From Euzebyales bacterium (GTDB lineage: Bacteria > Actinomycetota > Nitriliruptoria > Euzebyales > JAHELV01): 64,000 bases of DNA. Positions 1 through 64,000 of this stretch are shown in pieces. Position 1 is the stretch's first letter. Each line of letters opens with the position of its first letter. Both the position numbers and the translations under genes were made by a program. The stretch lies in the NCBI GenBank assembly GCA_035461305.1, contig DATHVN010000106.1, positions 1 to 64,000 of the forward strand. Direction: 5' to 3'. The notes under the pieces are model-generated. The model was given only the letters and a program-made list of their open reading frames with translations. It ran no database searches and had not been told where the DNA came from.

Positions 1-21
1 GATCGCACCGTCGGTGCGATC
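1..21. promoter_or_regulatory. Perfect palindrome at window edge
   Basis: Two 10-base arms, GATCGCACCG and CGGTGCGATC, flank a single T. It may be the terminator hairpin of a gene left of the window or an operator upstream of the PHA synthase. No T-run follows, and the left flank cannot be seen, so its role is open. Confidence 0.5.
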
Positions 22-32
22 CGCGACGGTCT

Positions 33-48
33 GTGTCGGGCCCGACAC
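33..48. promoter_or_regulatory. 16-bp perfect palindrome upstream of phaC
   Basis: GTGTCGGGCCCGACAC is a perfect palindrome 85 bases before the PHA synthase start. A self-complementary site this long, with no spacer, in front of a metabolic gene resembles a dimeric repressor site. Nothing in the window identifies the binding protein. Confidence 0.45.
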
Positions 49-132
49 GATCCGGTTCCGCGAAGTACCGATAGCATCCGCTAGGTATCCTGAGCATGAG
101 CAGGGTGCCGAACACGAGGCAAGGGGCCGAGC

Positions 133-1845
133 ATGAGCAACAACGCCAGTGAGTACACGGAGCAGCTCGCTGACATCCTCACACCGGAGGCGGGGCTGAT
201 CGCCTCCGCCGACCCGGTGCTGTTCGGTCGCGCGCTGGCCCGCGCAGGCATGGCCGCGATGGCCAACCCGGCCGCCACGTCCCGCGCCACCTTGTCATTC
301 CTGGGCACGCTGGTGCAGGCGGGCCGGGCCACCGCCGGCGTGGCGGTCGGGCGTACGGTCGAGCCGCCCGTGCCGGCCCAGGGCGACCGCAGGTTCGCGG
401 ACGCCACGTGGAGCGAGAACCCGGCGTTCTTCGCCCTGCACCAGGTCTATGCGGCCGGCGCGCGGTACCTCCGCGACCTGCTTGACTCCGCACCGCTCGA
501 CCGCGCGAGCCGAGGCAAGGCCGAGTTCGCCCTCAACTACCTGCTCGACACCATCGCACCGACCAACGCGCTGGCCACCAACCCCGACGCGCTGAAGCGC
601 GCGTTCGAGACCGGTGGGATCAGCGTGCTCAGAGGCATGCGCAACATGCTCGACGACATGGCCCACAACCACGGACGGCCCCGGCAGGTCGACCCCTCGC
701 CGTTCGCGCTCGGCGAGAACCTGGCCGCGACCCCCGGCAAGGTCGTGTTCCGCAACGAGCTGATGGAGCTCATGCAGTACGAGCCGCAGACCGACCAGGT
801 CCACGAGATCCCGATCCTGTGCAGCCCGCCGTGGATCAACAAGTACTACATCATGGACCTCGCGCCCGGAAAGAGCCTGATCGAGTGGGCCGTCCAGCAC
901 GGCCACACCGTGTTCATGATCAGCTACCGAAACCCCGACGCGTCGATGCGCGACACATCGATGGAGGACTACCTGATCCACGGACCGCACACGGCCATGG
1001 ACGTGGTCGCCGAGATCACGGGCCAGCGGACGGTCAACATGATCGGGCTGTGCCTGGGCGGCGCGCTCACGGCGATGCTGGTCGCCTACCTGAAGGCGAC
1101 CGGTGAGGACCGCGTCAACGCGATCACGCTGCTCAACACCCTGCTGGACTACCGCGAGCCGGGCGAGCTGGGCGTGTTCACCGACATGGCGACCATCGAG
1201 CGCCTCGAGGCAAAGATGGAGAAGACGGGCTACTTGCCGGCCAGTGAGATGCGCGGCACGTTCGACGCCCTCCGCGCCAACGACCTGATCTTCAACTACG
1301 TCGTCAACAACTGGCTGAAGGGCGAGGACCCACCGCCGTTCGACATCCTCGCGTGGAACGCCGACTCGACCAACATGCCCGCCGAGATGCACTCGTGGTA
1401 CCTGCGTTCGTGCTACATCGGCAACGAGCTCGCCGAGGATGAGATGGAGCTCGCGGGCCAGCACCTGTCGCTCAAGTCGGTCGACTGCGACGCCTACATC
1501 GTCGCCGCGCAGAACGACCACATCGCCCCGTGGCGCTCGTCGTACATGTCGACCCAGCTGCTCGGTGGCGACGTGCGGTTCTGCCTCAGCTCGCGCGGAC
1601 ACATCGCCGGCGTCGTCAACCCGCCGAGCCCAAAGGCCAGGATCTGGCTGTCGTCGGACACGCCACCGGATCCGGATGTCTGGTGGGAGAACGCGACGGA
1701 GTCGGGCCGGTCGTGGTGGGAGGACTGGGCGGAGTGGATCGACGACCGCGCCGGCAGGATGGTCGATGCGCGTCCGGTCGGATCCGAGGCGCACCCACCG
1801 ATCGATCTGGCACCCGGCCAGTACGTCAGGGCGACCGCCGATTAG
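133..1845 (+). CDS. phaC: Poly(3-hydroxyalkanoate) synthase
   Basis: Polymerises hydroxyacyl-CoA into intracellular polyester granules. The 570-residue length fits single-subunit class I/II synthases rather than the shorter class III PhaC. The N-terminal part (to about 200) precedes an alpha/beta-hydrolase core. The lipase-like box GLCLGG places the nucleophile at Cys307; the expected Asp (NDHIAPW) and His (SRGHIAG) lie at about 462 and 490, so the Cys-Asp-His triad is intact. An AAGGGG ribosome site precedes the ATG. A phasin-like gene with its own promoter follows, which supports a granule locus. No phaA/phaB precursor genes are nearby, so monomer supply is encoded elsewhere. Confidence 0.93.
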   Translation: MSNNASEYTEQLADILTPEAGLIASADPVLFGRALARAGMAAMANPAATSRATLSFLGTLVQAGRATAGVAVGRTVEPPVPAQGDRRFADATWSENPAFFALHQVYAAGARYLRDLLDSAPLDRASRGKAEFALNYLLDTIAPTNALATNPDALKRAFETGGISVLRGMRNMLDDMAHNHGRPRQVDPSPFALGENLAATPGKVVFRNELMELMQYEPQTDQVHEIPILCSPPWINKYYIMDLAPGKSLIEWAVQHGHTVFMISYRNPDASMRDTSMEDYLIHGPHTAMDVVAEITGQRTVNMIGLCLGGALTAMLVAYLKATGEDRVNAITLLNTLLDYREPGELGVFTDMATIERLEAKMEKTGYLPASEMRGTFDALRANDLIFNYVVNNWLKGEDPPPFDILAWNADSTNMPAEMHSWYLRSCYIGNELAEDEMELAGQHLSLKSVDCDAYIVAAQNDHIAPWRSSYMSTQLLGGDVRFCLSSRGHIAGVVNPPSPKARIWLSSDTPPDPDVWWENATESGRSWWEDWAEWIDDRAGRMVDARPVGSEAHPPIDLAPGQYVRATAD

Positions 1846-1906
1846 CAGGGGCCTGCTGCGGGGACGGTCATGGTTCCACGAGCGACCGCAGCACGGCATC
1901 GGCAGA

Positions 1907-1926
1907 CTGCGAGCAACTGCTCGCAG
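1907..1926. promoter_or_regulatory. Inverted repeat next to the phasin -35 box
   Basis: Nine-base perfect arms CTGCGAGCA and TGCTCGCAG are separated by AC. The repeat ends three bases before a consensus -35 hexamer. This is the position expected of a regulator site for the phasin promoter. The CTGC...GCAG ends recall TGC/GCA-type sites described for PHA regulators of the PhaR family, but that comparison is from memory. Confidence 0.55.
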
Positions 1927-1929
1927 GGG

Positions 1930-1957
1930 TTGACAACCAGCAAGCGCTTGGTATAGT
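1930..1957 (+). promoter_or_regulatory. Strong sigma70-type promoter for the phasin gene
   Basis: TTGACA (1930-1935), a 16-base spacer, and TATAGT (1952-1957). It is the best consensus promoter in the window. Transcription would begin near 1964, which argues that translation starts at 2020 rather than at the upstream in-frame GTG at 1963. Confidence 0.75.
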
Positions 1958-2019
1958 TAGCAGTGCACGGTAAATCAACCCCCATGTCCGCAACCTCCGA
2001 CAATGGAGTGATCCACACA

Positions 2020-2409
2020 ATGACCGATACGCGAGAGATGACGCAGACCGCACAGAACCAGACGCTGGACTTCGTGCGCCAGAGCCAGGACGCGTTCGTC
2101 GAGGCCATGCAGGTGTGGTCCGACAGCCTGAACCGCCTCGTGGGCACCACCCAGGAGCGGACGGCCACCGTCAGCGAGCTGCCCAAGCCCGATGAGGTCC
2201 TCGACCAGGTCTTCGACTTCGCCGAGGCGCTGCTGAGCGCGCAGCGCGAGTTCGCGCACAACGTGGTCCGCACCGCGTCCACCGTGTGGGCGCAGGGTGA
2301 GCAGACCGCCGCGCAGGAGAGCCAGACCGCTCCGCAGGAGAGCCAGAAGGCCACCAGCGCCGCCGTCGAGGCCATGAAGAAGGCCGAGAATAAGAAGGCC
2401 GAGAAGTAG
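2020..2409 (+). CDS. Phasin-like PHA granule-associated protein
   Basis: A small (129 residues), predicted largely helical protein without membrane segments. Its core (about 15-90) has the amphipathic pattern of phasins, which coat PHA granules. The C-terminal tail has two AQES/PQESQ-type repeats and a Lys/Ala-rich end (KKAENKKAEK), reminiscent of DNA- or surface-binding tails in PhaP/PhaM and HBHA-like proteins. The start at 2020 is chosen because GGAGTG lies about 10 bases upstream and the consensus promoter ends just before the alternative GTG. Its place directly after phaC supports the call; sequence similarity alone would be weak evidence. Confidence 0.72.
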   Translation: MTDTREMTQTAQNQTLDFVRQSQDAFVEAMQVWSDSLNRLVGTTQERTATVSELPKPDEVLDQVFDFAEALLSAQREFAHNVVRTASTVWAQGEQTAAQESQTAPQESQKATSAAVEAMKKAENKKAEK

Positions 2410-2438
2410 TCCCTGACCCGACCTTCGCCGCACGATCA

Positions 2439-2467
2439 CGGGGCACCGCCATCACGGCGGTGCCCCG
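2439..2467 (+). terminator. Strong hairpin after the phasin gene
   Basis: A perfect 12-bp GC-rich stem (CGGGGCACCGCC / GGCGGTGCCCCG) closes a five-base ATCAC loop 30 bases after the phasin stop. There is no U-run, as is common in actinobacterial hairpin terminators. It separates the phasin transcript from the XRE regulator. Confidence 0.75.
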
Positions 2468-2537
2468 TTCATGTCCAGATGCGTCTGACCGGCGCGGCAT
2501 GAGGTCGTGCCCACCCACAGCGTAGTCTGGTGTCGAC

Positions 2538-2921
2538 ATGATCGACGATCCTTGGGAACGCCAGCGCGCGGCGCTGGGTTCGTACATCCGCAGCCAGCGC
2601 AAGCTGGCGAACCTGTCGCTGCGTCAACTGGCGGACATCGCGAAGGTGTCGAACCCGTACCTCAGCCAGATCGAGCGGGGGCTCCACGCGCCCTCGGTGC
2701 GGGTGCTGCGGTCGATCGCAGAGGCGCTGGACCTCAGCGCCGAGACACTGCTGGAGCAGGCCGGCCTCCTCGAGCATGCCAATGGCACCCAGGCGGCACA
2801 GGCCACACCGCCGACCGAGCGTGCCATCCGCATCGACCCGCGGCTGACCGAGTCCCAGAAGGAAGCGCTGATCTCCGTCTACCGCAGCTACGTCGCCGCC
2901 GCTGACGGCGACGCGTCGTAA
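2538..2921 (+). CDS. XRE-family helix-turn-helix regulator
   Basis: A 127-residue transcription factor. The Cro/CI-type HTH spans about residues 14-70 (LSLRQLADIAKVSNPYLSQI contains the turn and recognition helix). The C-terminal part (from about 75) is short and helical, with no ligand domain. It lies just downstream of the phaC-phasin pair, so PHA control, possibly through the palindrome at 1907-1926, is a reasonable inference only. TAGTCT at 2523-2528 sits so close to the ATG that the message may be leaderless. Its 3' end overlaps the convergent next gene by 34 bases. Confidence 0.85.
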   Translation: MIDDPWERQRAALGSYIRSQRKLANLSLRQLADIAKVSNPYLSQIERGLHAPSVRVLRSIAEALDLSAETLLEQAGLLEHANGTQAAQATPPTERAIRIDPRLTESQKEALISVYRSYVAAADGDAS

Positions 2922-3697
2922 GCTGCCAGCGCACGGCTGCACGCGCGCTCCAGACGGTAGTGGGCGCGCAGCCGGTGCAACAGCCGCGGTGGCGCCAGGT
3001 GTCGCTCGCCCGTGCGATCCACAACGGCCAGCTCAGAGGCGTCCACGACGCCGGAGACGACCAGCTCGGTCGACCGCTCCTGGTCGGGGATCGAGAAGTC
3101 GTGCGTGAAGAGCACTGCCGGACCCTGGCGACGGCCGCCGCCATCCCCGGCGAGTAGCAGCACCCGCACCCGTTCGGCGTCCCAGTCGTCCACCGCCACG
3201 GTATCGACGGTCATCCCCTCAGCACCGACGGTGAACAGCACGCCGTCGTCGGGTCCCGCTCGGCGCGCCACCTGACGGAGCGGCCCGGTGGGCTCCAGCC
3301 GGACGATCCACCGCGGCACGTACCACCAGTGCTCCCGTCGCTGGATGGCCGTGTCGATGAGCAGCCGGGATGGCGGGTACTTGCGCACCTCCTGGTCCAG
3401 CGCACCCGTCCACGTCCACTCCCCCGACCGGTCCGGCGTCACTGTCACACGGGCCGACACGGCGCATGCAGACCAGCCCTTCCAAGCCATGCGCGAATCG
3501 GAGAACACGAGCGTGGCGGCCGTGGCGCGGTCGAGGCGCCGCGCTGTCGCGGTCCGCGCGAAGGACAGCGCCGCAACGACCGCGTCATCGATCACCAGGG
3601 GAATGACCGCGGTGGCATGCAGTCTGCCAGCCGCATCACGCCAACCGAGCTCGGCGCGGGCTGCGCCGGCTGCGACCGTCGTCACATCCGTCCGCAT
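2888..3697 (-). CDS. Hypothetical protein, possible flavin-type split-barrel fold
   Basis: A 269-residue soluble protein with no signal peptide or membrane segment. Residues about 25-130 have the strand pattern and aromatic patches (YVPRWIVRLE, WKGWSACAVSARV) seen in pyridoxamine-phosphate-oxidase-like split barrels. The C-terminal half contains acidic, Val-rich strands and an Arg-rich helix. I do not recognise a specific family. The ATG at 3697 follows a TTGGGGAC ribosome site and is preferred to the longer reading from 3775, which would run into the cstA upstream region. It shares a divergent promoter region with cstA. Confidence 0.6.
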   Translation of the reverse strand: MRTDVTTVAAGAARAELGWRDAAGRLHATAVIPLVIDDAVVAALSFARTATARRLDRATAATLVFSDSRMAWKGWSACAVSARVTVTPDRSGEWTWTGALDQEVRKYPPSRLLIDTAIQRREHWWYVPRWIVRLEPTGPLRQVARRAGPDDGVLFTVGAEGMTVDTVAVDDWDAERVRVLLLAGDGGGRRQGPAVLFTHDFSIPDQERSTELVVSGVVDASELAVVDRTGERHLAPPRLLHRLRAHYRLERACSRALAAYDASPSAAAT

Positions 3698-3725
3698 GGT
3701 CCCCAACCAGACCGTAAACAAACGT

Positions 3726-3756
3726 TTGACAGCTGTTCTGAGTGGAAGCGTAGACC
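3726..3756 (+). promoter_or_regulatory. Candidate cstA promoter
   Basis: A consensus TTGACA (3726-3731) is followed after 19 bases by TAGACC (3751-3756), upstream of the ATG at 3793. The long spacer and weak -10 lower confidence. The -35 abuts AAACGTTT, a small palindrome shared by the divergent region. Confidence 0.35.
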
Positions 3757-3792
3757 CAAGCCCGAGAGCGTTCATCGTGAAAGGCGCGCCAC

Positions 3793-5499
3793 ATGCCCGC
3801 AGTCGTCGTATTCGTGGCAGTCATGGTGATCTTCGCGCTCGCCTACCGGTACTACTCCGTGTATCTGGCTGAGCGCGTCTATGCACTCGATCCGGACTTC
3901 GTGACGCCGGCGCATGAGTTCGAGGACGGCGTCGACTACGTGCCCACCAACAGGCACGTCCTGTTCGGCCACCACTTCACCTCGGTCGCGGGCGCGGCCC
4001 CGATCGTCGGGCCGGCCATCGCCGTGGTGTGGGGCTGGGTGCCCGCGCTGCTGTGGATCGTGATGGGCACAGTGTTCGCTGCCGGTGTCCACGACACGGG
4101 ATCGCTGGTCGTGTCGGTCCGCAACAAGGCCACCAACATCGGCACGCTGGCGCAGACGGTGATCAACCCGCGGTCACGCAACCTGTTCCTGGCGATCATC
4201 TTCTTCCTGCTGACGCTGGTCAACGCGGTGTTCGCCATCGTCATCGGCACCTTGTTCGACGCCAACCCCGAGGCTGTCATCCCGATCTTCGTCGAGATTC
4301 CCCTGGCGATCTTCATCGGGCAATACATCCACCGCACGAACACCGGCGCCCTGGTCCCCTCCCTCGTGGGCGTCGCCGTCCTCTACGCGCTCATCGCCGT
4401 GGGCATCGCCTTCCCGATCGACATCAGCGGCATCGCCGAGGCGATGGGCATGAGCGCCCGGACGCTGTGGATCATCATCCTGTTCATCTACACCTGGATC
4501 GCGTCGCGCATCCCGGTGTGGGTGCTGTTGCAACCCCGCGACTACATCAACTCCCACCAGTTGTTCATCGCCCTGACGGTCATCTTCCTCGGCGTCCTGA
4601 TCGGCATGGACGCGATGGCCGCACCGGCGTTCAACCCGGTCGAGGGGCCGCGGAACTGGTTCCCGTTCCTGTTCGTCACCATCGCCTGCGGCGCGGTCAG
4701 CGGCTTCCACAGCCTGGTGTCGAGCGGTACGACCTCGAAGCAGCTCGACAGGGACACCGACGCGCGGTACGTGGGTTACATGGGCGCGCTGGGTGAGGGA
4801 TCGCTCGCGCTGGGCGCGGTGCTCGCGACCACCGCGGGCATTGCAGTCGTCGGCGTCGACTGGGGTGCGCAGTACGCTGACTTCGCGACCGCGTCGGACA
4901 CGGCGCTGGGCAACTTCGTGCAGGGCGTGGCCGGGTTCGCGAGCAACATCGGTATACCCATCAGCTACGGGACGGCGTTCGCCGCGGTCGTCGTGGTCTC
5001 CTTCGCCGCCACCACGCTCGACACCGGCGTCCGGCTGCAGCGCTACATCATCCAGGAGATCGGCGAGATCGTCGGCAGCCGCCCGCTCAGCCGGAACCTC
5101 AACCTGTCCACCACGCTCGCCGTGCTGCTGCCGCTGGGCCTGGCACTCGCACCAGCGGGCGAGAACGACACCCTCGCGTTCGGGCGCCTCTGGACGCTGT
5201 TCGGCACCACCAACCAGCTGACCGCCGGGCTGGCGCTGGCCGTCATCGCAGTCTTCGTCACCCAGGCCCGACGCAACGCGATGGCGCAGATCGTGCCCCT
5301 GACCTTCCTGCTGTTCATGACGGTCTGGGCGCTGATCATCAACCTGCGCGAGTTCGTCACCAACCGGGACTGGCTGCTGGCGCCCCTCGACCTCGCCATC
5401 CTGATGCTGGCCGGGTGGCTGATCGTCGAGGCCGTCGTCGCGATCCGCAACGCACGGACGGAGGCGCGCGAAGTCACCGCCCCGGCCGACAGGTCCTGA
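3793..5499 (+). CDS. cstA: CstA-family (peptide/pyruvate) transporter
   Basis: Integral membrane transporter of the carbon-starvation family, whose E. coli members take up peptides and pyruvate under nutrient limitation. At 568 residues it is the shorter Gram-positive-type version. Roughly 16 hydrophobic segments are visible. Family hallmarks include the N-terminal HHFTSVAGAAPIVGPAIA stretch (about 56-73) and the GFHSLVSSGTTSKQ segment (about 302-315). It overlaps the next gene by one base (TGATG), so the two are translationally coupled. In enterobacteria cstA is followed by a small ybdD-type gene; here a different Cys-bearing protein occupies that slot. Confidence 0.92.
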   Translation: MPAVVVFVAVMVIFALAYRYYSVYLAERVYALDPDFVTPAHEFEDGVDYVPTNRHVLFGHHFTSVAGAAPIVGPAIAVVWGWVPALLWIVMGTVFAAGVHDTGSLVVSVRNKATNIGTLAQTVINPRSRNLFLAIIFFLLTLVNAVFAIVIGTLFDANPEAVIPIFVEIPLAIFIGQYIHRTNTGALVPSLVGVAVLYALIAVGIAFPIDISGIAEAMGMSARTLWIIILFIYTWIASRIPVWVLLQPRDYINSHQLFIALTVIFLGVLIGMDAMAAPAFNPVEGPRNWFPFLFVTIACGAVSGFHSLVSSGTTSKQLDRDTDARYVGYMGALGEGSLALGAVLATTAGIAVVGVDWGAQYADFATASDTALGNFVQGVAGFASNIGIPISYGTAFAAVVVVSFAATTLDTGVRLQRYIIQEIGEIVGSRPLSRNLNLSTTLAVLLPLGLALAPAGENDTLAFGRLWTLFGTTNQLTAGLALAVIAVFVTQARRNAMAQIVPLTFLLFMTVWALIINLREFVTNRDWLLAPLDLAILMLAGWLIVEAVVAIRNARTEAREVTAPADRS

Positions 5500-5933
5500 T
5501 GGCGACCGGGCAACGGCCGCCGCACCGGGTCATGCTGGTGCGCGAGTGGGACAGCCAGACAAGCGGGTCGGGCTGCTGCGGGCGGTTGGGCGGCGAGCAC
5601 TGTGACGTGGGGCATCCCGACACGTTCGCCCACAGCCGACCGCTGATGGAGGCGATGGGCGCGATCTACCGCGCTCTGCGCAGAGAGCTGCCCCGCGAGC
5701 GCGTGGAGATCACCGTCGTCGACCCGCGCAACATGGTGTGGTTGATCCCCACGATCCTGCGTGACGGTCACCGCCGGGGACTGCGCGGGGGCGAGCTGTG
5801 GCGTCAGGTCAACGCCGGCGTGCGCAACGGCGCGATCGTGGTCGACGGAGTTGCCCTGTTCGCCCACGACTATCCGGATGAGGACGCCGCGGTGGATGCC
5901 GTGCTTCGCGAGCTGGCCGCCGCGTCGGCCTGA
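5499..5933 (+). CDS. Small thioredoxin-fold-like Cys protein coupled to cstA
   Basis: 144 residues. The N-terminal part reads strand, then a CCGR-type cluster (SGSGCCGRLGGEHC, about 29-42), then helix (about 50-70), then VEITVVDPRN and a C-terminal GAIVVDGVALFA strand pair. This order resembles thioredoxin/arsenate-reductase-like folds, with cysteines in the redox position after strand one. Translational coupling to cstA (one-base overlap) suggests a role in transporter function or carbon-starvation redox control. I do not recognise a named family, and the cysteines could bind metal instead. Confidence 0.65.
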   Translation: MATGQRPPHRVMLVREWDSQTSGSGCCGRLGGEHCDVGHPDTFAHSRPLMEAMGAIYRALRRELPRERVEITVVDPRNMVWLIPTILRDGHRRGLRGGELWRQVNAGVRNGAIVVDGVALFAHDYPDEDAAVDAVLRELAAASA

Positions 5934-6038
5934 CCGACCTGGGGACGCACCGCCGCCCAGTGCGCAATCCTTACACCCGGTGCCACCGCGCGATCTGGGG
6001 ATGCGACCACTGCCGGGCGCGATTGTCCCGACGGTGGA

Positions 6039-7067
6039 TCAGCCGCCGATGTAGGACATCTCGACCTTCGCAGCGCTCGCGGCGGTCTCCTCGGTGCGCA
6101 GCTCGGAGTAACGGTCGGTGCGCCGCAGCCAGACGCCGGCGAGGCGGTCGCGAAGCTCGCCGTCGTCGACCGCGTCGTCGCGCAGCCACGCGCGCACGTC
6201 GGTGCCCGCAGCGGCGAACAAGCAGGTGTACAGCTCGCCGATCGCCGACAGCCGCGCCCGGGTGCAGGTCGAGCAGAATGGCTGGGACACGGACGAGATC
6301 ACGCCGACCTCACCCGCACCATCGCGATAGCGCCAGCGCTCCGCCACCTCGCCGGTGTAGTTCGGATCGAGGGGCTCGACGGGGTACACGGCGTCGATGC
6401 GGGCTATGACGTCGGCACCGGGCACGACCTCGTCCAGCTTCCAGCCGTTCGTCGTGCCGACGTCCATGAACTCGATGAAGCGCACGATCAGCCCGTGCTC
6501 ACGCCCGTACCGCGCGAGCGGCACGATCTGGTCCTCGTTGACCCCTCGGCGCACCACGACGTTGACCTTGATCGGCGCGAAGCCCACGTCCTGCGCCGCG
6601 GCGATGCCGTCGAGGACGCGTCGCACGCTGATCTTCGTGTCGCTCATGGCGCGGAACACATCGTCGTCGAGCGCGTCGAGGCTGACCGTCAGCCGCGACA
6701 AGCCCGCCGCTCGAAGGTCCGCGGCGACGGGAGCCAGCAGTGACGCGTTCGTCGTCATCGCAAGATCGTCGATGCCGCCGACGGCGGCCAGCATGCCCAC
6801 CAGGTCCGGCACGTCGCGGCGCACCAGTGGCTCGCCACCGGTCAGACGCACCTTGCGCACGCCGAGACCCGCGAGCACCCGCACGGCGCGGGCGATCTCC
6901 TCGAACGTCAGCAGCTCGACCCGGGGCAGGAACTGGTGCTCCGGTCCGAACAGCTCACGCGGCATGCAGTAGGTGCAGCGGAAGTTGCACCGGTCGGTGA
7001 TCGAGACCCGAAGATCACGCAGCGGCCGACGCAGACGGTCGAGCGGTCGCTGGCGGTTGTCTGGCAC
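6039..7067 (-). CDS. moaA: GTP 3',8-cyclase (molybdenum cofactor step 1)
   Basis: A radical-SAM enzyme that rearranges GTP on the way to cyclic pyranopterin. The SAM cluster motif CNFRCTYC places ligands at Cys27, 31 and 34. The second cluster is given by CSTC plus a later Cys (SAIGELYTC). The protein ends in the conserved Gly-Gly needed for activity (SYIGG). At 342 residues it is normal length. No other mo-cofactor genes are in the window. It faces the cstA pair and is followed upstream by coaE on the same strand with an 86-base gap. Confidence 0.95.
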   Translation of the reverse strand: MPDNRQRPLDRLRRPLRDLRVSITDRCNFRCTYCMPRELFGPEHQFLPRVELLTFEEIARAVRVLAGLGVRKVRLTGGEPLVRRDVPDLVGMLAAVGGIDDLAMTTNASLLAPVAADLRAAGLSRLTVSLDALDDDVFRAMSDTKISVRRVLDGIAAAQDVGFAPIKVNVVVRRGVNEDQIVPLARYGREHGLIVRFIEFMDVGTTNGWKLDEVVPGADVIARIDAVYPVEPLDPNYTGEVAERWRYRDGAGEVGVISSVSQPFCSTCTRARLSAIGELYTCLFAAAGTDVRAWLRDDAVDDGELRDRLAGVWLRRTDRYSELRTEETAASAAKVEMSYIGG

Positions 7068-7153
7068 ACGCCAATCTTAGTCATTCGGCTCCCACGCCCG
7101 CCGCGTTCCGCAACGCGCACGCCGAAGGGCCGGCGATCCGGCGTGGAGTGTGG

Positions 7154-7762
7154 TCAACTGTGGCCGGACGCCATCCTGCACAACGTGTCGGCCATCTCGT
7201 CGGCGCGCTCGACCAGATCGTCGGGGCCGTCCTCGTTCCACAGCACGTGGGTGGCGCGCGCGAGCTTGGCCTCCAACGGTGCCTGCGCACGCACGCGTTG
7301 CCGTGCCTCGCGCTCGGTCATCCCGCGGTAGCGCATGAGCCGCCGGACCTGCGTCTCGGCGCGTGTCGCGACCACGATGATCGCGTCGTAGCGCCGGTCG
7401 ACCTCGGATTCGACAAGCAGTGGCACATCGAGCACGACGCAGCCGTCGAACGCGACGAGCAGCTCGAGCTGGTCCGCGATCTCGGCGAGGATCGGCGGGT
7501 GCGTGATCTCGTTGAGCACGGCCCGCTGCCGCTCGTCGTCGAAGACGATCGCACCCAACGCGGCCCGGTCGATGAAGCCGTCGTCATCGAGGATCTCATG
7601 ACCGAAATGCTCGACGATCTCGTGGTACGTCCGGGTGCCCGGTTGCGTCACCTCCCGGGAGATCGCGTCCGCGTCGATCAGCTCGGCGCCGTGCTTGACG
7701 AAGCGCTCGGCAACGGTGCTCTTGCCCGAAGCGATACCGCCGGTCAGGCCGATGAGGAACAC
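7154..7762 (-). CDS. coaE: Dephospho-CoA kinase
   Basis: Final CoA biosynthesis step, ATP-dependent 3'-phosphorylation of dephospho-CoA. The P-loop GGIASGKST spans residues 8-16 (Lys14). DADAISRE and later Arg-rich lid segments follow. At 202 residues it is the basic bacterial form, without the C-terminal GrpB-like extension found in mycobacteria. Start is GTG at 7762, 18 bases after rpsA, so the two are co-transcribed as in mycobacteria. Confidence 0.94.
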   Translation of the reverse strand: MFLIGLTGGIASGKSTVAERFVKHGAELIDADAISREVTQPGTRTYHEIVEHFGHEILDDDGFIDRAALGAIVFDDERQRAVLNEITHPPILAEIADQLELLVAFDGCVVLDVPLLVESEVDRRYDAIIVVATRAETQVRRLMRYRGMTEREARQRVRAQAPLEAKLARATHVLWNEDGPDDLVERADEMADTLCRMASGHS

Positions 7763-7780
7763 GGCTGCGACCCCCCGGCG

Positions 7781-9202
7781 TCAGCCGGCGTCCTCGTCCG
7801 CGGCGTCATCGTCATCACTGCCGCTGGTCTGTGACTGCAGGTCGGCGATCACGTCGGTCAGCGACAGGCCTCCGCCGGTGTCGTCGTCGCCCCCACCGCG
7901 CTGACGCAGCGCATCCTCGAGCGCGGCCCCCATGGTCGACGAGGGAGCCGACGACCTGTCCGGCGCGGACGACGGCGCGCTGGGCGCCGCCGGCGCGGGG
8001 GCCCCGTCGAGCTCGGGCTCCTCGCCGTACCCGGCCTTGATCGCCTGCTTGAGCGACAGTGAGATCCGGCGGCGGATGTCATCGATGTCGATGATGCGCA
8101 CCGTGATGGCGTCGTTGACCTTGACGACCTGCTCCGGCAGCTCGACGTGCGCCTCGGCCAGCTCCGAGATGTGCACGAGGCCCTCGATGCCTTCGGCGAC
8201 CTTCACGAACGAGCCGAACGGCACCAGCTTGGTGACCTTGCCCTCGATGAACTCGCCCACGTAGTGCTGGCGGGCGAACTGTCGCCACGGGTCCTCCTGC
8301 GTCGCCTTCAGCGACAGACTGACACGCTCGCGGTCGAGGTCGACATCGAGCACCTCGACCTCGACCTCGTCGCCGACGTCGACGACCTCGCTCGGGTGAT
8401 CGATGTGCTTCCACGACAGCTCGGAGACGTGCACCAGGCCGTCCACGCCACCGAGGTCCACGAAGGCGCCGAACTGGACGATCGAGCTGACCGTGCCCTT
8501 GCGAACCTCGCCCTTCTGCAACGTCTCGAGGAACTCGCGGCGGAACTCGCTCTGCGTCTCCTCGAGGAACTTCCGGCGCGACAGCACGACGTTGTTGCGG
8601 TTCTTGTCGAGCTCGATGACCTTCGCCTCGAGCTCCCGGCCGACGAACGGGTGCAGGTCGCGCACCCGGCGCATCTCCACCAGCGAGGCCGGCAGGAACC
8701 CCCGCAGCCCGATGTCGACGATCAGGCCGCCCTTGACGACCTCGATGACCGTGCCCGTGACGGTGGAGTCGTTCCGGTAGATCTCGTCGATCTTGCCCCA
8801 TGCGCGCTCGTACTGCGCACGCTTCTTGGACAGGACCAGGCGGCCCTCCTTGTCCTCCTTCTGCAGGACCAGGGCCTCGGTGACGTCGCCGACCTGGACG
8901 ACCTCGAACGGGTCCACGTCATGCTTGATCGACAGCTCGCGCAAGGGGATGACGCCCTCGGACTTGTAACCGATGTCGAGCAGGACCTCTTCGGGGTCGA
9001 CCTTCACGACCACGCCCTCGACGATGTCACCGTCGTCGAACTCCTTGATGGTGGCTTCGAGCGCCCGCTCGAACTCTTCCTGCGAACCGAACTCCTGGAG
9101 CACGATCTCCTCGCCGCGTTCACGCTCGGTGGCCGGCGCTGCAGTCAGGGTCGTCTGTGGTGAGGGTGCGGTCGCAGGTGCGTCGTCGGGGCGGTCGGTC
9201 AT
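7781..9202 (-). CDS. rpsA: 30S ribosomal protein S1
   Basis: 473 residues with four S1 RNA-binding repeats at about 58-127, 146-210, 232-299 and 316-385, the usual actinobacterial domain number (E. coli has six). The N-terminal 35 residues are Ala/Pro-rich. The C-terminus after 395 is a low-complexity acidic tail with many Asp/Ser/Ala. The ATG at 9202 is chosen because the open frame further upstream crosses the promoter region and has no S1 homology. Neighbours polA and coaE match the mycobacterial order. Confidence 0.95.
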   Translation of the reverse strand: MTDRPDDAPATAPSPQTTLTAAPATERERGEEIVLQEFGSQEEFERALEATIKEFDDGDIVEGVVVKVDPEEVLLDIGYKSEGVIPLRELSIKHDVDPFEVVQVGDVTEALVLQKEDKEGRLVLSKKRAQYERAWGKIDEIYRNDSTVTGTVIEVVKGGLIVDIGLRGFLPASLVEMRRVRDLHPFVGRELEAKVIELDKNRNNVVLSRRKFLEETQSEFRREFLETLQKGEVRKGTVSSIVQFGAFVDLGGVDGLVHVSELSWKHIDHPSEVVDVGDEVEVEVLDVDLDRERVSLSLKATQEDPWRQFARQHYVGEFIEGKVTKLVPFGSFVKVAEGIEGLVHISELAEAHVELPEQVVKVNDAITVRIIDIDDIRRRISLSLKQAIKAGYGEEPELDGAPAPAAPSAPSSAPDRSSAPSSTMGAALEDALRQRGGGDDDTGGGLSLTDVIADLQSQTSGSDDDDAADEDAG

Positions 9203-9293
9203 AGCTGGTCGTCGGTCTCCATCGAGGGCAGGAAGGTATGAGTTCCGGTGCACGGATTTCAGGATAGGGCGCCCGACGGACACCGGCCGCCCC

Positions 9294-9322
9294 AGTCTCA
9301 CGTAGTCACACGGTACTGTCAA
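9294..9322 (-). promoter_or_regulatory. Probable rpsA promoter
   Basis: Reading the minus strand, TTGACA (9322-9317) is followed after 17 bases by GAGACT (9299-9294), about 90 bases before the rpsA ATG. The -35 and spacing are ideal; the -10 is weak in its first base. The leader would have room for S1 autoregulation. Confidence 0.5.
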
Positions 9323-9410
9323 CGCGCCAGCATCGCCGGTCGACGCCGGAACCGCTCTCAACTGCGCAGCCGACATGGGGGGTCGGCGACCTCGTCCTGC
9401 GCTGCCTGGG

Positions 9411-12086
9411 TCAGTGCTTCTCCGCGTCGAACCAGGAGCTGCCGACGGCGGTGTCGACGTCCAGCGAGACGGCCAGGTCGACCACGGCGCCCATCCGATG
9501 GCTCAGCAGCGCGCGCAGCGCGTCGACGTCCTCGTCGACCGTCTCGCTGACGAGCTCGTCGTGCACCTGCAGCAGCAGCTGTGCGCGCAGGCCCGAGCGC
9601 GAGAGCTCGTCGGCGACCGCGATCATCGCGAGCTTGATGATGTCGGCGGCCGTGCCCTGGATAGGCGCGTTGAGCGCCATGCGTTCGGCCATCTGGCGCC
9701 GCTGGCGCTGGTCGCTCATGAGGTCGGGCAGGTAGCGCCGGCGGTCGAACAGGGTGGCAGTGAACCCGTCGAGCCGTGCCTGCTCGACCACGCCCTGCAG
9801 GTAGCTCCGCACCTTGGGGAACCGCTCGAAGTATGCGTCCATCAGCTCGCGTGCCTCGTCGGGCGGGATGCCCAGCTGCTGGCTGAGCCCGAAGGCCGAC
9901 AGACCGTACGCCAGGCCGTAGGTCATGCCCTTGATGCGGCTGCGCAGGGTGTTGTCGACCGCGTCGATCGGCATGTCCCAGACCATGGCCGCCGTCGTGG
10001 CGTGGATGTCCTCGCCGGACGTGAACGCCTCGATGAGCCCCTCGTCGCCCGACAGGTGCGCCATGACGCGGAGCTCGATCTGCGAGTAGTCGGCGACGAC
10101 GAGCCGGTCGTAACCCGGCCCCGGCACGAACGCCCGGCGGATCTCGCGGCCCGTAACGGAGCGGATCGGGATGTTCTGCAGGTTCGGGTTCTGCGAGGAC
10201 AGCCGGCCGGTCACCGCGACCGTCTGGTTGAACTCGGCGTGGATGCGCCCCGTGCGCGGGTTGACCAGTGGCGGCAGCGCGTCGACGTAGGTGCCCTTGA
10301 GCTTGGACATCTCCCGGTACGCGAGCAGCGGCTCGATGATGGGGTGGGTGTCGAGCAACGACGACAACGCCTGGGCGTCGGTCGAGTAGCCGCTCTTGAT
10401 GCGCTTGGTCTTGGGCAGCGCCAGCTGCTCGAACAGGACCTGCTGCAGCTGCTTCGGGGAGTCGAGGTTGAACTCCTCGCCCGCGTGACCGTAGATCTCC
10501 TCGCGCAGCGACGTGATCCGGTCGCCCAGCGTGTCACCGATCTCGGTGAGCACGTCGAGGTCGACAGCGATGCCCGTGTGCTCGAGCGCGGCAAGCACTG
10601 GGACCAGCGGCAGCTCGATCTGCTCGAGCAGCCTGCGCTGGTCGCGTTCGGCCAGCTCGGTCTCCAGCGGCTCGACCAACTCCAGCACGGCCTGCGCGCG
10701 CAGTGCGTGGACCTGCCACCGGTCGTCGACCGCCATGGCCAGCTGCCCGTCGGCGGGCGCCTCCTCGGGTGCGTCGATCTGCTTGCGCAGGTGGTCGAGC
10801 GCAAGTCGCTCGAGGTCGTAGCTGCGCTGGTCGGGTCGGATCAGGTATGCCGCGAGGGCTGTGTCGAGCCGGATGCCGTCGACCGGCCAGCCCCGGCCGC
10901 CGGCGGCGTGCAGCAGCTGCTTGGCGTCGTGGCAGCACAGCGGCCGGTGGGGGTCGGCGAGCACCGCGGCAAGCGCGTCGACGTCGCCCGGGCCGGCGTC
11001 GTCCAGCACCAGGTACGCCGGCTGCCGGTCGGGCGCGGCAAGCGCGACGGCGTCGAAGGCGATGTCGGGCAGCCGCCCACTGACCCGGGGCAGCACGGCG
11101 AGCAGCGCGTCGGTGTCGAGGTCGTCGAGCCACGCGGCGAGGCTGCCGGGCGCGATCCGCTCCGGCTCGAGCCCGAAGCTCGTCGCCTCGGCCTCGGCCT
11201 CTGTGTCGAGCACCGGATACAGACGCTCCCAGAGGCTGCGGAACTCCAGCGTTGCGAACAGCTTGCGGACGACCTCGAGGTCGACGACACCCATGCGCAG
11301 CGCCTCGAGTGGCTCGGGCAGGTCGACGTCACGATCGAGAAGCGCGACCTGATGGCCCTTGCGCACCGACTCCTCGTGCTCGGCCAGCGTCGCGGGCAGT
11401 TTCCTGCCCCGGATCTCGGCCAGGTGGGAGAAGATCCCGTCGAGGTCACCGAAGTCGTTCAGCAGCCTGGCCGCGGTCTTGTCGCCGACCCCCGGCACGC
11501 CGGGGATGTTGTCGCTCGGATCCCCGCGCAGCGCGGCAAGCTGAGCGTAACGGGACGGTTCGACGCCGTACTTGGCGACGATGGCTGCGGTGTCCATCAG
11601 CACCGTGTCGCTGATGCCGCGGCGCGTGTAGACGACCGAGACCTGGTCGTCGACCAGCTGGAACACATCCCGGTCGCCGCTGACGATCAGCACGTCCATG
11701 CCCTCGGCGACGGCCGCCGAGGTGTACGTGGCGATCAGGTCGTCGGCCTCGGTCCCCTCGAGCATGATCCGTGGGATCGCAAGCGCGTCGAGGACCTCGA
11801 AGATCAGCGGGATCTGCGACCGGAAGGCGTCCGGGCTCTCCGAACGGTTCGCCTTGTAGGTCGGCAGCAGCGCGAGCCGCTGCGCAGGGCGTCCGCGGTC
11901 GAACATGACGGCGATCCGGTCGGGTGCATGGTCGGCGAGCAGCTTGATGAGCATGCTCGTGAATCCGTAGACCGCGTTGGTCACCTGGCCCGTCGTGGTC
12001 CGCAGGTCCTCCGGCAGCGCGTAGAACGCCCGGTAGGCCAGGCTGTGGCCGTCGAGCAGCGCGAGGGTCGGTCGGGGGTCGGACAC
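9411..12086 (-). CDS. polA: DNA polymerase I
   Basis: 891 residues: 5'-nuclease domain (1 to about 300, with LIVSGDRDVFQLV), a degenerate 3'-5' exonuclease-like region (about 310-480) lacking the first D-x-E motif, and an A-family polymerase domain. Motif A (VVADYSQIELR) lies near residue 665. The O-helix reads KGMTYGLAYG, with Tyr at the site that sets sugar discrimination. Motif C is LQVHDEL. Used in repair and Okazaki fragment maturation, probably without proofreading. Starts with GTG, one base after the stop of a 10-codon upstream reading frame. Confidence 0.96.
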   Translation of the reverse strand: MSDPRPTLALLDGHSLAYRAFYALPEDLRTTTGQVTNAVYGFTSMLIKLLADHAPDRIAVMFDRGRPAQRLALLPTYKANRSESPDAFRSQIPLIFEVLDALAIPRIMLEGTEADDLIATYTSAAVAEGMDVLIVSGDRDVFQLVDDQVSVVYTRRGISDTVLMDTAAIVAKYGVEPSRYAQLAALRGDPSDNIPGVPGVGDKTAARLLNDFGDLDGIFSHLAEIRGRKLPATLAEHEESVRKGHQVALLDRDVDLPEPLEALRMGVVDLEVVRKLFATLEFRSLWERLYPVLDTEAEAEATSFGLEPERIAPGSLAAWLDDLDTDALLAVLPRVSGRLPDIAFDAVALAAPDRQPAYLVLDDAGPGDVDALAAVLADPHRPLCCHDAKQLLHAAGGRGWPVDGIRLDTALAAYLIRPDQRSYDLERLALDHLRKQIDAPEEAPADGQLAMAVDDRWQVHALRAQAVLELVEPLETELAERDQRRLLEQIELPLVPVLAALEHTGIAVDLDVLTEIGDTLGDRITSLREEIYGHAGEEFNLDSPKQLQQVLFEQLALPKTKRIKSGYSTDAQALSSLLDTHPIIEPLLAYREMSKLKGTYVDALPPLVNPRTGRIHAEFNQTVAVTGRLSSQNPNLQNIPIRSVTGREIRRAFVPGPGYDRLVVADYSQIELRVMAHLSGDEGLIEAFTSGEDIHATTAAMVWDMPIDAVDNTLRSRIKGMTYGLAYGLSAFGLSQQLGIPPDEARELMDAYFERFPKVRSYLQGVVEQARLDGFTATLFDRRRYLPDLMSDQRQRRQMAERMALNAPIQGTAADIIKLAMIAVADELSRSGLRAQLLLQVHDELVSETVDEDVDALRALLSHRMGAVVDLAVSLDVDTAVGSSWFDAEKH

Positions 12087-12087
12087 G

Positions 12088-12120
12088 TCACGGACCCGCC
12101 GCGTCGCTGCATGAGGTCAT
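12088..12120 (-). other. 10-codon upstream reading frame before polA
   Basis: ATG at 12120 opens a 10-codon frame (MTSCSDAAGP) ending in TGA one base before the polA GTG. The DNA resembles the hisB/hisH junction and the his repeat units (shared CCTCATGCAGCG core). Expression is unproven. It could couple polA translation or be a dispersed sequence element. Confidence 0.35.
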
Positions 12121-12493
12121 CGGTCGTCAACCGTAGTCGTCGTCCCAGCTCGCATCATGACTACCCGCTGCCGCTGCCTTCCCCGGCGGTCATCTTAGTC
12201 AGGCAGCAGACCCCGCTGCCTTCCCAACGGCCAGGGACCGCACGCTCACTGCGCTCTCAACGGCCGAGGAGACGCCTCGCGCTCTCAACGGCCGAGGAGA
12301 CGCCTCGCGAACGTACGTGCGCGCCACGGATGCGAGTGGACTGGCCGGTTGACATCGTGACACCGGGCGCGTCCTCCTCTACGGTAGGCATAGTAGAGTG
12401 CATGGGCATGCGGGCAGACCCGGGTCCGCAGCGCCACGTGGCGGACACGCCGCGTGGCGACGTGCACCAGTTCCCATCCCATGAGGAGAACGC
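12121..12493. other. Intergenic region between polA and livK
   Basis: About 370 bases between divergent genes polA (-) and livK (+). No credible gene is seen. It contains the 28-bp tandem duplication described separately. A TTGACA at 12349 lacks a well-spaced -10. TAGGCATAGT at 12385-12394 could be a -10 region for livK, but it has no clear -35. Confidence 0.6.
12253..12308. repeat. 28-bp perfect tandem duplication
   Basis: Two identical head-to-tail copies of a 28-base unit starting GCTCTCAACGGCCGAGGAGA, at 12253-12280 and 12281-12308, in the livK leader region. Each copy carries a GGCCGAGGAG segment. It looks like a recent slippage or duplication event. Confidence 0.9.
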
Positions 12494-13807
12494 ATGAGCA
12501 AGAAGACAGCACGGCTGTTCGCCCTGCTGGCCACGCTCGCCCTGCTCCTTGCCGCCTGCGGCGGCGGCGCAACCGAGGAGGCTGGGGAGACCGAGGCGGC
12601 GGCGAGTGAGCCCGCGACCAGCGAAGCCACGAGTGAGGCGGGCACCGAGGAGGTCCCCGAGGCCACAGGGGCCGGCGATGGCACCCTGACCGTCGGCACC
12701 GTTCTCCCGGAGACCGGCAGCCTGGCGTTCCTCGGGCCCCCTGAGTTCGCCGGGGCTGAGCTCGCCGTCCAGGACATCAACGACGCCGGCGGCGTGCTCG
12801 GCAATGACGTCGTCCTGAACCAGGGTGACTCTGGCGACACGACCACAGACATCGCCAACCAGACCGTCGATCGTCACATCGAGCAGGGCGCCGACGTGAT
12901 CGTGGGTGCCGCATCTTCGGCCGTGTCGTTCACCTTCATCGACAAGGTGACGGGTGCGGGCCTGGTGATGTTCTCCCCGGCGAACACCTCGCCGGACTTC
13001 ACCGACTACGACGACCGTGACCTGTACTTCCGCACGGCGCCCAGCGACGTGCTGCAGGGTCGCGTGCTCGGTGAGTTGATGCTCGAAGAGGGGTGCGCAA
13101 CGGTCGGCATGTTGGCGCTGCAGGACCCCTACGGCGAAGGACTGCTCAACAACGCGTCGGAGACCTTCTCGAGCTCCGGCGGCGAGGTGACCGACGAGAT
13201 CGTGTACGACCCCCAGGCGCCGAACTTCGACTCCGAGGTGCAGGGACTGGTGTCCAGTGACCCCGACTGCATCGTCGTCATCGGGTTCGAGGAGAGCGCC
13301 CTGATCCTGTCCACCATGTTCGAGCAGGGGCTCGGCCCCGACCAGAAGCAGATCTACCTGGTGGACGGCAACGTCGGCAACGCGCTGGGCGAGCAGATCG
13401 ATGCGTCGATGGAGGGCATCAAGGGCACGTTGCCGGGTTCGGTCGCCTCGGACGAGTTCCAGAACCGTCTGGGCGAGGTCGACCCGAACCTGAAGGACTA
13501 TTCGTACGCCGGTGAGACCTACGACACCATCATCGTGAGCGCGCTCGCCGCGGAGGTCGCCGAATCCGACGAGGGCACCGCGATCGGTGCCGAGCTCGTG
13601 GGCGTCACCCGTGATGGCACCAAGTGCACGTCGTTCGAGGAGTGCAAGCAGCTCATCGAGGACGGCGAGGACATCGACTACGACGGGCAGTCCGGTCCGA
13701 TCGAACTGTCCGACGAGGGTGACCCGCAGCAGGCGAACTTCCAGATCCTGATCTACGACGCGGACAACACCGTGTCGGTCGACGAGGTCAAGGAAGCGTC
13801 CATCTAG
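12494..13807 (+). CDS. livK: Branched-chain amino-acid ABC transporter, substrate-binding lipoprotein
   Basis: Periplasmic-binding-protein type I fold. The signal peptide ends in a lipobox (LAAC, Cys22), so it is anchored outside the membrane by a lipid. Residues 23-60 are a Glu/Ala/Ser-rich linker. The binding domain follows (TVGTVLPETGSLAFLGPPE onward), with a Cys pair near the C-terminus (TKCTSFEECK). Length 437. It faces the livFGMH genes convergently across a shared terminator, rather than leading the operon as usual. Actual substrate (Leu/Ile/Val, amides or short-chain compounds) cannot be read from sequence. Confidence 0.9.
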   Translation: MSKKTARLFALLATLALLLAACGGGATEEAGETEAAASEPATSEATSEAGTEEVPEATGAGDGTLTVGTVLPETGSLAFLGPPEFAGAELAVQDINDAGGVLGNDVVLNQGDSGDTTTDIANQTVDRHIEQGADVIVGAASSAVSFTFIDKVTGAGLVMFSPANTSPDFTDYDDRDLYFRTAPSDVLQGRVLGELMLEEGCATVGMLALQDPYGEGLLNNASETFSSSGGEVTDEIVYDPQAPNFDSEVQGLVSSDPDCIVVIGFEESALILSTMFEQGLGPDQKQIYLVDGNVGNALGEQIDASMEGIKGTLPGSVASDEFQNRLGEVDPNLKDYSYAGETYDTIIVSALAAEVAESDEGTAIGAELVGVTRDGTKCTSFEECKQLIEDGEDIDYDGQSGPIELSDEGDPQQANFQILIYDADNTVSVDEVKEASI

Positions 13808-13834
13808 CACGCTGACCGCCCAGGCGGATACCGA

Positions 13835-13877
13835 GAACGCGTTGGGCCCGGCACATGATGCCGGGCCCATCGCGTTC
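13835..13877. terminator. Bidirectional terminator between livK and livF
   Basis: A long hairpin between convergent genes. The outer stem GAACGCG/CGCGTTC is separated by two-base bulges from the inner stem GGGCCCGGCA/TGCCGGGCCC, with a CATGA loop. It ends with TTC in one direction and is preceded by CTC in the other. It can serve both transcripts. Confidence 0.8.
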
Positions 13878-13893
13878 TTCGACTGGTTGCGCG

Positions 13894-14712
13894 CTACGAG
13901 ACCTTGCCAAGGGTGCCGAGGTAGAGCTCGATCACCTTGGGGTCGTTGAGCAGCTGCGCGCCGGTGTTGGTGTAGGCGTTGCGGCCCTGATCGAGCACGT
14001 AGCCACGGTCGCAGATCTGCAGACAGCGCCTGGCGTTCTGCTCAACCATGATGATCGACACACCCGCCTCGTTGATCCGCTTGGCGCGGATGAACACCTG
14101 GTCCTGCAGGACCGGCGACAGGCCGGCGGACGGCTCGTCGAGCAGGAGCACCTTCGGCTCCATCATCAACGCCCGGCCCATCGCGACCATCTGTCGTTCG
14201 CCGCCCGACAGCGAGCCGGCGCGCTGACTGCGCCGCTCCCCCAGCTTGGGGAACAGATCGAGGACGAAGTCGAAGCGCTCCTTGAACTTCTTCGACTCCA
14301 GGTACAGCCCCATCTCCATGTTCTCCTCGACGGTGAGGCTGGGGAACACGTTCTCGGTCTGGGGCACGTAGCCGACACCCATCGACACCAACGTGTGCGC
14401 CGAGTGCGCCGTGATGTCCTCGCCCTCGAGGGTGATCGTGCCCTCGGTCACGCCGACCAGGCCGAAGATGGCCTTGACCAGCGTCGACTTGCCCGCGCCG
14501 TTGGGACCGACGATCCCGACCAGTTCGCCTTGGCCAAGGACCAACGTGCACCCACGCAGGATCGGCACGCCAGGGACGTAGCCGGCGACGACGTTGTCGG
14601 CGATCAGGACACCCTCGGCCGGCTCTGAGGGGCGCGCGCCAACCTCGAGGGCGTCGGCATCCTCGACCGTGTGCTCGTCGGTCGATGACGTCGGCGTGTC
14701 ATGGTCGCTCAT
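13894..14712 (-). CDS. livF: Branched-chain amino-acid ABC transporter, ATPase LivF
   Basis: One of two ATPases of the uptake system. Walker A GPNGAGKST, signature LSGGERQMVAMGRALM, Walker B VLLLDEPSAGL and the switch His region (IIMVEQNA) are all present. An N-terminal extension of about 35 acidic residues precedes the domain. The ATG at 14712 overlaps the livG stop (ATGA). Length 272. Confidence 0.93.
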   Translation of the reverse strand: MSDHDTPTSSTDEHTVEDADALEVGARPSEPAEGVLIADNVVAGYVPGVPILRGCTLVLGQGELVGIVGPNGAGKSTLVKAIFGLVGVTEGTITLEGEDITAHSAHTLVSMGVGYVPQTENVFPSLTVEENMEMGLYLESKKFKERFDFVLDLFPKLGERRSQRAGSLSGGERQMVAMGRALMMEPKVLLLDEPSAGLSPVLQDQVFIRAKRINEAGVSIIMVEQNARRCLQICDRGYVLDQGRNAYTNTGAQLLNDPKVIELYLGTLGKVS

Positions 14713-15608
14713 CCTGCGTCCTTTGCCTCACGGTCAGCGTGCGATATCTCGTCGAGCTCCTGGTCGGCCCGCTCGAGCACCGCCTCCTGCTCCTCGAAGG
14801 ACAGGGGCTGATCGTGGTGGCTGCCCAGGTACGCGTCGATGACCGTCGGATTGCGCCCGATCGCATCGTGTGGGCCCTCCGCGATGATCGCGCCCTCGCC
14901 CATGACCACCACCCAGTCGCTGATGTCGCGCACCATGTCCATGTCGTGCTCCACGAACATCACGGTGGTGCCCTCCTCGACCACCTCACGGACGTGGCCG
15001 AGCAATGACTGCTTGAGTGCGGGGTTGACCCCTGCGGTCGGCTCGTCGAGCAGCACCATCTCGGGCCTGCTCATCAGCGCACGCGCCATCTCCAGGAGCT
15101 TCCGCTGCCCGCCGGACAGCTCGCCGGCGAAGTCGTCGCGCATATGCGCCATGTTGAACCGCTCGAGCAGGTGGTCCGCCCGCTCCTCGATCGCGCGCTC
15201 CTGCGCACGCCAGATCGGGGGAACCAGTGCACGGAAGATGTTCTCGCCCTTCTGCCCGGTGGCCCCGAGCTTCATGTTCTCCATGACCGACAGCCGCCCC
15301 AGCGCCTTGGTCAGCTGAAACGTCCGCACCATGCCGCGCCGGGCGATCGCATGGGCGCGCATCCCCGACAGCAGCGTGTCGTTGAAGCTCCATTCACCGG
15401 TGTCGGGCGTGTCGAACCCACTGATGAGGTTGAAGAAGGTCGTCTTGCCCGCGCCGTTCGGACCGATGAGCGCGGTGATGACATCCCGCTGCACCTCGAG
15501 ATGCCGGACGTCGACCGCCTTGAGGCCGCCGAAGCTCTTCGAGATGTCGTCGACCTTCAGGACAGGGTCGGGCTTGGCCGCACCGGGTTCGGGTGCGATG
15601 TCGGTCAA
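14709..15608 (-). CDS. livG: Branched-chain amino-acid ABC transporter, ATPase LivG
   Basis: Second ATPase. Walker A GPNGAGKTTFF, signature LSGGQRKLLEMARALM, Walker B MVLLDEPTAG, D-loop and switch His (VMFVEHDMD) are present. Two starts are possible: TTG at 15638, overlapping livM, or TTG at 15608. The second has a near-perfect AGGAGGTC ribosome site five bases upstream and removes only ten residues, so it is preferred. The C-terminus carries an acidic helical tail of about 40 residues after the usual LivG end. The product is about 299 residues. Confidence 0.92.
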   Translation of the reverse strand: MTDIAPEPGAAKPDPVLKVDDISKSFGGLKAVDVRHLEVQRDVITALIGPNGAGKTTFFNLISGFDTPDTGEWSFNDTLLSGMRAHAIARRGMVRTFQLTKALGRLSVMENMKLGATGQKGENIFRALVPPIWRAQERAIEERADHLLERFNMAHMRDDFAGELSGGQRKLLEMARALMSRPEMVLLDEPTAGVNPALKQSLLGHVREVVEEGTTVMFVEHDMDMVRDISDWVVVMGEGAIIAEGPHDAIGRNPTVIDAYLGSHHDQPLSFEEQEAVLERADQELDEISHADREAKDAG

Positions 15609-15627
15609 CGGACCTCCTACGGCGGCG

Positions 15628-16617
15628 TCACCGTTCAAGTGCGATCTCCCTTCGATCGCCGAAGATGCCCTGAGGTCTGAAGATCATCAACACCATCAGC
15701 CCCAGCCCCACCAGCATGAAGCGCACCGACCCGACCTGCACACCATCCATGATCGATGCCGGGATGGTCCCGGACGAGACACCCTGACGCAGGACCGCGT
15801 CGGTCGCCGAGAGCAGCCCCCAGAACAGCATCGCGCCGATCACCGGCCCGATGATGGTTGCCGCGCCGCCCAGGATGAGCGCGGTGAAGATGAAGAAGGT
15901 GACCGGCGGCGAGTAGGTGTCGGGCTGCACCGCCTGCTGGCTGGTCGCGAGGATGAACCCGCCGAACCCGCCGATGACTCCACCAAGTACGAGGCTCTGC
16001 ATCTTGTAGACGAAGACGTCCTTGCCCAGGCTGCGGGCGGCATCCTCGTCCTCGCGGATCGCCTTCAGGACGCGACCCCACGGGCTGCGCGCCAACAACC
16101 ACAGCGCGACGGTCATCAGCACTGCCAGGGCCCAGCTCACGGTCAGCAGCCACGTCTGGCGTTCGCTGAAGTCGATCACCCAGATGCCATAGTCACCAGG
16201 TGGGAACGGGTTGATCGCATAGAAATCGCTCGCGAACCCCTGGAGGCCGAACGACCCGCCGGTGACGTCGCGAAAGACCACTGCTCGGAACAGGAACCGC
16301 ATGATCTCCGCGGCGACGATGGTGACGATGGCGAGGTAGTCCGCCCGTAGCCGAAGTGTCGGGATCCCGAGCAGCAGCGCGTAGACGACTGCGGCGATCA
16401 TCCCCACGAGGATACCGGGCCAGAACGACAGCCCGAGCGACGTGACCGTGATCGCGAGCCCGTAGGCGGCGACCATCAGGAAGCCGACGTGGCCGAAGTT
16501 GAGCAGACCCGTGTACCCGAAGTGCAGGTTCAGTCCGATCGCGGCGACGGCGAAGTACACGGCGTCAGTGCCGAGCGCCGCCTCCAGGAACCGGTCGAGG
16601 ATGAGGTTGAGGTCCAC
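15628..16617 (-). CDS. livM: Branched-chain amino-acid ABC transporter, permease LivM
   Basis: Membrane permease of 329 residues with about nine hydrophobic segments and the family motif region GLNLHFGYTGLLNFGHVGF near residues 28-46. The EAA-like loop contains GRVLKAIREDEDAARSLG. GTG start at 16617, 12 bases after livH. Ends with the usual FRPQGIFGDRREIA stretch. Confidence 0.93.
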   Translation of the reverse strand: MDLNLILDRFLEAALGTDAVYFAVAAIGLNLHFGYTGLLNFGHVGFLMVAAYGLAITVTSLGLSFWPGILVGMIAAVVYALLLGIPTLRLRADYLAIVTIVAAEIMRFLFRAVVFRDVTGGSFGLQGFASDFYAINPFPPGDYGIWVIDFSERQTWLLTVSWALAVLMTVALWLLARSPWGRVLKAIREDEDAARSLGKDVFVYKMQSLVLGGVIGGFGGFILATSQQAVQPDTYSPPVTFFIFTALILGGAATIIGPVIGAMLFWGLLSATDAVLRQGVSSGTIPASIMDGVQVGSVRFMLVGLGLMVLMIFRPQGIFGDRREIALER

Positions 16618-16629
16618 GCGTGTTCCTTC

Positions 16630-17982
16630 CTAACCGACCCGTTCCCGGCGGCCCATGATGCCCTGGGGCCGGACGAGCAGAACGACGATCAGCACGATGA
16701 ACGCGCCGACGTTCTTCAACTCCGGTGAGAAGAACAACGCCCACAGCTGGACGAAGAGCCCGACGACGAGGCTGCCGACCAACGCCCCGTACGCAGTGCC
16801 GAGCCCACCGAGAATCACGCCGGCGAACATCAACAACAGCAGTGTGAAGCCCATGTCCCACGTGACCTGCTCACCGAGGCCCAGGAAGACACCACCGAGC
16901 GTCGCAAGCGCGCCAGCCAGGAGCCAGACGACCAGGATCACGCGCTGCACGTCGATGCCCGACGACTCGGCGAGGTCGCGGTTGTCGGCAACGGCGCGCA
17001 TGGCCTTGCCGATCTTGGTCCGCTGGAGCATCAGTCCCACGCCGACCAGCACGATGATCGACACCGCGACCATGATCAGGTCCTTGGGCGCGATCCGGAT
17101 CGGTCCAATCACAAGACCCGTCTGGATCGCGTACTGCTCGTACTGCCTGCTGCGACCGCCGAACTGATAGAGCATGGCGTAGCGCCAGAGCAACGACAGC
17201 CCAACGGACACCACGAGCATGGCGATGAGCGACGTGCCCTGTCGACGCAGCGGCCGCCAAAGTCCCAGGTCCATGAGCGCGCTCGTCGCCGCCCCCGCGA
17301 CGAGCCCCAGCGGGACAGCGAGAATCAGGTGAAGCCCGAGCGTCACGTTGAAGAACCACGTCAGGATCGCGCCGTACGACACCAGCTCACCGTGCGCGAA
17401 GTTGACCAGCCCTGTCGTGCCGAACACCAGGGACAGCCCGATCGCCGTCATCGCGATGATCAGGCCGAACTTGATGCCCTCGACAGACAGCTGGAGGAAC
17501 TCCGGCAGGAGTCCGCGACCGCCCCCGGTGCCCTCGCCGAGACGGTACAGCAGCGGACGGGATTGCCCTGGCGCGATGGAGAACGACAGGATGTTGGCGT
17601 CCTCAGCCTCGCTGGTGAGCGTCGCGCCCTCCGGCAGCGTGTCGAGGACCAGTTCGGCCTCGTACTGACCGGGGCCGGGCAGACCGAACTCGAACCTGCC
17701 CTCGGCATCCGTCTCAACTGTGCCGACCTCCTGCCCATCAGAGCGGATGATGATCTGGGCGCCCTCGACAGGAACGTCGTCCTCGCCCTCCTCGCCGGGC
17801 TGTCGTAGGAACCCGAACACCGACTCCGATGACACCCCAGCCTCGGTCGCGCCTTCGGAGGCCTGCGCGCCCGACGCCTCGGACGCCGCCGGAGTCTGCG
17901 CGAGGCCCGACCCTGCCAGCATCGCGAGGAACAACACCGTCGACGCCGCCGCAACGAGCGCCCGAACCGACCTGGCGCGCAT
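16630..17982 (-). CDS. livH: Permease LivH with an N-terminal secreted beta-sandwich extension
   Basis: The permease core (about residues 160-450) has LivH features: GLVNFAHGE near the first helices and KAMRAVADNRDLAESSGID in the coupling loop. Unusually, about 150 residues precede it: a signal peptide (1 to about 30), an Ala/Ser/Glu-rich linker, and a CarboxypepD_reg/SpaA-like domain (about 60-125, with GAQIIIRSDG, TDAEGRFEFGLPGPGQYEAEL). The start at 17982 is supported by a GGAGAGGAG ribosome site. The extension would sit outside the cell next to the channel, perhaps docking the binding lipoprotein. Usual LivH length is about 290. Confidence 0.9.
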   Translation of the reverse strand: MRARSVRALVAAASTVLFLAMLAGSGLAQTPAASEASGAQASEGATEAGVSSESVFGFLRQPGEEGEDDVPVEGAQIIIRSDGQEVGTVETDAEGRFEFGLPGPGQYEAELVLDTLPEGATLTSEAEDANILSFSIAPGQSRPLLYRLGEGTGGGRGLLPEFLQLSVEGIKFGLIIAMTAIGLSLVFGTTGLVNFAHGELVSYGAILTWFFNVTLGLHLILAVPLGLVAGAATSALMDLGLWRPLRRQGTSLIAMLVVSVGLSLLWRYAMLYQFGGRSRQYEQYAIQTGLVIGPIRIAPKDLIMVAVSIIVLVGVGLMLQRTKIGKAMRAVADNRDLAESSGIDVQRVILVVWLLAGALATLGGVFLGLGEQVTWDMGFTLLLLMFAGVILGGLGTAYGALVGSLVVGLFVQLWALFFSPELKNVGAFIVLIVVLLVRPQGIMGRRERVG

Positions 17983-18109
17983 GTGCGCTCCTCTCCGGCC
18001 ATGGCGCCAACACCATGGCCCACACAGCTTCACAGCCGGCGAAGCCGGCTCACCGCGTCCTCGTCCGAGCGGCATCGTAACCCATCCACGGCGCGACCGT
18101 GCGACCACG

Positions 18110-18724
18110 TCATGTCGTCGTGTACCGCTCGATCACCTGGTTGGCGACGACCCGCATCGTGACGCGTCGCTGCATCGCGGTCTTCTGGATCCACCGGAAG
18201 GCTGCGGCCTCGGTCATGTGCTCGTGCTCCTGCAGCAGGCCCTTCGCACGATCGACCGCCTTGCGCGACTCCAGGCGGTCGGCCAGCGTGCCGACCTCGT
18301 TCTCGAGGCCCTGCAGATCGCGGAAGCGGCCGCACGCGATCTCGATCGCCGGCAGGAGGTCCTGCTTCTGGAACGGCTTGACGAGGTAGGCCAGGGCACC
18401 GGCCTCACGCGCGCGCTCGACCAGCTCCCGCTGGCTGAACGCGGTGAGCATCAGCACGGCCGACAGCCGCTCGGAGGTGATCTGCTGGGCCGCATCGATG
18501 CCGTCCATGACCGGCATCTTGACGTCCAGGATCGCCAGGTCGGGACGAAGCTCCCGGGTCTTGCGGACCGCGGTGGCGCCGTCGGACACCTCGGCCACCA
18601 CCTCGAAGCCCTCCTCGCTGAGCATCTCCTTGAGGTCGAGCCGGATCAGCGCCTCGTCCTCTGCGATCAGGACGCGGACGGACTGGTCCACACGTGCTTC
18701 GTTCGCCAGAGCTCCTCCGTCCAT
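18110..18724 (-). CDS. pdtaR: ANTAR-domain response regulator, PdtaR-like
   Basis: A two-component receiver (about residues 15-130) with acidic pocket, phospho-Asp in LAILDVKMPVMDG, the Thr/Ser switch (LTAFSQRELVERA) and Lys in YLVKPF. A C-terminal ANTAR RNA-binding domain follows (about 135-204). The latter binds dual-hexaloop RNA and prevents transcription termination. Very close in pattern to mycobacterial Rv1626, which also lies near polA-rpsA-coaE. The cognate kinase PdtaS is not in the window. The start is uncertain: ATG at 18724 has a weak ribosome site, and a downstream GTG is possible. Confidence 0.9.
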   Translation of the reverse strand: MDGGALANEARVDQSVRVLIAEDEALIRLDLKEMLSEEGFEVVAEVSDGATAVRKTRELRPDLAILDVKMPVMDGIDAAQQITSERLSAVLMLTAFSQRELVERAREAGALAYLVKPFQKQDLLPAIEIACGRFRDLQGLENEVGTLADRLESRKAVDRAKGLLQEHEHMTEAAAFRWIQKTAMQRRVTMRVVANQVIERYTTT

Positions 18725-18926
18725 GCCGTGTCTCGTCGGCCGGCGAGGCGGTCCCGCACATGTCCCGTGGAACCGAGGCTGCGCGACGTGTCCACATGCG
18801 GACGCGCGCGCCGGTGCAGCAGGGCGCCAACCGCGGAGGGCGAGTCTACGTCAGATCCTGCGGGCGGCCAGTGGAAACCGGACCGCACGTGCGGCCGCGA
18901 CGGGAGGCGACGCTGCCCACCGACAG

Positions 18927-19009
18927 TGCCCGGGGCGGGATTCGAACCCGCACGCCCCGAAGGGCAATGGATTTTGAGTCCATCATGTCTCCCATTCCAT
19001 CACCCGGGC
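18927..19009 (-). tRNA. tRNA-Leu (anticodon CAA)
   Basis: An 83-base class II tRNA. The acceptor stem is GCCCGGG/CCCGGGC with discriminator A. The anticodon loop ACTCAAAAT gives CAA, reading UUG. A long variable arm with a CCCTTCGGGG hairpin and a T-arm GCGGG-TTCGAAT-CCCGC are present. The 3' CCA is not encoded directly after the discriminator. It is transcribed toward pdtaR. Confidence 0.96.
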
Positions 19010-19132
19010 CCGGGGCGAGCATACCGTGCACATGTGGCCACCCTGTGCCGCCCGGGGCGACCTGCACGGCTGTGGTGTACCGCGCAGGGCGCGACGGTAC
19101 GGTGCGCTCGACACCAGCGAAGGAATCGCGAG

Positions 19133-20050
19133 ATGCACGTCGCCATCACCGGTGCCAGCGGCCTGCTGGGCAGCGCCCTCTCCCAGGCGCTGCGTGATGA
19201 CGGGCATCGGGTGACGGGCATCACACGCTCCGAACCCGGGCCGAACGAGATCCGCTGGTCGCCGGCGCTGCAGCGCCTGGACCCGGCCGACCTGCGTGGG
19301 GTCGATGCGGTGGTCAACCTGGCGGGCGAGAAGATCGGCTTCACCTCCTGGACGCCGCGCGCCATCATCGACGCCCGTTGGACGCCGAGGACCAGGCGCG
19401 AGATCCTGAGCAGCCGGGTGCAGGGCACGACGTTGCTCGCCGAGACGATCTCAACGATGGACGACGGACCTCGCGTCATGGTCTCGGTGTCGGCGATCGG
19501 CTACTACGGCGACCGCGGTGACGAGACGCTCACGGAGGCCAGCCGACCCGGTGACCTGTTCCTGTCCGACGTGTGCCGCGCGTGGGAGGCCAGCGCGGAT
19601 GCGGCCCGCGCCGCCGGCCTCCGCGTCGTCCACCCCCGGATCGGCATCGTGCAGACCCCCCGTGACGGCGCGCTGCAGCGGTCGCTGCCCCTGTTCCGCC
19701 TGGGCCTTGGCGGTCCGTTCGGCTCGGGGCGGCAGTGGTGGAGCTGGGTGATGCTCGACGACGTCGTAGGCATCCTCAGGCACGCCGTCACCAACGACGA
19801 CATCAGCGGACCGATCAACGCCACCGCACCGCACCCGGTCACCAACCGTGAGTGGACCAGGACGCTGGGACGGGTGCTCGGCCGTCCCGCTGTGCTCCCG
19901 GTGCCCCGGTTCGGCCCGAAGCTGGTGCTGGGCGAGATGGTCGACGAGCTCGTCTACGTCAGCGCGCGGGTGCTGCCGGAGGCGACGCTGGCGAGCGGCT
20001 ACGCCTTCCGGTTCCCCGACCTCGACGCCGGGTTACGCTCGGTCCTGTAG
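19133..20050 (+). CDS. TIGR01777-family NAD-dependent epimerase-like protein
   Basis: Extended short-chain dehydrogenase fold of 305 residues. The N-terminal dinucleotide site is ITGASGLLGSAL (about 5-16). The family motif around VSVSAIGYYGDRG holds the Ser and Tyr of the active site, followed by the C-terminal DUF1731 segment (WTRTLGRVLGRPAVLPVP). Related to E. coli YfcH and cell-division inhibitor SulA-like epimerases; substrate unknown. Runs with the next FAD oxidoreductase gene after a 47-base gap. Confidence 0.9.
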   Translation: MHVAITGASGLLGSALSQALRDDGHRVTGITRSEPGPNEIRWSPALQRLDPADLRGVDAVVNLAGEKIGFTSWTPRAIIDARWTPRTRREILSSRVQGTTLLAETISTMDDGPRVMVSVSAIGYYGDRGDETLTEASRPGDLFLSDVCRAWEASADAARAAGLRVVHPRIGIVQTPRDGALQRSLPLFRLGLGGPFGSGRQWWSWVMLDDVVGILRHAVTNDDISGPINATAPHPVTNREWTRTLGRVLGRPAVLPVPRFGPKLVLGEMVDELVYVSARVLPEATLASGYAFRFPDLDAGLRSVL

Positions 20051-20097
20051 CCGCGGCCCTCACCCGATCCTCGCGGCTGCACGGGAGGCCTGCGCAC

Positions 20098-21387
20098 ATG
20101 AATGATCGCCCGGTCATCATCGTGGGCGCGGGCCTGGCGGGCCTGCGCTGCGCCGGCAGGCTCGAGGAACGCGGTGTCGCCTGGCTGCTGCTCGAGTCGC
20201 AGGACGGCCCCGGCGGCCGGGTGCGCACCGACTACGTCGACGGGTTCCAGCTCGACCGCGGCTTCCAGGTCCTGCTGACGGCCTACCCGCAGGCCCGCGC
20301 GGCGCTCGACTACGAGGCGCTCGACCTGCGGGCGTTCGAGGCCGGCGCGGTCGTCCGGCTGCCGGACGGGTTCACCCGGGTCAGCGATCCGCTCCGGCGA
20401 CCGACGAAGGCGCTGGCGACGCTCCGCGCCCCCATCGGCGGTCTGGCCGACAAGCTGCGGATCGCGCGTCTGCGGCGCCGGCTGCGCCGGATGCCCCTCG
20501 AGCGCCTGTGGCGGCGGCCGGAGCGCACGACACGCGACGCGTTGGCCGACCTCGGGTTCAGCACGACGATGGTCGAGCGCTTCTGGCGTCCGCTGCTCGG
20601 AGGCATCCAGCTCGACTCGTCGCTGACCACCTCCAGTCGGGCGTTCGAGTTCGTCATCAAGATGCTGGCCAGCGGTGACAACGCGCTGCCCGCAGCGGGC
20701 ATCCAGGCGATCCCCGACCAGCTCGCGGCGAAGCTCACCCCGGGACGGATCCGCTACGGCACGACGGTGGTTGCCGTCGACACCGATGGCGTCTGGCTCG
20801 AGGACGGCGAGCACGTGCGCGGACGGCGCGTCGTCGTCGCGGTCGACGGTCCGACCGCCAGCCGTCTCATCCCTGCGGTGCCGACACCGGCGTCGAACCG
20901 TGTCAGCTGCCTGTACTTCGCAGCGGAGCGCCCGCCGCTCGACGAGCCGATCCTGGTGCTCAACGGCGAGGGCACCGGACCCGTCAACAACCTGTGTGTG
21001 CCGAGCGTGGTCGCTCCCAGCTACGCACCTGACGGAGTCAGCCTGGTGTCGGTCTCCGTGCTCGACGCCCCCGTGGAGGGTGCGTGGGCACCGGCCTCCC
21101 GCGACGTCCCGTCCGCCGCGCCCGGTGCGGGCGACGACAGCCTCGAGACCGCGGTGCGCGACCAGCTCCGGAGCTGGTTCGGACGGCGCGTCGACACGTG
21201 GCGCCTGCTTCGCCACTACGACATCAGGCACGCCCAGCCACGCCAGCGTCCTCCGGTGCTGGCGACGCCGATGCGGCAGATCGACTTCGACGGCGTGTTC
21301 TGCTGCGGTGACCACCGCGACGACGCATCGATCAACGGTGCGCTGCAGTCCGGCGCGCGCACCGCTCTCGCCGTCGCCGAGGCGTGA
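20098..21387 (+). CDS. FAD-dependent amine-oxidase/phytoene-desaturase-like oxidoreductase
   Basis: 429 residues. The FAD Rossmann site is VIIVGAGLAGLRCAGRL, followed by the E...GGRVRT motif (SQDGPGGRVRTD). A C-terminal FAD-contact segment contains VFCCGDH and SINGALQSG. The family includes protoporphyrinogen oxidase-like and carotenoid desaturase-like enzymes; the substrate cannot be assigned. Start at 20098 after a GGGAGG site. No carotenoid or haem genes are adjacent, which leaves the pathway open. Confidence 0.85.
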   Translation: MNDRPVIIVGAGLAGLRCAGRLEERGVAWLLLESQDGPGGRVRTDYVDGFQLDRGFQVLLTAYPQARAALDYEALDLRAFEAGAVVRLPDGFTRVSDPLRRPTKALATLRAPIGGLADKLRIARLRRRLRRMPLERLWRRPERTTRDALADLGFSTTMVERFWRPLLGGIQLDSSLTTSSRAFEFVIKMLASGDNALPAAGIQAIPDQLAAKLTPGRIRYGTTVVAVDTDGVWLEDGEHVRGRRVVVAVDGPTASRLIPAVPTPASNRVSCLYFAAERPPLDEPILVLNGEGTGPVNNLCVPSVVAPSYAPDGVSLVSVSVLDAPVEGAWAPASRDVPSAAPGAGDDSLETAVRDQLRSWFGRRVDTWRLLRHYDIRHAQPRQRPPVLATPMRQIDFDGVFCCGDHRDDASINGALQSGARTALAVAEA

Positions 21388-21449
21388 GCCACGCGGGTTC
21401 TGGCTCAGGGTGGCCGGAGACGGCGACTGCGGTGGTGGGCGATCAGCTT

Positions 21450-22790
21450 CTACGTCACACCCACATCGAGTTCGTCCTCGTAGCTCTCGAGGCCCCTCCG
21501 CCGCAGGTCTGTCCCGGACAGAAGGGGCCAGCCCTTGCGCAGTACGTGGTCGAGCCAGAAGCCGCAGGCCTGCGAGGACAACACGGCCGTGAGAACCAGA
21601 GTCGTGAAGAACGGAGCGTTGATGATGCCGGCGTCGAATGCCACGCTCGCCAGCACGATTCCGGGTCCGCCGCGAGCGTTGCACGTCAGTGCCAGGTTGA
21701 CGAGATCGAGGCCTCGGAAGCCGGCCAGACGGCCAGCCAGCCCGATGGAGACGATCACGACGAGCGACGTGCCGACCAGGAAGCCGAGCAGCATCACGGC
21801 ATCAAGGGACGTGCGCAGATCCAGGCGAAAGCCGACGAGCGCGAAGTAGATGGGAACGAACACGGCGGCGGCGAGATGTTCGACGGAGTCCAGGGCCTGC
21901 CGGTAACGCTGACGGTCGGTCCCCTTCATGCCGCCGACGACTCCGATCCCGGCGAGGAAGGCGCCGAACACCAGCGTGACGTTCAGGACAGCGGCAGCTG
22001 CCACGTAACTGAAGAACACAGTCATGACCCACGTCGCGGGGGAATGGTGAGCGAGAACGTTCCAGCGCGCGTTCCCCAGACGGCGCAACAGCGGCGGGAC
22101 GACGAACAGGCCGGAAATCGTGTAGGCGATGTTGACAGCCACATGACTGGTGATCGTCTCGGCAAGAGCACCCTGCGCTGCCGCCAAGGTGGCGGAGGCG
22201 ATCGCGGTGGCGATGGACAACACACCCCAGAGCATGATGTCCTCGAAGACGGCTGCGCCAAGCACCAGGCTTGCGAAGCGGGTGTGGAGGATGCCGAGGT
22301 CGTGAAAGATCTTCGTGATCACCGGAATCGACGTCACCGCCGCGGCGACGGCAAAGACGAGCACCACAGCCGACCGACTGCCCACCTCGCCAACGAATGC
22401 GTCGATCGGTAGCCACGGGCTGAGACCGAGCGCGATGAAGAACGGCAAGGGGGTCCCCACCCCCAGGATCCAGGCGGTCGGGGCGCGATTCTCCTTGCCG
22501 AGCACATGGCGGACCGAGAATCCCGACACGAACATGAGCAGCAGCAGCCCCAGGTGGTACATGAAGCTCAGTACGATGCTCGACGCATCGCCGTCACCCG
22601 TGCCGAAGAGCAACACGGCCGTGTCTGGAGCCAGCTGCCCGAGGAGGGTGGGTCCGAGCAGGATCCCGGCCACGATCTCGCCCACCACCTTGGGCTGACG
22701 GAACCGGCTGAACAGGTGCCCGAGCAGGTTGGCGCTGACCAGCAGGAGCAGCAGGGCCAACACGACGGATCCCAGATCGTGATTCGACAT
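21450..22790 (-). CDS. CPA2-family cation:proton antiporter
   Basis: 446 residues with about 12-13 membrane segments and the Na+/H+ exchanger pattern: N-terminal QPKVVGEIVAGILLGPTLLG, a mid-protein AVAAAVTSIPVI stretch and AVFEDIMLWGV with acidic residues where the ion site lies, then TCNARGGPGIVLASVAFDAG. There is no C-terminal TrkA-N domain, so it is not a KefB/C-type channel. It stands alone between the FAD oxidoreductase and an apparently gene-poor stretch, and its base usage is slightly less extreme than its neighbours, suggesting an accessory gene. It probably exports Na+ or K+ in exchange for protons. Confidence 0.88.
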   Translation of the reverse strand: MSNHDLGSVVLALLLLLVSANLLGHLFSRFRQPKVVGEIVAGILLGPTLLGQLAPDTAVLLFGTGDGDASSIVLSFMYHLGLLLLMFVSGFSVRHVLGKENRAPTAWILGVGTPLPFFIALGLSPWLPIDAFVGEVGSRSAVVLVFAVAAAVTSIPVITKIFHDLGILHTRFASLVLGAAVFEDIMLWGVLSIATAIASATLAAAQGALAETITSHVAVNIAYTISGLFVVPPLLRRLGNARWNVLAHHSPATWVMTVFFSYVAAAAVLNVTLVFGAFLAGIGVVGGMKGTDRQRYRQALDSVEHLAAAVFVPIYFALVGFRLDLRTSLDAVMLLGFLVGTSLVVIVSIGLAGRLAGFRGLDLVNLALTCNARGGPGIVLASVAFDAGIINAPFFTTLVLTAVLSSQACGFWLDHVLRKGWPLLSGTDLRRRGLESYEDELDVGVT

Positions 22791-23340
22791 CGGTCTGCTC
22801 CTGACGATCCGGCCGTCCCGTCTGTCGCTACGTCCAGGAAGGCCAACGTACGTGCCGACGGATCACCTGAGCACCGAGTGATCCACGGCCGTCCTGATCG
22901 CAGCGCGACCGGAATCCAACGCGGCGCGAAGCGTAGCATCGAACCACCGAACCTCTGACGTGTCAGGTTGGTGGTTGCAGGAGAGACCCCGACCAGCCAG
23001 GATCGCCGCAGCGCCGACCGCCGAGCCGCCGTCGTTCGAACAGACGAGCGCGGTGAGCCAGCGCGCGTCGGGCGCCCGATGATGCGCACCTGCACGTCGC
23101 GAGCAGGGCCGTGGCCGTGCGCACAGGTCGTCGCGGGCCGCTCGCTCCACTGCGCCGACACACTCACCGGCGATGCCACCACGCGGCCCCGCCCTTCCAG
23201 CGGACGCCCCTCAACCCCTCTGGCACCACGAGGCACCCGCGGTGCACCTCGCGCGGCGGCGACGACCTGTACGACCGGCCTGCTGGCAACCACGCCGCGG
23301 CTCGTGCAGGCTGTAAGGGCCGTCTTGCATGGAGGACGTC
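22791..23340. other. 550-base stretch without a supported gene
   Basis: No convincing coding region is seen. An open minus-strand stretch (about 22863-23050) reads as a protein-like C-terminus (DSGRAAIRTAVDHSVLR), but it has no start, ribosome site or recognisable domain and may be a gene fragment. AACCTCTGAC followed by GTCAGGTT at about 22949-22968 forms an imperfect hairpin. Confidence 0.5.
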
Positions 23341-23622
23341 ATGCGCAACGTCGCGCTGACCCGCAAGCACGTCAGGGTGCTCGCCGCCGTCGCCGCCGCG
23401 GAGGCCGCCGACGAGGTCCCGCACGTGGCGGCCATCGCTGCCCGAGTGCCGCTCCGGCCGGATCTCGTCGAGGTCGTCGCCGCGGACCTGTCGGCCCAGG
23501 GGCTGCTGGCGTGCTCGGGTGCGTTCGCGATCGACGAAGGCCTACGCGATCCCGGCCCGGAGTTCCGCGTGACCGGCGATGGTCACCGCGCCTTGTCGGG
23601 CGAGGTTCCCGCCACCCGGTAG
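23341..23622 (+). CDS. Small winged-helix-like protein
   Basis: 93 residues. Helix 1 (about 8-20), a DEVPHVAAIAARVPLRPDLV helix-turn-helix segment (about 24-43), then VVAADLSAQGLLACSG and a beta-wing ending in [11 protein letters not shown]. This is the layout of MarR/PadR-like winged helices or type IV methyl-directed minimal regulators. The start is fixed by GGAGG at 23331-23335, five bases before the ATG. It overlaps the 3' end of trpA on the other strand by 40 bases. No partner gene indicates a target. Confidence 0.6.
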   Translation: MRNVALTRKHVRVLAAVAAAEAADEVPHVAAIAARVPLRPDLVEVVAADLSAQGLLACSGAFAIDEGLRDPGPEFRVTGDGHRALSGEVPATR

Positions 23623-24416
23623 CCGCGCCGGCATCCATCCGCCAGCTCGCCGACCAGTCGCCCGACGGCGGCCGGTCCGTCGTCCGCGACGGCGCGGACG
23701 GCCGCCGAGCCCACGATGACACCGTCGGCGAAGCCGGCGACCGCCTCGGCCTGCTCGGCGGTCGAGACGCCGATGCCGACGCAGACGGGCCGGCCGGTCA
23801 CCCTGCGCAGGCGCTCGACCAGCGGCTGGGCACGCTGCGACAACGACGTGCGGGTGCCCGTGACACCCAGTGTCGAGGTCGCGTAGATGAACCCGTTGCT
23901 CACCCGCGCCGCTGCCGCGAGGTGGTCGTCGTCCGAGGTCGACGCCACAAGGAACACACTGGCCAGGTCGACTGCCGCAGCCGCCCGCAGCCAGTCGCCG
24001 CTCTCGACGACGGGCAGGTCGGGGATGATCACACCGGCCAGGCCCGCGTCGGCCGCTGCGCGCGCGAAGACCGTCAGCCCGGCCGGCGCACCGTAGTGCC
24101 AGCAGATGTTGTAGTAGGTCATGACCAGCGCTGGCACGTCGACGGCTGCGGTCAGCCGCGTGCACATCTCGAGGTCGTCGACAGGCGTGTAGCCGGCGTC
24201 CAACGCGACCTGGTTGGCCTGCTGGATGGTGGGCCCGTCCATCAACGGGTCGGAGTACGGGAACCCGACCTCGAGGAGGTCCGCGCCGGCCGCAGCCGCC
24301 GCCTCCAGGCACGCCCGCGAGGTGTCCATGTCCGGGAAGCCGGCGGGCAGGTACACGATGAGCGCAGCGCGGCCATCAGCGTTCGCCTTGCGGATCGCAT
24401 CGCTGACCCTGCTCAT
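23583..24416 (-). CDS. trpA: Tryptophan synthase alpha chain
   Basis: Cleaves indole-3-glycerol phosphate to indole, passed through a tunnel to TrpB. TIM barrel of 277 residues. Catalytic residues fall at the canonical numbers Glu49 ([10 protein letters not shown]) and Asp60 (PLMDGP). Phosphate-binding [10 protein letters not shown] and GSAAVRAV loops are present. The ATG at 24416 overlaps the trpB stop (ATGA). Last gene of the his-trp transcript. Confidence 0.96.
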
Positions 24417-25744
24417 TCCCGCCCACCAGCCGTGCTCGTCGCGCCGGCTGCCGTCTGAGGGTCGCCCGATGGCGTGACGGAGGACTCCCTCGGCTGTGAG
24501 GAGCGCGGCGAAGCCGCGGGACTTATGTGACGGTCCGGAGCCTCGGCATCGGGCGGCGCGTCCACAGAAGTCGACATCTCGAGCACGGAGGCCACCTCGT
24601 CGACGTCCTTGTCGCCCCGCCCCGACAGGTTGACGACGACGATGCCGTCCGCGCCGAGTTCCCGCGCGACCTCCACGGCCGGCACGACCGCGTGGGCCGA
24701 CTCGAGCGCCGGGATGATGCCCTCGAGCTCGCACAGCAGCTGGAAGCCCTCCAACGCCTGCGCGTCGGTCGCAGCGACGTAGGTCGCACGGCCCGTGTCG
24801 CGCAGCCAGGCGTGCTCCGGGCCGACCCCAGGGTAGTCGAGCCCGGCCGAGATCGAGTGTGTCGGGTGCACCTGGCCGTAGTCGTCCTGCAGCACGTACG
24901 AGCGGGCACCGTGGAGAATGCCCTCGGTACCCGCGACGAGCGTAGCGGAGTGCTGGTCGGTGTGGAGCCCGTGGCCGCCGGCCTCGACGCCGATCAGGCG
25001 GACCTGCTCGTCCGTGATGAACCGGTGGAAGATGCCCATCGCGTTCGAGCCGCCGCCGACGCACGCCATCACCGCGTCGGGCAGGCGCCCCTCGCGCTCC
25101 AGCACCTCGGCGCGCACCTCCTCACCGATCACCTTGACGAACTCCCGCACGATCATGGGGAATGGGTGCGGGCCCACGACCGAACCGAGCAGGTAGTGGG
25201 TCGTCTCGACGTTGGTCACCCAGTCACGCATGGTCTCGTTGATCGCGTCCTTGAGGGTGCGCGTCCCCGTGGTGACGGCCACGACCTCGGTGCCCATCAG
25301 CTGCATGCGCACGACGTTCAGGCGCTGCCGGCGGCAGTCCTCCTCGCCCATGTACACGCGGCACTCCATGCCGAGCAGTGCGGCGATCGTGGCCGTCGCG
25401 ACCCCGTGCTGGCCGGCGCCGGTCTCGGCGATCAGGCGGTTCTTGCCCATGCGCTGGGCCAACAGGCCCTGACCAAGCACGTTGCACAGCTTGTGGCTGC
25501 CGGTGTGCGCGAGATCCTCGCGTTTGAGGTAGATGCGCGCACCCCCGGCGTGACGGGTGAGACGCTCCGCCAGGTAGAGCCTGGTCGGCCGGCCACCGTA
25601 GTCACGCCGCAGCGCATCCATCTCGGCGGCGAACGTCTCGTCGGCCTGCGCCTTGTCAAACGCCGTCTCGAGCTCGTCGAGGGTCGTCGTGAGCACCTCG
25701 GGGACGAACCGTCCGCCGAAGCGTCCGTAGTGGCTGTCGTGCAC
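24413..25744 (-). CDS. trpB: Tryptophan synthase beta chain
   Basis: PLP enzyme joining indole and serine. The PLP lysine is Lys85 in [13 protein letters not shown]. The usual residues after the lysine are K-x-N (for example HKINN or HKTNQ); here the K+2 position is Cys87, with Asn at 88, an unusual change. [10 protein letters not shown] (serine site) and CVGGGSNA (phosphate loop) are intact. The barrel ends near residue 395 and is followed by about 45 Ser/Pro/Ala/Glu-rich residues not found in most TrpB, encoded up to the trpA overlap. 443 residues in all. Confidence 0.94.
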
Positions 25745-25755
25745 GGCGAGGTCCT

Positions 25756-26643
25756 TCAGGTGGTGTCGGACAGGGTGGAAGGCCGGTGGGTGCCGCGGGC
25801 GGCGGCGACCAGCGTGCGGGTCGCCGCGGCCGGATCGTCGGCGATCATGAGGTGCTCGCCGACGAGCACCGCGTCAGCACCCGCCCTCCGGTAGGCGACG
25901 ACGTCGTCAGGGCCCGTGACACCGCTCTCGGCGACGACGACGACGCCGTGGGGCAGGCCCTCGAACAGCGCGGCGAAGCGCGACCTGTCCACCGACAGGC
26001 GTCGCAGGTCGCGCGCGTTGACGCCCACGACCGCCGGGCGCCCGTCGCCGACCTCGGCGATGACCTCGGCCGCACGGGCCACCTCGCCGGCGTCGTGGGC
26101 CTCGAGCAGCGCCTCCACCCCGGCGTCGGCAGCCGTGTGCACGAGGTCGACCAGGCGCGCCTGCTCGAGCGCTGCGACCAGCAGCAGCGCCGCGGCGGCA
26201 CCGGCCGCGCGGGCCTCGTACAGCTGATAGGGGTCGACGACGAAGTCCTTGCGCAGCACCGGCACCGACACGGCCGCAGCGACGACGGCAAGGTCCTCGA
26301 GGGTGCCATGGAAGTGCACGGGCTCGGTCAGCACACTGATCGCGGCGGCACCACCGTCGACGTAGGAGCGCGCCTGCGCGACGGCGTCCCGACCCGCGGC
26401 GATGACACCGCGCGACGGGCTCGCCCGCTTGACCTCGGCGACGATGCCGCCGCCGAGCGCGGCACCGAATGGCGGAGGCGGCGGGGTCGCGGCGGCGCGG
26501 TCGCGCAGCACGGCAATCGGCTCGGCGCGCGCGGACGTGGCGACCCGCTCGACGGCCTCGGCGCACACACGTGCCAGGAAGCCGGTCGTGTCGGTGTGCT
26601 CGTCTCCCGACGGTCCGGCGGACCTGCGGTCCGGAGTCGTCAC
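25756..26643 (-). CDS. trpC: Indole-3-glycerol phosphate synthase
   Basis: TIM-barrel enzyme closing the indole ring. Conserved [12 protein letters not shown] (catalytic Lys), [28 protein letters not shown] and VAESGV motifs are all present. 295 residues, including about 25 extra N-terminal residues. It is monofunctional: no TrpF domain is fused. The ATG at 26643 overlaps the upstream membrane-protein stop (ATGA). Confidence 0.95.
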
Positions 26644-27209
26644 GGATGCTCACCCTCGCCGTCGGTCGCGTCGGACTCGCCTGACGACGAAGGGTAGCTC
26701 GCGGGCTGACCGGGCACGTCACTGACGCTGGCCATCCGCCACTCGGCGTCCTGCGGTGCGACGTCGACGTCGTAGCGCGCCGGCAGGCGGCGCCCCGGAC
26801 GTCGGACGCCGGTCAGCCCGGCAGCCAGGACCGCCGCCGCGCCCACGATGGCGAGCCACGGTGCCGCGGTGCGGACGCCGTCCGACCCACGCACCGCCGT
26901 GATGCCCGACGCGGCGACCACGACGGCCGCGGCGCCCGTCACCACCAGCAGCAGCGACACGGTCCGCCGCACCGTGCCGCGCGTGGCCAGCAGGCCGACG
27001 CTGCACAACAGGCCGGCCAGCGCTGTCACGACGGTCAGCGGTGCGATCTCGACGCCGGGCGTGGCCCGCGTCCCAGCGACGGCGACGTCGCCGATCGAGC
27101 GCGCGACCGGCTGGTCGATCCACGAGGCCGCGGCCGCACCGAGCAGGACCAGCGAGCCGACGACGCCGAGGAACGGCCCGAGCGTCGCGGTGTCAGGGCG
27201 GCGTGCCAT
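26640..27209 (-). CDS. Trp biosynthesis-associated membrane protein (TIGR02234 type)
   Basis: 189 residues with four membrane segments (about 10-28, 50-68, 78-97 and 112-130) and a soluble C-tail. Between trpE and trpC, this is the position of the actinobacterial Trp_oprn_chp family (mycobacterial Rv1610). Function is unknown. It overlaps the trpE 3' end by 17 bases and trpC by 4. Confidence 0.85.
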   Translation of the reverse strand: MARRPDTATLGPFLGVVGSLVLLGAAAASWIDQPVARSIGDVAVAGTRATPGVEIAPLTVVTALAGLLCSVGLLATRGTVRRTVSLLLVVTGAAAVVVAASGITAVRGSDGVRTAAPWLAIVGAAAVLAAGLTGVRRPGRRLPARYDVDVAPQDAEWRMASVSDVPGQPASYPSSSGESDATDGEGEHP

Positions 27210-28746
27210 TCGGATCCCCGCCCGCCGGATCGCTCCGCTCGCCCTCACCCTCGCCGAACCGCTCGGCGGCACGGACCGCCGCCAGCAGCGCCATGGCCTT
27301 GTTGCGGCACTCCTCGTACTCGCGCGCCGGGTCGCTGTCGGCCACGATGCCCGCACCCGCCTGCACGAACGCCTGCCCGTCGCGCAGCAGCAGCGTACGG
27401 ATCGTGATGCACAGGTCCATGTCGCCGCTCAGTGACAGATAGCCGACGCCGCCGCCGTACGGACCCCGGCGGGTTGGCTCGAGGTCGTCGATGATCCCCA
27501 TCGCCCGAACCTTCGGCGCGCCGCTCAACGTGCCCGCCGGGAAGGTGGCCCGGACCAGGTCCACCGCAGAGACGTCGTCGCGGAGCGTGCCCGACACACC
27601 CGACCACAGGTGCATGATGTGGCTGTAGCGGGCGACCGACATGAACGGCTCGACGGCGACGCTGCCGATCTCCGAGACGCGCCCCAGGTCGTTGCGCGCA
27701 AGGTCGACCAGCATCACGTGTTCGGCGCGCTCCTTCTCGTCGGCGAGCAGCGACTTCTCGAGGTCCGCGTCCTGCGTCGGCGTGGCGCCGCGCGGGCGCG
27801 AGCCGGCGATCGGCCACGTCGCGGCGGTGCGGCCGGTCAGTTTGACCAGCGCCTCCGGCGACGAGCCGACGACCTGCTGGTCGCCCCAGTCGAGCAGGTA
27901 CATGTATGGCGACGGGTTGATGACGCGCAGGACCCGGTAGATCGCCTCGGCGCCGGCCCCCGTGTCGAGGCGGAAGCGCAGCGACGGCACGATCTGGAAC
28001 GCATCGCCCGCGGAGATGTGCTCCTTGGCGACGCGCACCGACTGCTCGTAGTCGGCACGTGTCATGTTCGCCGTCGCGTCGTCGACGGTGACCGCCTCCG
28101 GCGGGGCGACGGGGTGCACCGCGAGCGGCGCGTCGAGGCGTGCGACCATCTCCTCGGACTCCGCGACCGCCCGGTCGTACTGCGCCGCCGGGTCGTCGCC
28201 GACCAGCACGTTCGTGACGACGATCAGGCGCTGCCGCAGGTGGTCGAACGCCACCATCCGGCCGGGCAGGTCGAGCCGGACGTCGTCGAAGCGCAGGTCG
28301 TCGGTCCCCGATGCGGGGATGTCCTCGATCCAGCGGACGACGTCGTAGCCCAGGTAGCCCACGAGGCCGGCGAACAGCGGCGGCAGGCCGTCGACGCCGC
28401 GCGGCGCCGCGAGCGTACACAGCACCGCGTCAACGGTCACGAGTGGATCGCCGGTCGCCGCAGCGCCACGCACCTCGTCGGGCACGTCACCCGTCACGAC
28501 GACCTGGCCGTCGCGTGCGCGGAGCGACAGGATCGGATCGAGCCCGATGAACGAGTAGCGGCCCCACCGCGCGCCGTGCTCGACCGACTCGAGGAGGAAC
28601 GTGGGGCCCTCGCCTTCCTGCAGCCGCGCGTAGACGCCCAGCGGCGTATAGAGGTCGGCGAGCACCTCGCGCCAGACCGGTACCACGCCCGAGCCGGCCG
28701 CCAGGGCCAGGAACTCGTCGCGGGTGGGCCGGTACAGCTCAGGCAT
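27193..28746 (-). CDS. trpE: Anthranilate synthase component I
   Basis: Converts chorismate to anthranilate with ammonia from a glutaminase subunit (trpG, not in window). 517 residues. The N-terminal LLESVEHGARWGRYSFIG carries the tryptophan-feedback LLES site. The C-terminal chorismate-binding domain has IAGSRPRGATPTQD, ERAEHVMLVDLARND and GTLSGAPKVRAM. The start at 28746 is set by GGAGGAG upstream. It overlaps the hisI end by 8 bases, so trp genes are read on from his genes. Confidence 0.96.
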   Translation of the reverse strand: MPELYRPTRDEFLALAAGSGVVPVWREVLADLYTPLGVYARLQEGEGPTFLLESVEHGARWGRYSFIGLDPILSLRARDGQVVVTGDVPDEVRGAAATGDPLVTVDAVLCTLAAPRGVDGLPPLFAGLVGYLGYDVVRWIEDIPASGTDDLRFDDVRLDLPGRMVAFDHLRQRLIVVTNVLVGDDPAAQYDRAVAESEEMVARLDAPLAVHPVAPPEAVTVDDATANMTRADYEQSVRVAKEHISAGDAFQIVPSLRFRLDTGAGAEAIYRVLRVINPSPYMYLLDWGDQQVVGSSPEALVKLTGRTAATWPIAGSRPRGATPTQDADLEKSLLADEKERAEHVMLVDLARNDLGRVSEIGSVAVEPFMSVARYSHIMHLWSGVSGTLRDDVSAVDLVRATFPAGTLSGAPKVRAMGIIDDLEPTRRGPYGGGVGYLSLSGDMDLCITIRTLLLRDGQAFVQAGAGIVADSDPAREYEECRNKAMALLAAVRAAERFGEGEGERSDPAGGDPNGTPP

Positions 28747-29116
28747 CGTCGGTCTCCTCCAGGTCCCCACCCACCGGCCCGCTGACGATCGCCCTCACCC
28801 GTAGGTGGTGGTGGAAGCACGTGCGGGCGCCGGTGTGGCAGGCCCCGGTGCCCTGCTGGTCCACAGCGACGAGCAGCACGTCAGCGTCGCAGTCCGCCGT
28901 GATCGACACGATCTTCTGTGTGTTGCCACTGGTCGCGCCCTTGTGCCACCGCTCAGCGCGACTGCGCGACCAGAACACCGTCTCGCCGAGCTCCAGCGAC
29001 TCGCGGACCGTCGCGGCGGACATCCACGCCAGCATCAGGACCTCGCCGGTGTCGTGCTGCTGCACGACCGCCGGGATGAGGCCCTGCTCGTCGTACCGGA
29101 GTCGTGAGACGTCCAT
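28739..29116 (-). CDS. hisI: Phosphoribosyl-AMP cyclohydrolase
   Basis: Third histidine step; zinc hydrolase of 125 residues without the HisE fusion. The metal sites are seen in [15 protein letters not shown] and in the C-terminal GACHTG...CF pattern. [17 protein letters not shown] is the substrate segment. hisE and hisG are absent here. Confidence 0.94.
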
Positions 29117-29144
29117 ACCGAGCGCAACGCTACCAGCGCAGGTG

Positions 29145-29909
29145 TCAGCGGCGGAGGCGGACGGGGAGGCCTGCCGCCGCCATCGCGCGCTTGACGTCGT
29201 CGATGCGCAGCTCGCCGAAGTGGAAGATGCTGGCCGCGAGCACGGCCGACGCTCCGCCCTTCGTGACGGCGTCGGCCATGTGCCCGGCAGTCCCCGCACC
29301 ACCCGAGGCCACGACGGGGACCGTGACCGCACCGGTCACGGCGGCCAGCAGATCCAGGTCGAAGCCCTGCTTCGTGCCGTCGCGGTCCATCGACGTCAAC
29401 AGGATCTCCCCAGCTCCCAGGCGGGCGGCCTCTGTCGCCCACGCCACGGCGTCCAGGTCGACCGGACGCCGGCCGCCATGGGTGGTGACCTCCCAGCCAC
29501 CGTCGCGGCGGCGGGCGTCGACCGCCAGCACCACGCACTGCGAGCCGAAGGCGGCGGCAGCCTCGGCGACCAGTGCCGGCCGGGCGATCGCCGCCGTGTT
29601 GAACGCGACCTTGTCGGCGCCGGCCAGCAGCAGGCGGCGTGCGTCGTCGACGCTGCGCACCCCACCGCCGACGGTCAGCGGGATGAACACCTGGTCAGCC
29701 GTGGCCCGCACCACGTCGTAGATGGTGTCGCGCGCGTCCGACGACGCCGTGATGTCGAGGAAGACCAGCTCGTCGGCGCCCTCGGCGTCGTAGGTCGCGG
29801 CCAGCTCGACAGGGTCCCCCGCGTCACGCAGGTCCACGAAGTTGATGCCCTTGACGACCCGCCCGGCGGTGACGTCGAGGCAGGGGATGACGCGGACCGC
29901 CAGCGTCAT
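29145..29909 (-). CDS. hisF: Imidazole glycerol phosphate synthase, cyclase subunit
   Basis: TIM barrel of 254 residues that pairs with HisH. Catalytic Asp11 lies in [15 protein letters not shown]; the second Asp is in the VLAVDARR segment. Phosphate loops VGGGVRS and SGGAGT are present. The ATG at 29909 overlaps the hisA stop (ATGA). Confidence 0.96.
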
Positions 29910-30640
29910 GCCGGGTCCTCCACGAGGGCGAGCGCGTCGGCCACCGAGAAGCGGCCGGCGTACAGCGCCTTGCCGACGATCGCCTCGTCGACCCGGGGAT
30001 GCACCGCACGCAGCCGTTCGAGGTCGTCGAGCGAGCTCACGCCGCCGCTGGCCGTGACGTGCGCGGTGGTCCGGTCGGCGACCACGCCGAGGCGCTCGAG
30101 GTTGGGCCCACCCAGCATCCCGTCGCGGGCGATGTCGGTGAACACGAAGCGGGGCACGCCCAGGTCCGTCAACCGGTCGAGCGCGGACCACAGGTCGCCG
30201 CCCTCCTCGGTCCACCCGCGCGCCCGCAACGTCGTGCCGTCGGCGTCCAGGCCGACGACAACGCGCTCGCCGAACTCGTCGAGCGCCGTGGCGACGAAGG
30301 TGGGATCCTCCAGTGCCATCGTGCCGATGACCACCCGCGCTGCGCCATAGCCGATCGACCGCCGGATGTCCTCGAGGGTGCGGATGCCGCCGGACGCCTG
30401 CACCTGCGCTCCAGTCGCTTCACAGATGTCGGCGATCAGGTGGCGGTTGCGCGGGTCGCCTTCGAACGCCGCGTCGAGGTCGACGACGTGCAGCCAGTCG
30501 GAGCCCTGGTCGACCCAGCGCCGCGCCGCGGACACGGGGTCGTCGTCGTAGACGGTCTGTGCGTCAGCGCGCCCCTGGACGAGCCGGACGGCACGGCCAT
30601 CGCGGATGTCGACCGCCGGCAGCAGCCGCAGCCCACTCAT
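29906..30640 (-). CDS. priA: HisA, probably bifunctional PriA (HisA/TrpF)
   Basis: Isomerises ProFAR in the histidine pathway. 244 residues. Acid/base residues Asp11 (LPAVDIRDG) and Asp169 ([10 protein letters not shown]) are present. The [12 protein letters not shown] segment supplies Arg141 and Trp143, matching the Arg-x-Trp pair that mycobacterial PriA uses to accept both the his and trp substrates. No trpF occurs among the trp genes, consistent with dual function, though a trpF elsewhere is not excluded. Translation starts at the last ATGA of the 38-bp repeat array. Confidence 0.9.
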
Positions 30641-30865
30641 GACGTGTGCCCACCGCCGGCGCTGCATGAGGCACTCATGACGTGTGCCCACCGCCGACGC
30701 TGCATGAGGCCCTCATGACGTGTGCCCACCGCCCACGCTGCATGAGGCCCTCATGACGTGTGCCCACCGCCCACGCGCTGCACGAGGCACTCATGACGTG
30801 TGCCCACCGCCGACGCTGCACGAGGCCCTCATGACGTGTGCCCACCGCCCACGCGCCGTGAGGCA
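30636..30865 (-). repeat. 38-bp tandem array built from the hisH stop/hisA start junction
   Basis: Six head-to-tail units start at 30636, 30674, 30712, 30750, 30790 and 30828. Five steps are 38 bases and one is 40-compatible: the unit at 30750 has 2 extra bases. On the minus strand each unit holds GGTGGGCACACGTCATGA, which is a ribosome-site-like GGTGGG and an ATGA stop/start. The first unit is the true end of hisH and the last ends at the hisA start. Adjacent units also form CATGAG/CTCATG hairpins. Confidence 0.93.
30637..30832 (-). other. Chain of overlapping mini-reading-frames between hisH and hisA
   Basis: Each 38-base step is exactly a 13-codon frame plus stop (42 bases) minus the 4-base ATGA overlap. 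Frames are 30791-30832, 30713-30754, 30675-30716 and 30637-30678. They encode MRASCSVGGGHTS-like peptides, copies of the hisH C-terminus. The 40-base unit shifts one frame, giving a 39-codon read (30675-30794). Ribosomes could step from hisH to hisA through the chain. Expression is not proven. Confidence 0.6.
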
Positions 30866-31548
30866 CGCACCGAGGTGACCTCGGCGCCGGCGCGGCCGTC
30901 GGCCACCGCTGCGACCAGGTCGTGCAGCATCCGCGCGCCGACGTCCGACGACTTCTCCGGGTGGAACTGCAGCCCAAGTGCCGGCCCCGTGCGAACCACA
31001 CACGGGAACCCGGGGCCGTAGTCGCAAACGGCGACCACATGGGCGTCGTCGGCAGGGTCGGCGTAGTAGCTGTGGGTGAAGTAGCATCGCCGGCCGTCGA
31101 GGCCCGCGACGGCCGGGTCGTCGCGGACGACCCGCACGACGTCCCAGCCCATGTGCGGCACGACGACATCGCCCGGCAGCCGCCGGACGTGGCCGGGCAG
31201 CATGGCGAGCCCCTCAGCCCCGGGGTCCTCGTCGCTGCCCGCATAGAGGATCTGCATGCCGACGCAGATGCCCAGCAGCGGGCGCCCCTCGGCGAGCCGC
31301 CGCCGCACCAGGTCCTCGAATCCGGCCTCGCGGAAGTGGCGGACGCACTGGCCGAAGTGGCCCACGCCTGGCACGACCAGCAGGTCGGCCGCTGCGGCCT
31401 CGTCGCCGTCCCCGGTGATGAACGCCTGCGCACCGGCACGCAGCAGCGCCCGCTGTGCCGACCGCACGTTGCCGGCCTCGTAGTTGAGGACCGCGGCGGT
31501 GACCACGGTCCGGTCATGTGACCTACCGTTGGCGCTGCTTGAGGTCAC
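30829..31548 (-). CDS. hisH: Imidazole glycerol phosphate synthase, glutaminase subunit
   Basis: Supplies ammonia to HisF. 239 residues with the class I amidotransferase nucleophile Cys95 (LLGICVGMQILY) and the His-Glu pair in LQFHPEKSS. The GTG at 31548 overlaps the hisB stop; a second GTG about 15 codons later (before TAAVLNYEAGN) is an alternative start with better family agreement. The C-terminal RASRRVGGGHTS lies inside the first repeat unit and is the source of the repeated peptide. Confidence 0.94.
   Translation of the reverse strand: MTSSSANGRSHDRTVVTAAVLNYEAGNVRSAQRALLRAGAQAFITGDGDEAAAADLLVVPGVGHFGQCVRHFREAGFEDLVRRRLAEGRPLLGICVGMQILYAGSDEDPGAEGLAMLPGHVRRLPGDVVVPHMGWDVVRVVRDDPAVAGLDGRRCYFTHSYYADPADDAHVVAVCDYGPGFPCVVRTGPALGLQFHPEKSSDVGARMLHDLVAAVADGRAGAEVTSVRASRRVGGGHTS
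31512..31547 (-). repeat. Diverged copy of the his repeat at the hisB/hisH junction
   Basis: The hisH start region (TGACCTCAAGCAGCGCCAAC then GGTAGG) matches the his repeat units (TCATGCAGCGCCGGCGGTGGG) at most positions. It also matches the polA upstream element (ATGACCTCATGCAGCG). It may be the ancestral or an independent copy of the element. Confidence 0.45.
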
Positions 31549-32126
31549 AGCACCCCCTTCGTCGACGGCACGCCGGCCCCGGTCACGGCGGCGGCCCGGC
31601 GCAACGCGACGGCGACCGCCTTGAACACCGCCTCCTGGATGTGGTGGCTGTTGTCACCCGCGAGCTTCGTGACGTGCAGCGTGATCCGCGCATGGGCGAC
31701 CAGCGCCTCGAAGAAGTGCCTGGTCAGCGACGTCTCGTAGGTGCCGATCAGCTCGACCGGCGTCGTGGCCTCGTAGACGAGGTACGGACGTCCCGACAGG
31801 TCGACCGCGACGCGGACGAGCGCCTCGTCGATCGGGACGATCGCGTCGCCGAACCGCTCGATGCCGGCCTTGTCGCCCAGCGCCTCGGCGATGGCCACGC
31901 CGAGCGCGATGCCGGCGTCCTCGACGGTGTGGTGCGCGTCGACCTCGAGGTCGCCCTCCGCCGTGACGTCCAGGTCGAACCGGCCGTGCCGGCCGAGCTG
32001 GGCGAGCATGTGGTCGAAGAACGGCACGCCTGTCCGCACGGTCGTGGCGCCGGTACCATTGAGGTCGAGGTCCACCTGGACGTCGGTCTCACCGGTCTTG
32101 CGGTTGATGGATGCGGTGCGGCTCAC
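31545..32126 (-). CDS. hisB: Imidazoleglycerol-phosphate dehydratase
   Basis: Manganese enzyme of 193 residues, monofunctional. The metal-binding repeats FFDHML, DAHHTVEDAGIALG and GDNSHHIQEAVFKA are all present. GTG start at 32126, preceded by AAGGA. First gene of the his-trp transcript on this strand, because the DUF4230 gene on the other strand separates it from hisC. Its promoter must lie in 32127-32191 or beyond. Confidence 0.95.
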   Translation of the reverse strand: MSRTASINRKTGETDVQVDLDLNGTGATTVRTGVPFFDHMLAQLGRHGRFDLDVTAEGDLEVDAHHTVEDAGIALGVAIAEALGDKAGIERFGDAIVPIDEALVRVAVDLSGRPYLVYEATTPVELIGTYETSLTRHFFEALVAHARITLHVTKLAGDNSHHIQEAVFKAVAVALRRAAAVTGAGVPSTKGVL

Positions 32127-32191
32127 GGTCAGCAGTCCTTACCGTCGATGTCGTCGACAGCGTAGGCGAAACGGGGGGCGGTGCAGTAGCC

Positions 32192-32893
32192 ATGAGCGTG
32201 GACACCGAGTGGACGCGCCCGGAGCGGAAACAACCGATCGGCGCGCGACCGGCGCCGCGGCGTGGTGGGCTCGGACGGTGGCTGCTCATGACCGGCGTGG
32301 TGATGCTCAGCGTCGTGCTGTTCGCGCTGCTGCTGCTCGGGCGGCTCGTGTCCGGCTTCGACCCGTTCGACCGCACGACGGTGGACCGGACCCAACCCGC
32401 GGTGCTGCTCGCCCTGCAGGACCTCGCGCAGTACCACGCCGCGACCGGTGAGTTCCAGGTGATCGTCGACACCGAGGACACGGTGCGCAACCTGCCGCGC
32501 CAGATCGCCGGCGAGCGCACGTTGTTCGTCGCGATGGGCACCGTCGACGCGGCGGTGGACTTCTCGGACCTCGACGAGCAGGCCGTGACGGTCGACGAGG
32601 CGCGCCGGCGGGCCGCGATCCGCCTGCCCGGCGCCGAGCTGACCGAGGCGACCGTGGACCCGGACCGCAGCTACGTGTTCAGCAGGGAGCGCGGGCTGCT
32701 GGACCGCCTGGCGGGGCTGTTCACCGACACACCGACCAACGATCAGCCGCTGTACCAGATCGCCGAGCGCCGGCTGGAGCGTGCCGCGCAGGACAGCGGC
32801 CTGGTCGACCTGGCCAACCGCAACACCGAGGCGATGCTGCGCAGCCTGCTGAGGTCGCTCGGCTTCACCGACGTGACGGTCACGTTCGACTGA
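32192..32893 (+). CDS. DUF4230-family membrane-anchored protein
   Basis: 233 residues. Basic N-terminal cytoplasmic part, one membrane helix (about 35-55), and an extracytoplasmic domain with the family pattern LLALQDLAQYHAATGEFQV, AGERTLFVAMGTVDA and VDPDRSYVF, ending in a helix-rich part (ERRLERAAQ, LLRSLGF). Function unknown. It lies on the strand opposite to and between hisC and hisB, splitting the histidine genes. ATG at 32192 chosen because the family alignment starts just after it. Confidence 0.85.
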   Translation: MSVDTEWTRPERKQPIGARPAPRRGGLGRWLLMTGVVMLSVVLFALLLLGRLVSGFDPFDRTTVDRTQPAVLLALQDLAQYHAATGEFQVIVDTEDTVRNLPRQIAGERTLFVAMGTVDAAVDFSDLDEQAVTVDEARRRAAIRLPGAELTEATVDPDRSYVFSRERGLLDRLAGLFTDTPTNDQPLYQIAERRLERAAQDSGLVDLANRNTEAMLRSLLRSLGFTDVTVTFD

Positions 32894-32955
32894 CCCTCCG
32901 GGGTCCCGACCACGCTCGACGGCTGCGTCGCTGGGCTCGCAGGTCCGTCGCGACG

Positions 32956-34032
32956 TCAGCGCAGGTCGCGCAACGCGGTCAGCAGCGCCTCGTGCTCGGC
33001 GCGCGTGCCGACGGTGATCCGCACGCAGTTGGCCAGTCCGGGCACCGACGAGAAGTCACGTACCAGCACGTCGCGCGCGAGCAGCCGCTCGAACAACGAC
33101 CTCTCCGTGCCGCGAACCAGGACGAAGTTGCCGTGCGAGGGATGCGGGGTCAGCCCAGGGAGGGCGGCGAGCTGCCCGGTCAGCCACGCGCGCTCGGCGA
33201 CGATCTCGGCGATGTGCGCGGTCATCGCCTCTTCGAGGTCGAGCGCGACCAGCCCGGCCACCTGTGTGATGGCGTCGAGGTGGTAGGGCAGCCGCACCTT
33301 GCGCACGTCGTCGATCACCCAGTCCGGCGCCAGCAGGTACCCCAGCCGCAGACCCGCCAGCCGCCACGCCTTGGAGAACGTGCGGCACACGACCAGGCGG
33401 TCGAGCTCGTCGAGCAGGGCCACGGCGCTCGCACCATCGGCCGCGAACTCGATGTAGGCTTCGTCGACGACGACCAGCGCCTCGCTGGCGTCGTGCAGTG
33501 CCCGGACGACGTCATGTGACACCAGCGTCCCGGCGGGATTGTGGGGACTGGCGACGCAGATCAGATGGGCGCCCGACCGCTTCGCGGCCTCGGTCGCGGT
33601 GACGGTGTCCAACGTGAACCGGTCGTCGAGCGGCACCTCGGCGACCTCCGTCGACGCCGCGCGGGCGATCAGCGGGTGCGCCGAGTAGCCGGGCGACGCC
33701 AGCAGCAGGCGTCGGCCGGGCCCCCCGTAGGCCTGGAACAGCTGCAGCAGGATCTCGTTGGAGCCCGCGGCTGCCCACATCTGCGCGGGCGGCACGCAGA
33801 ACCGCGCCGCGAGCGCGGCACGCAGGTCGGCGACCGTGCGGTCGGGGTAGCGCTGCAGCTGGAGGCCGTGCAGCCTGCGGGCGAGCTCGTCGAAGAACGC
33901 GGGCGGCGGTGGGTAGGGCGTCTCATTGGTGTTCAGGCGCACGGCGACGTCCATCTGCGGTGCGCCGTACGGCGTGACGCCGATGAGGTCGTCGCGGACA
34001 GGGACGCGTCCGACGACTCCGCCGTCAGCCAT
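32956..34032 (-). CDS. hisC: Histidinol-phosphate aminotransferase
   Basis: PLP fold-type I aminotransferase of 358 residues. LNTNETPYPPPP (substrate), AGSNEILLQL, SPHNPAGT, DEAYIEF and the PLP lysine in CRTFSKAWRLAGLRLGY (about residue 220) are present. The ATG at 34032 overlaps the hisD end by eight bases; an upstream ATG at 34044 is possible. Confidence 0.94.
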   Translation of the reverse strand: MADGGVVGRVPVRDDLIGVTPYGAPQMDVAVRLNTNETPYPPPPAFFDELARRLHGLQLQRYPDRTVADLRAALAARFCVPPAQMWAAAGSNEILLQLFQAYGGPGRRLLLASPGYSAHPLIARAASTEVAEVPLDDRFTLDTVTATEAAKRSGAHLICVASPHNPAGTLVSHDVVRALHDASEALVVVDEAYIEFAADGASAVALLDELDRLVVCRTFSKAWRLAGLRLGYLLAPDWVIDDVRKVRLPYHLDAITQVAGLVALDLEEAMTAHIAEIVAERAWLTGQLAALPGLTPHPSHGNFVLVRGTERSLFERLLARDVLVRDFSSVPGLANCVRITVGTRAEHEALLTALRDLR

Positions 34033-35371
34033 CGTCGGCACCACCGCCGGCGGCCGTCACCCGCTCCGCCGTCGGGTCGGCCCCATCGGTCAGCCGGGCG
34101 CGCACCGCGGCGGCATGCGCGGGAAGGTCCTCCGCCGCGGCCAGCGCATCGATGACGGGCAGCAGGTCGGCCAGCGCGTCGCGTCCGTACTCGACCCAGT
34201 TGACCGGCACGACGAAGTCCCCGGTCGACAGGCCCCCGCTGAAGCGCGCCGTGCCACCGGTGGGCAGCGTGTGGTTGGGCCCCGCACAGTAGTCGCCGAG
34301 CGCCACAGGGGTGTCGCGTCCGACGAAGATCGCGCCAGCGGCGCGGACGCGGGCGGCGACGGCCGGCGCGTCGGCCGTCTGGACCTCCAGGTGCTCGGCG
34401 GCGAACGCGTCGGCTGCGGCGACGGCCTGGTCCAGGTCTCGGACGAGCAGCGCCACGCCCCCGTCGCGCAGCGCCGCGCGCACCCGGTCAGCGTGGCGGG
34501 TGCGGCTGACCTCGACCTCCAGCGCCCGCTCGGTCCGGTCGATCAGGTCGGGGTCGGGCGTGATGAGCAGGCACACCGCGCGGGGGTCGTGCTCCGCCTG
34601 GGCCACGAGGTCGCATGCCAGCAGACGTGGGTCCGCCGTGTCGTCGGCGATGATCGCGACCTCGGTCGTGCCGGCCTGCGAGTCGATGCCACATGCGCCG
34701 GCGGCCGAGACCTGCATCTTCGCCTCGGCGACATACGCGTTGCCGGGTCCGACCACCTTGTCGCACCGGGGGACGGTCTCGGTGCCGTACGCCATGGCGG
34801 CGATGGCCTGTGCACCACCGATCCGCAGTACCCGGTCCGCTCCGGTGAGCTCGGCTGCGGCGAGGATGGTCGGGTTGACGGTGCCGTCCGGACCGGGCGG
34901 CGTGCACACCACCACCTCGTCGACACCTGCGACGCGGGCGGGCACGACCGTCATGAGCACCGTGGACGGGTACGCACCCAGGCCGCCCGGCACGTACACG
35001 CCGACCCGATGCAACGGCCGGAAGACCACGCCGAGCCGGGCGCCATCGTGGTCGGCGTACCAGTCGGCGGGCAGCGCCCGCTCGTGGAACCAACGGACGC
35101 GGTCGGCTGCGCGCTCCAGCGCCTCCCGGAGCTGGGGATCGAGGTCCGCAAGGGCCGCGGCACGCTCGCCGGCGGGAGTCTCCCATCGGTTACCGTGCCA
35201 GCCGTCGAACCGCGCCGTCAGGTCGCCGACGGCCGCATCACCGCGTTCGCGTACCGCGGCGATCGTGTCGGCGACGCTGTCACGGACCCGGGTCACCGCG
35301 ACCTCGTCGGGGCTGCGGACGACGTCCATCAGGTCGCCGCGCTCGCCGGTCACATCCGCTCGCGTCAACAT
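34025..35371 (-). CDS. hisD: Histidinol dehydrogenase
   Basis: Zinc enzyme performing the last two histidine steps. 448 residues. The family segments VPGGLGAYPSTVLM, GGAQAIAAMAYGTETV, VAQAEHDPRA (zinc and catalytic His) and GPNHTLPTGG are intact. ATG at 35371; TAGGCT at 35387-35382 is a fitting -10 only about seven bases before, so the message may be leaderless. Confidence 0.95.
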   Translation of the reverse strand: MLTRADVTGERGDLMDVVRSPDEVAVTRVRDSVADTIAAVRERGDAAVGDLTARFDGWHGNRWETPAGERAAALADLDPQLREALERAADRVRWFHERALPADWYADHDGARLGVVFRPLHRVGVYVPGGLGAYPSTVLMTVVPARVAGVDEVVVCTPPGPDGTVNPTILAAAELTGADRVLRIGGAQAIAAMAYGTETVPRCDKVVGPGNAYVAEAKMQVSAAGACGIDSQAGTTEVAIIADDTADPRLLACDLVAQAEHDPRAVCLLITPDPDLIDRTERALEVEVSRTRHADRVRAALRDGGVALLVRDLDQAVAAADAFAAEHLEVQTADAPAVAARVRAAGAIFVGRDTPVALGDYCAGPNHTLPTGGTARFSGGLSTGDFVVPVNWVEYGRDALADLLPVIDALAAAEDLPAHAAAVRARLTDGADPTAERVTAAGGGADDG

Positions 35372-35464
35372 CACCGTCGAAAGCCTAGCGCCCGTGGCGG
35401 CGAGGACGCGCTCGACCACGTAGCCTTTCACCATGGCGAAACCACGTTGTGCGGGAGGGACGCG

Positions 35465-36112
35465 GTGAGCCGCGTGCTCCCCCTGTTCCCCCTGCACGTC
35501 GTGCTGTTCCCTGGTCGCCCCCTCCCACTGCACATCTTCGAGCCGCGGTACCGCGAGCTCCTCGATGACTCCCTGGCCGGCGACCGCCGCTTCGGCGTCA
35601 TCGCGCTGCGCTATGGCCGGGCGGAGGCGGGTGGCGCGCACGTCTACGACGTCGGCACGGTCGCCGAGATCGTCCGCGTCGAACGGCTCGACGACGGCCG
35701 CTCCAACATCGTCACCCGTGGCGCCGAGCGCTTCCGCATCAGGCGGCTGCTGCGGGACGGCTCGTACCTGCGCGCCGAGGTCGACATGCTCGCCGAGCAG
35801 CCGGCCGACGCCACGGTGGCACCGCTCGTGGCGGCGCTGCGCGCCCAGCTCGAGCTGTACCTGCAGGCGATCGGCGCGGGCGAGCAGCTCGCCGGGCGTC
35901 TACCGTCCAAGCCCGCAGCGCTGGCGTGGCTGGCGGCATGCGCGGCGGAGCTGCACCTGTCCGAGCAGCAAGAGCTGCTCGAGATCGACTCGCTGGCCGA
36001 GCGCCTCCGCGCCACCATGACGTTCCTGCGCCGCGAGCACAGCCTGCTGCGCCGGCTGGGACACGTCACGGTGATGCGCCCGCAGGGCCCGGCCGGAGCC
36101 ACGCTCAACTGA
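35465..36112 (+). CDS. LON substrate-binding-domain protein
   Basis: 215 residues corresponding to the Lon protease N-terminal domain alone. The hallmark start LPLFPLHVVLFPGRPLPLHI and EPRYRELL is followed by a helical bundle (from about 125). There is no ATPase or protease domain, so it is an adaptor-like or stand-alone protein. GTG start with GGGAGGG upstream. Divergent from hisD. Confidence 0.88.
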   Translation: MSRVLPLFPLHVVLFPGRPLPLHIFEPRYRELLDDSLAGDRRFGVIALRYGRAEAGGAHVYDVGTVAEIVRVERLDDGRSNIVTRGAERFRIRRLLRDGSYLRAEVDMLAEQPADATVAPLVAALRAQLELYLQAIGAGEQLAGRLPSKPAALAWLAACAAELHLSEQQELLEIDSLAERLRATMTFLRREHSLLRRLGHVTVMRPQGPAGATLN

Positions 36113-36183
36113 CGACCGGCGACACTGTGGGTCGCTTCGATCTGGGAGGTGGGCGTCGGTTCGCCTGGCGTGTGGTGCGGCGG

Positions 36184-36189
36184 TACCGT
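36184..36189 (+). promoter_or_regulatory. Possible leaderless -10 box of lgt
   Basis: TACCGT lies eight bases before the lgt ATG at 36198, the spacing expected when transcription starts at the first base of the start codon. No ribosome site is visible. No clear -35 accompanies it. Confidence 0.35.
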
Positions 36190-36197
36190 CTGTGCCC

Positions 36198-37160
36198 ATG
36201 ACCCTCGCCACGATCCCACCCCCGCCGGGCCAGCTGATCACGGTCGGTCCGCTGTCGATCCACTACTACGGCGTGGTGATCGGCATCGGCGCGCTGCTGG
36301 CGATCGCGGTCGGTCGCCGGCGCTGGGCGGCGCTGGGTGGTGACCCCGACCTCGTCGACCGCGTGGGCCTCGTCGCGGTGCTCGCCGGGCTGCTCGGCGG
36401 GCGGACCGGCTACGTCATCACCCACCTGGACCGCTTCGCCGACCGGCCATGGGCTGTCCTGTTCCTGTGGGAGGGCGGCCTGGCCATCTTCGGGGGGCTG
36501 ACGGTCGGCATCCTGGTCGGCATCTGGCAGGCGCGTCGGCTGGGCATGCCCGTGCCCGCCGCCGTCGACGCGATCATCCCCGGCCTGCCGCTCGCGCAGG
36601 CGATCGGTCGCTGGGGCAACTACTTCAACCAGGAGCTGTACGGCACGCCCACCGACCTGCCCTGGGCGCTGGAGGTCGATCCGTCGCGACGCGTCGAGCC
36701 GTACACCGAGTTCGCGACGTTCCACCCAACGTTCCTGTACGAGTCGTTGCTGGACCTCCTGCTGTTCGCCGTGCTGCTGTGGCTCGGCGCCAGGCGGCGC
36801 CTGCGGCAGGGCTCGCTGATCTTCGTCTACCTCGCGGGCTACGGGTTCATCCGCTTCTGCGTCGAGCTGCTGCGCACCGACACGACCTTTCGCCTCCTAG
36901 GGCTGTCGCGGAACAACTGGATCGCACTGGCGGTCTTCCTCGGTGGCCTGGCGGGCCTGTGGTGGTGGCAGCGGCGTGGTCCCGACCGCCTGGTCGGCAC
37001 GCCCATCGAGGACACCGACGCCGACGACGCCGCTGTCCCCTCGACCACCGGCGACGATGCCGCGGCGGGACCGGATGAGGGGGCCGATGCTTCCGCTCCC
37101 CCGCCGGTACGAGGCGACGCCGAGGACGTACGGTCTCCGAGCTCGCGCGCCGGCCAGTGA
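36198..37160 (+). CDS. lgt: Prolipoprotein diacylglyceryl transferase
   Basis: Membrane enzyme attaching diacylglycerol to lipobox cysteines, for instance that of LivK in this window. 320 residues, seven membrane segments, signature GRWGNYFNQELYG and HPTFLYESLLD. The C-terminal 55 residues are an acidic Asp/Ala/Pro-rich tail, as in other actinobacterial Lgt. Overlaps tagI by four bases. Confidence 0.95.
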   Translation: MTLATIPPPPGQLITVGPLSIHYYGVVIGIGALLAIAVGRRRWAALGGDPDLVDRVGLVAVLAGLLGGRTGYVITHLDRFADRPWAVLFLWEGGLAIFGGLTVGILVGIWQARRLGMPVPAAVDAIIPGLPLAQAIGRWGNYFNQELYGTPTDLPWALEVDPSRRVEPYTEFATFHPTFLYESLLDLLLFAVLLWLGARRRLRQGSLIFVYLAGYGFIRFCVELLRTDTTFRLLGLSRNNWIALAVFLGGLAGLWWWQRRGPDRLVGTPIEDTDADDAAVPSTTGDDAAAGPDEGADASAPPPVRGDAEDVRSPSSRAGQ

Positions 37161-37759
37161 TCGGTCTGACGACGGGTGACGACGGCGTCACACGCTGCGC
37201 GTGGGCGCACGGCACCGCGCTGTACGAGCGCTACCACGACGAGGAATGGGGACGGCCTGTCCGCGACGACCGGCGCCTGTTCGAGCGCATCACGCTCGAG
37301 GCGTTCCAGTCCGGCCTGTCCTGGCTGATCATCCTCCGTAAGCGGCCCGCGTTCCGGGAGGCGTTCGCCGACTTCGACATCGCCGCGGTGGCCGAGTTCG
37401 ACGACGATGATCGCGCTCGCCTGATGTCCGATGCTCGGATCGTGCGCAACCAGGCGAAGATCAATGCGACCGTGAGCAACGCGGTCGCCGCGATGGAGCT
37501 GCGTGAACGCGGTGGGTCCCTCGTGGACCTGCTGTGGTCATTCGCACCGTCGGATCCGGGTCCGGCGCCGTCGTCGTTCGATCAGGTGCCGGCGTCCACC
37601 GACGAGTCCGGGGCCATGGCCGCGGCGCTCAAGCAGCGCGGCTTCCGCTTCGTGGGCCCGACGACCTGCTATGCCCTCATGCAGGCCGCCGGGATGGTCA
37701 ACGACCACCTCCTCGGCTGTGAGGCTGGAGACGCGCTCCGCAGCGAAGTACCCGTCTGA
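37157..37759 (+). CDS. tagI: DNA-3-methyladenine glycosylase I
   Basis: Removes 3-methyladenine from alkylated DNA. 200 residues. The N-terminal zinc ligand region RCAW, YHDEEWGRPV, LEAFQSGLSW and the C-terminal TTCYALMQAAGMVNDHLLGC are present. GTG start overlaps lgt (GTGA). The last 15 residues after MVNDHLLGC differ from the second copy of this end at 38066, suggesting that the present tail was brought in by an integrated element. Confidence 0.93.
   Translation: MIGLTTGDDGVTRCAWAHGTALYERYHDEEWGRPVRDDRRLFERITLEAFQSGLSWLIILRKRPAFREAFADFDIAAVAEFDDDDRARLMSDARIVRNQAKINATVSNAVAAMELRERGGSLVDLLWSFAPSDPGPAPSSFDQVPASTDESGAMAAALKQRGFRFVGPTTCYALMQAAGMVNDHLLGCEAGDALRSEVPV
37692..37719 (+). repeat. Direct repeat copy A, inside the tagI 3' end
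   Basis: 28 bases beginning GGATGGTCAACGACCACCTC, repeated at 38066-38093 with a single mismatch. Copy A lies within the intact gene. Together the copies flank the integrase remnant, as attachment-site repeats flank an integrated element. Confidence 0.85.
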
Positions 37760-37849
37760 CCAGCACGAACGCCGACAAAGCACTACCCCGCCGAGGCGCG
37801 CGCGGCGCGAATCGCGCACACATGGCGTACGCGCGGACGATTCGCTCAC

Positions 37850-38032
37850 AACCACCCCGGATGATGTCAGTGACCCGCGTTGCGGCCTCGGCGTCCATGC
37901 CTGGTATGAGTGACCGTCGACGTCGAGGGTCACCGTCGTGTTCGCGTGCCCGAGACGTCGGACACGACCTTGCCGGTACCCCGGCGCGCAGCGAGATCAT
38001 CGCGTAGCTGTGACGCAACCCGCTGGTCTTCT
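37850..38032 (-). pseudogene. Remnant of a tyrosine-recombinase (phage-type integrase) C-terminus
   Basis: Joining frames on the minus strand gives the integrase core order: GLRHSYAMISLRAGVP (box with Arg and His), then KVVSDVSG, then HANTTVTLDVDGH, then MDAEAATRVTDII. At least three frameshifts separate these pieces and the nucleophilic Tyr in the usual D-x-Y-x-H is Asp. Only about 60 residues' worth remains. It lies between the two tagI-end repeats. Confidence 0.8.
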
Positions 38033-38065
38033 CCCTAGACGCCGTCGTGCCGCCTCGTGGCGAGT

Positions 38066-38130
38066 GGATGGTCAACGACCACCTCGTCGGCTGCGACGGC
38101 CGAGCCGTCGTGGACGTCGCGCGCAGGAGG
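38066..38130 (+). pseudogene. Orphan tagI 3' fragment (repeat copy B)
   Basis: The 28-base repeat at 38066-38093 continues in the tagI frame as MVNDHLVGCDGRAVV. The MVNDHLVGC form is the more usual end in this family, so this fragment may be the original tagI terminus cut off by integration. No start or upstream portion remains. Confidence 0.7.
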
Positions 38131-38148
38131 GGCCTGACCCGTCCACCG

Positions 38149-39075
38149 TCAGAGTTCGAGGACCAGCTTCCCCCGTACGTGCCCGTCCCGGCTGATCTCG
38201 TGGGCGCGCGCGACGTCCGAGAACGGAAAGGCCTCCTGGACCACGATGCGCACCGCACCGGCATCGACCTGCCGCGACAGCTCCGCCAGGTCCTCGGCCT
38301 GCGGCCGGACGAAGCTGTACCGGCCGCCGACCGCGGCGACGCCCCGCGAGTTGACGTTCGACACGATCCGTTGCGGGTCGCCGACCAGCTCCGCGGACGC
38401 GGCGAGCGCCTCCTTGGTGCCGATGTAGTCGACCGACGCGGTGATGCCGTCTGGCGCGGCCTGTTGCACCCGCTCAGCCAGCCCGTCGCCGTAGGTGACC
38501 GGCCTCGCGCCGAGCTCGCGCAAGTAGTCCTGGTTGGCCGCGCTCGCCGTGCCGACGACCTGTGCACCGAGCACCTGTGCCCACTGGACCGCGAACGACC
38601 CGACCCCGCCGGCGGCAGCATGGACAAGCACGGTGTCACCAGCGCCCACCCCCGCGAGTCGCAATGACTGCACAGCGGTCAGGCCAGCGAGCGGCAGGCC
38701 GGCCGCCGCGGTGAAGTCCACGCTTGACGGCTTCGGTGCGAAGTGCCGCGGTGTTCCCGCCACCAGCTCCGCATAGGTGCCGTGTTGGATGTAGTCCTTG
38801 CGGACGTAGCCGACGACCGCGTCGCCGACGTGGAACTCCTGCACGGCGGGACCAATGGCCCGCACGACGCCGGCGGCGTCCCAACCCGGGATGAGGGGCA
38901 GATACGAGGGAAACACGTCGTGCAGATACCCCTCCCGGATCTTCCAGTCGACCGGGTTGACGCCGGCGGCCCGCAGTTCGACCACGACCATGTCGGGACC
39001 TGGCCTCGGGTCGGGCGCCTCCTCGAATGCCAAGGTGTGGGGTCCGCCGTACTCGTGGATCACGATGGCCTGCAC
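38149..39075 (-). CDS. NADPH:quinone-type zinc-independent oxidoreductase
   Basis: Medium-chain dehydrogenase/reductase of 308 residues. GroES-like N-domain (RAAGVNPVDWKIREGYL, PGWDAAGVV) and Rossmann domain (VLVHAAAGGVGSFAVQWAQ). Catalytic zinc ligands are absent, as in quinone and enone reductases. GTG start at 39075 preceded by AAGGACGAG. Substrate unknown; likely detoxification. Confidence 0.88.
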   Translation of the reverse strand: MQAIVIHEYGGPHTLAFEEAPDPRPGPDMVVVELRAAGVNPVDWKIREGYLHDVFPSYLPLIPGWDAAGVVRAIGPAVQEFHVGDAVVGYVRKDYIQHGTYAELVAGTPRHFAPKPSSVDFTAAAGLPLAGLTAVQSLRLAGVGAGDTVLVHAAAGGVGSFAVQWAQVLGAQVVGTASAANQDYLRELGARPVTYGDGLAERVQQAAPDGITASVDYIGTKEALAASAELVGDPQRIVSNVNSRGVAAVGGRYSFVRPQAEDLAELSRQVDAGAVRIVVQEAFPFSDVARAHEISRDGHVRGKLVLEL

Positions 39076-39235
39076 GGTCTGCTCGTCCTTCAACTGGAGC
39101 GTGGTCGTTCGCGCCCGTTGTCCCCGAGGGCACGGCAGCGAAACGGAGCGGGCGGAGGCGTGCTTGGCACCCGACGTGCGGCAGCCATGCTGAAGCTTCC
39201 AACACGGCTGATGTGGTTCTTCTCCGACGGCTCCC

Positions 39236-39249
39236 CATGACGCGTCATG
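39236..39249. promoter_or_regulatory. 14-bp perfect palindrome
   Basis: CATGACGCGTCATG lies between the quinone oxidoreductase and a small open frame, and its second half contains that frame's ATG. It could be an operator for either divergent gene. Confidence 0.35.
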
Positions 39250-39402
39250 CGCGCAACCTGGCGACACTCCGTCCTGCGCGCTCACTTCGAGGGCGGCACC
39301 GACGTCGTGGTCCTCGAGGGCAGCGCACGGGGCGAGCACACCGGCCTGGCATGGTACGACTTCCCTGCGTACGTGACGCGCTTCCACTTCGCCGCCGGTT
39401 GA
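39247..39402 (+). CDS. Small hypothetical protein
   Basis: A 51-codon frame (starts MRATWRHSVLRAHFEGG, ends RFHFAAG). It has third-position GC typical of real genes here and an aromatic-rich C-terminus (LAWYDFPAYVTRFHF). No ribosome site is clear. It may be intact or the tail of a decayed gene. No family recognised. Confidence 0.4.
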   Translation: MRATWRHSVLRAHFEGGTDVVVLEGSARGEHTGLAWYDFPAYVTRFHFAAG

Positions 39403-39405
39403 CGG

Positions 39406-40380
39406 TCACCGCGCGTCGACCACAGGCAGCCGGGCATGTGACAGCAGTGTGCCGTCGCGGCCGTCGAGCGTGACCTCACCGCCATGGAGCACGGCCCGTT
39501 GGTCGGGCATGTGACCTATGGGCACGTCGGTGACGACAGGGACCTCCAGGTCGCCGAGGCGATCGGCGAGCACGTCGGCAAACGTGCCCGACGGCCGCGC
39601 GGCCGGCGGGTCACACTGCACGGGTGCACCGACCGCGACGCCGGCGACACCGTCGAACGCGCCGCTGTGGCGCAGCTGCGTCAGCAGCCGGTCGACGCGG
39701 TACGGCGCCTCCGCAACCTCCTCGAGCAGCAGCACGCATCCGGTCGCGTCGACCTGGTCCCGCGTGCCGGCCAGCGCGGCCAGGACGGTGAGGTTTCCAC
39801 CGATGAGCGGACCGTGGACGACGTCGCGCGCGGCACCGTCCAGTGGCACGCCGGTCAGCGGCTCCGTGCCGCCGTGCCCGAACAGCAGCGCCCGCAGCTG
39901 TGCGACGGCAGCAGGCGGCTGGAGCGGCAGCCGGCCGATGACGTGGCCATGGACGGTGACCAGACCGGCCCGCCGCCACGCCGCGACGAGCAGCGCGGAG
40001 ACGTCGCTGAAGCCCACGATGAGGGGCGGATCGGCCGTCAGCGCATCCCAGTCGATGCGGTCGAGGATGCGCGTCAGCCCGTAGCCGCCGCGTGCGGCCC
40101 ACACCGCTCGAACGTCGGGATGGGCGATCGCCGTGTTCAGATCCGCGGCGCGCTGCGCGTCACTGCCGGCCAGGTGTCCCGCCGACCCGCGGACGTGCGC
40201 GCCTTCGACGACGTCCAGTCCCCATGACCCGAGCAGCGCGATGCCGTCATCGAGCAGCGCATGGTCGAGCACGGGACCACACGGACTGACGAGCGCCACC
40301 GTGTCGCCGCGGCGCAGGGCCGGAGGATGCCGGCCGACTCCGGGCCCGTCGGCCGTCGACGTCACATCAACAGCGGACAC
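39406..40380 (-). CDS. S66-family LD-carboxypeptidase
   Basis: Muramoyl-tetrapeptide carboxypeptidase (LdcA type) or MccF-like immunity hydrolase, 324 residues. Nucleophile Ser125 lies in VGFSDVSAL; the Glu in CVLLLEEV and the His in DVPIGHMPDQ complete the triad. ARGGYGLTRILDRIDW is the family signature. No signal peptide, so cytoplasmic peptidoglycan recycling is likely. Overlaps the end of the next gene by 14 bases. Confidence 0.9.
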   Translation of the reverse strand: MSAVDVTSTADGPGVGRHPPALRRGDTVALVSPCGPVLDHALLDDGIALLGSWGLDVVEGAHVRGSAGHLAGSDAQRAADLNTAIAHPDVRAVWAARGGYGLTRILDRIDWDALTADPPLIVGFSDVSALLVAAWRRAGLVTVHGHVIGRLPLQPPAAVAQLRALLFGHGGTEPLTGVPLDGAARDVVHGPLIGGNLTVLAALAGTRDQVDATGCVLLLEEVAEAPYRVDRLLTQLRHSGAFDGVAGVAVGAPVQCDPPAARPSGTFADVLADRLGDLEVPVVTDVPIGHMPDQRAVLHGGEVTLDGRDGTLLSHARLPVVDAR

Positions 40381-42745
40381 TCCATCCTCCGCCCGAGTAC
40401 TCGCAGCGGTCCCTGACCTGACCCCTCGCGTTCTTCAACGTGGCACGATCGCCGCCGTTGTTCCAGACATACCTGGTGCGCCTCCAATACAGGTCGTTGC
40501 CGTCGTTGGTGCCCTTGCCGGTGTGGACGCGGACATAGCCACCCCGTTTCAGGAAGAACCCACCCGGCACCTTGTACAGGTTGCCGGCCCGGTCCCTGAC
40601 GGTCCAGCCGCCGATCCCGCGACCCTCCGAGCCGATGTTGCGCAGGACGACCATCTCCTCATTGAGTTTCGCGTTGGTCCGGGTGTCCCTGCCGGGAGGG
40701 TTGTACGCGATGCGGTAGAGCTCGATCTTGGGACGACTGGTGACGGTCACGGTGACGGTCGCCACGTTGGAGTCGGCCCGTCCGTCGTTCGCACGGTACG
40801 TGAACGTATCGGTGCCGGCGAACTTCAGGTCCGGCGTGTACACGACGGTCTGATCAGCACGGACCTGCACCGACCCGTGCGCTGGCTGCGTCAGGTTGTG
40901 CACCGTCAACTGGTCCCCGTCGGGATCCGAGTCGTTGGCCAGGAGCGGGATGGTGACCGGTTTGACCGCAGCCGTCGATGCCGCGTCGTCCGAGGCCACC
41001 GGCGGACGGTTGGCCGGCTTCCCGCCGCCGATGTTGGGCGCGCTGATCTCGAACATCCTCCCGTCGTTCTCCGTGGGATCGGTCCCGTTGTCGGTCGCCC
41101 GGTCCACGATCCACAGGTTCATCCTGCCGCTCCCGTCGCTCGCGGGCGCGACGGCCAACCCCGAGATGTGCCGCAGACCGGCGACGGCGGACGCAGAGAT
41201 CGTCCGGACCAACGTCCCGTCGCGGGTGATCTCGAAGATCTGCCTGGTCTTCCGCGCGCCGACGTACAGGGTGCCGCGATCGGGGTCCGAGGACAGCCCC
41301 TCGAAGTCCACCGGGCCGAGGTGGCTGATGTCGAAGTGGGTCACGGCGTCGTTGCCGTTCGCGAACGTACCGTCCACCGGGTCGACCCGGTAGATCTCCA
41401 TGCCGACGCCGTCGACGTAGAACAGGTCCCCCGACCGAGGGTCGAACTCGGGGTCCTCGGTGTCCGTTCCACCGTTCGCCGACGTGTCGATCGACCTGAC
41501 GTCATCGTCTCCGGTGCCGAACACGCCGTCGGCGCCGCGCCTGACCGCGAAGATCGCCCTGGCGCTGTCGTCGGACACGAACAGCGTCCTGGTGGCGTCA
41601 TCGTGGCCGAGGCCGGTCGGCTCCCTCGAGTGGTTGCCGGACGCACCGGGACCCCACAGGGCACCGACGCCACGCACGGTGCCGGTCCGTGACGAGCGCC
41701 ACAGGTTGACGTTGTGCCAGCCGGCTCCCGTCGTCTCGTCGACCTCGGAATCGACGACGACGAGCTCATCGGCGGCCGCAGTCCAGACGACCCCGGCGGG
41801 GTCCGGTGACCCCGGGCTCCACGCCGACGTCTGCACGGTCCGCACCAGCGTCGCGGTGTCGGTCGGCGCCGCGGCCGCGGTGACGGCCGCCAGGGACAGC
41901 TCGGTGACGCCACCGAGCGATCCGGCACCACCGGCGTCGGCAACGTACAGGTTGAGGTTGTCCGGGTCATCCGTCGAGTCCGTGCTGGGCGCGAACGTCA
42001 TCGCGACAGGCTCCGACAGCGCCGTCGACGCGAGGTCGATGCTGTCCCGGACATCACCGTCGCGGTCCACCGCGTCGATCCGCTCGCTGCTGGGGTCGAG
42101 GACATACAGCAGGTCGTCCTCGGCGTTGAACGCGATCAGCCGGTCATCGCTCTGGTCCAACGGAAGCTGAGCCGACGGGCTGGAGCGATCGTCCTCGACG
42201 ACCGTGACCGCATCGTCGCGCTCATCGAGGACGAACCACGTGTCGGTCTGCGGATCGAACGTCGCGCTGTCCGGTTCCTCGAGCTGCAGGCCATCGATCG
42301 GTGCGCGCTCGGTCCGCGGCGTCCGCCCATCGAGGGCGCTGTCGGGTACCTGCACCGCGTCACCGCCATCGATGACGGTCAGCTCGTCCCGCGCGGCGTT
42401 GAACGCGAGCGTCTCCGGGTCGGATAGCTCGGGCAGGGTGAGGGTCCCTCGGCCCTTCCCGTCCGCGTCCAGCCGGAGGACCGGCGTCACGGTCCCGTCG
42501 TCCGCTGCCACGAGGAACTGACGTCGCGACGGATCGTAGGCCAGGCCCACGGGGTGGGCCACACCGAGCTCGCCGGTCCAGACCGTCTGGACCTCCTGCG
42601 CGTCGTGGGACGGCCGGACCGGCGCCGCCGCTGCCGCGCGCGGCGTACCGGCGCCCGTCGCCACCGTGCCCCACAGCGCCACGACCACGCCCACCGCCAG
42701 CGTCCGGAGACCCGCCGTCCTCCGAGGTCTGCCCACCTGTCCCAT
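40367..42745 (-). CDS. Secreted beta-propeller / cadherin-like / lamin-tail protein
   Basis: 792 residues. Signal peptide (1 to about 41, ending AAAAAP). A long stretch of propeller-like repeats (about 55-570; recurring DPxxxTLYV/FVSDD patterns) suggests an NHL or esterase-like propeller. A cadherin/Big-like domain (about 580-675) has NDSDPDGDQLTV calcium-binding acids and GTDTFTYRAND. A C-terminal lamin-tail domain (about 690-792) carries VVLRNIGSEGRGIGGWTVRD. Likely exported and surface or matrix associated. No anchor motif is seen, and the final Cys pair may form a disulfide. Ligand unknown. Confidence 0.82.
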   Translation of the reverse strand: MGQVGRPRRTAGLRTLAVGVVVALWGTVATGAGTPRAAAAAPVRPSHDAQEVQTVWTGELGVAHPVGLAYDPSRRQFLVAADDGTVTPVLRLDADGKGRGTLTLPELSDPETLAFNAARDELTVIDGGDAVQVPDSALDGRTPRTERAPIDGLQLEEPDSATFDPQTDTWFVLDERDDAVTVVEDDRSSPSAQLPLDQSDDRLIAFNAEDDLLYVLDPSSERIDAVDRDGDVRDSIDLASTALSEPVAMTFAPSTDSTDDPDNLNLYVADAGGAGSLGGVTELSLAAVTAAAAPTDTATLVRTVQTSAWSPGSPDPAGVVWTAAADELVVVDSEVDETTGAGWHNVNLWRSSRTGTVRGVGALWGPGASGNHSREPTGLGHDDATRTLFVSDDSARAIFAVRRGADGVFGTGDDDVRSIDTSANGGTDTEDPEFDPRSGDLFYVDGVGMEIYRVDPVDGTFANGNDAVTHFDISHLGPVDFEGLSSDPDRGTLYVGARKTRQIFEITRDGTLVRTISASAVAGLRHISGLAVAPASDGSGRMNLWIVDRATDNGTDPTENDGRMFEISAPNIGGGKPANRPPVASDDAASTAAVKPVTIPLLANDSDPDGDQLTVHNLTQPAHGSVQVRADQTVVYTPDLKFAGTDTFTYRANDGRADSNVATVTVTVTSRPKIELYRIAYNPPGRDTRTNAKLNEEMVVLRNIGSEGRGIGGWTVRDRAGNLYKVPGGFFLKRGGYVRVHTGKGTNDGNDLYWRRTRYVWNNGGDRATLKNARGQVRDRCEYSGGGWSVRC

Positions 42746-43046
42746 CTATCTGCCTTCCGTTGTCCCGCCGCACGATCAGCCGGCTCGTGGATGCAGCGGC
42801 CACGTGCGCCGACGGCCCCCGCACTCCGTCGAGCAGGCGTGATGCGCCGCATGTGTCGCCGCGATCCCGGGTCCCGCCGGGCCCTGATGGATGACGGCAC
42901 CGTACGGGATCGAGCGGCCCGCGCATCCCCAATTGAGGGCATCTGCGACGTCGTGGCGATTGGCCGAGTCCGACGTATCCGCACAGCCCGCGGGCAGGTG
43001 CCTGGACGTCGCTGTGGGCCGCGAGCGGTGGCGACCGGGTGGCGCC
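42746..43046. other. 300-base spacer between dnaE and the lamin-tail gene
   Basis: Nothing gene-like with a start and ribosome site is seen. CGATCCCGGGTCCCGCCGGG-type GC clusters could form weak hairpins after dnaE, but no clean terminator is visible. Confidence 0.5.
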
Positions 43047-46000
43047 TCACGCGACGGCTTCGGGGCCGAGGATCTCGGACAGCTCCGCGAACAGGCCGGG
43101 GTTGCGGTTGATGCTGAAGTCCGAGGGCAACTGCAACGTCGTCGGGTTCTCGCGCGCCGACAGGCCGAGCTGCAGGTGCACAGGCACCGGGCCGGGGTGG
43201 TCCGACAGGATCGTTCGGAGGCGGCCGACGACGCTGTCGGTGCACTGCTGTGGTGCCACTTGGAGCACCAGTGGCCGGCCGTCAGCGTCGGACGTGTCGG
43301 GGGCGATGACGTCCAGTGCGATGATCTTGGGCGGGTCGGCGTTGTCGAGCCGCCCGGTCACACAGAGCAACGCGTCGTCGGTGAGCAGATCCGCCGCCGA
43401 CTGGTAGACGCTCGGGAAGAAGATGCAGTCGATGCTGCCGCGCAGGTCCTCAAGCGTCCCGACCACGTACGGCTCGCCCTTGCGGGTGAACTTCTTCTGC
43501 AGTCCGGTCAGGATTCCCGCGACCTTGATGTCGTCGCGTCCGCCGCCGGCCTCGAGCAGTTCACCGATCGACACCGACGACAGCGCCGACAGCAGGCCCT
43601 GCATGCCGAGCAGCGGGTGGTCCGAGACGTACAGCCCCAGCATCTCACGCTCATGCGCGAGCTTCTCACGGCGCTCGAACTCGACGTCGGCGATCACGAC
43701 GTGGTCGATCAGCGGGACCTCGTCATCGCCGTCTCCGCCTGCACCGTCGAACAACGAGAACTGCCCCTCGGCCTCGGCGCGCTTGCGGGCGATCGCCTCG
43801 TCCGCGATGGGTGCGAACGACAGCAGCAGGCCCTTGCGGGGATGTCCGAGCGACTCGAACCCGCCGGCCTTGATGAGCGACTCCAGCGTCCGCCGGTTCA
43901 GGCACCCGGCGTCGACCTTGGCGCAGAAGTCGGCGAAGCTCGCGAATGCGCCCTGGCGCTGGCGGGCCTCGATGATCGCCTCCACGACCTGCTCGCCGAC
44001 GTTGCGGACCGCCGACAGGCCGAAGCGGATCCTGCCGTCCGCCGGCGCGAAGTCAAGCTTGCTGGCGTTGACGTCTGGTTGGAGGACGTCAATGCCCATC
44101 ATCCTGCAGGTGTGCAGGTAGAGCGGCAGGCGGTCCTTGTTGCCCTTGACCGACGTCAGCAGGGCGGCCATGTACTCGACCGGGTAGTTGGCCTTGAGCC
44201 ACGCGGTCTGGTAGCTGACCAGGCCGTACCCGGCGGAGTGGGACTTGTTGAACGCGTAGTCCGCGAACCCCTCGATAAGGTCCCACAGCCCCGTGCCGAA
44301 TGACTCCTCGTAGCCGCACTCGACGATGCCCGCCAGGAACTTCGCCTTCTGCGCCTCCATCTCGGAGCGGTTCTTCTTGCCGATGGCACGGCGCAGCATG
44401 TCGGCCTCACCGAGCGAGAACCCGGCGACCTTCTGCGCGATCTGCAGCACCTGCTCCTGGTAGACGAGGATGCCGTAGGTGGGGTCGAGGAACTCGCCGA
44501 GGTCGTCGTGCAGCAGCGTGACCTTGGACCTGCCGTGCTTGCGGCGGGCGTATTCGGTGTGCAGCTCGGCCTTCATCGGGCCCGGCCGGTAGAGGGCGAG
44601 CAGGGCGACGATGTCGTCGAAGCAGTCCGGCTTGAGCTGGCGCACCAGCGCCTTCATGCCGGCCGAGTCGAGTTGGAACACGCCGTCGGAATCACCCTCG
44701 GACAGCATCCGGTAGGTGGGCTCGTCGTCGAGCGGGATGTCCTCGATCTCGACCCGCTCGCCGGTCGTCGCCTCGATGTGCTCGAGCGCGTCGGAGATGA
44801 CCGTCAGGTTGCGCAGGCCGAGGAAGTCCATCTTGAGCAGGCCGATGGCCTCGACCATCGCCCCGTCGTACTGCGTGACGATCTCGCCGTCGGCCTCGAC
44901 GCGCAGGATCGGGGCATGGTTGGTGATGGGCTCGGCGCCGATCACGACACCGGCCGCGTGGATCGAGTGCTGGCGGCGCAGCCCCTCGAGGCTGTGCGCC
45001 GTGTCGAGCACCTGCTTGGCGTCGGGCTCGTTCTCCCACGCCTCCCGCAGCTCCGCCGACAGCTCCCGTGCCTGGTCCAGCGGATACTCCCGGCCCATGA
45101 CGGCCGGCGGCAGCATCTTGGTCAGCCGCTCGCCGAAGCCGTAGGGGTGGCCGAGCACACGGGCGGCGTCCTTGATCGCCTGTTTGGCTTTGATCGTCGA
45201 GAAGGTGATGATCTGGGCGACGTGGTCGTCGCCGTAGCGCTCGGTGACGTAGCGGATCATCTCGCCACGCCGGCGCTCGTCGAAGTCGATGTCGATGTCG
45301 GGCATCGACACGCGGTGGGGGTTGAGGAAGCGCTCGAAGATCAGGCCGTGTGCGATGGGGTCGAGGTCGGTGATGCCCATGCAGTACGACACGGCGCAGC
45401 CGGCGGCCGATCCACGGCCCGGCCCCACGCGGATGCCGACCTCGCGCGCATGGTTGCAGAAGTCGGCAACGATCAGGAAGTACGCCGGGTAGCCCATCTG
45501 CTCGATGACGCCGAGCTCGTGCTCGAGTCGCTCGACCACGTCGGGCCGCAGCGTGCCGTCCTCCCCGGTGCGGTACCGCTCGCGTGCACCGGCGAAGACC
45601 TGCTCGCGCAGGACGTCGGCCTCAGTGCGGTCGCCGGGCACCGGAAAGCGCGGCAGGTGGTGGGTCCCGAAGTCGATCTCCAGTTCGCACCGCTCGGCGA
45701 TCTCGACGGTGTTGCGCCACGTCTCGGGGTGGTCGGGGAACAGCGCCCGCATCTCCTCGGCGGTCTTGACGTAGTGCTGGTCGCCGTGGAACTTGAAGCG
45801 GTCGGTGTCGGCCCTGAGCGACCCGGTCTGGATGCACAACAGCACGTCGTGGGCGTCGTGATCGGCCCGGGTCGTGTAGTGGCTGTCGTTCGTCGCCACG
45901 AGCCCGACGCCGAGGTCCTGGGCGATCTTGATCAGCTCGGGGTTGGTCTGGAGCTGCCCGTCGATGCCGTGGTCCTGGACCTCGATGAAGTAGTTCTCGG

Positions 46001-46553
46001 CACCGAAGATGTCGCGGTGGCTGGCGGCGGCCGCCAGCGCGGCGTCGCGGTCGCCGGCGAGCAGCAGCTGGTTGACCTCCGAGCCCAGGCAACCGGAGAG
46101 GCAGATCAGGCCCTCGGCGTACTCGGCGAGCAGCTCCTTGTCCGCGCGCGGCTTGTACCAGTAGCCCTCGAGGTAGGCCCGTGACGACAGCCGCATGAGG
46201 TTGCGGTAGCCCTGTTCGTTCTGCGCGAGCACGATGAGGTGGTAGTACGGCTCGACCCTTCCGGGGCGACCGCCACCTGCGAACATCGTCTCGTCGCCGG
46301 CGGGACCGCGGGTGCCCTTGGAGAAGCGACTGCCCGGGGCCATGTAGAGCTCGACGCCGATGATCGGCTTCACACCGTGGCGCAGGCCCGCCTTGTAGAA
46401 GTCAAGCGCCCCGAACATGTTGCCGTGGTCGGTCATGGCCATCGCGGGCATGCCCTGCGCGGCGGCGGTGCGCATGAGATCGTCGACCCGACTCGCGCCG
46501 TCGAGCATCGAGTACTCGGTGTGCACGTGTAGATGGACGAACGAGTCGGTCAC
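43047..46553 (-). CDS. dnaE: DNA polymerase III alpha subunit
   Basis: Replicative polymerase of 1168 residues. PHP domain at the N-terminus (HLHVHTEYSMLDGASR, MTDHGNMFGALDF), C-family catalytic domain with GPGRGSAAGCAVSYCMGI and the active-site PDIDIDFDERRRGEM near 415-428, then helix-hairpin-helix and a C-terminal OB fold (VAGILTGLQKKFTRKGEPYV). Length and layout fit actinobacterial DnaE1. GTG start with GAGGAGGAG upstream. Confidence 0.97.
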   Translation of the reverse strand: MTDSFVHLHVHTEYSMLDGASRVDDLMRTAAAQGMPAMAMTDHGNMFGALDFYKAGLRHGVKPIIGVELYMAPGSRFSKGTRGPAGDETMFAGGGRPGRVEPYYHLIVLAQNEQGYRNLMRLSSRAYLEGYWYKPRADKELLAEYAEGLICLSGCLGSEVNQLLLAGDRDAALAAAASHRDIFGAENYFIEVQDHGIDGQLQTNPELIKIAQDLGVGLVATNDSHYTTRADHDAHDVLLCIQTGSLRADTDRFKFHGDQHYVKTAEEMRALFPDHPETWRNTVEIAERCELEIDFGTHHLPRFPVPGDRTEADVLREQVFAGARERYRTGEDGTLRPDVVERLEHELGVIEQMGYPAYFLIVADFCNHAREVGIRVGPGRGSAAGCAVSYCMGITDLDPIAHGLIFERFLNPHRVSMPDIDIDFDERRRGEMIRYVTERYGDDHVAQIITFSTIKAKQAIKDAARVLGHPYGFGERLTKMLPPAVMGREYPLDQARELSAELREAWENEPDAKQVLDTAHSLEGLRRQHSIHAAGVVIGAEPITNHAPILRVEADGEIVTQYDGAMVEAIGLLKMDFLGLRNLTVISDALEHIEATTGERVEIEDIPLDDEPTYRMLSEGDSDGVFQLDSAGMKALVRQLKPDCFDDIVALLALYRPGPMKAELHTEYARRKHGRSKVTLLHDDLGEFLDPTYGILVYQEQVLQIAQKVAGFSLGEADMLRRAIGKKNRSEMEAQKAKFLAGIVECGYEESFGTGLWDLIEGFADYAFNKSHSAGYGLVSYQTAWLKANYPVEYMAALLTSVKGNKDRLPLYLHTCRMMGIDVLQPDVNASKLDFAPADGRIRFGLSAVRNVGEQVVEAIIEARQRQGAFASFADFCAKVDAGCLNRRTLESLIKAGGFESLGHPRKGLLLSFAPIADEAIARKRAEAEGQFSLFDGAGGDGDDEVPLIDHVVIADVEFERREKLAHEREMLGLYVSDHPLLGMQGLLSALSSVSIGELLEAGGGRDDIKVAGILTGLQKKFTRKGEPYVVGTLEDLRGSIDCIFFPSVYQSAADLLTDDALLCVTGRLDNADPPKIIALDVIAPDTSDADGRPLVLQVAPQQCTDSVVGRLRTILSDHPGPVPVHLQLGLSARENPTTLQLPSDFSINRNPGLFAELSEILGPEAVA

Positions 46554-46586
46554 GCTCCTCCTCGCGCCGTCAGGCCTTCCGGGGTT

Positions 46587-46615
46587 GACATGCCGTCCGG
46601 ACAGCGCGGCATGTC
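46587..46615. promoter_or_regulatory. Inverted repeat upstream of dnaE
   Basis: GACATGCCG and CGGCATGTC, perfect 9-bp arms around an 11-base spacer, located 33 bases before the dnaE start and about 105 bases after the rluD stop end. It could be an operator for dnaE or a structured leader. It does not match the actinobacterial LexA box. Confidence 0.4.
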
Positions 46616-46720
46616 ACGGACACGCGCTCCGCGCTCCATCGCGCGGCGACCGGACCGTGCGCGAGCCGTCGCCGCACCGCCGTGGGACCGTCGGAAACGA
46701 CATCCGTGTGACCCCGAACG

Positions 46721-47695
46721 CTAGCACACGCCCGGGCCATCGCCCCCCGATCCCACACCGCCGGCGGGATCCGTCGCGGGTCCGCCGCCGACCGCGTCCA
46801 GGCGGCGCACGGCGCGCCGCAGATCGTCGGGGCACGGCTCGTCGAGGGCCACGTGGGCGCCGGTCACGGGGTGTGCGAAGCCGAGGTGTGCGGCATGCAA
46901 CGCCGGGCGGTCCAGCTCCAGGTCGGACGCCAGCTCCGCCGACGCACCGTAGGCCCGGTCCCCCACGACCGGGTGGCCTAGCGCCGCCATGTGGACCCGC
47001 ACCTGGTGCGTCCGACCGGTCTCGAGCGTCACGTGGAGGCTGGTGGCCCGGCCCCACGAGCGCTTGACCTCGTAGTGGCTCACCGCGGGGCGCCCGTCGG
47101 CCGCCGTGCGGAAGCGCGTGCGGTCACCGGGGTGCCGTGCGATGGGCGCGTCGACCGTCGCCCGGGCGTGCGCGGGCGATCCCTCGACCAGCGCCCAGTA
47201 GTGGCGGGTGATGCTGTGCACGTCGAACTGCTCCCGCAGGCCGCGCAGGGCCTCGCCGGTCCGCGCGACGACGAGCAACCCCGACGTGCCCCGGTCGAGA
47301 CGGTGCACGATCCCGGGGCGCGCAGGGTCGTCGCCGGGTGCCAGCGTCACCCCCATCGCGCGGAGCGCGTCGACGAGCGTGCCGTCACCCACGCCCGCGC
47401 CGGGATGCACGACCATGCCCGCCGGCTTGGCGACGACCACGACGTGCTCATCGGCGTAGCGGACCGGCACCGGGGGTGGCGCCGCGACCGCACCGGCCGG
47501 CGCGTCGGCCACCTCGACGTGCTCGCCTCCGCGCACGCGGTAGGACTTGCGGACGACGGCGCCGTCGACGGTCACCTCACCTCGGCCCACGCGCGCCTGT
47601 GCCTGCGCACGCGGCTCGTCGAGCAACGCGGCGACGACCCGGTCGATGCGGTCGCCCCGGGCCTCGGCCGGCACGACCAGCCGGGCCGGCCCCAT
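46721..47695 (-). CDS. rluD: RluA/RluD-family pseudouridine synthase
   Basis: Modifies 23S rRNA uridines. 324 residues. S4-like RNA-binding N-domain (about 12-75) and catalytic domain with Asp in GIVHRLDRGTSGLLVVA; YWALVEG and LETGRTHQVRVHM follow. The ATG at 47695 shares one base with the lspA stop (TGATG). Confidence 0.94.
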   Translation of the reverse strand: MGPARLVVPAEARGDRIDRVVAALLDEPRAQAQARVGRGEVTVDGAVVRKSYRVRGGEHVEVADAPAGAVAAPPPVPVRYADEHVVVVAKPAGMVVHPGAGVGDGTLVDALRAMGVTLAPGDDPARPGIVHRLDRGTSGLLVVARTGEALRGLREQFDVHSITRHYWALVEGSPAHARATVDAPIARHPGDRTRFRTAADGRPAVSHYEVKRSWGRATSLHVTLETGRTHQVRVHMAALGHPVVGDRAYGASAELASDLELDRPALHAAHLGFAHPVTGAHVALDEPCPDDLRRAVRRLDAVGGGPATDPAGGVGSGGDGPGVC

Positions 47696-48345
47696 CAGCG
47701 CCGTGGGGTCGAGGTGTCGGGACGGACCGACGGGCGCCGCGGGGCGTTCGCCAGACGGCGCTCCTCGCGCTCGGCGCGCATCAGCAGCACCCCGAGCGCG
47801 AGGGCGCCGCACACGATCGCCGAGTCCGCGATGTTGAACACCGGGAACCACCGGAGATCGAAGAAGTCGACGACGTACCCGTTGGGAAGCCCCGGGTACC
47901 TGGCGACGCGGTCGATCGCGTTGCCCAGCGCACCACCGGTCAGCAGGCCGTAGCCGGCGGCAGATGAGAGGCGGTCGGTGTCGGGGAGGGCGCGCACGAT
48001 CATGATGACGACGACGACCGCCACGATCGGGAACATGCCGGAGAACCCTGGGATGCCGAACGCTGCGTTGGGGTTGCGGACCAGACGCAGGTCCATCAAC
48101 CCGAGGTCGATCACGCGGGCGGACAGCTCGGCGACCGCGATGCCCTTCGTGGCCTGGTCGCACACGAGGATCGCGGCGGCGACGGCCGCCCACACGACCC
48201 ACACGAGCCGTCCCGGCAACGCCCGTCGCGACGCCGGCTCCGAGCCGTCATCGGCGGCGGGGGTCGCGGCCGTGGCGTCGGGCTGCACGTCGCCCGGATC
48301 CGTGCCGTCCGGGGTCGTCCGCGTCTCGTCTGTCACCTGGGTCAT
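47695..48345 (-). CDS. lspA: Lipoprotein signal peptidase
   Basis: Aspartic membrane protease that cleaves lipid-modified signal peptides. 216 residues with an extra N-terminal cytoplasmic region (about 45, acidic). Four membrane segments. The catalytic Asp pair is Asp145 (GNAIDRVARY) and Asp174 (FNIADSAIV). Works after Lgt, also encoded in this window. Confidence 0.94.
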   Translation of the reverse strand: MTQVTDETRTTPDGTDPGDVQPDATAATPAADDGSEPASRRALPGRLVWVVWAAVAAAILVCDQATKGIAVAELSARVIDLGLMDLRLVRNPNAAFGIPGFSGMFPIVAVVVVIMIVRALPDTDRLSSAAGYGLLTGGALGNAIDRVARYPGLPNGYVVDFFDLRWFPVFNIADSAIVCGALALGVLLMRAEREERRLANAPRRPSVRPDTSTPRR

Positions 48346-48377
48346 CCGCCGGTCGCGCCGCTGTCACACGGCCGAGT

Positions 48378-48767
48378 CTACGCACCGCCAGCGGGCCCGC
48401 CCCCGCCCGACGGCGCACCGGCGATCGCGGCCACGACCTGCGCCGGCGCGCGCCCGGCGATGCGCAGCGTCTTGGCGCGCCCCGTCGCACCATGCTCGAG
48501 GACGACCGCGGAGGGCGCGACGCCGACCGCGCGCGCGACCGAGTGGCACAGTGCCGCGTTCGCCCGGCCGTCAGCGGCCGGTACGCGGACCCTCCACACG
48601 ATCACGGCGCGGGCGGGGCCGCCGTGACGGCTCGGCATCGACCGCACCTCGACCGGGCCCTCGCGGCTGGCGCCGGGCTGCGCGTGCACGGCGAGCAGGA
48701 CGTCCTCGCCGGCCGCCCGACAGGCGGCGTCGACCGCGGACGGGGGGATCGCGGACCGCTGCGGCAC
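48378..48767 (-). CDS. DUF167/YggU-family protein
   Basis: 129 residues. The family pattern VHAQPGASREGP, VRVPAADGRANAALCHSVA and LEHGATGRAKTLRI is clear. Function unknown. The start is GTG at 48767; TATCCT at 48779-48774 lies seven bases before it, so the message is probably leaderless. Divergent from the IleRS-like gene. Confidence 0.85.
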   Translation of the reverse strand: MPQRSAIPPSAVDAACRAAGEDVLLAVHAQPGASREGPVEVRSMPSRHGGPARAVIVWRVRVPAADGRANAALCHSVARAVGVAPSAVVLEHGATGRAKTLRIAGRAPAQVVAAIAGAPSGGGGPAGGA

Positions 48768-48878
48768 ACGGACAGGATAGGCTCCACCGCTTCCGGGGCG
48801 GTGCGGTATATCGTGACCCGCGATCGTCCGACACCGGCCCGGCGCGCCGCGGACCAGTGGCCCCAACGCCGTCGACCG

Positions 48879-51416
48879 ATGCCGCGACGTCCAACGGCGA
48901 CACGGGTGCCCCAGGTGCCGCGGGAGGTGGTCAGCACGCTCACGATCCGCCAGCCGGCCGACACGCCGCCGGACGCCGCCGACCTCGACCGCGGCGTGAG
49001 ACGTCGGTGGCGTGACCGGCGTCTCACCGGTCGGCCGGACGCAGCCCGCGACGCAGGGGCACCCCGCTACGCCCTCCACGTTGCGCCGCTACGCGCAGCC
49101 GGTCCGATCGATGCGGCACGCGTGACACTGCACGCGTCGGTCGACGTGCTCGCACGCCATCGGGCGATGTGCGGGACGCGGGTCGAGCACGTGCTCGGAT
49201 GGGATTGCCATGACCCCGCCGTGCCGGCGGACGGCGTGGAGCAGACCGTGTCGTGGCACATCGGGCGCGACGAGCGGATGCGGCGCACGCTGGGGTGCGA
49301 CGACACGGCCGGGACCGCGCAGACGATGGAGCCGACCTACGTGGACAGCGTGTGGTGGGCGATTGCACAGCTGTGGGAGGCGGGCCTGGTGCAGGAGGCG
49401 ACGACCACGGCGTGGTGGTGCGGAGCCTGTGGACGCGATGTCGACGACGACGGCGTCAACGCTTCGGAGGTGGCCTCGGCGACCGCGCTCGTCCGATTCC
49501 CAGTGCGCGGCGACACCGCGCTGTGCACGGTCGGTGCGTCGGTGCTGGTCGCCGTCGAGCAGGTCGCTGCGCTGCCGTCCATCGACGTCGTCACCACCCC
49601 GGCCGGCCGCGACCTCGTGCTCGCGCAGGCGGCAGGCGACGCCTACCCGGTGGTCATCGCGCGCGACGCGGTCCCGGCGGCGCTCGGGCCCGACGCAACG
49701 GTCCACCGCGACGTTGCGGTCGACGAGGTCGCCGGCCAGCACTGCCGCCACCCTTCGACGTCCCGCGCCGTCGAGGTGTCCATATCGGACGGCGACGCCG
49801 CGGCGACGGCGACCGGCTTCACGGTTCCGGTGGCGGCCGCGCCGATGGCAGGTGCCGGCACGGACACCGCACTCCTCGACGTGCTGCGCGACCGCGGCCT
49901 GCTGCTGCGCGTCGACGAGCGACGGCGCACAGTCACGCAGTGCGTGGCCTGCGGCGGTGCGGTGGTCCGGCGGGACGGTGGCGTGTGGGCCGTGACGACG
50001 TCGCAGGTCGCCGACCAGCTCGCCGCGGAACGGGCGGGCGTCACCCGCCACAGCGCCACGGGCACGCCGGCGCCGACCCCCGACGACGGCCGGGACTGGA
50101 TCATCTCGCGGTCGGCCGGGCACGGGATCCCCATGCCGTTGTGGCGGTGCGAGGTGTGCCATGAGGTCACCGCCGTCAGCGGGCGGGCGCGGCTCGCGGC
50201 CCTGGTCGGGTGCGAGGTCGACGCGCTCGACCCCTGGGACGGGTCTGTCGACACGGCGACCTTCGTGTGCCGAGCCTGTAGCGACGGCATCGCGCGGCGT
50301 GTGCGCCTCGTGGTCGACACGCGCTTCGTCGCGGGCGCGATGCCCTTCGCACGGTTCGGGTTCCCCGCGTTGCCGGGCAGCGACGTCCGCGTCGCACGGA
50401 ACTGCCACGCCGACCTCGTGGTCGACCGGTCGGATGGGGCCGCCGACGCCATGCTGATCGTCGCGAGCCTGCTGTGGGACGCCGGCAGCCACGACGCGGT
50501 GCTGACGACCGGCGGGCACTCGGCGGGAGACGACGTCGACGTGGACGGCCTGTGCGCGCGACACGGCGCGGACGCGGTCAGGTGGGCCTCCGTGACCGCC
50601 CCCGCGGAGTGGCTCGACCGGCATGTGGGCGAGGAACTCGCCGCTGCGGCGGTGGATGCCATCGTCACCCCGCTGCTGGACGCCTGCACCTCATTCGAGA
50701 AGGCGGCTGCTGACGCCCCCTGGTCACCGGCGGATGTCGCGGGCGTCGCTGACGTCGTCACGCGGCCGGTCTGGGACCGCTGGATCCTCGCCGAGCTCGC
50801 CGACACCGTGGCGGTGGTCCGTCACCGCCTGGACGACCTCGACCTGGCCGGTGCGGGCCGGCGCATCCAGTCGTTCGTGACGGCCGTCGGGCTGTGGCGC
50901 TCGCATCGCGCTGCGGACGCCGGTGCGACGGCCGAGCGGGACGGGGCGTCCTCCCTCGCGACGTTCCACGAGTGCCTCGTGACGGTCGCTGCGCTGCTGG
51001 CACCGTTCACCCCGTTCCTGAGCGACGAGCTGTTCGAACGGCTCGTGCGGTCCAGCGAGCCGGTGGCACCCGACAGCGTCCACCTGCTGCGCTACCCGGT
51101 CCCCCACGCCGCGGCACGCGACGACGACCTGCGCCGATCCATGCACGCCGACCGCGATCAGGGGATGCGCCTGGCTCGCGACGTCATCCGCGCCGTGAAC
51201 GAGCTGCGGGTGCACCGGGGCGTGGACGACGGCGACCCCATCACCGTGCGCATCGACGCCGACGCCGAGGTCGGGGCGGCGGTCGAGACGCACCGCAGGA
51301 CGATCGCCGACCACGTGCTCGCCACGCGCATCGAACTGGGACTGACCGAGGACGGGGTGCCCGTCCCGCTCAATGACGCGCCGGCGCGGCTGGCCCTGCG
51401 TCGGGCGGCGCCGTGA
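48879..51416 (+). CDS. Isoleucyl-tRNA synthetase-like protein lacking catalytic motifs
   Basis: 845 residues alignable end to end with IleRS: Rossmann start (62-120, GWDCH kept at 107-111), MEPTYVDSVWWAIAQLWEAG (150-169), editing region (about 200-345), DWIISR...GIPMPLW (406-422), GADAVRW (563-569), anticodon domain (from 628, VWDRWILAELAD; LLAPFTPFLSDELFERLVR). However, the HIGH position reads DAAR (78-81). An 11-residue gap removes KMSKS between GGH (547) and GADAVRW. The WTTTPWT and GTGxVHxAP editing motifs are gone. CxxC pairs remain at 181/184, 355/358, 424/427 and 464/467. It lies in the usual ileS position between divIVA and lspA. Aminoacylation is very unlikely. ATG at 48879 chosen; GTG starts a few codons later are possible. 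Confidence 0.87.
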   Translation: MPRRPTATRVPQVPREVVSTLTIRQPADTPPDAADLDRGVRRRWRDRRLTGRPDAARDAGAPRYALHVAPLRAAGPIDAARVTLHASVDVLARHRAMCGTRVEHVLGWDCHDPAVPADGVEQTVSWHIGRDERMRRTLGCDDTAGTAQTMEPTYVDSVWWAIAQLWEAGLVQEATTTAWWCGACGRDVDDDGVNASEVASATALVRFPVRGDTALCTVGASVLVAVEQVAALPSIDVVTTPAGRDLVLAQAAGDAYPVVIARDAVPAALGPDATVHRDVAVDEVAGQHCRHPSTSRAVEVSISDGDAAATATGFTVPVAAAPMAGAGTDTALLDVLRDRGLLLRVDERRRTVTQCVACGGAVVRRDGGVWAVTTSQVADQLAAERAGVTRHSATGTPAPTPDDGRDWIISRSAGHGIPMPLWRCEVCHEVTAVSGRARLAALVGCEVDALDPWDGSVDTATFVCRACSDGIARRVRLVVDTRFVAGAMPFARFGFPALPGSDVRVARNCHADLVVDRSDGAADAMLIVASLLWDAGSHDAVLTTGGHSAGDDVDVDGLCARHGADAVRWASVTAPAEWLDRHVGEELAAAAVDAIVTPLLDACTSFEKAAADAPWSPADVAGVADVVTRPVWDRWILAELADTVAVVRHRLDDLDLAGAGRRIQSFVTAVGLWRSHRAADAGATAERDGASSLATFHECLVTVAALLAPFTPFLSDELFERLVRSSEPVAPDSVHLLRYPVPHAAARDDDLRRSMHADRDQGMRLARDVIRAVNELRVHRGVDDGDPITVRIDADAEVGAAVETHRRTIADHVLATRIELGLTEDGVPVPLNDAPARLALRRAAP

Positions 51417-51949
51417 ACCTGCGACGTGCGGGGCTGGTGGCCGCCGCGGCGACGGCGGCGATCCTGCTGTGGCGGCTGCGGCCCGGATCCGCCGGTGAGG
51501 GCGACGCACCGGTCGGAGACGAACCGCGCGTGGTCGCACGTCTCGCGACCTGGGCGCCTTCGCGACCGTTGTCACGCGCTGGTCGGCTGGCGGGCTATGT
51601 TTGGGCCGCACCGCTCACGGCCGCGGGGCTGCTGCTCGGCGCGCTGTCCGGCTCACGGCCGCAGGTCCGTGACGGCGTGCTGCTGTTCACCGAGGCCCGC
51701 GGCCTGGGCGGACGCATGCTGCGCTGGCGCGGGTTCGGGGCAGCCACACTCGGGCACGCCGTGATCACCGCGCGAGTGCCCACCGAACGACTGCTGCGTC
51801 ACGAACTGGTACACGTCCGCCAGGCCGAACGATGGGGACCGCTGTTCGTACCGCTCTACGTCGCCGGGCTGCTCCGCTACGGTTATCGGCGCAACCCGTT
51901 CGAGCGTGCGGCCTACGCGGCGGCGGCTCCCGGTTCCGACGTCGCCTAG
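51413..51949 (+). CDS. HExxH-motif membrane protein coupled to the IleRS-like gene
   Basis: 178 residues. One N-terminal hydrophobic segment (about 6-20), another at 60-80, then LGHAVITARVPTERLLRHELVHVRQAERWGPLFVP in which His130-Glu131-x-x-His134 forms a metalloprotease-like HExxH, followed by a final hydrophobic stretch. Proteins with HE.VHVRQ.ERWGP are widespread but uncharacterised; protease activity is not established. GTG start overlaps the IleRS-like stop (GTGA), so the pair is translationally coupled. Confidence 0.7.
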   Translation: MNLRRAGLVAAAATAAILLWRLRPGSAGEGDAPVGDEPRVVARLATWAPSRPLSRAGRLAGYVWAAPLTAAGLLLGALSGSRPQVRDGVLLFTEARGLGGRMLRWRGFGAATLGHAVITARVPTERLLRHELVHVRQAERWGPLFVPLYVAGLLRYGYRRNPFERAAYAAAAPGSDVA

Positions 51950-52161
51950 GGTCTGGACGTGTCGTGCGGCGTGGCCGACGATGACGTCCAGCGTTGCGAC
52001 GGCGGGCGGGCGCGACGCACGCCGGCGCCCGCGATGAGCAGGCCGACGAGGACGACGGCGATGCTGGACCACAGCATTCCGGTGCCTTCCGCACCGAGGA
52101 GCAGGCCGATGAGGACCAGCACGGCGGCGATCAGCTCGATCGCCAGGCCGAGCGCGATCAC
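51946..52161 (-). CDS. Small two-helix membrane protein
   Basis: 71 residues: two hydrophobic helices (about 3-23 and 29-47) and a basic/Ser-rich cytoplasmic tail. GTG start overlaps the divIVA stop (GTGA), so it is the last gene of the dcw-type transcript. Its end overlaps the convergent HExxH gene by four bases. Function unknown. Confidence 0.65.
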   Translation of the reverse strand: MIALGLAIELIAAVLVLIGLLLGAEGTGMLWSSIAVVLVGLLIAGAGVRRARPPSQRWTSSSATPHDTSRP

Positions 52162-53012
52162 GCGGTGTCGCGGTTCTCGCCCTCGTTGTGCGACCGTGAG
52201 CCCGTCGCCGCACGGCGAGCGGCGACATCGTCGCCCGTGCCCTCACCGGTCTGGCGTCCGTTCTGCGCGCTCCAGACGCCCTCCGGGCGAGGGGACCAGG
52301 GCGGCCCGCTGCGGTTGTCGCCCGCATCGCCGACCGGCTTGGCATTCCACGCCGATCGCCGGGGCGTGCCGTCGTCGCCGCTGCGCTGCGCTGCGGGGGA
52401 GCTCGGCTGACGTGACCGCCTGGAGTCGCTGTCTCCGGTGTCCGACGGCAACCGCTGCGGTTCCTCGACCGACAGCGTGCCGAGCCGCTCGACCGACGAC
52501 GGGATCTCGGGCAGGTCGCCGACGCGGTCGAGGACGGCGAGCTGCTCGGCGATCGCGCTGCGCACGCGCTCGGTGTAGTCATCACGGAATGCCCGCAGGT
52601 GGGCAACCGCCCGACGCACGCGGTCGGCACCATCGCGAGCCTCGCGCCACTCGCGGTCAGCCGCCGACCGCGCACTGGCCAGCAGCTCGTCGGCGCGTCG
52701 GCGCGCGTCGCTCACGACGCGCTCGGCCTCGCTCTCGGCCTCGCTGACGACCCGGTCGGCCGTCTGTTCGGCCGCAATGAGCGTCCGCTTCAGCAGCCGC
52801 TCCGATTCCAGGGTGCCGGTGCTGCCCCCTGCCTTGCTCCCACCTCCCGAGCGCTCCATCTCACGGAGCTGCTCGAGCGCGCGGTCACGCTCGTCTTGGA
52901 GCGAGACGACGCGGTCAGCGAGACGCGACAGGTGGTCGTCGACCTCATCTGGGTCGTAGCCCCGGAACCGCTCCTTGAAGTCTCGCTGAATATCTTGGGG
53001 GGTCAGGCTCAT
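52158..53012 (-). CDS. divIVA: DivIVA/Wag31-type polar growth protein
   Basis: 284 residues. The membrane-curvature-sensing N-terminus MSLTPQDIQRDFKERFRGYD is typical, then coiled coil (about 25-50) and a second long coiled coil (about 75-165), and a disordered Arg/Ser/Pro tail. It scaffolds polar wall synthesis in actinobacteria. The ATG at 53012 overlaps the yggT stop by one base. Confidence 0.92.
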   Translation of the reverse strand: MSLTPQDIQRDFKERFRGYDPDEVDDHLSRLADRVVSLQDERDRALEQLREMERSGGGSKAGGSTGTLESERLLKRTLIAAEQTADRVVSEAESEAERVVSDARRRADELLASARSAADREWREARDGADRVRRAVAHLRAFRDDYTERVRSAIAEQLAVLDRVGDLPEIPSSVERLGTLSVEEPQRLPSDTGDSDSRRSRQPSSPAAQRSGDDGTPRRSAWNAKPVGDAGDNRSGPPWSPRPEGVWSAQNGRQTGEGTGDDVAARRAATGSRSHNEGENRDTA

Positions 53013-53272
53013 CAGCACACCAAACTCTGCAGGACGACGATCGCAACGAACAACAAGATAGGCGATACGTCAAGGGCCATTGCGCCCATCCTTATGCTTG
53101 GGATCAGGCCACGCAACGGTGTCAACAGTGGATCCGTGACCGCGTGGACAGCCCGAGCGATGGGTCGGACGGGTTCAGGCACCGAGGGTACCCACGAAAG
53201 CACGATCCGTACGATCAGGATCACGTAGTAGACCTGCAGGACGAAGCACAGGATGTCCCGGAGCAGGCTCAC
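53012..53272 (-). CDS. YggT-family membrane protein
   Basis: 86 residues with two membrane segments and the family pattern VRIVLSWVP...DPLLTPLRGLIPS. Always near sepF and divIVA in Gram-positives; its exact role in envelope growth is unknown. Confidence 0.92.
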   Translation of the reverse strand: MSLLRDILCFVLQVYYVILIVRIVLSWVPSVPEPVRPIARAVHAVTDPLLTPLRGLIPSIRMGAMALDVSPILLFVAIVVLQSLVC

Positions 53273-53302
53273 CCGCCCTCCTGTCTACGGACCGTCACGT
53301 TC

Positions 53303-53815
53303 TCACGCCTGGTTGAAGAACCCGCGCTCACTCAGCTTACGACGCTCCTCGGTCGAGAACTCGACACCTCGCGGTGTCAGGAGGAACACTCGATCGCCTA
53401 CCCGTTCGATCCGCCCATCCAACCCGTAGATGAGGCCGGACGCAAAATCGAGGACCCGCTTGGCCACGCTCTCGCTGGCCCCGGCGAGGTTCATGATCAC
53501 GGGGATGTCGTTGCGGAAACGGTCGCCGACCTCCTCCACCTCGTTGAATGTCATCGGCGCCGTGTAGTGCACGGTCGTGTTGGACACGGGGTGCGCGCGC
53601 TGTGCCAAACGCTCCGTGCGCAGATCGTCCATCGTGCGCGCCCGGGTGGTGATCGCACCACCCCCGCGGGCCGTCGACAGCCGTCGCACGTTGGTTTCGC
53701 CGTCGAGCTCGTCGAGCGACCCGGGCGCGGTCGCATCGATCTCGTCGGCGTACTCGTCCTCGTAGTCCTCAGCCAGGCCGAGCCAAACCATCGCGTTGCG
53801 CAACATCGTCGCCAT
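53303..53815 (-). CDS. sepF: Cell division protein SepF
   Basis: 170 residues. N-terminal amphipathic membrane anchor (ATMLRNAMVWLGL), acidic/Gly-rich linker, then the SepF core (about 80-165: FNEVEEVGDRFRNDIPVIMN, RVLDFASGLIYGLDG, FLLTP). It links FtsZ to the membrane in organisms without FtsA. Start supported by GGGAGG. Confidence 0.94.
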   Translation of the reverse strand: MATMLRNAMVWLGLAEDYEDEYADEIDATAPGSLDELDGETNVRRLSTARGGGAITTRARTMDDLRTERLAQRAHPVSNTTVHYTAPMTFNEVEEVGDRFRNDIPVIMNLAGASESVAKRVLDFASGLIYGLDGRIERVGDRVFLLTPRGVEFSTEERRKLSERGFFNQA

Positions 53816-53834
53816 GATCCTCCCGCTTTCCCAA

Positions 53835-54548
53835 TCACTCAGTGCGTGATCGTGGGCCGAACACGTCCGTGCCCACACGCACGATGGTCGCGCCGTTGGC
53901 GATCGCAACCTCGAGATCGCCCGACATGCCCATGGACAGCTCCACGACCTCCGGGTGGCCGCTCGCGACCTGCGCACGAAGCGCTCGCAGGCGGGCGAAC
54001 ACCGCGTCGGGGTCCACGTCGAGCGGCGGGATCGCCATCAGCCCCGTCGCCGTGACCCCGGGCAGCTCGGCGATCCGTTCGGCAAGGTCCTCGATGTCCT
54101 CTGGACGGCAGCCATCCTTGCGCTGCTCGCCCGTGACGTTGACCTGGATCAGCACGTCCTGGTTCCCACCCACCGACGCCATGTGGTCCGCGATCGCGTC
54201 GGCCAGCCTGATCCGGTCCACTGAGTGGACGAGTACGACGCGCCCCGCTACCAGCCGCACCTTGTTGCGCTGCAGCCGGCCGACGAAGTGCCAGCGGAGC
54301 TCGGCCGGTGGGTCCTCTGCCAGCTTCGCGTCGAGCTCCTGCGCCCGGCTCTCGCCGAACTCGAGCTGTCCCGCGTCGAAGGCGGCCCGGATCCGGTCGA
54401 GGGGGTGGAACTTGCTGACCGCCACAAGCCGGACGTCGTCGGGCAGCCGCCCCGCGGCGCGCGCCGCGGTCGCGATGCGCCGTCGCACCGCCGCAAGCCG
54501 CGCCGCCACCCGTCCATCGTCGCCGACGGCGCCCATCGCGCTCGTCAT
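53835..54548 (-). CDS. yggS: YggS-family PLP homeostasis protein
   Basis: 237 residues, alanine-racemase-like barrel. PLP lysine in VRLVAVSKFHP, then EFGESRAQEL, WHFVGRLQRNK, VLIQVNVTGEQRKDG and SMGMSGDLEVAI. Start shares a base with the pgeF stop (TGATG). Confidence 0.94.
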   Translation of the reverse strand: MTSAMGAVGDDGRVAARLAAVRRRIATAARAAGRLPDDVRLVAVSKFHPLDRIRAAFDAGQLEFGESRAQELDAKLAEDPPAELRWHFVGRLQRNKVRLVAGRVVLVHSVDRIRLADAIADHMASVGGNQDVLIQVNVTGEQRKDGCRPEDIEDLAERIAELPGVTATGLMAIPPLDVDPDAVFARLRALRAQVASGHPEVVELSMGMSGDLEVAIANGATIVRVGTDVFGPRSRTE

Positions 54549-55279
54549 CATGCATGTCGCTGCCCACGGACGACGATGCCCGCCTGCCGGCCGGCGCCCG
54601 GCTCCCGGCGATGGCTGTACCAGCGGCAGGGCGTGCACCGCGTGCAGCCGCCGAAGCGCCGCACGGTGCCGACGCCCATCGCGGCGAGCTGCGCCGCGAC
54701 GGCCGCCGGAAGGTCCAGCGACGGCGTGCCCCACGTCGTGGTCGCCGCGGCCTCCGGCACCAGCGCCGTCACGTCGTCGGCGAGCTCCTGCTCAACCTCG
54801 TAGCAGCACCCGCCGATCGCGGGACCCACCACGGCCTCGAGGCGCGTCGGGTCGGCCGGTGCCATGGCGGTCACCGCCGCACCCACGACGCCGCTGGTCA
54901 CACCACCGCGGCCCGCGTGCACCGCGCCGACGGCGTGGCCCGGGTCGGCCAGCAGCACCGGCACGCAGTCGGCCACCTGCACGACCAGCGCGACACCTTC
55001 ATCGGTCGTCACCAGCGCGTCGACCGACGGCAGGCTGTCGTCGTGGGCGTGCAGCCCGCGTCCGCGGTCGTCCACATCCACGACGGCGACAGCCGAGTCG
55101 TGCACCTGCTGCATGAACACCAAGTCGTCGGGCGCCGCGCCGACCGCGTCCGCCAGCCGGGGGCGTGCCGCGGCGTCCGGCGCTCCGACCGCCAGCGAGA
55201 CGTTGCCGTCGGGCGCAGCGGAGAACGCGAAGCGGATCGACGGATCCGCTCTGGTCACCCCGGTCAGCGTGGACGGCAC
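54548..55279 (-). CDS. pgeF: PgeF/YfiH-family purine-nucleoside/peptidoglycan-editing enzyme
   Basis: 243 residues. The copper/zinc-binding and catalytic motifs are present: QQVHDS, VQVADCVPVLLAD, AVHAGRGGV, GPAIGGCCYEV and CTRCTP..WYSHRR. The family trims wrong amino acids from peptidoglycan precursors in E. coli or acts on adenosine. It lies between ftsZ and yggS, as in other actinobacteria. Confidence 0.92.
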   Translation of the reverse strand: MPSTLTGVTRADPSIRFAFSAAPDGNVSLAVGAPDAAARPRLADAVGAAPDDLVFMQQVHDSAVAVVDVDDRGRGLHAHDDSLPSVDALVTTDEGVALVVQVADCVPVLLADPGHAVGAVHAGRGGVTSGVVGAAVTAMAPADPTRLEAVVGPAIGGCCYEVEQELADDVTALVPEAAATTTWGTPSLDLPAAVAAQLAAMGVGTVRRFGGCTRCTPCRWYSHRREPGAGRQAGIVVRGQRHA

Positions 55280-55294
55280 GACAACGCCTTCCCC

Positions 55295-56503
55295 TCAGCG
55301 CTTGAGGAAGCTGGGGATGTCGAGGTCGTCGTCGGCGTCGATCACGATCGGCGGCCGCGACCGCGGACGGCCCTGGGCATCGCCGCCGATCGTGCCGCGG
55401 GCGACGCCGTTGGTCGCCGGCGAGGGCTCGGCGTCGCGCTCCGACACCGGCTGCGATGCGGACCGCTCGGGCGTCGACCCGACCTGGGCTGCCCGGTGTT
55501 CGTTGCGGTTCGACGCCGAGGCGGGGACCGGGCGGACGAGCTCGTGACGGCGCGCGTTCTCCCCCGCGAAGCCGGCGGCGATCACCGTGACCTTCACCTC
55601 GTCGCCGAGCGCGTCGTCGATGACGGTGCCGAAGATGATGTTCGCGTCGTCGTCGGCCGCGTCAGCGATGATCTCCGCCGCCTCGTTGACCTCGTGCAGC
55701 CCGAGGTCGCTGCCGCCGGCGATCGTCAGCAGCACACCGTGCGCGCCCTCGATCGACGCCTCGAGCAGCGGCGAGCTGACCGCCATCTTGGCGGCCTCCG
55801 ACGATCGGTGGTCACCGCGCGCATGGCCGATGCCCATCAGCGCGCTGCCGGCATCCTGCATGATCGCCTTGACGTCGGCGAAGTCGGTGTTGATCAGCCC
55901 CGGTGTTGTGATCAGGTCGGTGATGCCCGCGACGCCCTGCAGCAGCACATCGTCTGCAAGCCGGAACGCCTGGAGCATGGTGGTCTGCGCGTCGGAGATC
56001 TCGAGCAGACGGTCGTTTGGGATCACGATCAGCGTGTCGACGGCCTCGCGCAGGTTGTCGATCCCCTGCTCGGCCTGGAGGCTGCGCCGCCGCCCCTCGA
56101 ACGCGAACGGCCGGGTCACCACGCCGATCGTCAGCGCGCCGACGCCCTTGGCGACGTCCGCCACGATCGGTGCGCCGCCGGTGCCGGTGCCACCTCCCTC
56201 TCCGGCGGTGACGAAGACCATGTCGGCGCCCTTGAGCACCTCCTCAAGGTCGTCACGGTGCTCCTCGGCCGCCTTGCGGCCGATATCGGGGTCGCTGCCC
56301 GCTCCCAGCCCGCGGGTCAGCTCCCGGCCGACGTCGAGTTTGACGTCGGCATCGGACATCAGCAGTGCCTGGGCATCGGTGTTGATCGCGATGAACTCGA
56401 CGCCCTTGAGTCCCGCCTCGATCATGCGGTTGACCGCGTTGACGCCGCCGCCGCCGATGCCGACGACCTTGATCACCGCGAGGTAGTTCTGAGGTGCCGC
56501 CAC
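55295..56503 (-). CDS. ftsZ: Cell division GTPase FtsZ
   Basis: Tubulin homologue forming the division ring. 402 residues. Tubulin signature GGGTGTG at 103-109, T7 loop NTDFAD at 205-210, variable linker (about 320-388), and conserved tail [12 protein letters not shown] that binds SepF. A conserved-looking dyad precedes it. Confidence 0.97.
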
Positions 56504-56547
56504 GGCAGCTCCTTCCGGTCCTGTCAGGTGCGCGGGTCCGTCCTTAG

Positions 56548-56585
56548 AACGCTCACCCTGAGGTAAAGGGTTAGTGTTATGTCAA
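56548..56585 (-). promoter_or_regulatory. ftsZ upstream -35 box with overlapping dyad
   Basis: On the minus strand TTGACA (56585-56580) is followed at once by an inverted repeat: arms AACACTAACCCT and AGGGTGAGCGTT (56578-56567 and 56559-56548) with a 7-base spacer and 10 of 12 pairs matching. No standard -10 is visible at 16-18 bases; the dyad covers that zone. It looks like a regulated ftsZ promoter. Confidence 0.55.
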
Positions 56586-56648
56586 CCTATCGATTGGCCG
56601 AGACCATACGTAAGCACCTCCCTGGTTGCAAGGAACCTCGACCGCGAA

Positions 56649-57455
56649 TCACGTCGAGGGAACTACGACGGGGTTGGCGGGTGCCCGGACGTCCAGGGAT
56701 CCGCCGCCCTCGACCGCTTCGGGCAGCAGGACGCGGATCACCTCGACCTTCAGCGCGAGGTCCCGCGCTGTGCCGAACCGCACCCCGACCGTGATCGGCT
56801 CACCGTCGTCCGGGTCACGTGGAGGTACGCGCAGCTGCAGGACCAGCCTGTGGTCGTCGGTCACCTCGTACGCGGTGACCTTGCGACGCAGCCAGCCGGG
56901 CAGATGGGTGTGCACCTCGACTGCGTCACGCACGTACGGGTCGTCGATCGGCCGGCCGAGCTCCGGCAGCGCCGTGTCGTCCAGCACGATCACCGGCGCG
57001 TCCTTCACGCGACCGCCGTCGACCAGCACGGCTTCGTCGTCGACCTTCCACGACGCGCCGTCGGTCTCGACGGTCAGCAGCGGCGTGCGGGGCGTCACCT
57101 CGATCGCGACGGTCGACGGCGGAGACCGCCGGACCACGGCCTCGTTGACCCACGGCAGGTCCTCGACACGCGCGCGGGCCTCGTCGAGCGGCGCCGTCAG
57201 CAGGTGCTGCCCGGACTCGAGCGCCGCCGTGCGCTCGACGGTCCGCGCCCGTCGGCCGGAGACGCCCTCGACGCGGATGCCACTGATGTCGAACAACGGC
57301 GACCGCAGAACGACCGCGACGCCGGCGATCAGCACGAGCAGCACGAACAGGCTGAGCGTGCGCCGCTGGCGACGGCGCACGGCGTCGGCACGCACCCGCG
57401 CGCGGCGGGCGCGGATGCGGGCATCCATGTGGCCGGACTTGGCGGTCGCGGTCAT
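56649..57455 (-). CDS. ftsQ: Cell division protein FtsQ
   Basis: 268 residues. Basic cytoplasmic N-terminus, one membrane helix (about 34-51), POTRA domain (about 56-120, FDISGIRVEGVSG...LPWVNEAVVRRSPPSTVAIEV) and the beta domain. ATG overlaps the murB stop (ATGA). Confidence 0.93.
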   Translation of the reverse strand: MTATAKSGHMDARIRARRARVRADAVRRRQRRTLSLFVLLVLIAGVAVVLRSPLFDISGIRVEGVSGRRARTVERTAALESGQHLLTAPLDEARARVEDLPWVNEAVVRRSPPSTVAIEVTPRTPLLTVETDGASWKVDDEAVLVDGGRVKDAPVIVLDDTALPELGRPIDDPYVRDAVEVHTHLPGWLRRKVTAYEVTDDHRLVLQLRVPPRDPDDGEPITVGVRFGTARDLALKVEVIRVLLPEAVEGGGSLDVRAPANPVVVPST

Positions 57456-58417
57456 GTCGTCACCTCCGCGGGCGGACCGGGTGGCGCACCACGGCCTGGA
57501 CCATCATCGAACCCTGCGAGCACGACCTCGGTGCGCAGCTGGACACCTGCAGTCTCGTGCACGCGCCGCTGTGCGCGGAGGATCAGGGCGCGGACGTCGG
57601 CCGCGGAGGCCTGCGGGGCGACGGTGATGAAGTTGGCGTGACGGGTGCTGATGCGCGCGCCGCCCACCCGCTCGCCCTTCAGGCCGGCGGCCTCGATCAG
57701 CCGGCCGGCGGAGTCACCCGGTGGGTTGCGGAACACGCTGCCGCAGCTCGGTTCGTTGATCGGCTGGTGATCCCGCCGCCACTGGCGCATCTCGGACATC
57801 TGTGCGGCGATCTCGTCCGCGTCGGCCGGCACGAGCCTCAGCTCGACGCGGGTCACGATCGCATCGACGGGCAGCTCGCTGTGCCGGTAGGAGAAGCCGA
57901 GGCGTGCGGCGTCCCAGCGTTCGGGTACGCCGTGGGCACTCATGCGTGCGACGTCGGCCCACACGAGCACGTCGCGCATCTCACCGCCGTGCGCGCCGGC
58001 GTTCATGCGCACCGCGCCGCCGACGGTCCCGGGGATCGCCACGCCGAAGGCCAGTCCCGCCAGCCCGTGGCGCGCGACGGTGCGCGACAGCGCGGGCATC
58101 GGCTCGGCCGCACCCGCGTGAACGACGGCGCCGGCGACGTCGACCCCGCGGAACCCCCGCCCGAGGACGATCGCGATGCCCGGCCAACCATCGTCGGCGA
58201 TCAGCAGGTTGCTGCCCCGGCCGATGACAAGCCATGGACTGCCGGACCGGCGCGCGACCCCGGCGACCGCGGTCAGGTCGTCGGGCGATTCCGCCCTGAC
58301 GAGCACGGCGGCAGGGCCGCCGACCCGCATCGTCGTGTGGCCCGAAAGATCGGCATCGGCGAGCACACGCGCGGGATCGATCACCGCACGCAGCGCTGCG
58401 ACGCGATCGTCACCCAC
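57452..58417 (-). CDS. murB: UDP-N-acetylenolpyruvoylglucosamine reductase
   Basis: FAD enzyme producing UDP-MurNAc. About 321 residues. FAD site VIGRGSNLLIADDG and IPGTVGGAVRMNAGAHGGEM, proton-donating Ser in EPSCGSVFRNP, and Glu in LRTEVVLAG. Lacks the Tyr-loop insertion pattern of type I. GTG start within the murC end (8-base overlap). Confidence 0.95.
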   Translation of the reverse strand: MGDDRVAALRAVIDPARVLADADLSGHTTMRVGGPAAVLVRAESPDDLTAVAGVARRSGSPWLVIGRGSNLLIADDGWPGIAIVLGRGFRGVDVAGAVVHAGAAEPMPALSRTVARHGLAGLAFGVAIPGTVGGAVRMNAGAHGGEMRDVLVWADVARMSAHGVPERWDAARLGFSYRHSELPVDAIVTRVELRLVPADADEIAAQMSEMRQWRRDHQPINEPSCGSVFRNPPGDSAGRLIEAAGLKGERVGGARISTRHANFITVAPQASAADVRALILRAQRRVHETAGVQLRTEVVLAGFDDGPGRGAPPGPPAEVTT

Positions 58418-59858
58418 GCACACCCCGCAGCCGGTCGAGTGCCACGGGACCGACCTCCGTGATGTCACCGGCGCCCAGCGTGAGGACGAGATCGCCCGAC
58501 GTGACGAGCTCGAGCAGGCGACCGGGAACGTCGGCAACCGATGGGACGTAGTGGACCTGCGCACCGGCCTCGGCGGCGGCGTCGGCAACCAGCGCACCGG
58601 TCACACCGGCGACCGGCTGCTCGCCAGCACCGTAGACGTCCGTCACGATCACCACGTCGGCACCCGTGAGCGCGGCACCGAGCTCGGCGCCCATCGCGGC
58701 GGTCCTGCTGAAGCGGTGCGGCTGGAACACCGCCACGACCCGTCCGTCGGGCGCGGTCTGCCGTGCCGCCGCCAGGGTCGCCGTCAACTCGGCCGGGTGG
58801 TGGCCGTAGTCGTCGACGAGCGTCACCCCGCAGGCGGACCCCAGTCGCTCGAAGCGGCGGTTGGCACCGGCGAATATCGCCAGCCCGCGGCGGATCGCGT
58901 CCCAGTCCGCGCCCGCGTGGACACCGGCCAGGGCCGCAGCGGTCGCGTTCGCGACGTTGTGGCGCCCGGGCACGCTGATCTCGAAGCGGCCCACGTCCTC
59001 GCCACGGTGCAGCAGGCCGAACCTGCCACCGGTCGGGTGCAGCACGACGTCGACGATATGCAGGGTCGCGTCGGCGTGCTCGCCGTAGGTCTCGACCGGC
59101 GCGTCGATCCGCGGCAGCACACGACGCACTCCCTCGTCGTCGATGCAGGCGATCGCGACACCGTCGGGTCGCCGCCGGTCGAGGAACGCCAGGAACGCGC
59201 GGTCGACGGCGGCGAGGTCCGCGAACTCGTCGTGGTGGTCGAGGTCGACGTTGGTCACGATCGCAACGTCGGGCGCGTAGTTGAGGAATGACGAATCCGA
59301 CTCGTCGGCCTCCGCGACGAACCACGCACCGGTGCCGTGGTGTGCGCTCGTGCCGGCATCGTGCAGCGTCCCACCGATCGCGAAGGACGGGTCGACACCC
59401 GCGGTCTGCAGGCACACCGCCACCATCGACGTGGTGGTGGTCTTGCCGTGCGTCCCCGCGATCAGCAGCTGCCGGTGGTCGGCCATCAGCGCGGCGAGCA
59501 GTTCGGCGCGGTGCAGCACGGGCAGCCCGAGCTCGTGCGCCCGCGCCAGCTCGGGGTTCGTGTCGGGGATCGCGGTCGACGCGACGACGAGCTCGGCGCG
59601 GTCGACAAAGGCGGGCTCGTGGCCCGTGAAGATCTCGGCGCCCATCGTCCGCAGGGCGGTGACTGCCCGTCCAGCGCGCAGGTCGCTGCCCGTGACGGGG
59701 TGCGACCGCTGGAGCAGGACCCAGGCCAGGGCACTCATCCCCGCGCCGCCGATGCCGATCAGGTGCACCCGCATGCCCGGACGCAGCTTGACGTCGTCTA
59801 TCCGTGCCCTACCGCTGTCGCTGTCTGAGGGCTGCCGTGCCCTACCGCGTTCCGTCAT
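58410..59858 (-). CDS. murC: UDP-N-acetylmuramate--L-alanine ligase
   Basis: Mur ligase of 482 residues. Rossmann start VHLIGIGGAGMSALA (32-46), ATP loop GTHGKTTTT (135-143), VNVDLDHHDEF, and DDYGHHPAEL in the C-domain. The ATG at 59858 overlaps the ftsW stop directly (ATGA), so no murG lies between. Confidence 0.96.
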   Translation of the reverse strand: MTERGRARQPSDSDSGRARIDDVKLRPGMRVHLIGIGGAGMSALAWVLLQRSHPVTGSDLRAGRAVTALRTMGAEIFTGHEPAFVDRAELVVASTAIPDTNPELARAHELGLPVLHRAELLAALMADHRQLLIAGTHGKTTTTSMVAVCLQTAGVDPSFAIGGTLHDAGTSAHHGTGAWFVAEADESDSSFLNYAPDVAIVTNVDLDHHDEFADLAAVDRAFLAFLDRRRPDGVAIACIDDEGVRRVLPRIDAPVETYGEHADATLHIVDVVLHPTGGRFGLLHRGEDVGRFEISVPGRHNVANATAAALAGVHAGADWDAIRRGLAIFAGANRRFERLGSACGVTLVDDYGHHPAELTATLAAARQTAPDGRVVAVFQPHRFSRTAAMGAELGAALTGADVVIVTDVYGAGEQPVAGVTGALVADAAAEAGAQVHYVPSVADVPGRLLELVTSGDLVLTLGAGDITEVGPVALDRLRGVRG

Positions 59859-61060
59859 CTCCGCCTCGCTTTCGAGCCCGCTGGTCGCGTATGGCGCGCG
59901 ATCGACAGCAGCAGGCCTGCACTGATCATCGTGATCACCAACGACGTCCCGCCGAAGCTGACGAACGGTAACGTCACGCCGGTCACGGGCAGCAGCCCGA
60001 CGACGCTGCCCATGTTGATCGACGCCTGCAACAGGATGCCCACGACGAGCCCGACCGCCAGCAGCCGTCCGAACGAGTCGGGCGCCAGCATCGCGATCCG
60101 CACACCGACGACGGCGATCACGACGTACAGGGTCAGCACCAGCAGGACCCCGAGCAGGCCGAGTTCCTCGCCGATGATCGCGAAGATGAAGTCCGTGTGG
60201 GCGTTCGGCAGGTACAGCCACTTGCCGCGGCCCTCCCCGAGGCCCGTCCCGAGCCAGCCGCCGCTGCCGAGCGCGTAGTACCCCTGCAGGGTCTGGTAGC
60301 CGAACAACGCCGGCGACGAGTTCGGGTCGAGCCAGGCACTGAACCTGCCCATGCGAAACCCCGCCGAGGCGATCCCGAGGCCCACCAGCGCCACCCCGCC
60401 GATGCCGCTGGCCAGAAGCCACCGCGTCGGCAGTCCCGCCACGTAGAGCATCACGATGCCGATGGCGACCAGCAGCGCGGCCGTCTCGAGGTCGGGCTCG
60501 GCCATGATGAGGACCGCGACGACCGCCAGCATCGGCACCGTGGGCACCAGCAGGGCGTGCAGATCACCGGACCTGATGCGCCCCCAGCCCCGCGCGAGCA
60601 CGTCGGCGGTGAACAGCGGCACAGTCAGCTTGAGCAGCTCCGCCGGCTGGAACACCAGCGGATCGACGCCCAGCCAGCGCCGCGCACCAGACCGCTCGAT
60701 CCCGACCGGCGTGACCACGAGGATCGCCAGCACGAGCGAGACGATCACGAGGACGCGGATCCAGGGTCGCCAGCTGCGGTAGTCGCGCAGCGCCACGCCG
60801 ATCGTGGCAGGGATGCCCACCAGGCACCACAGCAGCTGACGCCGGAAGATGCTGAACGCGTCGCCGGTCAGCGCCGACTGCACGAACGACGCGGAGAAGG
60901 TCATCAGCAGGCCGAGCAGGACGAGCACGACCACGGTGGCGGCCAGCACACCGAACAGCACCGTGGTCTCCCCGGAGGGCGGCGGCGCGACCAGTGCCCG
61001 CACCCACCGGATGAAGCCCGGTGACCGTGACGTGCGTCGGGCCCGGCTCGCCTGCGTCAT
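59855..61060 (-). CDS. ftsW: SEDS peptidoglycan polymerase FtsW
   Basis: Septal glycan polymerase. 401 residues, about ten membrane segments. Family segments RWLGVDPLVFQPAELLKLTV, MAEPDLETA (putative catalytic Asp), PNAHTDFIFAIIGEELG and FVSFGGTSLV. ATG overlaps the murD stop. Here it runs directly into murC. Confidence 0.95.
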   Translation of the reverse strand: MTQASRARRTSRSPGFIRWVRALVAPPPSGETTVLFGVLAATVVVLVLLGLLMTFSASFVQSALTGDAFSIFRRQLLWCLVGIPATIGVALRDYRSWRPWIRVLVIVSLVLAILVVTPVGIERSGARRWLGVDPLVFQPAELLKLTVPLFTADVLARGWGRIRSGDLHALLVPTVPMLAVVAVLIMAEPDLETAALLVAIGIVMLYVAGLPTRWLLASGIGGVALVGLGIASAGFRMGRFSAWLDPNSSPALFGYQTLQGYYALGSGGWLGTGLGEGRGKWLYLPNAHTDFIFAIIGEELGLLGVLLVLTLYVVIAVVGVRIAMLAPDSFGRLLAVGLVVGILLQASINMGSVVGLLPVTGVTLPFVSFGGTSLVITMISAGLLLSIARHTRPAGSKARRR

Positions 61061-62454
61061 GCGCCCCTCCGTGAGGTGGGCGACAGCGCTACGCTGTCGG
61101 CGACGAGCTCCCGGAAGCGGTCGCCCCGAGCGGCGTAGTTGACGAACTGGTCCATCGACGCGCAGGCCGGCGCCAGCAGCACCACGTCGCCCTGACGCGC
61201 GCGTTCACGCGCGATGGCGACCGCGGCGTCGAGCGTGCCGACCTCGAGGGTCGCGACCGCCTGGCCTCGGGCGAGCTCGGCGATCGCAGGACCCGCCTGC
61301 CCGATCGTGAGGACCAGCCGGACCCGAGTCCCGAGGTCGGCGGCGAGCGGCGCAAACGACACGCCCTTGGCCAGCCCTCCGGCGATCCAGATGACCGAAT
61401 CGAACGAGCGCAGGGCGGCGGCCGCGGCGTGTGGGTTGGTCGCCTTCGAGTCGTTGACCCAGCGCACACCGTCGTGCTCGGCGACCGTCTCCAGGCGGTG
61501 CGCGCCCACCCGGGCGGCGCTCAGCGGATGCGCCAGGCCACCCGGCGGGGCGCCTGCGGCGATCGCCGCGGCCACGACGGCGGTGGCGTTCGCGACGTTG
61601 TGCCGGCCACGGACGCCCAGGGCGTCTAGCGTGAGCACCGGCGTCGGCTGGTCGCCCGTCAGCCGCTCGACGAGCGCGCCGTCGATCACGCCGACCGCAT
61701 CCGGTGGGGGCGCGTCCAGTGTGAACCCCGCGTGCGCCGCCGGCGGCGGGTGCTCGGCGAGCAGCCTGGCCGCACCCCCGTCCTCGAGGTTCGACACCGC
61801 CCAGTCGCTGCCGCGCAGGCCCGCGGCACCGGTCGCGCGCTGACCCCGCCAGATGCGGGCCTTGGCCGCCGCGTAGGCGGCCCGGTCGCCGTGCCAGTCG
61901 AGATGATCGTCGGCCACGTTCAGCACGACGCCCACATCGGCCCGCATCGTGTGCGTGAAGTGCAACTGGAAGCTCGACAGCTCGGCGACGACCAGCGGTG
62001 GCGGGTCGTCGACCAGGGTCGACAGAGGTTGGCCGATGTTGCCGGCGGCCGGCACGCCCAGGCATCCGGCGAGCAGCTCCGTCGTCGTCGTCTTGCCGTT
62101 GGTCCCCGTCACCGCCAGCACCCGCGTGCGGCCGTCGAGCAGCCGCCAGGCGAGCTCGGGCTCGCTCCAGATCGGCACGCCCGACGCCGCGGCGGCCACC
62201 AGCACCGGCGTCGTCGGTGCGAGCCCGGGGCTGGCCACCACCACGTCGGGTGTCGCGTCGCGCAGCACCGCCGCGGGGTCGGCAACCAGCGCGACGGCGT
62301 CGCCGAGCGCGGCACGGGCGCGTGCCTCCGCCGCGGGCGCGGCGTCGCAGGCCATGACGTCGGCGCCGCCGGCCACCGCGGCGCGTGCTGCGGCGATCCC
62401 GGACACGCCGAGTCCGGCCACCAGGATCCTGATGCCGCCCACCGCGCCACTCAC
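61057..62454 (-). CDS. murD: UDP-N-acetylmuramoylalanine--D-glutamate ligase
   Basis: Mur ligase of 465 residues. N-domain ILVAGLGVSGIAAARA, ATP loop VTGTNGKTTTTELL (Lys121), ELSSFQLHFT, NVADDHLDWHG and VNDSKATNPHAA. The GTG at 62454 follows a GGAGGCGGG site. Confidence 0.95.
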   Translation of the reverse strand: MSGAVGGIRILVAGLGVSGIAAARAAVAGGADVMACDAAPAAEARARAALGDAVALVADPAAVLRDATPDVVVASPGLAPTTPVLVAAAASGVPIWSEPELAWRLLDGRTRVLAVTGTNGKTTTTELLAGCLGVPAAGNIGQPLSTLVDDPPPLVVAELSSFQLHFTHTMRADVGVVLNVADDHLDWHGDRAAYAAAKARIWRGQRATGAAGLRGSDWAVSNLEDGGAARLLAEHPPPAAHAGFTLDAPPPDAVGVIDGALVERLTGDQPTPVLTLDALGVRGRHNVANATAVVAAAIAAGAPPGGLAHPLSAARVGAHRLETVAEHDGVRWVNDSKATNPHAAAAALRSFDSVIWIAGGLAKGVSFAPLAADLGTRVRLVLTIGQAGPAIAELARGQAVATLEVGTLDAAVAIARERARQGDVVLLAPACASMDQFVNYAARGDRFRELVADSVALSPTSRRGA

Positions 62455-62551
62455 GAGGCCCGCCTCCGACCGTGAGGAGCGGTGGTCGCGTCCGCGGTGG
62501 GTCGGTCGAAGATCCGGGCACACGCCGCGGACGGGACTACCGCTCCGAGCG

Positions 62552-63586
62552 TCATCCGATGCCTCCACCGGCGAGGAAGTCGTTGTAGAACAGCCCGAGG
62601 CCGAACGCGACCGCAAGCCCGGCGACGATCCAGAACCGCACGATGATCGTTGTCTCCTGCCACCCCACGAGCTCGAAGTGGTGGTGGAGCGGAGCCATCT
62701 TGAACACCCTGCGGTGCAGCATGCGGAAGCTGGCGACCTGCGCGATGACGCTGACCGTCTCGACGACGAACAGCCCGCCGATGATCACCAGTAGCAGCTC
62801 GGTCTCGGTCAGCACTGACATCGCGGCGAGCATCCCGCCGATCGCGAGCGATCCGGTGTCACCCATGAAGATCTTCGCCGGCGGGCCGTTCCACCACAGG
62901 AACCCGAGCGTGGCGCCCAGCGCCGCGGCAGCGGCGATGGCGATGGCGTTGGCGTGGATCGTGACGCCGGCCGGATAGAACTCGGGATGGCGGAACTGCC
63001 AGAAGGCGATCACGACGTACGCACCGAACACCAGCGCGCTGGCCCCCGCCGCCAGGCCGTCCAACCCGTCGGTCAGGTTCACCGCGTTGGAGAACCCCGA
63101 GAAGATCAGGAAGATCGCGATCACGAAGAACGGGCCCAGGTCGATGCCGGTCGCCCCGATGAACGACAGGTAGGTCGACGTGTCGGCGACGTACTCCGCG
63201 CCGAACGCGAAGATCACCGCGATCAGCGCCTGGCCGATGAACTTGGCCGTCTTGTTGAGCCCGAGGCTGCGGTTGCGGCGCAGCTTGAGCAGGTCGTCGA
63301 CGAAGCCGACCATGCCCATGCCGACCAGCACGCCCATCACGAGCAGGCCGCCCGGCGACAGGCGCGGTCCCAGCAGGAACGTCGCGACGAGGTAGGCGAT
63401 GACGGCCGCCAGGATGATCGCCGCACCCCCCATGGTCGGCGTGCCGCGCTTGACGAAGTGCGACGTGGGGCCGTCCTCGCGGATCAGCTGTCCGTAGCCA
63501 CGGGCGCGGAAGAAGCGGATCACCACGGGCGTGCCGATCAGCGACAGCACCAGCGCGAGGCTCGCGGCGAGCAGAATCGTCCTCAC
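62552..63586 (-). CDS. mraY: Phospho-MurNAc-pentapeptide translocase
   Basis: Makes lipid I at the membrane. 344 residues, ten membrane segments. FVDDLLKLRRNRSLGL, NAVNLTDGLDGLAAG (catalytic Asp cluster), FMGDTGSLAIGG and MAPLHHHFELVGWQET are present. GTG start overlaps the murF stop (GTGA). Confidence 0.96.
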   Translation of the reverse strand: MRTILLAASLALVLSLIGTPVVIRFFRARGYGQLIREDGPTSHFVKRGTPTMGGAAIILAAVIAYLVATFLLGPRLSPGGLLVMGVLVGMGMVGFVDDLLKLRRNRSLGLNKTAKFIGQALIAVIFAFGAEYVADTSTYLSFIGATGIDLGPFFVIAIFLIFSGFSNAVNLTDGLDGLAAGASALVFGAYVVIAFWQFRHPEFYPAGVTIHANAIAIAAAAALGATLGFLWWNGPPAKIFMGDTGSLAIGGMLAAMSVLTETELLLVIIGGLFVVETVSVIAQVASFRMLHRRVFKMAPLHHHFELVGWQETTIIVRFWIVAGLAVAFGLGLFYNDFLAGGGIG

Positions 63587-64000
63587 CAGCACCGCTCCCC
63601 CGTCGCCGCGCCGGCGGTGCGCAGTTCGGCGAGCCGCGCCACGACGCGTTCGAGCCCGGCGGACCGGCTGGCCTTGACCAGGACCACGTCCCCCGCGGCG
63701 ACACGGTCGGCGAGGAGCCCGGCGGCGGTCTCGACGTCGTCGACGGCCCAACGCTGCCCGCAACGTGCCGGGTCGTTCGCATTGGCGCCCTCGGCGATGC
63801 CGGCGGCGGTGAGGCCGACGGTCACGAGGGCGTCGACCCCGAGGTCGGCCACCACCCGCCCGGTCCGGTGGTGCTCCTCGGCGCTGGTGGCGCCGATCTC
63901 CGCCATCGTCCCGAGCACCGCCCAGCGGCGGCCGGGCGTCGGCACGGCACACAACGTGCGCAGGGCCGCTGCGACCGACGTCGGGTTCGCGTTGTAGGCG
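63583..64000 (-). CDS. murF: UDP-MurNAc-tripeptide--D-Ala-D-Ala ligase (C-terminal part)
   Basis: The last 139 codons; the rest lies beyond the window. AYNANPTSVAAALRTL is the MurF-specific start of the C-domain, followed by GRRWAVLGTMAEIG, and VVLVKASRSAGLERVV near the end. First gene of the visible dcw transcript. Confidence 0.92.
   Translation of the reverse strand, partial: AYNANPTSVAAALRTLCAVPTPGRRWAVLGTMAEIGATSAEEHHRTGRVVADLGVDALVTVGLTAAGIAEGANANDPARCGQRWAVDDVETAAGLLADRVAAGDVVLVKASRSAGLERVVARLAELRTAGAATGERCW

Follow-up and report, generated by a model that had tools for sequence, protein, structure and literature searches.

What does a bacterium keep when the gene in its ileS slot encodes an isoleucyl-tRNA synthetase (IleRS) stripped of its catalytic signatures, and why does the gene persist? 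The locus lies in the window analysed here, a stretch of 64,000 nucleotides from the Euzebyales contig DATHVN010000106.1, in which a frame without stops encodes an IleRS-like protein of 845 residues (48,879–51,416, plus strand). The start of the protein is uncertain and corresponds to the ATG at 48,879 or a later codon; residues 1–26 are disordered in the predicted model, and the orthologues start near residues 22–33. NCBIfam ileS is the top family for this protein (E = 3e-40), with a score of 138 bits that does not pass the equivalog cut-off of 621 bits. The Pfam families tRNA-synt_1 and Anticodon_1 are both found above cut-off, together with the end of DUF5915. By sequence, the nearest relative of solved structure is the IleRS from T. 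thermophilus (E = 3.6e-49). The closest fold in the PDB to an AlphaFold2 model of the protein (pLDDT 86.3, pTM 0.78) is P. megaterium IleRS2, although the input alignment of the model contained mainly active IleRS and biases it toward this fold. Pfam, AlphaFold2 and fold matching agree in assigning the protein to class Ia, with the CP1, Rossmann, and anticodon-binding domains of that fold. Family, Pfam, and structure matches thus bear out the original prediction of an IleRS-fold protein without catalytic signatures.

The losses affect both activation and editing. As predicted, residues 78–81 (49,110–49,121, plus strand) read DAAR in an ungapped stretch at the position of the HIGH site. In active relatives from the order, these columns hold GVHH within a PGVHHVEAR-like context, and for this reason the site is counted as lost relative to GXHH, a functional, mupirocin hyper-resistant variant of HIGH in IleRS2 (PMC10485003). 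None of the four dead copies known, this one and its three sister orthologues, has the site, and the residues that replace it are unconserved among the four. At the place of the missing KMSKS loop, around residue 545/546 and before GADAVRW (50,511–50,516, plus strand), the alignment has a gap; it was predicted at about 11 residues and is confirmed with a length of 10. Alignment also confirms that the editing motifs TTTPWT (residues 226–231; 49,554–49,571, plus strand) and GTGxVHxAP (GTGxVH at about residues 311–316; 49,809–49,826, plus strand) are gone, and the DQTRGW region is absent. On these grounds of sequence, the protein is expected to perform no catalysis and to be incompetent for aminoacylation.

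Several elements of the ancestral enzyme are retained. The zinc knuckle C424xxC427/C464xxC467 (50,148–50,279, plus strand) is common to all four orthologues. The proposed persistence of four CxxC pairs therefore holds across the genus for the last two, while the first two (C181/184 and C355/358) are each kept in three orthologues. GWDCH and DWIISR, also listed as persisting, are present in this species only and lost from the three sisters. The best-kept domain is the anticodon-binding domain (residues 628–757; 50,760–51,149, plus strand), in which NWYVRRSRxRFW is nevertheless lost. It is followed by a tail (51,150–51,413, plus strand), which is what is left of the C-terminal domain. From this domain, each of the four dead copies lacks about 70 residues or more, among them the DUF5915 core with LKPNFRALGPxFG. 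The deletions differ in size between species of the genus, and the whole tail is absent from the copy in the sister genome G003.

Wherever the flanks can be read, the gene order is lspA, ileS, M178, divIVA, yggT, sepF, ftsZ. In the window, lspA (47,695–48,345, minus strand) and divIVA (52,158–53,018, minus strand) flank the slot on its upstream and downstream sides, and this synteny with the active ileS of the order confirms the slot assignment made in the original prediction. A DUF167/YggU gene lies between lspA and the dead ileS (48,378–48,773, minus strand); in the order, such a gene is found near lspA in some genomes only (G003, G016, G021). Twenty-five other genomes of the order contain an IleRS match with all motifs, mostly within the lspA–divIVA slot, and the slot enzymes of these relatives have KMSKS (or KMSKR/KMSTS), TTTPWT, and GTGxVH. 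Two otherwise normal slot enzymes (L033 and L035, in G009 and G018) carry the KMSKS variants KRMSKS and KKMSTS.

A dead, syntenic, open-framed orthologue is found in all four genomes of the genus. In the phylogenetic tree, the dead copies group as a single clade (support 100) nested within the ileS clade of the order (support 99). The stem of the dead clade measures 1.58 changes per site and its tips 0.7–1.4, compared with 0.06–0.13 for the active paralogue. Locus and tree together show that the gene is the ancestral slot ileS of the lineage, of the GXHH-type IleRS2, in which activation and editing were most parsimoniously lost once, before the genus diversified. Its direct ancestor by tree and synteny, the actinobacterial GXHH IleRS2 that serves as slot ileS in the order (PMC10485003), has the same position, fold, zinc knuckle, and anticodon-binding domain. 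In contrast to this enzyme, the dead copy lacks GXHH, KMSKS, and the editing motifs, and the core of its C-terminal domain is deleted.

The presence of such orthologues in the whole genus excludes sequencing error and a recent pseudogene, the sister genomes carrying the same losses in the same slot in intact, conserved, open frames rather than in genes full of stops. A sequencing or binning artefact might be suspected from the fragmented assembly and its estimated contamination of 4%, but four independent assemblies agree on gene, slot, and loss, and we consider its probability negligible.

A profile of the dead copies scored the four members of the genus at 1149–1354 bits, and the next best match, at 654 bits, is an active enzyme. 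This search revealed no comparable dead copy in 66 genomes of the class or 397 of the phylum, a result that does not exclude unrelated inactivations. As far as sampled, the dead slot ileS is restricted to one genus. All of the 30 further IleRS genes checked in the class have the motifs, and they belong to the active GXHH type but for one exception. One class member (L175, G059:C23) shows an HXGH-type IleRS only, which suggests a further displacement of the GXHH enzyme within the class. An independent IleRS module without HIGH, KMSKS, TTTPWT, and GTGxVH was encountered on contig PUMO01000182.1 (L091:285–6017, plus strand), where a single frame of at least 1911 residues fuses it to helix-hairpin-helix, DUF835, zinc-ribbon, and acidic repeat regions. 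The contig is labelled as part of a Mollicutes MAG that has a normal IleRS elsewhere; DUF835 suggests an archaeal, misbinned origin.

A second, active ileS elsewhere in the genome had been anticipated, and exactly one other IleRS is found, on contig C48. It is an intact IleRS2 with HYGH, TTTPWT, GTGIVH, and KMSKS. The sisters G002 and G003 encode the same type with 86–87% identity, and G001 contains a fragment comprising its first 165 residues at a contig end (87% identity). This HXGH-type enzyme supplies Ile-tRNA in place of the dead slot ileS. The tRNA set comprises one tRNA-Ile(GAT) gene and several CAT tRNAs, with nothing unusual among the 30 tRNA loci read; an altered tRNA(Ile) set was accordingly rejected as an explanation. 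An IleRS of the C48 type, 67% identical, is also present in four genomes of another family (G025–G028). Three of these retain the GXHH enzyme beside it, and in G028 the slot ileS has been cleanly lost (L145, G028:C1:2966000-2983000), leaving the HXGH-type IleRS only and lspA directly beside M178. Together with the genus and the other relatives, G025–G028 thus place the original enzyme alone, both enzymes, outright loss, and retention of a dead copy all in one order.

Is the retained gene more than a decaying remnant? The original prediction took the open frame of 845 codons as an argument against decay. By itself this argument is weak, since DNA with about 70% GC contains long antisense frames as well, and codon-level tests were therefore needed. 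The four dead frames are open over 765–944 codons, and each pair of copies differs by 16–24 gap events, all of them in frame and none a frameshift. Neutral simulation to the same identity at the GC content of the window (70%) introduced about six stops per lineage and left 0 of 40 lineages stop-free, and even at an extreme equilibrium of 90% GC only 4 of 40 remained so. An ordinary pseudogene in decay would account for the loss of all signatures, the relaxed rates, and C-terminal deletions of unequal size between species; faced with uniformly open frames and in-frame gaps, it is very improbable.

The dN/dS analysis points in the same direction, with omega = 1 rejected by a codon model on the dead copies (2ΔlnL = 766). 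Only this rejection is used, as the size of omega is unreliable (about 0.5 by counting, 0.04–0.07 in the codon model) owing to saturated synonymous sites. The constraint is nonetheless weak and much relaxed compared with the active enzyme. Identity between species is 40–51% for the dead copies, 84–87% for the active IleRS, and 89–91% for DnaE. The replacement rate of the dead copies is about ten times that of the active paralogue, and their non-synonymous divergence (0.5) is as high as the divergence of dnaE at synonymous sites. Their amino-acid composition shifts toward G, A, R, and P. The near absence of lysine (1–2 residues) was considered as a special feature and rejected as compositional drift, the proteins of the window having a median of 1.2% lysine and some of them none.

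The neighbouring gene offers another reason for keeping a frame open. M178 (51,413–51,949, plus strand) encodes an uncharacterised small hydrophobic protein with HELVHVRQAERWG, for which only a sub-threshold Pfam match is found (eCIS_core, E = 0.026), and it is located next to ileS across the order. The stop of the dead ileS and the start of M178 overlap by 4 nt, GTGA (51,413–51,416, plus strand). An overlap of this length (ATGA or GTGA) is observed in 13 of the 17 order genomes examined, with dead and active ileS alike; in three more, TAG is directly followed by GTG, and G014 has no clear M178 start. In G003 the overlap is kept despite the loss of the C-terminal tail. Translation of genes with a −4 nt overlap is coupled (PMC10666635). 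Because the two genes overlap in this way in most of the order, a serious rival, absent from the original prediction and fitting part of the data, is that the dead ileS serves mainly as a leader cistron, its frame being kept for translational coupling to M178. Selection would then require only that the product be unbroken, foldable, and non-toxic, and would not act on a binding function. The rapid replacement, the indels that stay in frame, and the drift in composition are all in keeping with this. However, G028 carries M178 without any slot ileS. Furthermore, since the requirement imposed by M178 might be no more than an open frame, we simulated a frame-only null, which yielded 2ΔlnL values of 7–40 versus 766 for the real genes. 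Differences at the three codon positions are about equal in these simulations and 0.38/0.37/0.52 in the real dead genes. The frame-only null is strongly rejected. Codon models and simulations together show that the amino-acid sequence of the dead copies is still under purifying selection. The dead copies thus combine loss of the catalytic motifs with purifying selection, as functional aminoacyl-tRNA synthetase (aaRS) pseudo-enzymes do, and do not show the stops, frameshifts, and loss of selection of a pseudogene.

The constraint is unequally distributed. While omega = 1 is rejected in every domain, the anticodon-binding domain, the C-terminal half of the Rossmann domain, and the tail are the most constrained. 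Identity among the dead copies is highest in these three regions (60%, 61%, and 57%, respectively) and lowest in the HIGH half (39%), on the KMSKS side (34%), and at the CP1 end (37%). Resemblance to the active enzymes is 50% in the anticodon-binding domain and 33% in the Rossmann C-half. The latter (residues 480–548; 50,316–50,522, plus strand), which formed the adenylate half of the enzyme, has been rebuilt and then fixed in the four dead copies, which have FARFGFPAxPGSD ... HADLVVD ... ADA ... LLW in common. We defined as re-fixed those sites at which an active-enzyme residue conserved to at least 90% is replaced by one identical new residue in all four dead copies. Nine of the 14 re-fixed sites fall within the 69 residues of the Rossmann C-half, where 9 re-fixed sites stand against 11 variable ones, compared with 5 against 69 elsewhere (Fisher P = 0.00017, for a region chosen after the fact as the most extreme of eight domains). 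Coupling to M178 could account for an open frame and for a degree of selection on foldability, but it leaves the rebuilt and fixed Rossmann half unexplained; as the main reason for retention it appears rather unlikely.

A conserved new surface in the Rossmann C-half could also be where the dead protein meets the active IleRS2, with which it co-occurs in all four genomes of the genus. The protein would then be a non-catalytic subunit or modulator that binds this enzyme, and not RNA, in a SLIMP-like heterodimer. IleRS is normally monomeric, however, and G025–G028 have the same type of IleRS2 without a dead copy, which makes this arrangement improbable. Its precedent is SLIMP itself (PMC10570016), an inactive SerRS paralogue of animal mitochondria.

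The dead protein is most likely kept for a new, non-enzymatic job. We give about an even chance to its being a functional pseudo-synthetase, that is, the ancestral slot ileS retained after loss of activity as a non-catalytic binding protein. The second enzyme took over the loading of isoleucine onto tRNA, and the original gene lost that chemistry and stayed in place. The binding surfaces would be the kept anticodon-binding domain, the zinc knuckle, and what was once the adenylate half-site, now rebuilt. By analogy with SLIMP or HisZ, the most likely partners would be tRNA(Ile), another RNA, or the active IleRS. In favor of a binding protein, G028 demonstrates that outright loss of the slot copy is possible; the losses of NWYVRRSRxRFW and LKPNFRALGPxFG, the weak constraint, and the compositional drift count against it. 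A more specific version, which we hold tentatively and at somewhat less than even probability, is that the displaced synthetase has been repurposed in its own locus, where, with its ATP/adenylate half rebuilt into a new conserved surface or pocket, it would regulate isoleucine charging or another process without catalysis.

The role in tRNA-Ile binding that had been proposed earlier, as one candidate task beside sensing or regulation, fares less well. Because NWYVRRSRxRFW is lost and the DUF5915 core deleted in all four copies, specific recognition of tRNA-Ile is doubtful from the sequence, although binding of some tRNA is possible; the C-terminal domain of the P. megaterium enzyme is called tRNA-binding in PDB entry 8c8v. 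The original interpretation is thus partly supported. No T-box or other Rfam leader reached gathering score upstream in the window or at nine related loci, and no consensus promoters were found. Likewise, the gene neighbourhoods revealed no partner specific to the dead copies.

A residual or altered enzyme, for instance a tRNA-dependent transferase, has a parallel in SbzA, an IleRS-like isoleucyl transferase of Streptomyces that likewise exists beside a working IleRS in an actinobacterium (PMC6331615). SbzA, however, is an enzyme of an antibiotic cluster that retains HIGH and KMSKS slightly changed, whereas the dead protein has neither motif nor the DQTRGW region and lies among cell-division genes rather than in a biosynthetic cluster. 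We regard a catalytic role of this kind as highly unlikely.

The non-catalytic readings are reminiscent of inactive members of synthetase families whose role is to regulate another enzyme or to complete it (PMC10570016, PMC9437257). SLIMP, like the dead IleRS, is conserved, has an ablated active site, and exists alongside an active synthetase for the same amino acid; it differs in being a class II, mitochondrial protein and a proven heterodimer (PMC10570016, PMC9437257). HisZ, a HisRS paralogue regulating HisG, is likewise a bacterial aaRS-like protein without synthetase activity, but it belongs to class II, has a known enzyme partner, and arose as a paralogue, whereas the dead IleRS is the original protein, still encoded at its own locus after displacement (PMC9437257). 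The open-access literature searched yielded no description of an inactive IleRS that stayed at its original locus, a negative result that does not prove absence.

Most known inactive relatives of synthetases are additional paralogues, many of them in eukaryotes. Here, the original and once essential gene has been displaced and yet kept. Repurposing in its own locus, if true, would establish a bacterial family of IleRS pseudo-enzymes without precedent in the literature searched. There is also a practical consequence, as annotation pipelines may label the dead slot gene ileS. The question raised by this gene is whether a dead enzyme is kept for binding alone or only for the translation of its neighbour, and an order that has all outcomes side by side makes the fate of a displaced essential enzyme gene testable.
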